From positions 1 through 34,830 of the forward strand of contig JAAELK010000075.1 in assembly GCA_024226935.1 (NCBI GenBank): a stretch of 34,830 bases of DNA, in the 5' to 3' direction. The notes beneath the pieces were generated by a model. It worked only from the letters and a program-made list of their open reading frames with translations, did no database searches and had not been told where the DNA came from. The stretch comes from Desulfobacteraceae bacterium (lineage in GTDB: Bacteria; Desulfobacterota; Desulfobacteria; Desulfobacterales; Desulfobacteraceae). Shown in pieces: positions 1 through 34,830 of this stretch. Position 1 is the first letter of the stretch. Each line of letters starts with the position of its first letter. The position numbers and the translations under genes were made by a program.

Positions 1-116
1 TTCATCCAAACACATGCATCTTAACTCATGGGGACGTTACAAATCATCTCCATCGCTGAAACATAAGGCTTATTGTTAACGTGGAGAGAATAACCGACAG
101 CCAAGATGTTGTCAAT
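1..116. other. Region beyond the hybrid kinase stop
   Basis: No gene is supported here. On the minus strand, directly after the kinase stop codon, the same frame stays open for 31 codons (116 down to 24) and then stops at 21-23. The predicted residues do not resemble the missing final helix of a receiver domain, so this is probably not a simple nonsense split. Confidence 0.3.
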
Positions 117-2381
117 TTATGAAAACTGGATCATCGAGTGTTTGATTGGTTTTGTCACGTAATCATTCATGCCAGTTTCAATACATTTTTCCCTGTCGCC
201 CTTCATGGCACGGGCGGTCATGGCAATAATTGGAACTTCATGGTTTTTTACTTTTGAGGTACTGCTTCGGATTGTCCTTGTCGCTTCGAAACCATCCATT
301 TCCGGCATTTGAACATCCATTAAGACAACATTATAATCAATCATCTCAAGTGCGGAAATTGCTTCAAGACCGTTTGCAACTGAATCTGCCATAAAACCGT
401 ATTGTTTTAGATAAATCAGAGCCAATTTCTGGTTAACGATATTGTCGTCAACAACAAGGATTCGTATTTTTTGTTTGTCTTTATTCGACAGCCCATGTGA
501 AACCGAAAAAACATTGACTTGATTTTCGTATGGATCAGGTACGTTTCCTAACTCTTGTTTTTCAAGTACAATAGTAAACCAAACAGTGGCTCCTTTTCCT
601 TTTTCACTTTCAACGCCAATCCGACCACCCATCAATTTAACGAGTTGTTTTGAAATAGCTAAACCAAGTCCTGTGCCACCGTATTTGCGGGTGATCGACA
701 CATCTACCTGGGAAAATGATTTGAAAAGATTTTCCTGCTGTTTTTTGGAAATACCAATACCGTCATCTTTAATTGTAAATTTGAGTGTGGAATGTGTTGT
801 GGTTTCATTTTCAAGGGAAATCCTGATAGCAACACAGCCTTTGGATGTAAATTTTATTGCATTGTTTGTCAGGTTCAAGAGGATCTGCCGAAGACGACCC
901 GGATCTCCCTTGAGAAGATAAGGTACTTCTTCATCGATTACTTTTTCGAATTGCAATCCCTTTTCCTGAGCTTTTAGCGTCATTGTAGAAGCACTTTTCT
1001 CAAGAATGGTCCTTAAATTAAAATTAAGAATCTCAAATTCCAGTTTGCCGGCTTCAATTTTTGAAAAATCAAGAATGTCATTGATGATGGAAAGAAGATA
1101 ATCAGCGCTGGATTGAACAGTTTGGGAATACTCTTTTTGTTCCGAATTGAGCTTAGTTTCCAAAAGCAGACCACTCATTCCGATAATACCATTCATGGGT
1201 GTTCTAATTTCATGGCTCATGTTTGCCAAAAATTGGCTTTTGGCGATGTTCGCTTGTTCAGCTTCCCGTGCCAGCTTTTTTTCATTTTTAACGGTTTTAG
1301 AAAGTTCCGAATTGGCAGTCTCCAATTCGATTGTTTTGGATTCAATGTTGGAAAGCAAATCGTCAAAACGACTTGCCAGTATCCCGAATTCGTCTTTTCT
1401 TTGTAAATTGAGTCTGGAATTAAGGTTGCCTGTATTACCGACACTTAGAGTGTGGTTGGTGAGGAGCGAAACAGGTTTTAAAATAATATTGTGTAGAATG
1501 ATAATGATACCAAAAAGCATGCACAAGCCAAAAAAAAGTGTTGAAAAAAGGGCATAACGCATTATTTCAAACCCTTTTTGGGCAATTTTTCTTTCCATTA
1601 CAGATTTGATCACCAATGCCGGTTTGCCGGTTATGTCTTTTATCAGAGCGTAGGCGTTGAGAGATTTATCGTTAATAATTTTGATATAGCTTTTATTACT
1701 GTCTTCAAGTCGCTTTATAATTGATTTGTCTGAAAAATTGTCGACAAAGATAACTTCAAACTGCACTTCGGTTTGGTTAACGATGTTTTTAATAATATTT
1801 GGCGTTAAAAACCGCCCCATGATTAAGCTTCCCCTTATCGGACCTTTATTCTCGTTGGTAAGAATCGGGCGTGATGCAACCAGTAATGGTAGTCCGCTGG
1901 TCATATATATTCCTGATATTTTAATATCTGTAAGTTCTTTATTTTTAATTTTAAATGAGATGAGAGGGTGATCTTTCTCAAATAAATCCGGCATTTCAGG
2001 AATAATGATTTTTTTTTCACTTTCGAGGTCGTAGGACCCTTTCCAAACGATTTGCCCTTGAGTATCACAAAAGTAGATCATGTTAAGTGTATTATCATAA
2101 AAAGTGCTGTACACAATGTTCGATTCAACGAAATCAGGACTTTTTGTAACAATAAAATCATAAGTTACATCCCAGGCAGACCAGTCATGTAAAAATGTAG
2201 TTAGGTGATGGATCTCACGTTGAATTGCCTGAACAGGGCGACGTGCATTTTTTTCGGCCTCAGTTATTTCAAGAGACAGGAACCCGGGCAGGATGATATA
2301 TCTTTCAATAGACATATGCGCAATCACATAGATAAAGATAATGAATAACAGGACTAAGGTGGTTTTAATTTTAAGAGACAT
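117..2381 (-). CDS. CHASE4-HAMP hybrid sensor histidine kinase with shortened receiver
   Basis: This is a membrane-bound hybrid histidine kinase of 754 residues. A first membrane segment (about 7-27) is followed by an extracytoplasmic CHASE4-like sensor (about 55-260, with the DWSAWDVTYDF signature at 66-76). A second membrane segment lies at about 277-300, then a HAMP domain and a coiled coil. The HisKA box has H390 in SHEIRTPMNG, the N box is at 504-511, and the ATP-lid motifs are DDGIGIS (539-545) and GGTGLGL (568-574). A receiver begins near 640, with acidic residues D645/D646, phospho-acceptor D689 in LMDVQMPEMDG, and K744. The ligand is not evident and no partner regulator is adjacent. 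The protein stops 10 residues after K744, so the last helix of the receiver is mostly missing, suggesting 3' truncation or mutation. No clear Shine-Dalgarno precedes the ATG at 2381. Confidence 0.93.
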   Translation of the reverse strand: MSLKIKTTLVLLFIIFIYVIAHMSIERYIILPGFLSLEITEAEKNARRPVQAIQREIHHLTTFLHDWSAWDVTYDFIVTKSPDFVESNIVYSTFYDNTLNMIYFCDTQGQIVWKGSYDLESEKKIIIPEMPDLFEKDHPLISFKIKNKELTDIKISGIYMTSGLPLLVASRPILTNENKGPIRGSLIMGRFLTPNIIKNIVNQTEVQFEVIFVDNFSDKSIIKRLEDSNKSYIKIINDKSLNAYALIKDITGKPALVIKSVMERKIAQKGFEIMRYALFSTLFFGLCMLFGIIIILHNIILKPVSLLTNHTLSVGNTGNLNSRLNLQRKDEFGILASRFDDLLSNIESKTIELETANSELSKTVKNEKKLAREAEQANIAKSQFLANMSHEIRTPMNGIIGMSGLLLETKLNSEQKEYSQTVQSSADYLLSIINDILDFSKIEAGKLEFEILNFNLRTILEKSASTMTLKAQEKGLQFEKVIDEEVPYLLKGDPGRLRQILLNLTNNAIKFTSKGCVAIRISLENETTTHSTLKFTIKDDGIGISKKQQENLFKSFSQVDVSITRKYGGTGLGLAISKQLVKLMGGRIGVESEKGKGATVWFTIVLEKQELGNVPDPYENQVNVFSVSHGLSNKDKQKIRILVVDDNIVNQKLALIYLKQYGFMADSVANGLEAISALEMIDYNVVLMDVQMPEMDGFEATRTIRSSTSKVKNHEVPIIAMTARAMKGDREKCIETGMNDYVTKPIKHSMIQFS

Positions 2382-2414
2382 AGTTACAGTTTGGGTTTTA
2401 AGGTAAAAAATCTT

Positions 2415-2437
2415 AAAAAAACAGTTTTTCCTGTTTT
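2415..2437 (-). terminator. Intrinsic terminator downstream of the lipoprotein gene
   Basis: Read on the minus strand, AAAACAG - six-base loop - CTGTTTT forms a perfect 7-bp stem, and the T tract continues beyond it. It lies about 175 nt past the lipoprotein stop and just before the kinase gene. A second 7-bp inverted repeat (GCAATAT-AGG-ATATTGC, 2541-2557) sits in the same gap but has no T tract. Confidence 0.6.
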
Positions 2438-2611
2438 GACGATTAAATGTTTCAGGTCATCTCAAACCAGGGAAAACCCATCAAACATTGTCTTGATTTA
2501 CATCAGTAATTTCTATTATCTTTCTTCTCATCCGGGCATTGCAATATAGGATATTGCGGACATTCGTACGTAATACCCTGAATGCGCTTTAAAATCTAAG
2601 GATTGCCGATG

Positions 2612-3199
2612 TTAAAAATTTCTCTCAATCATCTTGCTACAGGTATGGTTGACAGCTGATTCCGCCATTTTCTGGGCATCCAGCGCTGTACTGTTATCGG
2701 TCCAGGTGAAATCCGTCATTGATCGCCAGGAATCAACCTTGTTGCCGCTTTTACCGTCATAGATCCTCGTGGAAATGTCTATATCTTTGCGCCAGCCGGT
2801 GAATGTCAACTGCTTCTTGACGACCATTACACCGTGGATCACGTAATCCACCCCAAGGGTATTTGCAAGGGCAGCATATTCCGATGAGCTCATACCAAAA
2901 ATTCTATCCAGGTCAAATCCGCTTTCGGCAATGGCCTTATCCACGTCTGATTTAAGGACAAACTCAAACACATTCCTATCTTTGAGACAGGTTTCTAAAG
3001 CCTGGGTTATATGGTCGGCCGTTTCCTGGTCATAGGTATTGATAATGGGAAGCATGGCCGCCGTCGGTGCTATACCGGATCGTTTAACCATGGCCGGGGC
3101 AGCCTGGGGGGTGGAGGTTGCAAAGCAACCACTGAAAAAAACCAAGCCAGCAATACCCAACACTAATACCATTGTCAGCTGTGTGATTTTTTTTCTCAA
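2612..3199 (-). CDS. Predicted outer-membrane lipoprotein, CsgG/TolB-like domain
   Basis: This is a 195-residue exported lipoprotein. A basic N-terminus and hydrophobic stretch (8-22) end at a lipobox-like FSGC with C25 as the acylation site. The mature part has the pattern of small CsgG/LpoB/TolB-N-type periplasmic lipoproteins: MLPIINTYD, then a helix with DHITQALET, a segment on distinguishing a family member (LKSDVDKAIAESGFD), and VDYVIHGVMVV before a conserved R-I-Y-D strand. Such proteins usually sit at the outer membrane as accessory or assembly factors; the actual role is unknown. The start is TTG at 3199, chosen because a perfect AGGAGG lies 8 nt upstream and no in-frame ATG fits the signal peptide better. 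The gene is monocistronic with its own promoter and terminator. Confidence 0.75.
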   Translation of the reverse strand: MRKKITQLTMVLVLGIAGLVFFSGCFATSTPQAAPAMVKRSGIAPTAAMLPIINTYDQETADHITQALETCLKDRNVFEFVLKSDVDKAIAESGFDLDRIFGMSSSEYAALANTLGVDYVIHGVMVVKKQLTFTGWRKDIDISTRIYDGKSGNKVDSWRSMTDFTWTDNSTALDAQKMAESAVNHTCSKMIERNF

Positions 3200-3286
3200 C
3201 GAAAAACCTCCTGTTTTAAAATCGTCATAAATTCCGGAGTTCTGGCAGGTTGCATACGAATAAACCCGGAGCCAGTGTATAAAAAC

Positions 3287-3315
3287 ATATAACTTTATTT
3301 ATCCCATAATTTCAA
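3287..3315 (-). promoter_or_regulatory. Sigma-70-type promoter for the lipoprotein gene
   Basis: On the minus strand, TTGAAA (3315-3310) and TTATAT (3292-3287) are separated by exactly 17 nt. This would start transcription near 3280, giving a leader of about 80 nt to the TTG start at 3199. Confidence 0.55.
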
Positions 3316-3367
3316 GGAAAACTATTTTTTAATGTTCATAGATACCCCTGCCATGGGTTAAAATATT

Positions 3368-3389
3368 ATGACAAGACTGGTCTTGTCAT
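3368..3389. promoter_or_regulatory. Perfect 10-bp-arm palindrome, probable operator
   Basis: ATGACAAGAC and GTCTTGTCAT flank a central TG, giving a 22-bp near-perfect dyad. The GACTGGTC core resembles operators bound by many TetR-family repressors (from general knowledge). No T tract follows on either strand, so it is not a typical terminator. It lies about 50 bp upstream of the -35 of the lipoprotein promoter and about 520 bp before the hydrolase gene. No TetR gene is present in the window. Confidence 0.55.
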
Positions 3390-3546
3390 CAGAATAGATT
3401 TTATTACCGATAGAGACATGGAAAACCGCAGATGTTTATGTTAAATTATATGAGCTTGAGATAGCATCAAATGGCATTCTTTCAATAAGTATCCGTGTGC
3501 GTGGGAAAGAATTTTTCACGTCTCTGGTAACGAGAGTCAAGTTAAC

Positions 3547-3650
3547 TTGCATATGTTAAAATGATTTTTTCCCGGGAAATTGGTTGCATATATTTTTTGT
3601 ATCCTTGAACATTTTGGCGCCCTGGATAATTTGAATTAGGATAATAATAC
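3547..3650. repeat. Dispersed non-coding repeat, copy A
   Basis: It aligns with copy B (6098-6200) over about 100 bp. Shared blocks in the same order are TTGCATATG, TAAAA, ATTTTTT, GGTTG, TTTTTTGTATC, TTTTGGC, CCTGGATAA and GGATAAT, with one or two single-base indels. It lies upstream of the alpha/beta hydrolase gene and has no apparent coding capacity. Confidence 0.65.
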
Positions 3651-3841
3651 TTAAGATTTAAAAATCTATCTCAAAAGTAGCTGAACTGAATGTCTAAAAT
3701 ATCGAGGACGGACCAATTATCAAAATTTCTTTACAGGTATTAAAAATATTGATACAAATTTCTGCCAGTAGTTTTTTTGTTTATACTGGTCGGAATCATT
3801 CAAATTTACAAGAAGATGATTCAACTTTTATAAACTGCTCG

Positions 3842-3861
3842 GCTGCCTTCCACACGGCAGC
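3842..3861 (+). other. Stem-loop in the hydrolase leader
   Basis: GCTGCC and GGCAGC form a perfect 6-bp GC-rich stem around an 8-nt loop, 44 nt before the start codon. No T tract follows, so it is a leader structure or processing site rather than an evident terminator. Confidence 0.4.
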
Positions 3862-3905
3862 TGAACTTAAGTTGCTTTAAATTTAAACACTAAGAGTTGT
3901 AAAGT

Positions 3906-4658
3906 ATGATGTCTGGTTTGGTTCCTAAATATAAAACTTTTGGCAGTTCTGAAAAGTTAACAGTCGTCTTGTTGTTTGGGTTCGGTATGTCCGTTAATGA
4001 CTGGGATGAGTGTGGCTATATAAAACTGTTGGAAGAACGGTTTTTTTTGGTCGCTATTGAGCCATTTGCTTATCAAGCAGAAATAGATGGAAATTCGGAT
4101 TTGCTGACCCTCGATATAATCTCAAAATATATAAAAAGCGTTTTAAATACCCTATCTCAACATTCAGCTCTAATTTTGGGGTATTCATTGGGTGCTAAAT
4201 TAGCATTGGGTTTTTATAAACAATATCCAAATTATGTTAAAGGTTTAATCATAGGTGGCTTTGAGTCAAGTTGCAATATTGATGAAAAAAGCGATGTAGT
4301 GCTCAATACATTGAAGCAAGGAGGTCTTTTCTGGTGTCGTTTGTGGGAAACAATGTTTACGGTGCCACCGGGGATGGCTCAACGATTAAAGCTATCAGAC
4401 ACCCATGCACTTATGGATTTGAGACGAGCCGAAGGGCTTTGGGAAGACTTAACTGAAGTACTAGAAAAATGTAAGGTCAACTGTCTTGTGTACTCAGCGG
4501 AAAGCTGTTTTTGTCGTGGGCAAACTTATTTTGCACATAACAAATTGAACAAGAGTGAATATTTATTAGTGCCAAATGTGAATCATTTCGAATTGATTAC
4601 AACACCGAAATTGATATGTGAAAAGGTTATTAGTAAATTTTCCGGGGCAAAAGTTTAA
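3906..4658 (+). CDS. Alpha/beta-hydrolase fold protein
   Basis: The 250-residue cytoplasmic protein has the alpha/beta-hydrolase pattern. The nucleophile elbow is GYSLG (92-96, S94), after a hydrophobic strand (SALIL). The catalytic histidine is likely H227 in VNHFEL, near the C-terminus. The segment where the acid usually lies reads VYSAES (195-200), so E199 may replace the more usual Asp. An N-terminal FGFG turn (24-27) fits the oxyanion-hole loop. Size and motifs resemble the MenH/BioH-like esterase group, but the substrate cannot be told. It is cysteine-rich for its length near 190-205. The gene stands alone with weak ribosome binding, and M2 is an equally possible start. It is AT-rich relative to the later gene blocks. 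Confidence 0.8.
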   Translation: MMSGLVPKYKTFGSSEKLTVVLLFGFGMSVNDWDECGYIKLLEERFFLVAIEPFAYQAEIDGNSDLLTLDIISKYIKSVLNTLSQHSALILGYSLGAKLALGFYKQYPNYVKGLIIGGFESSCNIDEKSDVVLNTLKQGGLFWCRLWETMFTVPPGMAQRLKLSDTHALMDLRRAEGLWEDLTEVLEKCKVNCLVYSAESCFCRGQTYFAHNKLNKSEYLLVPNVNHFELITTPKLICEKVISKFSGAKV

Positions 4659-4957
4659 CAATGTAAATTAATTCGGGCAAAGAGAATCGATCTTTGGGCT
4701 TTAATATTTTCCTTGAATCTTTAGAAAAAATCTTATACATTGAGCCCCAATTATGAAAAATTCTTAAAGACATATCAATTTATCTTCTTTAGATTTGAAG
4801 ATTAAAACCGGCAGGAATAACCGATATTGAGGTGTGTTTTATTACCTTAATGAGCTGCAATTTTCTGTCCGGAATCATCATTTCCTAGACAATAAAATTT
4901 ATACTTTCAAACATGTTGTGGAATCTACTATTTCACCGTGATTTAAGGAGAAGCATA
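4659..4957. other. AT-rich intergenic region
   Basis: No gene is seen. A short inverted repeat CAAAGA - 7 nt - TCTTTG just past the hydrolase stop (about 4679-4697) could be a weak terminator. The remainder is AT-rich with no clear promoter. Confidence 0.35.
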
Positions 4958-5800
4958 ATGTTAAACGTTAAAAATATCATGAATCTGTCCATAAAACCGA
5001 CCCTTTATCAAAAAGGAACTGCTGTCATGTGGACAGATCCATATATTTCCAAACAACTATTGGATGTTCATATAAATCCAGCTCTTGACCTTGCAAGCAG
5101 AAAAATGGAAACTATTGAAAAGACAGTTGACTGGATACTGAACAAGGCCGGAAAGAGTAACTTGAATATTTTGGATCTGGGTTGTGGGCCTGGTTTATAT
5201 TCACAATTACTGGCAAAAAAAGGGCATCATGTGACAGGGGTTGATTTTTCAGAAAATTCCATAAAATATGCAAAAAAAATAGCCAAAAAGAACAACCTTG
5301 AGATTGAGTACAGATGTCAAAATTACCTTGAACTTGAGGATCTGGATAAATATGATTTGATATTACTGATCTTTATGGATTTTGGTGTACTTGTTCCAGA
5401 TGATAGAGCTGTCTTGTTATCTAATATTTATAGGGCGTTGAAACCGGGAGGCTGTTTTCTTTTTGATGTATTGAATGAGAATTTGCCGGGTCAAAAAACA
5501 GTTGATAAAACATGGGAAATATCTGAAAAAGATTTCTGGAGAGAAAAACCATATTTACTTCTTTCAGATACATTTTACTATCCTGAAAATAAGGTGATTT
5601 TATCTCAGTATTGCGTTATTGACGAGGATGATTGTAAAACCTACAGGTTTTGGACTCACTTTTTTTCTCATGAAGATCTGACAGAGCTTTTATCAAAAAA
5701 AGATTTCGGGCAAATTGAATTTTATGAAAATATTTTATCGAATAGTGAGATCTGTAATGGACAAAGTGTGACATTCTGCACAGTAATAAAAAATACCTGA
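4958..5800 (+). CDS. Class I SAM-dependent methyltransferase
   Basis: This is a 280-residue soluble methyltransferase with a Rossmann-type AdoMet fold. Motif I is LDLGCGPG (about residues 72-79), motif II is VTGVDFS with the acidic residue that contacts the ribose, and a post-motif LKPGG turn follows. The N-terminal 55 residues and the C-terminal beta-rich segment vary and probably bind the substrate, which cannot be predicted; small-molecule methyltransferases of this class act on very different acceptors. The start is ATG at 4958 because AAGGAG lies 7 nt upstream; a longer in-frame ATG at 4913 has no ribosome binding site. The gene is isolated between AT-rich gaps and is itself AT-rich, like the hydrolase before it. 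Confidence 0.88.
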   Translation: MLNVKNIMNLSIKPTLYQKGTAVMWTDPYISKQLLDVHINPALDLASRKMETIEKTVDWILNKAGKSNLNILDLGCGPGLYSQLLAKKGHHVTGVDFSENSIKYAKKIAKKNNLEIEYRCQNYLELEDLDKYDLILLIFMDFGVLVPDDRAVLLSNIYRALKPGGCFLFDVLNENLPGQKTVDKTWEISEKDFWREKPYLLLSDTFYYPENKVILSQYCVIDEDDCKTYRFWTHFFSHEDLTELLSKKDFGQIEFYENILSNSEICNGQSVTFCTVIKNT

Positions 5801-5902
5801 ACAGGTAAGACCTGAATAAAGCAGATTCCTTCTTAACTGGAAGGGATCTGCCATATTTGATAACAAGATATCGGTCGATCCACCCATCTTTTTTCTTGTC
5901 AT
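5735..5902 (-). pseudogene. Possible 5' remnant of a lost minus-strand gene
   Basis: On the minus strand, an ATG at 5902 is preceded by AAGGAG at a 6-nt spacing and opens a 55-codon frame (starting MTRKKMGGSTDILL). The frame runs into the antisense of the methyltransferase 3' end, where its sequence is probably meaningless. The good ribosome binding site with a truncated frame suggests the first 30 or so codons of a gene whose remainder was lost. I do not recognise the family. It could also be chance. Confidence 0.25.
5821..5851 (+). terminator. Hairpin after the methyltransferase gene
   Basis: GCAGATTCCTTC and GAAGGGATCTGC form a 12-bp stem (11 Watson-Crick pairs plus one mismatch or wobble) around a 7-nt loop, 21 nt past the stop codon. 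No strong T tract follows, so it may act as a transcript-end stabiliser or a weak terminator. Confidence 0.45.
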
Positions 5903-6097
5903 TTCTGGCTCCTTAGTTTACATGTTGTTTTTCAATGATAACATAATATAATGGGGTTTTTTCTTATGTCGCACAAGTTCCAGATTTTAACGTGTATATT
6001 TAAGATTCTCGTCATCGACACGACTGAAGTATGATTGATTATTCGTAGTTTTGGAATACTAGGTATGGGGACAACAAACTGTGATTTTCTGCATAAT

Positions 6098-6200
6098 TTG
6101 CATATGCTAAAACAATTTTTTGCTGTGGCATAGGTTGAATATGTTTTTTGTATCGTGAATAATTTTGGCCCCTGGATAAAGTCTGGGCAGGGATAATTAT
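6098..6200. repeat. Dispersed non-coding repeat, copy B
   Basis: It matches copy A (3547-3650) in order and spacing of conserved blocks (see there). It ends about 30 nt before the orphan gene at 6232, so its right part would lie in the promoter or leader of that gene. Confidence 0.65.
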
Positions 6201-6231
6201 TTTTTAGATTCATAAAAAAGGAGAAAATAGA

Positions 6232-6912
6232 ATGAAGAGGTCAACATCATCGAAGTCTATAACACACATTAAAGTTTCCGATGCGATACCGTTAATGCAT
6301 GGATCACCAAATCAAATGTTTCACTCTTCTACTGTGGAGTTAGTTATTCCTGAGAATTCACGTCAAATTGTTATGACACAAGATAAAGAAGGTCGAGTTC
6401 CATGTCGAATACTAGATTTTGCAAGAATTACCGTGGAGTATCCATCTGGTAGAACACAGGAAACTGAAATTAATCACAATGATCATAATGATTTCCCATT
6501 GGGAGAACAGCACATTCTCTCAAACATGCTGCCCTTTGAGACAGGAAAACATGTAATACGAGTTGAATTATGGAGTAGATTTGCTCCTATGGGTCCAAAT
6601 TTTGCGTCAACACCTATTTATCTTTGTGTTATTCCTGAAGAAACCAATATATATAGAGTAAAAATTACCGATGCAATACCATCAGGTAAAATGTCACATA
6701 AAGGTAGTTTTCTAAATCGTACTGTGCAACTAATGGTTGCACCTAACTATAGTCGTGTGGTTTTATCAACCGACCCAACAGGTTCAAAACAAATGGGGAT
6801 TTACGATGTTATTAAAATAAATTTTTCAATTTTACTCTTATTTCCAAAACAGTCAAAAGCCAAACCTGATTGCATTAGCATCCCTAAAATTATGAATGAA
6901 AAACTGTTTTAA
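6232..6912 (+). CDS. Orphan protein with an internal repeat, second copy truncated
   Basis: The 226-residue protein has no signal peptide or membrane segment and I do not recognise a family. Residues 12-70 and 141-199 are an internal duplication: HIKVSDAIP aligns with YRVKITDAIP, STVELVIPENSRQIVMTQD with RTVQLMVAPNYSRVVLSTD, and LDFARITVEY with YDVIKINFSI. Each unit is predicted beta-rich, like a small sandwich module. After unit 1 there is a further segment of about 70 residues (NHNDHND, then VIRVELWSR), whereas unit 2 ends abruptly in a basic, low-complexity tail (PKQSKAKPD). This suggests the second unit was cut by a deletion or frameshift. The ribosome binding site AAGGAG is strong (8 nt before the ATG). 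Repeat copy B sits directly upstream. Confidence 0.6.
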   Translation: MKRSTSSKSITHIKVSDAIPLMHGSPNQMFHSSTVELVIPENSRQIVMTQDKEGRVPCRILDFARITVEYPSGRTQETEINHNDHNDFPLGEQHILSNMLPFETGKHVIRVELWSRFAPMGPNFASTPIYLCVIPEETNIYRVKITDAIPSGKMSHKGSFLNRTVQLMVAPNYSRVVLSTDPTGSKQMGIYDVIKINFSILLLFPKQSKAKPDCISIPKIMNEKLF

Positions 6913-7044
6913 TTTGTATCGGAATCTTAAAGATTTCATACTGTGAAGTTTTATGTGTCTTATTTTTTGTTTCACTCTTTTTTTCTGATCATTTATCGTA
7001 TATGATCTGGACAATTGGTTCCGAGGAATAAAGTTTTTAAAGAA

Positions 7045-7056
7045 CAAGTGCACTTG
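7045..7056. promoter_or_regulatory. 12-bp palindrome upstream of the sigma-54 activator gene
   Basis: CAAGTG/CACTTG is a perfect palindrome 58 nt before the start codon. It shares the CAAGTNNACTTG form with the palindrome at 3538-3549, so it may be an operator. No convincing -35/-10 pair was found here. Confidence 0.3.
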
Positions 7057-7113
7057 ACTTGCAGGTGAAATGAATGGTTTGTATGAATATAATAATAGAT
7101 GAAGAATTAGAAA

Positions 7114-8469
7114 ATGAGTGATTTAATAATAGATCAAGATACCACGGAAATAATCCTTGAAAGTATTTCTGATGGCGTGTTTACCATTGATAATGATTGG
7201 AAGATCTCTTCATTTAATAAAGCCGCTGAAAAAATAACCGGTATTAAAAGAAATGGGGCAATTGGGAAATATTGCTGGGATGTCTTTCGATCAAATATGT
7301 GTGAAACCGATTGTGCCCTTAAAAAAACCATGAATGAAGGCAAGTCTTTTATCAATTCATCCGGTTATATTATCAACAGTAAAAAAAAACGGGTTCCGAT
7401 CACTACCTCTACATCCCTGTTAATTGATAAAAAGGGTAATGTTCTTGGGGGTGTGGAGGTGTTCAGAGATCATTCTCTTGTGGAAGAATTGAGAAAAGAA
7501 CTTTTTGATAAGTTTCAAATGGAGGACATGATAAGCCAGAGTCCATCCATGGAAAAAATATTTAAGATTCTTCCTCAAATTGCTGAAAGCGATAGTTCTG
7601 TTTTGATTGAAGGAGAAACCGGAACAGGTAAGGAACTTATGGCAAAGGCTATCCACAATTTAAGTGATAGAAAGGATAAGCCGTTTATTGCCATCAATTG
7701 TGGTGCTTTGCCTGATACACTCCTGGAATCGGAACTGTTTGGGCATAAGGCTGGTGCGTTTACCGGTGCCACAAAAGATAAACCCGGACATTTTGCCCTT
7801 GCCGAAGGGGGCACTATCTTTTTGGATGAAATTGGTGAGACCAGCGCAGCATTCCAGGTCAGGATGTTAAGGGTGATTCAAGAGCGTGAATTTCAGCCCC
7901 TGGGAGCTACAAAAATAATTAAAACCGACATTCGGATTATTGCTGCAACAAATAAAGGTCTGGCAGAGCTTGTGGCAGCTAATAAATTCAGGCAGGATCT
8001 TTTTTATCGAATTAATATTGTGGAGTTAAGATTACCACCCTTAAGAAATCGAATGGAGGATCTTCCCCTTCTTGTGGATTTGTTTATTCAAAAATTAAAT
8101 CGTCTTAAGGGTAAATCTGTGCAAGGCATTGATCCTGAGGTGTTGCAACTTTTTATGACGCATAATTTCCCAGGTAATATCAGAGAACTTGAAAATATAA
8201 TTGAGTATGCTTTTGTGCTTTGCTCCATAGGCGATATCAGCCATGAACACCTGCCGTCAAATTTACAGTTTCCAAAGAATCAAATTCTGGAAAATGATGA
8301 TCCCGCATTTCTGGTTAAAAATGCCCAGGCTAAAATTATAATGAATGCGTTGAAAGGCAATAATTATAAGCGCCAGGCTGCAGCCGATGCCCTTGGTATT
8401 CATAAAAGTACCTTGTTTCGAAGAATGAAAAGGCTTGGTTTGAATCCGCCTAAATCAAATATGGATTAG
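7114..8469 (+). CDS. PAS-domain sigma-54-dependent transcriptional activator (orp-type regulator)
   Basis: This 451-residue enhancer-binding protein has an N-terminal PAS domain (about 10-120), an AAA+ domain (138-380) and a Fis-type helix-turn-helix (about 403-443). Walker A is GETGTGKE (167-174), the sigma-54-contacting loop is GAFTGA (214-219), Walker B is FLDEIGE (236-242), and the arginine-bearing PGNIREL follows (353-359). The PAS domain carries C54, C63 and C67, a cluster that recurs in two kinases of this window and could bind a redox cofactor. The gene lies just upstream of a consensus sigma-54 promoter and the Mrp/NifX operon. By analogy with the Desulfovibrio orp locus, whose operons need sigma-54 and a local activator, it is the likely activator of that operon. 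Its own ribosome binding site is weak. Confidence 0.93.
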   Translation: MSDLIIDQDTTEIILESISDGVFTIDNDWKISSFNKAAEKITGIKRNGAIGKYCWDVFRSNMCETDCALKKTMNEGKSFINSSGYIINSKKKRVPITTSTSLLIDKKGNVLGGVEVFRDHSLVEELRKELFDKFQMEDMISQSPSMEKIFKILPQIAESDSSVLIEGETGTGKELMAKAIHNLSDRKDKPFIAINCGALPDTLLESELFGHKAGAFTGATKDKPGHFALAEGGTIFLDEIGETSAAFQVRMLRVIQEREFQPLGATKIIKTDIRIIAATNKGLAELVAANKFRQDLFYRINIVELRLPPLRNRMEDLPLLVDLFIQKLNRLKGKSVQGIDPEVLQLFMTHNFPGNIRELENIIEYAFVLCSIGDISHEHLPSNLQFPKNQILENDDPAFLVKNAQAKIIMNALKGNNYKRQAAADALGIHKSTLFRRMKRLGLNPPKSNMD

Positions 8470-8548
8470 TTATTTGTTTCCCTTCCCGGAGTAATCTGGT
8501 TGTTTCTTCTCGTTTTTTTATAGATATTTGCTTCTTTGCATTGATGTA

Positions 8549-8564
8549 GTTGCATTGGTGCAAC
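8549..8564. promoter_or_regulatory. Candidate activator-binding site (UAS)
   Basis: GTTGCA-TTGG-TGCAAC is a perfect 6-bp dyad centred about 100 bp upstream of the -24 element at 8657. This is the usual distance for a sigma-54 enhancer-binding protein site. Assignment to the adjacent activator is inferred. Confidence 0.55.
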
Positions 8565-8654
8565 CTTTTTTAAAAACCTTTTATCTTGTTTGAATTTTTG
8601 TATTGTAACATACTGAATTTTAAGTCTTTTGAATTGGTCATTTTTTTTGGTTTG

Positions 8655-8672
8655 CTGGCATGTGATTTGCAA
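8655..8672 (+). promoter_or_regulatory. Sigma-54 (-24/-12) promoter of the Mrp/NifX operon
   Basis: CTGGCATGTGATTTGCAA matches the consensus YTGGCAYG-N4-TTGCW at every defined position. GG is at 8657-8658 and GC at 8669-8670, and the expected start site is near 8682. The first gene of the operon begins at 8741. Confidence 0.9.
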
Positions 8673-8684
8673 TTTGAGTTGTTA

Positions 8685-8705
8685 CGATATGAATGTTTCA
8701 TATCG
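8685..8705 (+). promoter_or_regulatory. Inverted repeat at the predicted transcript 5' end
   Basis: CGATATGAA and TTCATATCG form a perfect 9-bp stem with a 3-nt loop. It begins 3-4 nt after the predicted start site of the sigma-54 promoter, so it would be either a 5'-terminal mRNA stem-loop or an operator overlapping the start region. Confidence 0.55.
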
Positions 8706-8740
8706 CTAAAATAATATAGAACCGATAAAGGAGGTCAAAC

Positions 8741-8956
8741 ATGCCGAGAACTGATGGTACAGGACCAGAGGGTCAGGGGGCAAAAACAGGCAGGGGACTA
8801 GGAGATTGTAAAATTGGTCAAGGTCCCAGGCAAAAGAGAAGACAGAGTAGAAGTCAAACTCAAAATCCGGAAAATGGTCAACCTATGTGTAATCGAGGTT
8901 TGGGCCGGGGATTAGGAAAAAGGCCGTGGAAAGACCAGTCGGTAAAAACAGATTAA
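8741..8956 (+). CDS. Small Gly/Arg-rich protein, DUF5320-like
   Basis: The 71-residue protein is rich in Gly, Gln and Arg and begins MPRTDGTGPEGQG, followed by TGRGLGDC. This is the hallmark N-terminus of small proteins (DUF5320-like) that accompany Mrp ATPases and NifX-like genes in anaerobes. Two cysteines (C23 and C50) could bind metal. A very strong ribosome binding site (AAAGGAGG, 7 nt upstream) and its position as first gene after the sigma-54 promoter suggest high expression. The biochemical role of the family is not established; a scaffold or metal-carrier role in cluster assembly is only a guess. Confidence 0.75.
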   Translation: MPRTDGTGPEGQGAKTGRGLGDCKIGQGPRQKRRQSRSQTQNPENGQPMCNRGLGRGLGKRPWKDQSVKTD

Positions 8957-8975
8957 ATAAAGGCTTTTTCTGCAA

Positions 8976-9356
8976 ATGATTTATGTACTGATGGTAGGCT
9001 GTGACAAGGGATTTTTTACAGAGATTAAAACAGTATTTACAGAGAATGAAATTGGTACGCAATGGTGTGATTCAGGTGTTGTCGCTTTGTCCATGCTGCC
9101 GGAAAAAAGGATTGATTTTGTAATCATTGATGAAAATTTGCCGGATATGGATGGTAAAGTATTTATTGAAAAGGTAATTACTGAAAATCCAATGATAAAT
9201 TGCGTTATTGCAAGTTCTTTGTCCCACAAAAAGTTTCACGAAAGATATGAGGGATTTGGTGTGATGATGCAACTATCGGTTACACCCGGTAGCATGGAGA
9301 TTCAAAAATTAGTTGAGAAGATGAGACAAATTATTTGTTTACAGACAATTGAATAG
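8976..9356 (+). CDS. Degenerate response-regulator receiver protein
   Basis: A 126-residue single receiver-like domain. The phospho-acceptor region VIIDENLPDMDGKVF aligns with the standard D-x(3)-P-x-M-D-G motif, so the central Asp appears retained. The acidic pocket near the N-terminus has only one Asp (GCDKGF instead of DD), and the conserved Lys before Pro is replaced (QLSVTPGS). Phosphorylation may be altered or lost. It lies 19 nt after the small Gly-rich gene and 23 nt before the first Mrp ATPase gene, inside the sigma-54 operon, so it probably works with cluster assembly rather than with DNA; there is no output domain. Confidence 0.7.
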   Translation: MIYVLMVGCDKGFFTEIKTVFTENEIGTQWCDSGVVALSMLPEKRIDFVIIDENLPDMDGKVFIEKVITENPMINCVIASSLSHKKFHERYEGFGVMMQLSVTPGSMEIQKLVEKMRQIICLQTIE

Positions 9357-9379
9357 AAGATATCGGAGAAATAGAATTA

Positions 9380-10231
9380 ATGATCATCAGTATAGCCAGC
9401 GGAAAAGGTGGAACGGGTAAAACTACAGTTGCAACAAATCTTGCAATCTCCCTGGAAAAGGATGTGCAGTTTTTAGATTGTGATGTTGAAGAACCCAATG
9501 CCCATCTTTTTTTAGATCCGACAATTGTGAAAAAAGAACAGGTGGTTGCTTTTGTACCCCAGGTTGACCTTGAAAAATGCACATTTTGTAGAAAATGTAT
9601 GGACATTTGTCGATTTGGTGCCATGGCTGTTTTAAAAAAAGATGTTATGGTTTTTGAAAATTTGTGTCATTCCTGTGGAGGGTGTTTTGCTGTTTGTTCT
9701 GAAAATGCAATCATGGAAAAAGAACGTTCCCTGGGAACAATTGAGCACGGAGTGATGGATCATATATCTTTTACCAATGGCCGCCTGGAGATAGGTCAGG
9801 TAATGGTACCGCCGATTATTAAAAAAGTCAGATCCTTTACAAACTTTGAAACAATTACAATTATTGATGCCCCTCCCGGAACCTCATGTCCTGTTATTGC
9901 AGCCATGAAGGGGGCCGATTTTGTTTTGCTGGTTACCGAACCAACACCCTTTGGGCTCCACGATCTGAAATTGGCGGTGGAAACCGTCAAACTTCTTGGT
10001 ATACCCCATGGGCTTGTTATCAACCGGGCTGGGTTGGGAAATGATGATGTTAAATCCTATGCAAAGAAGCAAGAGATACCCATACTCATGGAAATTCCCT
10101 TTGATAAGAAAATTGCAAAAATTTATTCCAATGGTCAAATGATTGTAGATTCGTTGCCAGGATATAGAGAAAAGTTTCAGGAGCTGTTTGATAAGATAAT
10201 GCAATTGATGGAAAACAGGGAAAATAGATGA
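9380..10231 (+). CDS. Mrp/NBP35-type P-loop ATPase with 2x[4Fe-4S] ferredoxin insert (orp-type)
   Basis: This is a 283-residue soluble ATPase of the MinD/Mrp group. The deviant Walker A is GKGGTGKT (8-15), the switch region reads CDVEEPN (34-40), and DAPPGTSCPV (163-172) is the Walker B/switch II motif. A bacterial ferredoxin-type insert carries C67-x2-C70-x2-C73-x3-C77 and C96-x2-C99-x2-C102-x3-C106, enough for two 4Fe-4S clusters. Paired proteins of this type are encoded by the orange-protein (orp) cluster of Desulfovibrio, where they form a complex with a Mo-Cu NifX-like protein. Assembly or carrying of metal clusters is the likely job. Its last four bases overlap the start of the second ATPase gene, indicating translational coupling and probably a heterodimer. 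Confidence 0.9.
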   Translation: MIISIASGKGGTGKTTVATNLAISLEKDVQFLDCDVEEPNAHLFLDPTIVKKEQVVAFVPQVDLEKCTFCRKCMDICRFGAMAVLKKDVMVFENLCHSCGGCFAVCSENAIMEKERSLGTIEHGVMDHISFTNGRLEIGQVMVPPIIKKVRSFTNFETITIIDAPPGTSCPVIAAMKGADFVLLVTEPTPFGLHDLKLAVETVKLLGIPHGLVINRAGLGNDDVKSYAKKQEIPILMEIPFDKKIAKIYSNGQMIVDSLPGYREKFQELFDKIMQLMENRENR

Positions 10232-11118
10232 AAGAACTTGTGATTTTAAGCGGAAAAGGTGGAACTGGTAAAACAAGTATTACAGCAGCTTTTGCATCCT
10301 TGGCGGATAATATGGTTTGTTGTGATGCCGATGTTGATGCTGCGGATCTTCACTTGATTTTGAAACCAGATTTTAAGAAAGTCCATGATTTTAAAGCCGG
10401 TCATAGGGCGATTATTGATCCTGAAAAATGTACCCAGTGTGGCCAATGTATTGATCTTTGCAGATTTGATGCGGTAAAAGATATCTTTGAAATAGATTCT
10501 ATTGAATGTGAAGGGTGTGGGGTTTGTGTTGATCTGTGCCTTGAAAAGGCCATTGATTTTTCTGAAAATATCTGTGGGCAGTGGTATATTTCAAGTACAA
10601 GATTTGGTCCCATGGTTCATGCCAGGCTTGGAATAGCCCAGGAAAATTCTGGAAAATTGGTATCCCATGTCAGGCAGAAAGCCAAAGCCCTTGCAGAGAA
10701 AAAAAAATTAAATTTTATTCTTACCGACGGCCCCCCGGGTATTGGATGTCCTGTGATCGCTTCAATCGGCCAGGCAACGGCCATTTTGATTATTGCAGAA
10801 CCAACGGTTTCAGGACTCCATGATATGGAAAGAGTCGCACAGCTTTCCAGGCATTTCAATATTCCCGCAATGGTTTGTATCAACAAATATGATTTAAATG
10901 TAGATCAAACAACAAATATTGAAAAATTTGCTGAATCAGCCAATATTGCCGTTGTGGGTAAGATTGCCTTTGATCCGATTTTTACGCAATCCATGATCCA
11001 GGCTAAAACAATTTTTGAGTACGATAACAATTCACAGGTCAGTAAAAATGTCAGGCAAGTTTGGGAAAATATTTTGTCCCGGAATAAATTTAATACAAGC
11101 TTTATAGGAGAAATATAA
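10228..11118 (+). CDS. Second Mrp-type ATPase with 2x[4Fe-4S] ferredoxin insert (orp-type)
   Basis: A 296-residue paralogue of the preceding ATPase. Walker A is GKGGTGKT (9-16), switch I region is CDADVDAADLH (32-42), the ferredoxin-type insert has C68/C71/C74/C78 and C94/C97/C100/C104, and the switch II motif is DGPPGIGCPV. It differs from its neighbour in carrying Gly instead of Thr after PP and by a basic helix at 150-165. The ATGA overlap with the upstream gene, and the NifX-like gene beginning 3 nt after its stop, place it in one tightly packed operon. A heterodimer of the two ATPases that handles an Fe-S or mixed-metal cluster for the NifX-like proteins is the best inference. Confidence 0.9.
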   Translation: MKELVILSGKGGTGKTSITAAFASLADNMVCCDADVDAADLHLILKPDFKKVHDFKAGHRAIIDPEKCTQCGQCIDLCRFDAVKDIFEIDSIECEGCGVCVDLCLEKAIDFSENICGQWYISSTRFGPMVHARLGIAQENSGKLVSHVRQKAKALAEKKKLNFILTDGPPGIGCPVIASIGQATAILIIAEPTVSGLHDMERVAQLSRHFNIPAMVCINKYDLNVDQTTNIEKFAESANIAVVGKIAFDPIFTQSMIQAKTIFEYDNNSQVSKNVRQVWENILSRNKFNTSFIGEI

Positions 11119-11120
11119 TT

Positions 11121-11510
11121 ATGGAAAATGGAAGAATCGCAATCCCTTCAAACGGTCAGGGCGGACTGGATGGAACCAGATCAGGTCATTTTGGACATTG
11201 TGACGTATTTACATTGGTGGACGTTGAAGAGGGTAAAATAAAAGATGTTGCCATACTCCAAAACCAGGAGCATGTTCAGGGGGGCTGTATGGTACCGGTT
11301 AATCTTTTATCTGAAAATCGAGTAACGGCACTTATTGTCGGCGGTATCGGCATGCGGCCGTTAATGGGTTTTAAGCAGGCCGGCATCGATGTGTATCATG
11401 ATGACCAGCATCTTGAAATAAATTGCGTCGTTAATGATCTGATCGCAGGTACTCTGGTTGAAATCAGAAATGATCAAGTTTGCGGCGGTGCAGCTGGTGG
11501 ACAAATGTGA
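11121..11510 (+). CDS. NifX/dinitrogenase iron-molybdenum cofactor-binding family protein
   Basis: The 129-residue protein belongs to the NifX/NafY/NifB-C-terminal family (RNase H-like fold that binds iron-molybdenum-type clusters). It has the family N-terminus RIAIPSNGQGGLDG and a probable ligand patch SGHFGHCDVF with H23, H26 and C27. There are further cysteines at 56, 101 and 121 and a Gly-rich C-terminus (CGGAAGGQM). The region LIVGGIGMRP corresponds to the conserved G-x-G loop of the family. It is in the Mrp ATPase operon, directly after the second ATPase, and is a candidate cluster carrier or the client of the ATPases. No nitrogenase genes are in the window, so nitrogen fixation is not implied. 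Confidence 0.87.
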   Translation: MENGRIAIPSNGQGGLDGTRSGHFGHCDVFTLVDVEEGKIKDVAILQNQEHVQGGCMVPVNLLSENRVTALIVGGIGMRPLMGFKQAGIDVYHDDQHLEINCVVNDLIAGTLVEIRNDQVCGGAAGGQM

Positions 11511-11534
11511 TTTGTTCTTAAAGGAGAAAGATAA

Positions 11535-11894
11535 ATGAAAATAGCTGTCACGGCAATGGAGAGTAGTTTAGATTCCCTGGTTGATCCACGATTTGGAAGG
11601 GCGGCATATATTCTTATCATAGATACACAAACACTTGAATTTAAGGCCTTTGATAATCATGAGAACAAAAATGCTTTTAAGGGCGCTGGGATTCAAGCAG
11701 CTGCCATGGTGAGCCATAATGAAGCAAAAGTACTGCTGACTGGATTTTGCGGTCCCAATGCATTTAAAACTCTGGAAAAAGCTGGAATTAAAGTTGTTAA
11801 TGATCAAAGTGGATCTGTTCTTGATTTAATCCAAAAATTTAACCAGGGCAATGTTGTTTTTGCTGATCAAGCTAATAAAGATGGTCACTGGTAA
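11535..11894 (+). CDS. Orange-protein (ORP)-like NifX family protein
   Basis: The 119-residue protein starts MKIAVTAMESSLDSLVDPRFGRA, a classic NifX-family N-terminus, with DPRFGRA at 17-23. It has a single cysteine, C72, in the loop TGFCGPNAF. In size and loop it resembles the small orange protein of Desulfovibrio, which holds a Mo-Cu-Mo sulfide cluster non-covalently. That cofactor is assigned here by resemblance only. A strong ribosome binding site (AAAGGAG, 8 nt) suggests abundant product. It is the last gene of the sigma-54 operon, followed 29 nt later by a strong intrinsic terminator. Confidence 0.83.
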   Translation: MKIAVTAMESSLDSLVDPRFGRAAYILIIDTQTLEFKAFDNHENKNAFKGAGIQAAAMVSHNEAKVLLTGFCGPNAFKTLEKAGIKVVNDQSGSVLDLIQKFNQGNVVFADQANKDGHW

Positions 11895-11902
11895 GTATAT
11901 TA

Positions 11903-11919
11903 ATATTGATGATCAATAT
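11903..11919. promoter_or_regulatory. 8-bp-arm palindrome after the ORP-like gene
   Basis: ATATTGAT-G-ATCAATAT is a perfect dyad lying 67 bp upstream of the sigma-54-like promoter at 11986. It could be a binding site for that promoter, or simply an AT-rich end structure preceding the terminator. Confidence 0.35.
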
Positions 11920-11922
11920 CAG

Positions 11923-11966
11923 CCAGAGTGGTTGTTAAAACTGATAACGATCGCTCTGGATTTTTT
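11923..11966 (+). terminator. Intrinsic terminator of the Mrp/NifX operon
   Basis: CCAGAG and CTCTGG close a long stem. Pairing continues inward with wobbles to GTTA/TAAC, and the stem is followed by ATTTTTT. It lies 29 nt past the stop of the ORP-like gene. Confidence 0.85.
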
Positions 11967-11984
11967 CTTCACAAAGTTTTTTGT

Positions 11985-12002
11985 ATGGCATGATTTTTGT
12001 CA
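11985..12002 (+). promoter_or_regulatory. Sigma-54-like promoter for the third NifX-like gene
   Basis: TGGCATG-ATTT-TTGTCA has the GG (11987-11988) and the -12 dinucleotide (11999-12000) 12 bp apart, as in the promoter at 8655, but the -12 GC is GT. The predicted start is near 12011, only a few bases before the ribosome binding site. The site is also an imperfect dyad (GTATGGCA / TGTCATAC). Confidence 0.55.
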
Positions 12003-12032
12003 TACATAACGAATATGAGGAGAATAACTAAA

Positions 12033-12410
12033 GTGAAAATCGCATTGACTATTTGGGGAAACAGGATTTCTCCTGTTTTTGAGTCCGCAAATACATTGAT
12101 GATTGTTGATGTAGAAAATTTAAAAATAAACAGCCGGGTCTATGAGCGGTTTGATCCACAAATTTCAAAATTTTTTTTGCAGGTTTTGCAAAAAAATAAA
12201 ATTGATATCTTGATTTGTGGAGCCATAACCGATGCTCAATCTACATTTATTAAACAAAATGAAATTGGATTGATTCCATTTATTTCCGGGAATGCGGATA
12301 GAGTGGTTGATACCTTGATAAATGAAAAACATCGAATTTCAGATTTTTTAATGCCGGGTGTTGTTTTGGATTTAACCTCAATGAACAATATTGCCGGTGG
12401 AAATTTTTGA
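12033..12410 (+). CDS. NifX-family protein, third copy
   Basis: A 125-residue member of the NifX/FeMo-cofactor-binding family, starting VKIALTIWGNRISPVFESA, which matches the family pattern K-I-A-x(5)-G-x-R-I-S-P-V-F-D. It then has the I-D-I-L-I-C-G-A-I-T-D segment equivalent to the Gly-rich loop. The start is GTG at 12033: GAGGAG lies 10 nt upstream and the family N-terminus begins there. An ATG at 11997 would overlap the promoter. It is separated from the main operon by a terminator but has a sigma-54-like promoter of its own, so it is probably coregulated by the same activator. The few cysteines suggest a non-identical cluster environment or a regulatory role, like NifX in nitrogenase maturation (inference). 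Confidence 0.78.
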   Translation: MKIALTIWGNRISPVFESANTLMIVDVENLKINSRVYERFDPQISKFFLQVLQKNKIDILICGAITDAQSTFIKQNEIGLIPFISGNADRVVDTLINEKHRISDFLMPGVVLDLTSMNNIAGGNF

Positions 12411-12586
12411 TCTTATCTGTTTTTTCATCATACGTTTGTATTCATAGGATTAATTTTTGCTTCTTGTCGTGATATAGACAAACCAATTTTTTCGGGTTAT
12501 GGTAAATTATCAAAGTAAAGCTCTTTTTACACCGTCGTCATTGATTGGGTGTTTGGCTCTTGTAAAGATGGTTAAGGAGAATCTGT

Positions 12587-14857
12587 ATGAAAAAAAGAAT
12601 TATATATAAAATGGGCTTAACCTTTAAGCTATTGGTTCCTGTCGGTATAGTTCTTTTTATCAGTGTTTTTATCTGGTCCCATTATAGTGTCCGTTATCAA
12701 AAAAGGGTTCTTGTTGACAAGGCAATTTCCGACGTGGATAAGTTTTGCAATTCCGTGTTGAAACTGACCTGGTTTGCCATGCTCCACAGTCCCAGTGAAG
12801 ACATGCAAGAAATCCTCAATTCCATGTCCGAGTATAATGATATCGAAGAGATTCGCGTGTTTAACAGCAAGGGGCAGATTCGATTTTCAAACAAAAGCTC
12901 AGAATTGGGAACCTTTGGACAAAAACAGGATATTGCTTGTAAAATATGTCATAGTAAACAATCAGCGGTAATGAAAAGTGAGATTAAAGATAGGATTAGA
13001 ATGTTTGAGTCAGAAGACGGCGGGCTCAAGCTGGGAGTAATAAATCCCATTTTAAATGCCGCCTCCTGTTCCAGTTCCAATTGCCATTATCATCCGGAAG
13101 ATATTAAAAAACTTGGCACATTGGATGTGGTAGTTTCATTGGATGCCGTCAGGCAGGAGATCTCTTTGAGCAAAAAAATGTCTGTTTGGACAGCTGTTTT
13201 TCTTTTTAGTACTTTGACCGTCACCATCTGCATTGTTATCTTTTTTCTAGTCACCCATCCCATAAATCAATTGATCAAAGATACCAAGCGTATTGCAAAG
13301 GGAGATTTTACGGTTTTTAAAAACAAGACAACATCTGGAGACGAGATCGGGCAATTAGCACTGGCCATCAATGATATGGGAATGGAGATCCATGAAAATC
13401 AGGTGGAGTTGAATCGTCAAAAAGACATATACCGCAATCTATTTGAGCAGGTGCCCTGTACCATTACCGTCCAGAATCGAAATTACGAACTTATAGAGTT
13501 TAACCAGGAGTTTGCCCGCAAATTTAATCCTGAATATGGCGATTATTGCTATGCAGCCTATAAGGATCTGGATGCAAAATGTCTCAATTGCCCGGTTGAA
13601 AAAACCTTTATGGATGGAAAATCCCATTTTAGTGAGGAATCCGGAATTAACAAGGATGGTTCAATAACCCATTGGTTTGTGAAAACAGCACCCCTTAAGG
13701 ATGAAAACGGTAATATTGTGGCAGCCATGGAGATGAGCCTGGATATCAGTCGCCGGAAAAAACTGGAAGAAAAGGTTAAAAGTTCGGAAAAAAAATATCA
13801 GGCTATTTTTAAAAATATCCCCAACCCTGTATTTATTTTAGAAAAAAAGGATTTGACCATCACAGATTGCAATGATTCGGTCTTATCTGTTTATGGATAT
13901 AGCCGTGATGAGCTTAAAGGGAAGGGGTTTGATGTTCTTTTTCCCAGTGCCGGAGAATTTAAACGGATCAAGGATAATATTGCATCTTTTTACGAGCGTG
14001 TGGTAAATTTAAGAAAAAATGATGATCATTTGTATGTTAATATCTGGATCAGCCCGGCTGACTTTGTGGATAAAAAGGTTTTGATTGTCACGGCTGTAGA
14101 TATCACCAATTCTGTTGAAACCGAGCACCAATTGATCCAGGCCGGTAAAATGGCTACCCTGGGAGAAATGGCCACGGGGGTGGCCCACGAGTTAAATCAG
14201 CCTTTGTCCGTGATCAAAACTGCGTCGGGGTTTATTGCCAGAAAACTAGGAACAGACCAGGAGGTTGACCTGGACATCTTAAAAACCTTGTCAGAAGAAA
14301 TTGAAACCCATGTTGATCGGGCTTCCAAAATCACCAACCATATGCGTTTGTTTGGCCGAAAATCTGTTTTTCAAAAGGAAGCGGTTAATATCAACGATGT
14401 CTTGAAACGGGCCTTTGATATTTTCAGCCAGCAGCTTAAGCTTCGGGAAATTCAAGTTATATGGGAGCTTTCCAAAGGGTTGTCCCATATCAGCGCAGAT
14501 TCCATTCGTCTGGAACAGGTTTTTATAAATTTATTGATCAACTCCAGGGATGCCATCGTTGCAAAATTTGCCGGATCAAATATACCGGAAAATGATAAGA
14601 AACAAATTACCCTGTCAACCAAATTGGAAAATAACAAGGTTCGGGTGAAAATAAGAGATACTGGTATTGGAATTTCAAGTAGCGATATCGATAAAATTTT
14701 TGAACCTTTTTTTACCACAAAAAAAGTAGGGGAAGGTACAGGGCTTGGTTTATCCATATCCTATGGCATTATAAAAGAATCCGGTGGTCAGATCTTTGTC
14801 CATAATAATAAGGATGGGGGGGTAACCTTTATCATGCTTTTTGACAAGAAGGACTGA
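12587..14857 (+). CDS. Sensor histidine kinase with heme-c-like periplasmic domain and two PAS domains
   Basis: The 756-residue kinase has a first membrane segment at about 15-32, a periplasmic sensor (33-198) and a second segment at 199-222. A HAMP domain, two PAS domains (about 283-390 and 402-508), HisKA with H534 in VAHELNQPLS, and an HATPase domain (DTGIGIS 691-697, GTGLGL 717-722) follow. The periplasmic domain contains a standard heme-attachment motif CKICH (118-122) and a second CSSSNCH (161-167, CX4CH) followed by YHP, so it likely binds c-type heme and senses redox state or a small gas. PAS1 has C321, C332 and C335. It starts a run of co-directional signalling genes; its stop overlaps the next start. 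A good TAAGGAG precedes the ATG. No recognised sigma-54 site is upstream. Confidence 0.93.
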   Translation: MKKRIIYKMGLTFKLLVPVGIVLFISVFIWSHYSVRYQKRVLVDKAISDVDKFCNSVLKLTWFAMLHSPSEDMQEILNSMSEYNDIEEIRVFNSKGQIRFSNKSSELGTFGQKQDIACKICHSKQSAVMKSEIKDRIRMFESEDGGLKLGVINPILNAASCSSSNCHYHPEDIKKLGTLDVVVSLDAVRQEISLSKKMSVWTAVFLFSTLTVTICIVIFFLVTHPINQLIKDTKRIAKGDFTVFKNKTTSGDEIGQLALAINDMGMEIHENQVELNRQKDIYRNLFEQVPCTITVQNRNYELIEFNQEFARKFNPEYGDYCYAAYKDLDAKCLNCPVEKTFMDGKSHFSEESGINKDGSITHWFVKTAPLKDENGNIVAAMEMSLDISRRKKLEEKVKSSEKKYQAIFKNIPNPVFILEKKDLTITDCNDSVLSVYGYSRDELKGKGFDVLFPSAGEFKRIKDNIASFYERVVNLRKNDDHLYVNIWISPADFVDKKVLIVTAVDITNSVETEHQLIQAGKMATLGEMATGVAHELNQPLSVIKTASGFIARKLGTDQEVDLDILKTLSEEIETHVDRASKITNHMRLFGRKSVFQKEAVNINDVLKRAFDIFSQQLKLREIQVIWELSKGLSHISADSIRLEQVFINLLINSRDAIVAKFAGSNIPENDKKQITLSTKLENNKVRVKIRDTGIGISSSDIDKIFEPFFTTKKVGEGTGLGLSISYGIIKESGGQIFVHNNKDGGVTFIMLFDKKD

Positions 14858-16029
14858 TGGAAAATAATAATAAAATTTACACTATTTTGTTGGTGGATGA
14901 TGAAGAGGGTATACGCAATGTTTTAGATATCACCCTCACCCACGCCGGCTTCAAAGTACTATTGGCCTCCGATGGGGATGCTGGATTTGCGGCTTTTAAA
15001 ACCCAAAAACCGGATATTGTGATTACAGATATCAAAATGCCGGGCATTGGTGGTATTGAACTTTTAAAGCAGATTAAACAGGTTAGCCCGGACACGGAAG
15101 TGATAATGATTACGGGCCATGGAGACATGGATCTTGCCGTGAAAAGCCTCCAGTATGAGGCTGCAGATTTTATTACCAAACCAATTGACAGCACAGAACT
15201 TGAGTTGGCCGTAAGAAAAGCTGTGGATCGGATGTCCATTAACCATAGGATCAAAGCCTACACGGATGATCTTGAGGGTTTGATCCGGGAAAAGGACAAA
15301 AAAATTGATGAATCCCAGAGCCTCGCTACCATCGGGCAGACCGTGGCAGGTATGTCCCATGTGATCAAAAATATTGCCGGAGGGCTTAAGGGATCTTCTT
15401 TTATCCTGGAACAGGGCATACAAAATGAAAACCGGGAATATCTGGTTAAGGGTTGGGAAATGATGAAGGGCAATATTGATAAGATTACCAATCTTTCTCT
15501 GGATCTGCTAAATTATGCCAAAACCAGCCGATTACAATTAAAACGGATTAATCCAAACTATCCGGCCCGGGAATTGACAACTTTTTTAAATTCCCGGGCG
15601 GTTGAAAAAAATATTAAATTTGTTTTATCCCCCCTGGATGAAAAATTGTCTGTCATGGTGGATTGTGATGCCATTTATAATGCAATTTTTAATTTGGTCA
15701 CCAATGCATTTGATGCCTTTGATATCGATGGAGAAAACAAAGGGGGCAGGGCAGACAAAGAGGTGATGATTTGTGTGGAAAAAGAACCCGGCTGGATTGT
15801 TTATCGGGTCAGTGATAATGGCAATGGGATGGATAAAAATATCAGCCAATCTTTGTTCAAGGAATTTATCACCACCAAGGGTGCCTATGGGACCGGTTTT
15901 GGATTGATGACCACTAAAAAAATCATTGATGAACACAATGGCCTTATCGTTTTTAAAACCAAAAAAGGTGAGGGCTCTGTATTTACAATAAAAATTCCTT
16001 TGCAGTTGCCCCGGGGAAAAAAAGGATAA
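14857..16029 (+). CDS. Receiver-first histidine kinase (REC-HisKA-HATPase)
   Basis: A soluble 390-residue protein in inverted hybrid order. The receiver (8-122) has D14/D15 (from VDDEEG), phospho-acceptor D58 in ITDIKMPG, and K108 in FITKPID. A coiled-coil linker (130-155) follows, then a dimerisation helix with H168 in MSHVIKN and an HATPase domain with N283, DNGNGM (320-325) and GTGFGL (345-350). The H-box lacks the usual H-E-x-R-T-P and instead reads SH-x-IK-x-I-x-GGLKG, which is shared with the kinase at 17931. It overlaps the heme sensor kinase gene by one base, so it probably receives phosphate from that kinase through D58 and passes the signal on as a second-tier kinase (inference). 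Confidence 0.9.
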   Translation: MENNNKIYTILLVDDEEGIRNVLDITLTHAGFKVLLASDGDAGFAAFKTQKPDIVITDIKMPGIGGIELLKQIKQVSPDTEVIMITGHGDMDLAVKSLQYEAADFITKPIDSTELELAVRKAVDRMSINHRIKAYTDDLEGLIREKDKKIDESQSLATIGQTVAGMSHVIKNIAGGLKGSSFILEQGIQNENREYLVKGWEMMKGNIDKITNLSLDLLNYAKTSRLQLKRINPNYPARELTTFLNSRAVEKNIKFVLSPLDEKLSVMVDCDAIYNAIFNLVTNAFDAFDIDGENKGGRADKEVMICVEKEPGWIVYRVSDNGNGMDKNISQSLFKEFITTKGAYGTGFGLMTTKKIIDEHNGLIVFKTKKGEGSVFTIKIPLQLPRGKKG

Positions 16030-16031
16030 GT

Positions 16032-16568
16032 ATGGAAAAAATTACTCTGACAAAGGAGGGGCTTATTTTAAAAAAAAAGACAGCCGTGACAGTCGATGTC
16101 TTTTCCCTTTTGTCCAATACCATAGAATTGGAACCAGGATTTACCCTGGCTTCTTTTTTTGCTCTGATTTCTCAATATCCGGAACTGATAAAAATGTCTC
16201 AATTGCTGGAAACCTTTTTAACCATGGTAAAGGCCGGTAATGGTCAATTCCCCAAAACCCTGGAGATTGAGAAACTGGTTTTTTTCAAAACCATAGCCAT
16301 GAAAGGATTTCCCGGAAAACCGGGGATTCAGATATATAATTCCTTAAAAGGGATAAAGGATAATCAAACCAAGATTTTAAAATTCTTCCAGATGGAAAGT
16401 TTATTGGAACATGAATTGATTTTGGGGGATTTAAAACATATCATTTTTGGTGATGGACAGGATATGTTTACCTATGAAACCTTTTATTCACTTTTTGAGC
16501 TGATAGAAGGAGTTACCTGGGAAATGTCTTTTAATTTTAATCCGTTACAATGTTCCATAAGGGGGTAG
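16032..16568 (+). CDS. Orphan protein in the signalling operon, unknown function
   Basis: The 178-residue protein has no signal peptide, membrane segment or recognised family. It is predicted mostly helical, with a Leu/Phe-rich middle (LASFFALISQYPELIKMSQLLETFL, given as positions 39-63) and a C-terminal acidic-aromatic end (near 145-170). No cysteines occur before the last few residues. It begins 2 nt after the preceding kinase stop, with AAGGA inside the end of the kinase gene, and ends 3 nt before the universal stress protein gene, so it is cotranscribed and translationally linked with both. A partner or input/output role for the kinases or the stress protein is likely from context alone. 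Confidence 0.6.
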   Translation: MEKITLTKEGLILKKKTAVTVDVFSLLSNTIELEPGFTLASFFALISQYPELIKMSQLLETFLTMVKAGNGQFPKTLEIEKLVFFKTIAMKGFPGKPGIQIYNSLKGIKDNQTKILKFFQMESLLEHELILGDLKHIIFGDGQDMFTYETFYSLFELIEGVTWEMSFNFNPLQCSIRG

Positions 16569-16571
16569 TTT

Positions 16572-17486
16572 ATGTTTAAGAAAATACTCTTTGCAACAAA
16601 TGCGTCACCAGCCTGTGATGCAGCAGCGAAAATTGCCTTTGAATTTGCAGAAAAATATAAATCTGAATTGATCCTGTTCCACGTGTTCGCTGAACCCTCC
16701 CACGGTAGTGGTGCCTTTGTCACAGATTATGTGACGGGGGAAAAAGAGGAAGTTGGCTCGGATTATGGTGAATGGGTAAAAGAAGAGATGAAAAACACCT
16801 ATGATCCACTGATTAAAAAACATGGGGAGCCAGGCTATGAGACTATTGTGGGTATTCCATCCATTGAAATCTTGCGATATGCCCGCAAAAATAAGGTGGA
16901 TTGCATTATCATGGGCGCCCATGCCAGACAGGATGATCCGGCCGCCGCACGGTTTCGGGGAATTGTGGGTACAACAATGCAAAAGGTGGCCCTGTGGGCC
17001 AAGTGTCCGGTTTTGATTATTTCCAGGCCCTGTGAGACCTGTTTCTGGTATTTTAATCAAATTGTATTTGGCACTGACTTTTCAAAGGCCTCCATGGCTG
17101 CTTTTAAATTTGCCTACAAAATGGCTGATCACATCGGGTGTAAGCTGCATTTGTTCCATGCCCTTAATATCGAAACCAGCCAGGCCGGGGTTACACCGGG
17201 ACAAAAATCCATCGAAGGTCATATTAAAGAAGCCAGGGCCAAAATGGAACGTCTCTATGTTTCCCAGATGGAAGATTTTGACAATTATGAAATTTCCGTG
17301 TGGGAAGGGGTTCCCTATGTGGAGTTGCTTAAATTTGCCCGGGAAACCAGTGGAGATCTCATTGTAATGGCCCATCATACTAAGGAAGTGGAGATGGAAG
17401 ATGCGGTCATGGGTTCCACCATGGAACAGGTGGTTTTGCGATCGGCCTGCCCCGTTGCCAGTGTCAGTAAATCAGATAAATTATAA
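16572..17486 (+). CDS. Tandem universal stress protein (two UspA domains)
   Basis: The 304-residue protein has two UspA domains: residues 1-153 (start MFKKILFATNASPACDAA, end KCPVLIISRP) and 160-303 (start FNQIVFGTDFS, end CPVASVSKS). The ATP-binding region of domain 1 (IIMGAHA, then GIVGTTMQKVALW) keeps a near-standard GxxG-x(n)-G-[ST]-T. That of domain 2 (IVMAHHT, then AVMGSTMEQVVL) lacks the first Gly, so only one half may bind ATP. Universal stress proteins act in energy-limited or redox-stressed cells; location inside a redox-type kinase operon supports that. The start ATG has a GGGGG-type ribosome site that overlaps the previous stop. Confidence 0.92.
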   Translation: MFKKILFATNASPACDAAAKIAFEFAEKYKSELILFHVFAEPSHGSGAFVTDYVTGEKEEVGSDYGEWVKEEMKNTYDPLIKKHGEPGYETIVGIPSIEILRYARKNKVDCIIMGAHARQDDPAAARFRGIVGTTMQKVALWAKCPVLIISRPCETCFWYFNQIVFGTDFSKASMAAFKFAYKMADHIGCKLHLFHALNIETSQAGVTPGQKSIEGHIKEARAKMERLYVSQMEDFDNYEISVWEGVPYVELLKFARETSGDLIVMAHHTKEVEMEDAVMGSTMEQVVLRSACPVASVSKSDKL

Positions 17487-17511
17487 ATATAATTGACAGG
17501 AGGTGAATAAA

Positions 17512-17916
17512 ATAGATAAAAAAGTCAAGGCCGTCCTGATAATTGAAGATGAAATGGATATGCGGTTTTATCTTATGATCATGGTCAGATCCTTGGGACT
17601 TGAACCCATTCTTACCCGGGACGGGGTCCAGGGACTTTTGGCACTTTCCAGCCGTCTGCCTGACTTGATTATTCTGGATGTGATGATGCCTGAAAAGGGC
17701 GGGGCCCTGGTATACCAGGAATTGAAAACTCAACCTTTGTATCGGGATATTCCTCTGATTATCTTTTCAGGGGTAGATTTTCATTCTTTTGTCCATTACA
17801 TAAAAATGTTGAATCTGGATCGGGGGATAAAAATTCCCTCTCCAAAGTACTATGTTGAAAAATCAGCTGACCCGGATTATTTAAAGGAAGTTATAAAAAA
17901 ATGTATCCCCCTTTGA
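17512..17916 (+). CDS. Single-domain response regulator, apparently starting at ATA
   Basis: This is a stand-alone receiver of about 134 residues: acidic pair in IIEDEMD, phospho-acceptor Asp in LIILDVMMPEKGG, switch Ser/Thr in IFSG, and Lys in YYVEKSAD. There is no output domain, so it likely works as a phosphate shuttle or by protein contact. It has an unusual insert between beta4 and alpha5 (FHSFVHYIKMLNLDRGIKI). The start is uncertain. A perfect AGGAGGTGA lies at 17498-17506, and the in-frame codon at ideal distance is ATA (17512), while the only in-frame GTG (17503) lies inside the Shine-Dalgarno. No ATG is available before the conserved acidic residues. The frame extends from 17503 if GTG is used. 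Confidence 0.8.
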   Translation: MDKKVKAVLIIEDEMDMRFYLMIMVRSLGLEPILTRDGVQGLLALSSRLPDLIILDVMMPEKGGALVYQELKTQPLYRDIPLIIFSGVDFHSFVHYIKMLNLDRGIKIPSPKYYVEKSADPDYLKEVIKKCIPL

Positions 17917-17930
17917 CAGGATAGATAATC

Positions 17931-19406
17931 ATGGCTTTAAAAGTACTGCTTGTTGACGATGAAAAAGGAATCCGTAAGGTTCTTGGTATCAGCCTTGCGG
18001 ATGCTGGGTATGAAGTGCATACAGCCAAGGACGGTCGGGTGGCGTCACAGATTGTTAGTACCTTGTTGCCCGATATTGTCCTGACTGATATTCGTATGCC
18101 TGGAATGGACGGAATTGATCTGCTCAAATTTATCAAAAAGCAGTTTCCTGATATTGAGGTGATCATGATTACCGGCCACGGAGATTTGCGCCTGGCCATT
18201 GAGAGTCTTAAAATGGATGCTGTAGATTTTATCACCAAGCCCATTAATCACGATATCCTTGAAATTGCATTGAAAAGGGCAAGGGACAAGATTAAAACCC
18301 GTGAACAGATAAGGCAGTATACAAGAAATCTTGAAGACCTGGTAAAGGAAAAGACCTGCCGGCTTGAAACCTCTGAAAAACGGTATATTCAGCTTTTTAA
18401 TGAATCCCCTTCTTTTATTACCATCCAGAATAGAGAACTCAAAATCATTGAATCAAATAACCGGTTCAAGGAACAATTTGGGGAAGGCCCTGGTCTTTGT
18501 TGTTATCAGGTTTATAAACAACTTTCCAATCCCTGTCCTGACTGTCCCGTGGAAAAGACCTTTATGGACGGCAAATCCCATGTGGCAGAAATGGATGTTC
18601 GGTTAAAAGATGGGAGTATCCGGAATTTTTTGATTCAAACTTCTGCAGTTATAGACCCAAATGGGGTGGTTGATCATGTCATGGAAATGTCTACTGATGT
18701 GACAATGATCCACGAACTCCAGGACCACTTGGCCGCTTTGGGGTTGCATATCTCCTCTATTTCCCACGGGATTAAGGGGCTTCTTACAGGGCTTGATGGC
18801 GGGGAATATCTGATTTCTACGGGTATTGAAAAAAAGGATACCCAACTTGTGGCCGCTGGCTGGGAGATTGTAAAAGAAAAAATAGTCATGGTCAGGAAAA
18901 TGGTTTTAGATATTTTATTTCATTCAAAGGACAGGGCTATGAATTTTGCCCTGGTGGATATCTTTGATTTTGTCCAGGAGTTGACCGGTACCCTGGATTC
19001 AAAGATGAAAAAAGCCGGGATCGTTCTAAAGTTGAATATTTCCCCTTCCTGCATTGAAATGTCCATGGATAAAGCGGTTCTACTACCTGCTTTTTTAGCC
19101 ATAGTTGAAAATGCCATTGATGCTTGTATTGCCGTTAAAGAGATCCAAAAATATCTGGAAATAAAAATTGATGTTGTCTTGATAAAAGATAGGATTTTAT
19201 TTAATGTCCGGGATAATGGGAAAGGGCTTGCCAGAGCTTTCCATAAAGAGGTGTTTTCTTTATTTTATTCAGATAAGGGGATCAAAGGTACAGGGCTTGG
19301 GCTTTTTATTGCCCAAAAAGCTGTGAAACAGCATAAAGGGATTATCAGGATAGATTCAAATCCCGGAGAATATACGGAATTTATCCTTTCTTTTCCGATT
19401 CATTAA
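17931..19406 (+). CDS. Receiver-PAS-histidine kinase
   Basis: A soluble 491-residue protein. The receiver has D9/D10, phospho-acceptor D53 in LTDIRMPG, and K103 in FITKPIN. A linker leads to a PAS domain (about 148-258) containing C190/C191, C202 and C205, then a dimerisation helix with H279 in SISHGIKG and an HATPase domain (N394, DNGKG 428-432, GTGLGL 453-458). The PAS motif CPDCPVEKTFMDGKSH is nearly identical to the one in the heme sensor kinase. The H-box, with the following GL-x-GGEYLI and GWEIVKE, matches the kinase at 14857. It is therefore a domain-shuffled relative of both. It closes the signalling run, 14 nt after the receiver gene, with AGGAT upstream of the ATG. The receiver at 17512 is its likely partner (inference). 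Confidence 0.9.
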   Translation: MALKVLLVDDEKGIRKVLGISLADAGYEVHTAKDGRVASQIVSTLLPDIVLTDIRMPGMDGIDLLKFIKKQFPDIEVIMITGHGDLRLAIESLKMDAVDFITKPINHDILEIALKRARDKIKTREQIRQYTRNLEDLVKEKTCRLETSEKRYIQLFNESPSFITIQNRELKIIESNNRFKEQFGEGPGLCCYQVYKQLSNPCPDCPVEKTFMDGKSHVAEMDVRLKDGSIRNFLIQTSAVIDPNGVVDHVMEMSTDVTMIHELQDHLAALGLHISSISHGIKGLLTGLDGGEYLISTGIEKKDTQLVAAGWEIVKEKIVMVRKMVLDILFHSKDRAMNFALVDIFDFVQELTGTLDSKMKKAGIVLKLNISPSCIEMSMDKAVLLPAFLAIVENAIDACIAVKEIQKYLEIKIDVVLIKDRILFNVRDNGKGLARAFHKEVFSLFYSDKGIKGTGLGLFIAQKAVKQHKGIIRIDSNPGEYTEFILSFPIH

Positions 19407-19459
19407 TTAAAAATTTGGAATTTAGTAAGACTATTCAAAAAATTAAATAAAGGATTGCT

Positions 19460-20158
19460 ATGTTTATAAAACAATTTAGATATTCAACGGACAATCTGGG
19501 GTATCTTGTTTTTTCAGACACCCAGGGGGTTGCCATCGATGGGGGAAATCCAGGTGATATTTTTGATTTTGCCGGGGATAATGGTATCGAAATAAAATAT
19601 GTGACCAATACTCATTTTCACCAGGATCACACCTGTGGGAATGCTGCTCTGTTGGAAAAAACAGGTGCTAAGTTTATTGATTGCCGCAGGGTCAAAGATG
19701 GCCGGATAATCAGTTTGGATGGTGAAAAGCTTGAAATTATTCCAACGCCGGGCCATACCGAAGATGATGTCTGTTTTAAAGCCGGTGATTTTCTGGTGAC
19801 CGGGGATACCCTGTTTAACGGTACCGTTGGAAATTGTTTTTCAGGAGATTTGGGCGGGTTTTTCAGGTCTTTGAAAAGATTACTGGCCTTTCCCGGGGAA
19901 ACAAAAATCTATGCTGGTCATGATTATGTTCAAGAATCCATGAAATTAGCCTCCACCATTGAGGAAAATAATTCAGATATTGAGGATTACCTTCAAAAAT
20001 ATGATCCCCGGTTGGTTGTCTCAACCCTGGGCGATGAGTTACGAGTGAATCCTTATGTCCGGTTTAACGCCCCTGGTATGATTGATCTATTACGAGATAA
20101 GACCATGCCTTGTAAAACAGAGGAGCAAAGGTTTATTGCCATTATGGAAATATATTGA
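19460..20158 (+). CDS. Glyoxalase II-like metallo-beta-lactamase-fold hydrolase
   Basis: A 232-residue cytoplasmic hydrolase with the complete binuclear metal site of the glyoxalase II group: THFHQDH (51-57, with H52, H54, D56 and H57), H99 in TPGHTEDD, D116 in VTGDTLF and H154 in YAGHDYV. These are the residues that hold Zn/Fe in hydroxyacylglutathione hydrolases. The C-terminal helical region (160-232) is shorter than in plant or animal glyoxalase II but usual for bacterial members. The likely substrate is a thioester of a hydroxyacyl thiol; whether the thiol is glutathione or another low-molecular-weight thiol in this anaerobe is unknown. AAAGGA precedes the ATG. It lies between the signalling and polyamine genes, with no obvious operon link to either. 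Confidence 0.88.
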   Translation: MFIKQFRYSTDNLGYLVFSDTQGVAIDGGNPGDIFDFAGDNGIEIKYVTNTHFHQDHTCGNAALLEKTGAKFIDCRRVKDGRIISLDGEKLEIIPTPGHTEDDVCFKAGDFLVTGDTLFNGTVGNCFSGDLGGFFRSLKRLLAFPGETKIYAGHDYVQESMKLASTIEENNSDIEDYLQKYDPRLVVSTLGDELRVNPYVRFNAPGMIDLLRDKTMPCKTEEQRFIAIMEIY

Positions 20159-20171
20159 TTTTCCTTTTGGC

Positions 20172-20196
20172 AACCATTGATTAATTTTTAATGGTT
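20172..20196 (+). terminator. Weak hairpin after the glyoxalase II-like gene
   Basis: AACCATT and AATGGTT form a perfect 7-bp stem around an 11-nt loop, 14 nt past the stop. It is AT-rich with no long T tract after it, so termination is only likely. Confidence 0.35.
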
Positions 20197-20288
20197 CTTA
20201 ACTTAAATGGGAAATTAGATCCTTAGACTTATTCTGTTCCCACCGGCAGGATAGTGTTAATATATTTGTTTTTTTGGAGATAGCGTTA

Positions 20289-21134
20289 ATGCTTGATAAA
20301 AATATTAAACCTTCAGTTGATTCCCATAATCCTGTCTTTGCCCTGGGTAGACAGCTTACAATTGAATATTATGACTGCGGTCAGGGGGTTCTGCTTAGCC
20401 GTGATGCCGTGGAAAAAGCTTTGCTTAAGGGAGCCACTGACAGTGGTGCCACCATTATCAGTTCCTCTTTCCATAAGTTTGAACCCCAGGGCGTGAGCGG
20501 AGTTGTGATTATTGCAGAATCCCATTTTACCGTGCATGCGTGGCCGGAACATGATTATGCCGCCGTTGATATATTTACTTGCGGAGATAATATTAATCTG
20601 GATGCTGCCATCCATTCCATGGAAGAGTCCTTTGGATCTTCCCGGGTGGTGATTTCTTCGGATCAGAACAGGGGAATTATTGGTAATCCTTTTGAATCAC
20701 AATCGGCAGGGAAAAATATTTCCGATACCATAAGAGATAGAAAGACACTGCCCATTTCCTGGAAAAAGGCCTATGATAAAAAAGATCCCTGGGGGGTGTT
20801 AACCTCGGTGGATATTTATGATTGCGCTCCTGATATTATCCGCGATGCCGGGATGATTGAAAATTTTGTGGTAAATCTTTGTGAACACATTGAGATGAAG
20901 CGGTTCGGCGATTGCCAGGTTGTTCATTTTGGAGAGGATGAAAAAGTAGCGGGATTTTCCATGACCCAGCTTATTGAAACTTCCCTTATTTCCGGTCATT
21001 TTGCCAATGCAACCAATACGGCATACTTGGATATTTTCTCTTGTAAGTTTTACGAACCCCGTGAAGTGGCGGAGTTTGCCTTGTCTTTTTTCAAGGGTAA
21101 TCACTATAAAATGCAGGTTGCCCTGAGGCAATAA
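20289..21134 (+). CDS. speD: Tandem S-adenosylmethionine decarboxylase-like proenzyme
   Basis: The 281-residue protein contains two SpeD-fold units. Unit 1 (about 17-130) has the canonical cleavage and catalytic motif AESHFTVHAWPE, with pyruvoyl-forming S78, H83 and C98. Unit 2 (about 165-281) has TSLISGHFANATNTAYLDIFSC with S232, H237 and C252 at exactly the same spacing (5 and 20 residues); Thr replaces the Glu that precedes the Ser in unit 1. Ordinary class 1b bacterial AdoMet decarboxylases are about 120-130 residues, so this is a fusion of two proenzymes, perhaps with differing substrates. It likely supplies decarboxylated AdoMet to the spermidine synthase gene that follows. The start is ATG 20289, with GGAG 9 nt upstream; an upstream TTG (20274) is less likely. 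Confidence 0.88.
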   Translation: MLDKNIKPSVDSHNPVFALGRQLTIEYYDCGQGVLLSRDAVEKALLKGATDSGATIISSSFHKFEPQGVSGVVIIAESHFTVHAWPEHDYAAVDIFTCGDNINLDAAIHSMEESFGSSRVVISSDQNRGIIGNPFESQSAGKNISDTIRDRKTLPISWKKAYDKKDPWGVLTSVDIYDCAPDIIRDAGMIENFVVNLCEHIEMKRFGDCQVVHFGEDEKVAGFSMTQLIETSLISGHFANATNTAYLDIFSCKFYEPREVAEFALSFFKGNHYKMQVALRQ

Positions 21135-21151
21135 TTTAATTAACACCTTTT

Positions 21152-21191
21152 TTATCGGGTAATCGGGATAACATTTCGGTTGCCCTGATAA
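21152..21191 (+). promoter_or_regulatory. Long stem-loop between the decarboxylase and spermidine synthase genes
   Basis: TTATC (21152-21156) pairs with GATAA (21187-21191). After a single bulged T the stem continues for 12 pairs (including wobbles) to a 5-nt loop at 21169-21173. It lies wholly between the stop at 21134 and the start at 21213 and is not followed by a T tract, so RNA processing, stability or translational control is more likely than termination. Confidence 0.6.
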
Positions 21192-21212
21192 ATATTTAAA
21201 GAAATTAAAAAT

Positions 21213-22079
21213 ATGAAGAATTTAAATACAATTCAAAATGGCTGGTTTTCGGAAATTTGTCCCATGTGGCCGGGGGTTGCCCTCTCCCTTGAAATTATGG
21301 AAACCATTTATAGTAAGAAAAGTAAATTTCAGCAAATCGATCTGTACCAGACACGGCATCATGGTAAGATGCTGGTGCTTGACGGTATTATTCAGCTTAC
21401 AGAATTTGATGAATTTACCTACCAGGAAATGATGACCCATCTGCCTTTGTTTTCCCATCCTGATCCCAAAAGTGTTCTGGTGATAGGAGGAGGAGATGGT
21501 GGTGTTTTAAGGGAAATCGGTCGCCATGATGTGGTGGAAAAGATCGATTTTTGTGAAATTGATGAAGCAGTTATCGCCGTATCAAAGAAGTTTTTGCCCG
21601 AACTTGGCTGTGGATTTGATGATTCCAGGGTAAATGTGCATATCGGTGATGGCAATGCCTTTATCCAAAAGAAAATTAATGCCTATGATGTTATTATCGT
21701 GGATTCTTCGGATCCCATAGGTCCTGGAGAGGTGTTGTTTAAAAAAGCTTTTTATGAGGGCTTGAAAAATGCACTTAAACCCGGCGGTATTATTGCCACC
21801 CAGGGGGAATCTATTTTTATGCACCAGGAATGGGTGGGTACCCTGGCTGGAATTACCAGAGAATTATTCCTGGTCCAGGCCTATGCCAATATTTATGTGC
21901 CCACCTACCCGGGGGGAAATATCGGGATTTGTATGGGGTCTTTGGGACCAAAACTTGTAACTCCGGCTCGTCAGATTTGCCAATCCATTCAGGATCAGCT
22001 CAAATATTATACCCCGCAAATGCACAAAGCCGCTTTTGTGCTGCCCTATTTTGCTGAAAAATTGCTGAAAGAGTCGTGA
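21213..22079 (+). CDS. speE: Spermidine synthase (polyamine aminopropyltransferase)
   Basis: The 288-residue protein transfers the aminopropyl group of decarboxylated AdoMet to putrescine or a related diamine. It has the family signatures: the N-terminal Q-x-I-D-L-Y-x-T-x-x-H-G-K-M-L-V-L-D-G pattern (41-59), the Rossmann motif VIGGGDGGVLRE (90-101), D116 region CEID, IGDGNAF (144-150), and the active-site loop VDSSDPIGP (163-171) followed by LFKKAFYEG. Length and all key residues are normal, so it is expected to be active and cytoplasmic. It directly follows the SpeD-like gene, whose product supplies its co-substrate. The ribosome binding site is weak, and the leader contains a long hairpin that may tune its expression. 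Confidence 0.95.
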   Translation: MKNLNTIQNGWFSEICPMWPGVALSLEIMETIYSKKSKFQQIDLYQTRHHGKMLVLDGIIQLTEFDEFTYQEMMTHLPLFSHPDPKSVLVIGGGDGGVLREIGRHDVVEKIDFCEIDEAVIAVSKKFLPELGCGFDDSRVNVHIGDGNAFIQKKINAYDVIIVDSSDPIGPGEVLFKKAFYEGLKNALKPGGIIATQGESIFMHQEWVGTLAGITRELFLVQAYANIYVPTYPGGNIGICMGSLGPKLVTPARQICQSIQDQLKYYTPQMHKAAFVLPYFAEKLLKES

Positions 22080-22086
22080 TTTTCTA

Positions 22087-22509
22087 ATGGATGGCAAGAT
22101 AGAGATAAAATGGATTAAAACAGCTTCTTTAGATGCCCTTGTTTCCCTGTATAAAGATGCGGGATGGTGGGAGGACAGCTATGGGGATGCTCCAGAATTT
22201 TTAAATCGTATCGTGGCGGATTCCGCTCTTTTTGCCGGTGCCTTTTTAAATAAAAAAATGATAGGAATGGGAAGAGCCCTTTCCGATAAGGCAAGCGATG
22301 CTTATATTCAGGATGTGGCTGTTCTTAAAGAATTTCGGGGCAGGGGCATTGGAGAAAAAATTGTTCAAAAATTGGTTGCCGGGTTAAAGGCGTGGGGTGT
22401 GGACTGGATAGGTCTGATTGCCCAACCCGGAACCACAGGTTTTTATGAAAAACTGGGGTTCCAGCAGCTTGAAGGACATGTCCCGTTAAAATTAAAGGAT
22501 TCAAAATAA
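22087..22509 (+). CDS. GNAT-family N-acetyltransferase
   Basis: A 140-residue acetyltransferase with the acetyl-CoA pyrophosphate loop FRGRGIG (83-89) after the strand IQDVAVL. The C-terminal part GTTGFYEKLGFQ (144-type FYEKLGF motif) supplies the tyrosine commonly used as general acid. The substrate is not evident. It begins 7 nt after the spermidine synthase stop and overlaps the next gene by one base, so it is cotranscribed with polyamine genes; acetylation of a polyamine or a diamine is a reasonable but unproven possibility. Composition is normal for its neighbours. Confidence 0.85.
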   Translation: MDGKIEIKWIKTASLDALVSLYKDAGWWEDSYGDAPEFLNRIVADSALFAGAFLNKKMIGMGRALSDKASDAYIQDVAVLKEFRGRGIGEKIVQKLVAGLKAWGVDWIGLIAQPGTTGFYEKLGFQQLEGHVPLKLKDSK

Positions 22510-23447
22510 TGCAGGCAGGATGTGAAGAAATTGAGTGTGACCCAGGGCAACCTATAGCTTTTTCAGCTCCGTGCCCTTTTAAATTGGAGCACCAGGAATT
22601 GATTCGTTCTTTTATTGATCCGTTCCACCCCGAGTCCTGCGAATTTAATTTTTCAAATCTTTTTTGTTGGCAGGATGTCTATCAATATTCATGGTTCACC
22701 TTCAAGGGGCGATTGGTCATTTATGACGGGGTTAATAGATGTGGATTTTTGCCCCCGGGGGCGAAGTTTTTGCCCGATGAATTACTTGCTTTATCCCGTC
22801 ATCTGATCTGTCTGGGTTTTGAACCAGATATCAGTATTTTCCCCAAAGAATATGAGGATGTATATCCTGAGATTGAGCGATTTTACACTATCCGGGAAGA
22901 GCGGGATAATGCAGAATATATTTATCGGGTTGATAGTCTGGCTGAACTCAACGGGACCAGGCTCCACAAAAAAAGGAATCTGATTTCCCAGTTCAAGCGC
23001 AGCTATCCTGATTATTCGGTTATGTCTTTGAAAAAAGCAGATCGTCATATGGTCTGTGATTTTACCCGTTATTTACTGGAAGTCCGGGGAAAACCATCCC
23101 GGGATCTTGAAGATGAGTTTACTGTCATTGAAAAAGCCTTTAATTATTTTGATTGCCTGGGGTTTGAAGGGCTTGGGCTTAAAGTAAAAAACAAATTGGT
23201 GGCCTTTTGTCTTTTCAGCCGTCTTAATCATGATACCTATAATATTCAGTTTGAAAAATCTGATATGGTTTTTAAAGGGGCCGCCCAGGTCATAAATCGG
23301 GAAACAGCCAGGTATCTTAGGGACAAATGTGTGTACGTCAACCGGGAGCAGGATCTTGGTATCGAGGGATTGCGCCGGGCCAAACTTTCCTATGGGCCTG
23401 AACGCCTCATTATTCCCCACACCCTTATATTTAAAGCCAATATGTGA
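22509..23447 (+). CDS. DUF2156 (LPG synthase C-terminal-like) protein
   Basis: The 312-residue soluble protein belongs to DUF2156, the GNAT-like tandem fold that forms the catalytic part of bacterial aminoacyl-phosphatidylglycerol synthases. Visible features are the N-terminal F-x-N-L-F-x-W motif (47-54), the diagnostic basic helix LHKKRNLISQF (152-162), and the C-terminal N-R-E-Q-D-L-G-I-E-G-L-R pattern. It lacks the membrane flippase domain of MprF, as many stand-alone members do. The substrate is unknown; transfer of an amino acid or polyamine to a lipid or other acceptor is possible. It overlaps the GNAT gene by one base and ends at a strong hairpin shared with the convergent gene. Confidence 0.85.
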   Translation: MQAGCEEIECDPGQPIAFSAPCPFKLEHQELIRSFIDPFHPESCEFNFSNLFCWQDVYQYSWFTFKGRLVIYDGVNRCGFLPPGAKFLPDELLALSRHLICLGFEPDISIFPKEYEDVYPEIERFYTIREERDNAEYIYRVDSLAELNGTRLHKKRNLISQFKRSYPDYSVMSLKKADRHMVCDFTRYLLEVRGKPSRDLEDEFTVIEKAFNYFDCLGFEGLGLKVKNKLVAFCLFSRLNHDTYNIQFEKSDMVFKGAAQVINRETARYLRDKCVYVNREQDLGIEGLRRAKLSYGPERLIIPHTLIFKANM

Positions 23448-23463
23448 TCTTTTTGTATTAATC

Positions 23464-23494
23464 ACCGGCCCATTGTTCGTTGCCATGGGCCGGT
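23464..23494. terminator. Bidirectional hairpin between convergent genes
   Basis: ACCGGCCCAT and ATGGGCCGGT form a perfect 10-bp GC-rich stem around an 11-nt loop. It lies between the DUF2156 stop (23447) and the convergent DUF3124 gene stop (23496-23498). T tracts are weak, but placement and stem strength favour a shared terminator. Confidence 0.65.
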
Positions 23495-23495
23495 C

Positions 23496-23978
23496 TTAGG
23501 GATTCGATTGGATAATTACCTGTCCCCTGGAGGTAAAGGAAATCCCTTGCTGGGATTGGGTTCCTATCATTATGGACTCAATAATGGGTGGATTCATCTG
23601 TTTTTTTGATGACCATTTGACGATAAAATTTGCTCCCGATCCCCCAAGGTTGTCCTTTGATAAAATGATATATTGGGTGGAAGCAAGAGATGCCAAGGCT
23701 ATCGGTTTATCCAGGTAATGTTTAATCAGTTTACCTTTGGTTCCGTAATAATCAACGGCAGTGAGGGTGATGGGGTGTAAAGGATCGATGTTTCGAATAC
23801 TCAAGGTGACGGTGAGTTGATAGGCATTGGCTCTGTTACCGATATAAATATGTGAATAGGCCGGTACGTAAAGGGTTTGGCCCTTCGATAGGGCAATAGG
23901 GTCTTTGGCCTGAGCCTGAAAAGCAAATCCTAAAATAAAAAAAATGATCCATACCAGCCGGATATGTTTTATGTTCAT
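23496..23978 (-). CDS. DUF3124 exported protein
   Basis: The 160-residue protein has a cleavable signal peptide (MNIKHIRLVWIIFFILGFAF, cut after AQA near 24) and a single DUF3124 domain. It shows the family pattern GQTLYVPAYSHIY, then TLSIRNIDP, VDYYGTKGKLIKHYLDKP, the GGSGANF loop, and the C-terminal QGISFTSRG. The family is periplasmic and of unknown function, common in deltaproteobacteria and cyanobacteria. The start has a good GAGGAG 9 nt upstream. In its leader are two short inverted repeats (GGGG-T5-CCCC at 24005-24017 and ATTGAT-ACC-ATCAAT at 24018-24032). It is convergent with the polyamine block and divergent from the MFS gene. Confidence 0.85.
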   Translation of the reverse strand: MNIKHIRLVWIIFFILGFAFQAQAKDPIALSKGQTLYVPAYSHIYIGNRANAYQLTVTLSIRNIDPLHPITLTAVDYYGTKGKLIKHYLDKPIALASLASTQYIILSKDNLGGSGANFIVKWSSKKQMNPPIIESIMIGTQSQQGISFTSRGQVIIQSNP

Positions 23979-24133
23979 GGGAACAGCTCCTCAATTCTTA
24001 GTTCGGGGTTTTTCCCCATTGATACCATCAATCAATAATTTTTTTTTAGCAGGTCTGTCGGATTAACACCAGTTTTTTTTTCGGGGTGAGGGGTTTTACC
24101 GGTCAATGAATTTACGAAACAGTACTTATATTA

Positions 24134-24162
24134 TTGACTTTGCCCCAGCCAGGTTTTAATCT
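24134..24162 (+). promoter_or_regulatory. Sigma-70-type promoter for the MFS gene
   Basis: TTGACT (24134-24139) and TAATCT (24157-24162) are separated by 17 nt. The expected start is near 24169, about 50 nt before the ATG. Confidence 0.5.
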
Positions 24163-24220
24163 GAATTCATTAAATATGATCAAAAGATAGTCCATAAGAA
24201 AAAGCTTAAGGCAGGTTGAA

Positions 24221-25447
24221 ATGAATTTGACGAAATTTTCCCTGATGCTTGTGGTATTGCTGGATGTGATGGGGCAGGGTTTAGTGATTCCTGTTCTTAC
24301 TACATTGTTTATGGATTCCGAGTCGGGTTTTCTTAAACCTGCAACTTCAGTGGCTGCTCGCCAGTTTTATTATGGCATGATCATGGGTGTGTTCTACTTT
24401 AGCTGGTTTTTTGGTGCGGCCTATGTTTCTCGATTGTCGGATTTTATCGGCCGTAAATTGGGGCTGTTAATTTGTTTGGGGGGAGGGTTTTTAGCTTATG
24501 TGTTGACCATCATCTCCTTTTCTTACCAAAGTCTGATATTACTTTTTTGTGCCCGTATCATCACAGGTTTTACCGCAGGTAACCAGCCCATTGCCCAGGC
24601 TGCATTGGTGGATTTAAGCACAGATGATAGTGAAAAAGCAAGAAATATGGGTTTGGTTATTGTCGGTGTAAGCTTGGGTTTGATGGCAGGCCCCTTGCTC
24701 GGAGGTGTTTTATCGGACAAGAATATTCTTGGTTCTTTTGCTTCAATGGAGTTGCCTTTTTACGTTGCCAGTATGTTGATACTATGCAATTTTTTGTTAA
24801 TCTTGTTTTCCTTCAATAATGTCAATTTTAAGCGACGGGCTGTTACCATAGGTATCACAGATGTGTTCACCAACCTTTGGGCAGTTCGCCATCGACCTGC
24901 GGTAATTAAGTTATCCATTGTATTTTTCTTTTCCCAGATTACCCTTAACAGTTTTTATATCTTTGTTGATAACTATCTTTTCAGCCGATTTCAATTTGAT
25001 ACCTTTGAAAACAGTATGATTCTCATCATTTTCGGTGCTGCAATGGCTTTGACCGGTGCTTTTTTATCTTCACCCCTGATGAAACGGTTTGCCCCTAAAA
25101 CCGTGGTTATCACTACTTTGCTGGTAATGATGGCCGGGGTGTTTGTTTTTATGATAAATCCGGTCCCGATCTTGTCATATGTTCTATTGATTCCCATTGT
25201 GGTGGCCTTTGCCGTTAATTATCCCCAAATGATTACATTGTTCTCCTTGAGTGTGGATGACTCGGAACAGGGTTGGGTTATGGGGATTTCGGTGGCTATT
25301 TTTACCCTGGGTTCCGGTATTATCTCCCTTGTGGGCGGTCAATTGATGGCCATCAATATTCATCTGGCCTTTATTGTGTCCATGGTATCCGGGTTGATAG
25401 CTTTTGTGCTTGTACTTTTCTTCTGGCGGGACAAGACTATGAAATGA
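24221..25447 (+). CDS. Major facilitator superfamily transporter, drug-efflux-like
   Basis: The 408-residue integral inner-membrane protein has about 12 hydrophobic segments. Motif A, in the loop between segments 2 and 3, is SRLSDFIGRKLG, matching G-x-L-S-D-R-x-G-R-K-x of the family. The N-terminal segment LLDVMGQGLVIPVL resembles the drug:H+ antiporter group (TetA-like). The region GFTAGNQPIAQAALVDLS corresponds to the conserved R-x-x-x-G-x-x-x-A sector near segment 4. The substrate cannot be assigned. The gene is monocistronic, with its own promoter and a weak AAGGC-AGG ribosome site. It is convergent with the SNF2 gene. Confidence 0.88.
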   Translation: MNLTKFSLMLVVLLDVMGQGLVIPVLTTLFMDSESGFLKPATSVAARQFYYGMIMGVFYFSWFFGAAYVSRLSDFIGRKLGLLICLGGGFLAYVLTIISFSYQSLILLFCARIITGFTAGNQPIAQAALVDLSTDDSEKARNMGLVIVGVSLGLMAGPLLGGVLSDKNILGSFASMELPFYVASMLILCNFLLILFSFNNVNFKRRAVTIGITDVFTNLWAVRHRPAVIKLSIVFFFSQITLNSFYIFVDNYLFSRFQFDTFENSMILIIFGAAMALTGAFLSSPLMKRFAPKTVVITTLLVMMAGVFVFMINPVPILSYVLLIPIVVAFAVNYPQMITLFSLSVDDSEQGWVMGISVAIFTLGSGIISLVGGQLMAINIHLAFIVSMVSGLIAFVLVLFFWRDKTMK

Positions 25448-25488
25448 TTTGAAAAACTTCGGTTACCGCCAGCTTTTTTTGTAAAAAA

Positions 25489-28218
25489 CTAATCCAATAA
25501 TTTTCGGAGAGATTTTTCATCCAGGGGAATAGAATCTATTTTTTCCTCACTTAATATATTTTTTTCAATCTGGTGTTTTACCTGCTGTAGCAGGCTGACC
25601 TTTTCTTCGATGGAGTCTTTGGTAATAAATCGGTACACGGTGACGGGATTTTTTTGGCCAATGCGGTATGTCCGGTCAATGGCTTGATTTTCCACGGCCG
25701 GATTCCACCAGGGATCAAGGAGAAAAACATAGTCCGCCTGGGTCAGGTTCAGACCAACTCCCCCGGCCTTAATTGAGATAAAAAAGGCACAGGGCATTTT
25801 TTCTTCCTGAAAATCCTGGATCACTTGATCTCGGTTTTGGGTGGAACCGTCAAAGTAAAAAGTTTTTAAACCCCTTGTTTGGAATGCTTTTTTTACCAGT
25901 TTCAAGTGGTTTGTGAACTGGGAAAAAATCAGAATTTTGTGTGTTCCCGCAAGTATTTGTTCCGCTGTGCGCACTATCTGAGCATGTTTTCCAAAATTTT
26001 GTTTAATAAAAGAATTTTTTGAATGTTCACCTGTTGTAAGGGCTTGATGGCATGCGGCCTGTCTGAGTTTTAACAGGATTGTGAGAATATTTACGGCCGA
26101 AAAATTTTTAGTTTTTGCAATATCAGCTCTTCCGGTTTTAAGAATTCGGTCATAGATTTTTTTCTGCTCCTCATCAAAATCGCAAAATATAGTCACTTCT
26201 GTTTTGCCCGGCAGTTCCAGACACACCTGGTGCTTTAACCTTCTCAGGATAAATGGTTGAACTATTTTTTGAAGTTGGTCAAGTGCCTTATGGTCATTTG
26301 CTCCATAACTGTCATTAAATTGTTTTTTGTGGCCAAGAAGACCCGGCATAAGAAAGTCAAAATGGCTCCATAGATCCTGGGGGCGGTTTTCCACCGGTGT
26401 CCCGGAGAGGCAAAGTCTGTGGTGGGAGTTCAATCTTTTGATATTTCCGGTAATTTTTGAACCGGGGTTTTTGATCGCCTGTGCTTCATCAAGAATAATA
26501 TATTCCCAGGTCATACCCTTGAATAATTCAAAGTCTATCCTCATAAGGGCATAGGAAGTGATGATTACATCCTTACCTGTGAAAGTTTCGGTTCCATTCG
26601 CTCTTTTGTGGCCGGAATGGATCAGAAAAGAAAGTGTCGGGGCAAATTTTTGAATTTCACTTTCCCAGTTGTGAATCAGTGTTTTGGGAATAATAAGCAG
26701 AGTGGGGGGATGTTTTTTATTTTTAATGGAAAGAAGCAGTGTCAACACCTGAATTGTTTTTCCAAGTCCCATGTCATCGGCAAGAATTCCTGATAATCCG
26801 TGCTGTTCTAAAGTTTTCAGCCAGTAAAAACCCATTTTTTGGTAGGGCCTTAAAATTTTTGTCAGCCCTTCCGGTATCTTGGAGGCTTTTAGTTTTTCAG
26901 GAGTGCCGCAAGCGGTTAGTTCCTTGAAATGAAGATCGGATTTAACCCTTTGGTTTTTTGTAAATTCAGTAAGGGCAGAAAATTCACCTTTTTTCAAACA
27001 GATGGTATCTTTTTTGATTATTCCTTTTTTGATCAGCTGGCCTAGTTCTTCCAAGAGTGTGGGATTCAAGTATCCGGCGGTGCCATCGGACATTGTAAAA
27101 ATGTTTTCCCTGCGACGGGCAGATTCCAGTATGGCCCTGCTGTTTTTCATGGATTTTAAATCAATTGTGTTTTTCTGGGTGGTGAGCTGCCACTCCAGGT
27201 CCGGGGTAAGATTCAGAGGCAGGCCCAAAACTTTTATTACAAAGAGCTGTTTTGATATTTTGATCAGAGTTTCATGGCGATTTACCGATGAGATAAACCA
27301 GTTTTCTTCTGCAGAAGGTCTGTGCTGAATTCCTGATTTTTTCAGCAATGATATAAAATGCTGCTCTTTTTCAATATTTCTGATCAATTGAGTTTTTTGT
27401 TTGTGAAAAAGAAGGGAGCTTTTTTTTTCCGATTCCAAAACCGAAAACTGTCCGTCATAGACAAATGATAATCGGGCAAATTTCAGGTTGGAAGACAGAT
27501 CGAGTTGGGGTTGAAGGGTTTCAGGTTTTATGGTTTTATATTTTTTTTCTTCCGGAAGATTGAGGGTGATTTTATTTTTCATGGTCAACAGGCAAAGAGT
27601 CTCTTTTTCAATATCAGTGGATGAAAAAAGCTGATTTTCTTTGTCCTTAAGGGTGAATAAAAAATCATGGGTGATTCCTGGAACCGGGCAAATTATTGTA
27701 TTACCATACACCAGGGTAGGTATTTTGGATTGAATTATATAATTCGCATCGCAAATTAATCGTTTCATCACCGTTGTTTTCAGGTGAAATTTTTTTTGGG
27801 CTTTGTTTTTAGTGATGGAGATTTCCGGCTTGATATTGGCAAAAAATTGAACATTGAGAGGATCTCCTTGATCATTGCACAAAATTTTTAATCGGGTGCT
27901 TTTTTTAATAAATGTTTCCAGATCAAAGGCTGAAATCCTGAAAAGGGTCATCTCATCATTTCTTGAAGAAAAGCTACATTCAATTTTTCTGAAAGTAAGT
28001 TCACTTTCCATGACAAGCTTAAAAAGGTTTTTATCCGGAATAAATCGTGAGAGTGCCGCGATATCAGATAACTTGAATATTTTTCCCCTTTCTTTTAATT
28101 TCCAGATCGCCAGTGTTCCCTTTTTATCCATCTGTTTTTCTCCCAGGCTGAGCCTGACGGTGAAAAGAGAGTTTTTCTGGGAGCGTATCCGGTCGTATAT
28201 AAATATGAAGTTCTTCAC
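25489..28218 (-). CDS. SNF2-family (Swi2/Snf2) helicase-like ATPase
   Basis: The 909-residue protein has an N-terminal non-catalytic part (1-450) that is not recognised beyond a possible SWIM/SNF2-associated segment, and a C-terminal Snf2 ATPase. Motif I is DMGLGKT (482-488), motif II DEAQ (577-580), motif III SGTPVENR (605-612), and the C-terminal RecA lobe carries IFSQF, then VGLNLTQADYV and QAIDRTYRIGQ. In bacteria such proteins (RapA- or HepA-like and others) act on DNA-protein complexes; the exact target is unknown. The start is GTG at 28218, chosen because AAGGAA lies 7 nt upstream. It is the downstream neighbour of the POT transporter gene on the same strand, with a hairpin between them. 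Confidence 0.92.
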   Translation of the reverse strand: MKNFIFIYDRIRSQKNSLFTVRLSLGEKQMDKKGTLAIWKLKERGKIFKLSDIAALSRFIPDKNLFKLVMESELTFRKIECSFSSRNDEMTLFRISAFDLETFIKKSTRLKILCNDQGDPLNVQFFANIKPEISITKNKAQKKFHLKTTVMKRLICDANYIIQSKIPTLVYGNTIICPVPGITHDFLFTLKDKENQLFSSTDIEKETLCLLTMKNKITLNLPEEKKYKTIKPETLQPQLDLSSNLKFARLSFVYDGQFSVLESEKKSSLLFHKQKTQLIRNIEKEQHFISLLKKSGIQHRPSAEENWFISSVNRHETLIKISKQLFVIKVLGLPLNLTPDLEWQLTTQKNTIDLKSMKNSRAILESARRRENIFTMSDGTAGYLNPTLLEELGQLIKKGIIKKDTICLKKGEFSALTEFTKNQRVKSDLHFKELTACGTPEKLKASKIPEGLTKILRPYQKMGFYWLKTLEQHGLSGILADDMGLGKTIQVLTLLLSIKNKKHPPTLLIIPKTLIHNWESEIQKFAPTLSFLIHSGHKRANGTETFTGKDVIITSYALMRIDFELFKGMTWEYIILDEAQAIKNPGSKITGNIKRLNSHHRLCLSGTPVENRPQDLWSHFDFLMPGLLGHKKQFNDSYGANDHKALDQLQKIVQPFILRRLKHQVCLELPGKTEVTIFCDFDEEQKKIYDRILKTGRADIAKTKNFSAVNILTILLKLRQAACHQALTTGEHSKNSFIKQNFGKHAQIVRTAEQILAGTHKILIFSQFTNHLKLVKKAFQTRGLKTFYFDGSTQNRDQVIQDFQEEKMPCAFFISIKAGGVGLNLTQADYVFLLDPWWNPAVENQAIDRTYRIGQKNPVTVYRFITKDSIEEKVSLLQQVKHQIEKNILSEEKIDSIPLDEKSLRKLLD

Positions 28219-28306
28219 AGTATTCCTTTTCTCGATTTTATTGTCACCGGCAGATTATTGTGTTTTTTGTGAAGACCCATGGGGAAAATTAGGGCGATTT
28301 TTTTGT

Positions 28307-28343
28307 GACCAGGGGGGAGTATCTCAAGATACATCCCCTGGTC
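28307..28343 (-). other. Strong hairpin downstream of the POT transporter gene
   Basis: GACCAGGGG and CCCCTGGTC form a perfect 9-bp stem, with an inner TATCT-CA-AGATA stem. It lies 40 nt past the transporter stop on the minus strand. After the stem on the minus strand comes an A tract rather than a T tract, so it is an mRNA end-stabiliser or attenuator rather than a standard intrinsic terminator. Confidence 0.5.
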
Positions 28344-28382
28344 AAGGTTAAAGAGTTTGAATTCTATTTTTCAGAGTATCTA

Positions 28383-29795
28383 TTACTCTTCCATAAAATT
28401 TTGCATTGTATATGTCTTTGCGGTAAACGCAAAAATAATTCCGGCAATCACCGTTAATAAAGCGAAAAAGATAAAGAAATGACCGCTTCCTTCGGCAAAA
28501 GGATTTAACTTGGCCATGGTTGCCGCAATCATGTTTCCAAAAAATACTGTTAAAAGCCACATGCTCATGATAGTTGACTTCATGGACTTAGGTGCCTGGG
28601 TATAGGCAAATTCTAAACCTGTGATTGAAATCAAAATTTCGGCCATTGTGATTATGAGATAGGGAAAAAACTGCCAGAGAACATTAAGTTTGATTCCGTC
28701 GCTTAAAAAATACTGGATAATACCAATCAGCACAAAAGAAAAAGCGGCTAAAAACATGCCAACTCCCATTTTCCTTAAAGGAGTCACATTATAACCCATT
28801 TTTTCCAGTCCGGGGTAGATTCCCTTGGCAAAAATAGGAATCAGGCACATCACCATAATGGGGTTTAATGCAGCCATTTGAGAGGGAAGCAGGTCTATTC
28901 CCATAAAATGAAGATTCATATCCCTGGCTTGAATAACCCAGGTAGAACCATGCTGTTCAAACAGGGACCAAAATAGCATTATCATGGCAAATACCCGCCC
29001 AATTCCAAGGACAGCCCGGGCTCCATCAATATCATTTTGTGAATGGTCTTTTAAGGCTCCTTCCCAGAAAGTGATTCCATTACCGCGATTTTTAAACCCG
29101 GAAACCAGTACTGGCAAAAAACCGTGGGCATCTTTTTTCGTGGGGGGAACATGAACATATTGTTTTCTTCCCAGCCAGAATATGAGGGTTGCAATCCCCA
29201 TTAAAATTCCTGGAATACCAAATGCAACACTCGGGCCAAATTTAGGCAGGGTCCATGGGGTAATAAGGGTGGCAAAAAAAGAACCAAAATTGATTATCCA
29301 GTAAAAAAGATTAAAGATTTGGCGCAGACCGTCTTCTTGTCCCTTTTTAAATTGATCCCCAACAAATGCGGATACACAGGGCTTGATTCCTCCGGAACCC
29401 AGGGCAATTAGTCCCAGGCCCCAGTATAGCCCCAATTTACTTTCAAAGAGAGCAAGGACCAGGTGTCCTAGACAATAAACAAGGGAAAGGGAGATAATAG
29501 TTTTATATTTGCCTAAAAGTCTATCGGAGATAAAGGCCCCTAGGAGAGGAAGCAGATAACATCCTCCCGCAAATATGTGGTAGGTCCAGGTGGCATCGGC
29601 CTTGGACATGGTCAGGTATTGAATCATAAAAACAGTAAGGATTGAACGCATACCGTAATAACTGTATCGTTCTGCTCCTTCATTTCCTATGATAAAGGGG
29701 ATCTGGGGTGGAAATCTTCTTCCTTTAGCTCCTTCATTTTGTGTGGTAAAAGGTATTCGATATGGGAATCTCTTTCTTTTGATTGCCGTTGTCAT
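28383..29795 (-). CDS. POT-family proton-dependent oligopeptide transporter
   Basis: The 470-residue integral membrane protein imports di/tripeptides with protons. The signature NEGAERYSYYGMR fits the POT E-x-x-E-R-[FY]-x-Y-Y-G motif, and a second family signature, GSGGIKPCVSAF, lies in the segment after the first four helices. It has about 12-14 hydrophobic segments. The start is ATG 29795 (MTTAIKRKRFP), chosen for AAAGGAA 8 nt upstream; a longer frame to 29903 has no ribosome site. The N-terminus is unusual: RFPYRIPFTTQNEGAKG is followed by RFPPQIPFIIGNEGAER, a duplication with an 18-residue period that adds a degenerate copy before the normal first motif. Confidence 0.9.
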   Translation of the reverse strand: MTTAIKRKRFPYRIPFTTQNEGAKGRRFPPQIPFIIGNEGAERYSYYGMRSILTVFMIQYLTMSKADATWTYHIFAGGCYLLPLLGAFISDRLLGKYKTIISLSLVYCLGHLVLALFESKLGLYWGLGLIALGSGGIKPCVSAFVGDQFKKGQEDGLRQIFNLFYWIINFGSFFATLITPWTLPKFGPSVAFGIPGILMGIATLIFWLGRKQYVHVPPTKKDAHGFLPVLVSGFKNRGNGITFWEGALKDHSQNDIDGARAVLGIGRVFAMIMLFWSLFEQHGSTWVIQARDMNLHFMGIDLLPSQMAALNPIMVMCLIPIFAKGIYPGLEKMGYNVTPLRKMGVGMFLAAFSFVLIGIIQYFLSDGIKLNVLWQFFPYLIITMAEILISITGLEFAYTQAPKSMKSTIMSMWLLTVFFGNMIAATMAKLNPFAEGSGHFFIFFALLTVIAGIIFAFTAKTYTMQNFMEE

Positions 29796-30111
29796 AATCG
29801 TTGTTCCTTTCTGCATAAATAAAGTGTTCGTTTTTAATAAACCTAACCCTAAACCTAATTTGCAAATCAATACGCAGTTTGCGTTAATTGCAGGACGCAG
29901 CATACATAAGTTTACCCAATAAATAAAGAAATAAGAATTAAGGTTAGATATTGTTTATGAAATCAGCATTTTATTATAAATATTTAGTAGATATTGATAA
30001 CTTTTCATATGAGTTGAAATTTATTTTGGATAGTAGTAGTTTATATTACTATCCAAAAATTGACGGTACGCAAATAATTGATTGAAAATATTAAAAATTT
30101 GGATTGCAAAA
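29796..30111. other. Divergent intergenic region
   Basis: About 315 bp between the divergent POT gene and the membrane-protein gene. It holds a perfect 12-bp inverted repeat at 30024-30058 (listed separately). No confident -35/-10 pair was identified. A short CCTAA-like run near 29841-29865 is chance. Confidence 0.4.
30024..30058. promoter_or_regulatory. 12-bp-arm inverted repeat in the divergent region
   Basis: TTTTGGATAGTA and TACTATCCAAAA are perfect complements with an 11-nt spacer that can pair further at its edges. It lies 53 bp before the downstream ATG (30112). It could be an operator for the divergent genes or a leader hairpin. Confidence 0.5.
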
Positions 30112-30882
30112 ATGGAATATACCACCCATCGTGAGATTCGGGAAAAATTGCTCAATAAATTGATTTTTATTTTGGGCATTTCCACAATCCCTGCACTTTG
30201 TGTTTCCCTGTTACGATTTTTTTACGTTGGCTGGAAACCGGTATTTACTGTGCATATAAGTATTGTAGTCATTTTTATTTTGTTTGCCGTTTACAGGGAA
30301 TCATTATCCTATCACATCAAGGTAGCAATTATTATTGCTGTTTTTTTCATTCTTGGTATATTTTCGGCTTTAAACCTGGGAATTACAGCTTATCTAATAG
30401 CATTTCTAATGCTCTCTGTTTTTTTCGGAATAATTTTCTGGGGAAAAAAACCTACTTTGTTTATTTATTTTGGAGGAGGAGCAGTAATTTTAATAATTGG
30501 ATTTTTAACAGTAACAGGGAGAATTTCCCCGGATATAAATATTGAAAATTATACAAAATTCTTCTTTTCATGGATAACAACTTTTGTAGTTTTCTCTCTT
30601 ATAACAGCTTTATCGATATTTGTTGTCGGTGAAATAGGTTATTTGCTTTCCAATAAAATATTTGAATTGGAAAAAGCAAATAATAAACTTCAAATAGCCC
30701 ATGATGAAATTAAGACATTGAGCGGCTTGCTTCTCATATGCTCACATTGTAAAAAAATTCGAGATGACAGCGGTTATTGGAATCAAATTGAGGATTATAT
30801 TTCTAAACATTCCGAGGCGAAATTCAGCCATGGTATTTGCCAAAAATGTGTTAAAAAATATTACCCTGACTTTGATATATAA
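30112..30882 (+). CDS. Multi-pass membrane protein with C-terminal CxxC zinc-ribbon-like module
   Basis: The 256-residue protein has about six membrane segments (roughly 20-40, 48-62, 70-86, 90-110, 120-135 and 150-175), then a short coiled coil (185-205). The C-terminal module has ICSHC (C210, C213), KKIRDD, GYWNQIEDYI, HGIC (C243) and C246. This module commonly ends PAS, GAF or receiver proteins in deltaproteobacteria and looks like a metal-binding ribbon. Here it is attached to a membrane domain instead, suggesting a sensor whose ligand site is in the membrane. There is no kinase or cyclase domain. The start is uncertain: ATG 30112 has no clear ribosome site, and a TTG at 30082 would extend it by 10 residues. 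Confidence 0.75.
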   Translation: MEYTTHREIREKLLNKLIFILGISTIPALCVSLLRFFYVGWKPVFTVHISIVVIFILFAVYRESLSYHIKVAIIIAVFFILGIFSALNLGITAYLIAFLMLSVFFGIIFWGKKPTLFIYFGGGAVILIIGFLTVTGRISPDINIENYTKFFFSWITTFVVFSLITALSIFVVGEIGYLLSNKIFELEKANNKLQIAHDEIKTLSGLLLICSHCKKIRDDSGYWNQIEDYISKHSEAKFSHGICQKCVKKYYPDFDI

Positions 30883-30959
30883 GTAATTAAATTTGACCTG
30901 TTTTTAATATGGAGTGTGAGATCAGCCCGGTATTCAAACATTTTTCTTGACAGGCCAGT

Positions 30960-30972
30960 CCTATCTGATAGG
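30960..30972. promoter_or_regulatory. Short palindrome upstream of the phospholipase gene
   Basis: CCTATC-T-GATAGG is a perfect 6-bp dyad next to TTGACA (30947-30952). No -10 at normal spacing is seen, so promoter assignment is weak; it may be an operator. Confidence 0.3.
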
Positions 30973-31054
30973 TGTTGAGTGTCCTCTGAATCTGTTATCG
31001 GTTTTATAAAATTTTGATTTTAACCTTAGTTCTTTTTCCTGGAGTTTTTTTTAC

Positions 31055-32260
31055 ATGGATCGAAAATGCGGCTTTAATGTACTCAATAGTTTTTGTATGA
31101 TATTGTTTTTAGTGGTTGTATTGCTCTGGCAACCTGTCCATGCCGGGCAGTCCACCCTTTATATTGTTCCCCCCCAGGGAGAGGTGGTGGCTGGAAAAGA
31201 GACCCGCTTCAACCTTTTTGTTTATAATCCCGGGGGCAAAGAGATTGTTAGCAATTCCTACGGAAGAATCATGGTGACTTTGACTACTCCTAACAATATT
31301 CGTGTGGTTGAAGCTGTTCCTGTGGATGTCTCGGCTGATCTATCCATGAAGATACCGGCCCGGGGGTATATGAAACGAGAATATTCTATTTTACTACCTG
31401 AACGTATGGTCGGTAATATCAAAATGTCGTTGGATGGCTTTCAATCCGCCAGTGTCCTGTTTTCTGCAGCTCCCATGCCGTTGGATGAACAGACAACCCA
31501 GATTTCCCTTGGTGAAAAAACAGATATATTCCAGCCCTTTATTAAAAATCTGGCTCCCTATGAACCCATGTACTTTTTATTGGGTGTTGATCCGGGAACA
31601 GAAAAGAGCAAATTCCAGATCAGTTTTAAATATAAACTCTTTAATGCTCCACTGGAGAGCCAGAAAGTCAATAACTTCATGGATGGCTTCAACCTGGCCT
31701 ATACCCAGACTTCCTATTGGGATTTGAACTCAGATTCCAAGCCCTTTGATGATACCAGCTATAAACCGGAAATTTTTTATCTGATTCCGAAAATAGATCT
31801 TGAAATACCATGGATAAGGGCTTTCGGGGTTCAGGTCGGATTCCAGCACGAATCCAACGGCAAAGATGATGATGTTTCCAGAAGTACAAATTTTGCCTAT
31901 ATCGAACCGACCATGGCTTTTTATTTGACCGGTAATTATTTTCTGGCCGTCTCCCCCCGGATATGGGCCTATGTGGGCAATGACAACGCTACCAATGGGG
32001 ATCTGGATAAGTACCGGGGATATTTCAATTTCCAGGCAAAAGTTGGAAATCCAGAGGGTTTTGTTCTGGATACCAACACCCGTTGGGCGGAAAAAGGCCC
32101 CAGTTTCCAGGCAGACCTGAGCTACCCTTTGACCTCCTTTTTTAAGAACAAACTAAATTTGTATCTCCACCTCCAATATTTTAATGGCTATGGGGAACAG
32201 CTGGCTGAGTACCAGAAAAAAGAAGAGATTCTCAGGCTTGGGTTTTCCCTTATCCGTTAG
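31055..32260 (+). CDS. pldA: Outer-membrane phospholipase A (OMPLA/PldA family) with N-terminal extra domain
   Basis: The 401-residue exported protein has a signal peptide (about 1-30, ending PVHA). Residues 31-140 form an extra beta-rich domain that resembles the first domain of pilus chaperones or Ig folds (VPPQGEVVAGKETRFNLFVYN). The beta-barrel follows, with the catalytic motif HESNGK (265-270): H265, S267 and N279 have the spacing of the H-S-N triad of E. coli OMPLA (142/144/156). The conserved RSTNFAY (276-282) and YFNGYGE near the C-terminus are also present, and the last residue pattern fits an outer-membrane insertion signal. E. coli PldA is about 289 residues, so the N-terminal domain is an addition. 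GGAG precedes the ATG. It forms a short exported-protein block with the next two genes. Confidence 0.9.
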   Translation: MDRKCGFNVLNSFCMILFLVVVLLWQPVHAGQSTLYIVPPQGEVVAGKETRFNLFVYNPGGKEIVSNSYGRIMVTLTTPNNIRVVEAVPVDVSADLSMKIPARGYMKREYSILLPERMVGNIKMSLDGFQSASVLFSAAPMPLDEQTTQISLGEKTDIFQPFIKNLAPYEPMYFLLGVDPGTEKSKFQISFKYKLFNAPLESQKVNNFMDGFNLAYTQTSYWDLNSDSKPFDDTSYKPEIFYLIPKIDLEIPWIRAFGVQVGFQHESNGKDDDVSRSTNFAYIEPTMAFYLTGNYFLAVSPRIWAYVGNDNATNGDLDKYRGYFNFQAKVGNPEGFVLDTNTRWAEKGPSFQADLSYPLTSFFKNKLNLYLHLQYFNGYGEQLAEYQKKEEILRLGFSLIR

Positions 32261-32316
32261 CTGGAAATATAAAAAAACAAGCACGATAATAAAAATATAA
32301 TGAAGGGAGAAACCAC

Positions 32317-33360
32317 ATGACAAAAAAGACAAAATTTTTATCACTGCCTTTTTGCCTGGCATTGATACTCCTGCTTACTCCTTTATCGGCCCTTGCCTTG
32401 AATCCCATTCCGAAGGACTCAGGTTTTAGTGGATTTGTGAAACTGGGGGGTGGTGTACTCCATTATAAGGGTAATATGGTAGCTGGAAATGATTTCGTAG
32501 ATGTCTCCAATGACACCATCGCTTCCGTGACCGCCAGCCCCGACGATGAGACAAAAGGTTCTCCCTTCTTTGACGGCGAGATAGGTTATACTTTTGCGTC
32601 CACCCGGACCCAAATAATTCTGGGGTCCCATCTGGACGATATTGCCAGGTTGGAGAACGCCCAGCAACTGGCAGTAAAACAGGAATTGCCAGATAAGAGT
32701 TTGATCTCTTTGGGTGTTTTGTTCACCGGCGTTCCCACGGAGGTATGGAAAGATCCTTACCTGACCAATACCCCCAGACAGAGTACAGACCGGGATTCTG
32801 CGGGGCTCAAATTTGCCTTTGATGATATTCTGGGTACCAATTTTGAATTTATTTATAGCTATCGTCATATTGAAATTGATGATGAACAGAGCGGGAACTC
32901 TCTTGCTCTGAGTTCTGCCCAGAAAGATCTTTTAAAGCGGGATGGAGACAACAACAAGATTTCCCTGCTTTATCGGTTTAATATTGACAAGCGCCATATC
33001 CTTGAACCCGGGGTTTCCTATCTCGACCAGGATCGGGACGGGGATGCCATGTCCAATGATGGATATGAATTCCAGCTCACCTACTTGTATTTTGGTAACC
33101 CCATTAGTTTTGTTGCGACGGGAATGGTGGGTCAGGCTGATTATGACAAAGAAAACCCCATTTATGGTCAGACCATGGACGTTGACAGTTACCTTCTGGG
33201 TTTCCAGGTCTTTTACAAAGAGCCCTTTGGATGGAAACCCTTTGACAAAGCTAAATTTTCTGTCTACTGCGGCCTTGCCTATTATAATGAGGACGCCAAT
33301 ATCAATTTTTACGATACTAGAGTGATCAAGGCGGACCTGGGAGTTTTCTTTAAGTTCTGA
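32317..33360 (+). CDS. DUF2860 outer-membrane beta-barrel protein
   Basis: The 347-residue protein has a signal peptide (about 1-26, ALA) and a mature start LNPIPKDSGFSGFVKLGGG that is typical of DUF2860. Other conserved stretches are GEIGYTFASTRTQ, QELPDKSLISLGV, EVWKDPYL, DDEQSGN, DRDGDAMSNDGYE and the C-terminal aromatic F-F-K-F, which fits an outer-membrane barrel end. The family is of unknown function. It starts 56 nt after the phospholipase stop with GGGAG upstream of the ATG, so the two are probably cotranscribed and act at the same membrane. Confidence 0.85.
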   Translation: MTKKTKFLSLPFCLALILLLTPLSALALNPIPKDSGFSGFVKLGGGVLHYKGNMVAGNDFVDVSNDTIASVTASPDDETKGSPFFDGEIGYTFASTRTQIILGSHLDDIARLENAQQLAVKQELPDKSLISLGVLFTGVPTEVWKDPYLTNTPRQSTDRDSAGLKFAFDDILGTNFEFIYSYRHIEIDDEQSGNSLALSSAQKDLLKRDGDNNKISLLYRFNIDKRHILEPGVSYLDQDRDGDAMSNDGYEFQLTYLYFGNPISFVATGMVGQADYDKENPIYGQTMDVDSYLLGFQVFYKEPFGWKPFDKAKFSVYCGLAYYNEDANINFYDTRVIKADLGVFFKF

Positions 33361-33409
33361 TTTGTTACATTTTTCGTAAACTGTGTGCCTCATCTTATAA
33401 GGTTTAATC

Positions 33410-34582
33410 ATGATAAATGCAAAAACTCTTTTCCTTATGGTTTTTCTTGTTTTTTGTGTTCCGGCAATTGCAGTATATGCCCAAAACAGTTCTGATGCGT
33501 GGCCTGCCGACCTTAAGCAGGAAATCCAAACAGCCGCAATAGCTATCGCTGATAATTGGGTGGATGATCGAAACCCTGAAAATCAGGATTGGGCCTGGGG
33601 AGAAGGTGTATTGTCTTATGGTTTGATTCGTACAGCTCTATGGAGTAATAATGACTCCTATTATAATTTTGTTGAGGATTATATCCTCTATCATCAAAAT
33701 AATAATGCAACCATCCAATGGAGTGACCATACAACTCCTGCCATCGCTGGATTTTACATAAGTTCTCATTTCGATGGGGATCAAAAAATATTTCCCATCA
33801 CAAAGAGAGTGATCGATTATATAATGAATGCTCCACGGACAGGTCCACAGGGCCTTTTAATCCATCTAGGACATTATGCTGATGATTGGAAATATGGCTT
33901 ACTGAACCTGCCCGATGCATGGATCGATTCGCTTTTTCATATAACTCCTTCACTGGTTATGTACAGCAGGTTAACCGGAAATAACGAATACATTAATGAA
34001 GCAGCAACTCAAATTAAAAAATTTATTCAAAATTTGCAGGACCCCCAAACCCATCTGTTTGCCCACGCATATTATGATTATCCTGACAATAAGGTTGTTC
34101 CGGCTTTTTCAAATAATGAATTCTGGGCAAGGGGAAACAGCTGGGTACTGGCCGCTTTGGTCGAATTGTTAGCGCAACTTCCCATGACACACCCTGAATA
34201 CTTTTTTTTAGAAAACACGGCAATTGATCTGGAACAGGCCCTTAGAGAGCATCAAGGAGATGATGGTCGTTTTCATACATTGGTGACCAAATCAAATTCA
34301 TATTACGAAACCGCAGGAACCGCATTGATTCTATATGCAATGGCCTATGGGCACGAACTCGGATTATTCGGTCAGGAAACCAGAGCAGCTGTCCTGAAAG
34401 GGGCCAGGGGGTTATTGGATAATACGCTGGACTGGCATCATGACAACACCCAGGCCAATGTAACCAATACCAGTATCGGCACCAATCCAACTCCTGGTTT
34501 ATACAGATTTGTTCCCCGTGGTTCCCAGATTAATTATGGTGTGGGTGCATGGCTCATGTTTGCTTCGATCCTGGCAGACTGA
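33410..34582 (+). CDS. Exported GH105/GH88-like glycosidase (unsaturated rhamnogalacturonyl hydrolase type)
   Basis: The 390-residue protein has a signal peptide (about 1-24, VYA-QN) and the (alpha/alpha)6-barrel signatures of GH105: WAWGEGVLSYGL (61-72), a catalytic-type Asp in AWIDSLF (D173), the substrate-cleft H219 and Y221-Y222, and WARGNSW (239-245). These fit hydrolases that act on unsaturated uronate-rhamnose disaccharides from pectin or related glycans. It differs from YteR-like proteins in carrying a DSLFH segment in place of D-x-L-F-M, so substrate range may differ. It has AAGG 8 nt upstream. It is the last gene of the exported block. An outlier for a sulfate-reducer-like genome, it could come from transfer. 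Confidence 0.83.
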   Translation: MINAKTLFLMVFLVFCVPAIAVYAQNSSDAWPADLKQEIQTAAIAIADNWVDDRNPENQDWAWGEGVLSYGLIRTALWSNNDSYYNFVEDYILYHQNNNATIQWSDHTTPAIAGFYISSHFDGDQKIFPITKRVIDYIMNAPRTGPQGLLIHLGHYADDWKYGLLNLPDAWIDSLFHITPSLVMYSRLTGNNEYINEAATQIKKFIQNLQDPQTHLFAHAYYDYPDNKVVPAFSNNEFWARGNSWVLAALVELLAQLPMTHPEYFFLENTAIDLEQALREHQGDDGRFHTLVTKSNSYYETAGTALILYAMAYGHELGLFGQETRAAVLKGARGLLDNTLDWHHDNTQANVTNTSIGTNPTPGLYRFVPRGSQINYGVGAWLMFASILAD

Positions 34583-34830
34583 TAAAATCATAACCCATTT
34601 TAATACCATCCACCACGCTGGTAACATTTTATGGACGTGGAGATATGTTTTAATCTTTAAACATTTGTAATCGTTGAGAGGATTTTATGAAAAAGGTAAA
34701 TATTCGGGTTAGTAAAGTTTTTATCAAATTTTTAAAAATAGTTCGGGACACGAGTAAAATGATTTGATATTAAAAGAAGTATGAATGTTTCTTTTTACCA
34801 ACAATTACCGCTACAACCCTTGAGAATCAA
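34583..34830. other. Window end, mostly non-coding
   Basis: No clear gene is seen before 34687. A 26-codon frame (34687-34767) has an AGAGGA ribosome site, and another ATG at 34781 opens a frame that runs off the window (M-N-V-S-F-Y-Q-Q). Neither is recognised. A short CCACG/CGTGG repeat at about 34611-34640 is noted only. Confidence 0.3.
34687..34767 (+). CDS. Possible 26-residue small protein
   Basis: ATG at 34687 with AGAGGA 6 nt upstream opens a short basic frame beginning MKKVNIRVSKVF, ending at TGA 34765. It could be a true small protein or chance; no family is recognised. Confidence 0.2.
   Translation: MKKVNIRVSKVFIKFLKIVRDTSKMI

Follow-up and report, generated by a model that had tools for sequence, protein, structure and literature searches.

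Described SpeD-SpeDC fusions and their relatives

SpeD-SpeDC fusions located upstream of speE have been described by Li, Liang, Phillips and Michael (J Biol Chem 2023; PMC10407285), whose test of them, according to the paper, was prompted by the observation of a genome holding no other polyamine biosynthetic genes. The Desulfotignum phosphitoxidans protein SpeD1SpeD2 (WP_006968726 / EMS77273) is a 278-aa chain that is cut into three subunits, and its S79A and S229A mutants show the N-half to be an AdoMet decarboxylase (AdoMetDC) and the C-half to be a pyruvoyl ornithine decarboxylase (ODC), the wild-type protein having an ODC kcat/Km of 3600 per M per s (PMC10407285). Neither of the two fusions assayed there with amino acids, that of D. 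phosphitoxidans included, had arginine or lysine activity (PMC10407285). The same source gives Gln, Thr, Phe and Tyr as diagnostic of the ODC type and a conserved Pro as the mark of AdoMetDC, describes degraded C-halves in the fusions of Desulfobacter latus and Victivallis vadensis, states that the arginine decarboxylase type, SpeDA, arose from SpeD at least three times, and assigns a single cleavage site to class 2 AdoMetDC (PMC10407285).

The protein considered here is encoded in a 34,830-nucleotide stretch of DNA from a Desulfobacteraceae bacterium (the window; contig JAAELK010000075.1 of assembly GCA_024226935.1) and is an unstudied orthologue of the enzyme described and tested in 2023, ordinary for its family and nothing new in kind. 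With D. phosphitoxidans SpeD1SpeD2 it shares the two-domain fusion upstream of speE, the bacterial family and the triads, S79 and S229 corresponding to S78 and S232 of the window protein; it differs in length (281 against 278 aa) and in that the window genome also has an AdiA-like decarboxylase. The window protein is 71-73% identical to the Desulfotignum fusions (27-29% diverged; 73% for locus L200), the 278-aa fusions with S79 and S229 being found in family group g9, which is read as Desulfotignum; none of the fetched loci was recognised as that of D. phosphitoxidans itself. The D. latus and V. vadensis fusions have the same architecture, but their C-half has lost active-site residues, which the window C-half has not. 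Eukaryotic class 2 AdoMetDC (e.g. 1jl0) likewise consists of two linked AdoMetDC-like domains, yet has one cleavage site, whereas both are kept in the window protein.

As judged from its sequence, the window protein is very probably a SpeD-SpeDC fusion proenzyme, with an AdoMetDC N-half, an ODC C-half and two predicted cleavages. Both activities and both cleavage sites are published for the orthologue, and by analogy the window copy would be expected to behave in the same way. The proposal of the earlier note on this DNA that a single polypeptide supplies both polyamine precursors is borne out by experiment on the orthologous D. phosphitoxidans fusion and was already in print (PMC10407285).

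The fusion gene and its N-half

The fusion ORF (20289..21134, + strand) encodes 281 aa plus a stop, in agreement with the translation of the frame, and this one frame contains two PF02675 stretches over the cut-off, which score 195.9 bits over both. In a separate search, the Pfam AdoMet_dc model exceeds its 25-bit cut-off in both halves, at 119 and 81.4 bits. The likely translation start is the ATG at 20289, which is preferred because of the spacing of a GGAG at 20276..20279 (+), 9 nt before it and a likely ribosome-binding site judged only by its position; the alternative TTG at 20274 was set aside, since the GGAG suits the ATG.

Each half has a Ser/His/Cys triad, S78/H83/C98 in the N-half and S232/H237/C252 in the C-half, with the spacing +5 and +20 in both, and the residue preceding the catalytic Ser is Glu77 in the former versus Thr231 in the latter. 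The double pattern is not due to chance, because AdoMet_dc matches both halves above its cut-off. The translation, the Pfam matches and the residues confirm what had been noticed before, namely two AdoMetDC-type domains with identical triad spacing and a Thr before the second Ser. In the structure model of the whole protein (mean pLDDT 82.7, pTM 0.61) the halves have the same order of strands and helices and are separated by residues 135-155, which are of low confidence, and the packing and orientation of the halves in the model are unsure.

The N-half is assigned to the class 1b AdoMetDC domain over residues 17-132 (20337..20684, +) from the alignment of the model to Thermotoga maritima AdoMetDC (class 1b; 1tlu) and from TIGR03330, which scores 145.2 bits against a cut-off of 75.65 on the whole protein, with its best stretch at residues 19-123. 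The T. maritima enzyme has the fold and the catalytic residues of this half (Z 20.1, rmsd 1.6 over 116 residues, 42% identity), and differs in being a single domain with one pyruvoyl. Ser78 (codon 20520..20522, +), at which the AdoMetDC half is predicted to cut itself and to form its pyruvoyl, is equivalent to S63 of T. maritima and S79 of D. phosphitoxidans. The motif formed by E77, S78, H83, P86 and C98 is present, and none of the 69 N-type domains that were fetched from family genomes departs from its E/S/H/P/C residues; P86 is taken here as the AdoMetDC-specific Pro of PMC10407285, the choice of which Pro is meant being ours.

The C-half and its substrate

The SpeDC (pyruvoyl ornithine decarboxylase) domain is placed at residues 159-281 (20763..21131, +) on the basis of the PF02675 match at 20808-21128 (81.4 bits) and of its grouping in the tree; structure searches with the model matched mostly the N-half. 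S232 is kept, with His at +5 and Cys at +20, and the C-half has in this way the self-cleavage residues, unlike the degraded C-halves. This Ser, predicted to be the second self-cleavage site, is equivalent to D. phosphitoxidans S229 by the numbering in the 278-aa orthologues and is encoded together with Thr231 at 20979..20984 (+). Thr231 is read as the second of the diagnostic residues and Gln227 (codon 20967..20969, +) as the first, and with Phe238 and Tyr246 they fit the published Gln/Thr/Phe/Tyr pattern of the ODC type, where the mapping onto the figure of the paper and the placement of the residues are ours, following the order in its text.

In a tree of 44 chosen domains, the N-type and C-type domains split at a support of 100/99, and the window C-half sides at 100/99 with the free-standing SpeDC-like genes and not with the N-halves. 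Support is weak for many branches of this tree, and long branches lead to three single-domain N-type rows and to L003, a third SpeD-like gene of the window genome. Nine C-halves from Lentisphaerota/Kiritimatiellota and seven from Desulfobacteraceae fall together (94/92), as would be expected if a single fusion event had preceded a transfer between phyla.

A protein with two AdoMetDC halves would share the catalytic triad and its spacing between them, as is seen here; such a reading is nonetheless barely credible, as the C-half has neither the Glu before the Ser nor the AdoMetDC Pro (Asn240 stands against P86 of the N-half) and falls with the SpeDC-like genes in the tree. The name "double AdoMet decarboxylase" that the earlier note had given to the protein is wrong for the second half, which, from its residues, almost certainly acts on ornithine.

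In the mechanism proposed for the fusion, the chain would fold as two class 1b AdoMetDC-type domains, each of which would cut itself before its internal Ser (S78, S232), with conversion of the Ser to a pyruvoyl and formation of three subunits. The N-half would decarboxylate AdoMet and the C-half would convert L-ornithine to putrescine, following which the adjoining SpeE would join both products into spermidine; the arginase of the genome could supply the ornithine.

Neighbouring genes

The fusion gene lies immediately upstream of speE, encoding a spermidine synthase of 288 aa (21213..22079, +; TIGR00417, 324.8 bits against a cut-off of 249.55), and the next gene in the run encodes a GNAT acetyltransferase of 140 aa (22087..22509, +; PF00583, 51.9 bits), after which comes a protein with an LPG_synthase_C domain. 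Across the family, speE is found directly downstream on the same strand in 64 of the 69 fetched N-type loci, and in 63 of the 64 loci that have both halves; the filter gave 59, and five more had been flagged only for stop-to-stop frame overlaps of 58 or 67 bases. Of the five N-type loci without speE in the fetched flank, that of G082 is a two-domain fusion, that of G061 has lost its C-half, that of G016 is cut by the end of its contig, and those of G057 and G001 are single-domain.

In G061 (L051), a 307-aa frame on the - strand has the SpeD half fused in frame to a GNAT domain, which replaces the SpeDC half and is by eye close to the window GNAT at 22087-22509. G053 has, in addition to its fusion, a second, single-domain SpeD with its own adjoining speE (G053:C41, L074).

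Other putrescine routes in the window genome

The window genome is 95.23% complete with 3.84% contamination, in 590 contigs. Neither a PLP ODC of the alanine-racemase fold nor SpeA was found in it, PF02784 finding only a lysA-type gene that passes the lysA cut-off, and pyruvoyl arginine decarboxylase has no match in this or any of the 86 family genomes. There is, however, one full-length OKR-type PLP decarboxylase, AdiA-like and located beside an amino-acid permease (G000:C545, L114:1683-5340), whose best matches among solved structures are biodegradative arginine decarboxylases and which reaches the cut-off of none of the NCBIfam models listed. The check proposed along with the initial observation, whether the genome does without separate ornithine or arginine decarboxylases, thus comes out only in part: PLP ODC, SpeA and the pyruvoyl arginine decarboxylase were not found, but this AdiA-like arginine decarboxylase is present.

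The AdiA-like gene is the only full-length OKR_DC match among the 86 family genomes and was possibly acquired. Contig C545 was not dismissed as contamination, its GC (0.396) being close to that of the window (0.392), though GC alone is no proof of belonging.

An arginine-specific C-half of the SpeDA type, feeding an agmatine route, would accord with the repeated origin of SpeDA from SpeD (PMC10407285) and with the AguA-like and AguB-like proteins present in the genome. It is extremely unlikely: both fusions assayed in print were without arginine activity (PMC10407285), the C-half has the ODC pattern of Gln/Thr/Phe/Tyr, the single arginase-family match scores as an arginase (rocF, 300 bits against a cut-off of 227.6) and not as an agmatinase (103.5, below the cut-off of 174.3), and both the AguA-like (272 against 381.8 bits) and the AguB-like protein (237 against 410) fall below their cut-offs. 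Between the two substrates that had been put forward for the second half, ornithine is supported and arginine is not, given the ODC-type residues and the lack of arginine or lysine activity in the two assayed fusions. Conversion of ornithine to putrescine by the C-half would be the plainest route in this genome, with an arginine-agmatine route possible.

The third SpeD-like gene of the genome (G000:C179:14655-15089, that is L003:1417-1851) encodes 144 aa with Thr-Ser, His at +5, Cys at +20, and Gln and Tyr as in SpeDC, with Thr instead of Phe. Its matches elsewhere in the 86 family genomes reach at most 39% identity, and in the tree it sits on a very long branch and is of unsure placement. An origin from a phage was considered for L003, but the phage collection, searched at E 1e-5, holds nothing that matches it.

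State of the C-half across the family

In a scan of named genomes, the relatives of the window protein (best 80 of 98) belong mainly to Desulfobacteraceae and to Lentisphaerota/Kiritimatiellota, and among these best 80 of 98 the identity over the best segment is 51-87% for the former and 35-61% for the latter. An AdoMetDC-family match is present in at least 80 of the 86 family genomes. The survey of these 86 genomes covers a fused C region in 65 loci, G061 being without a recognisable C-half, and scores seven key residues (Q227, T231, S232, H237, F238, Y246 and C252). All seven are intact in 48 of the 65 fused loci, that of the window included, and are not all intact in the other 17, 13 of them lacking part of the Ser/His/Cys triad and four (G024, G027, G028, G030) differing only by Arg for Gln227. 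The D. latus genome (G013), published as degraded, falls among the 17, its fusion (L014) reading R, P, F, H, F, Y, C at the seven sites. On the tree, parsimony gives five to six switches between the intact and the changed state, four of them on well-supported branches.

The survey bears on whether the C-half of the window could be a non-catalytic partner domain, as in D. latus, V. vadensis and eukaryotic class 2 AdoMetDC, with only the N-half at work. Such a state would accord with the changes at one or more key residues in 17 of 65 fused loci, 13 with triad loss, and with the C252S of G081 within the genus of the window itself; several Lentisphaerota C-halves also look decayed in the alignment. 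For the window protein it is highly unlikely, as its seven residues are intact, along with those of three of the four other fusions of its genus, and as PLP ODC and SpeA were not found in its genome.

Among the matches listed, a PLP ODC or SpeA is found in 12 of the 17 genomes with a changed C-half against 4 of the 48 with an intact one (Fisher p 1.9e-6, uncorrected for shared descent), and G081 is one of the genomes that have a PLP ODC. With triad loss alone as the measure, the figures are 9 of 13 against 7 of 52 (p 1.6e-4, with the cells counted by hand and shared descent ignored). It has to be noted that the well-supported branches provide only 3 independent pairs, in which the traits agree in 2.6 of 3 on average and for which a sign test cannot reach 0.05, six pairs being the least with which it could. 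Counting free-standing SpeDC genes as backups as well changes the tally to 15 of 17 against 22 of 48 (p 0.0036), one of the 22 (G060) having a broken copy only, and the paired tree test on this count shows no association. Free-standing SpeDC genes were not retained as backups for changed C-halves, and the count was repeated with PLP ODC and SpeA only, because these genes adjoin other genes without an assigned product; the tree-corrected tests are not significant either way. For two genomes with a changed C-half, G015 (56% complete) and G018 (in about 1180 contigs), no alternative putrescine route was found.

The PLP enzymes counted here include, among the matches listed, a 387-aa decarboxylase with 12 genes in 11 genomes. 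For one of these, a comparison with solved structures places lysine/ornithine and ornithine decarboxylases among the nearest matches, and the five that were scanned are all well below the lysA cut-off. PF02784 frames of SpeA length (638-653 aa) occur in at least 15 genomes; the single frame that was checked is accepted by both ADC models. Taken tentatively, and with somewhat less than an even chance of being right, the ODC half may have been inactivated several times independently within one family, in step with a conventional PLP decarboxylase for ornithine or arginine, the motif of the AdoMetDC half staying unchanged throughout.

Free-standing SpeDC genes

The free-standing SpeDC-like genes of the family have a neighbourhood of their own. 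The matches listed include 39 of them, in 37 genomes, and in every case a gene for a homologue of a 323-aa GNAT/FemAB-like protein comes after it on the same strand; an ATP-grasp ligase is next in 34 of the 39 within the fetched flank. The full run of four genes is seen in five longer loci (L291:5474-9421, L290, L292, L293 and L296; four are re-fetches of loci among the 39), the last gene encoding a PLP decarboxylase of the LysA/FslC kind. Six further loci have the 323-aa homologue in four cases, L297 being without these neighbours and L299 (G060:C33) being a broken copy of the operon in which the SpeDC-like and the 323-aa-type frames are fragmented. The four-gene run has the look of an operon that would make a putrescine-based small molecule. 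The main text of PMC10407285 makes no mention of ATP-grasp, operon or ligase, and a literature search on the operon found nothing; it is apparently undescribed.

Implications for the family

The window protein would provide another genus for the published finding that one chain supplies both spermidine precursors, using two pyruvoyl cofactors that it makes itself. The present analysis adds a family-wide tally of intact and changed C-halves alongside the other putrescine routes of the same genomes, which offers a natural test of the role of the C-half and of the change from a two-site to a one-site enzyme. If the repeated inactivation proposed above is true, living members of the family would represent successive stages between an enzyme with two pyruvoyls and one with a single pyruvoyl and a dead partner domain, which is the route proposed for eukaryotic AdoMetDC. 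The genus of the window would then show an early stage: in G081 Cys252 is lost and a PLP ODC is present, and the domain is intact in the four remaining fusions, that of the window among them.
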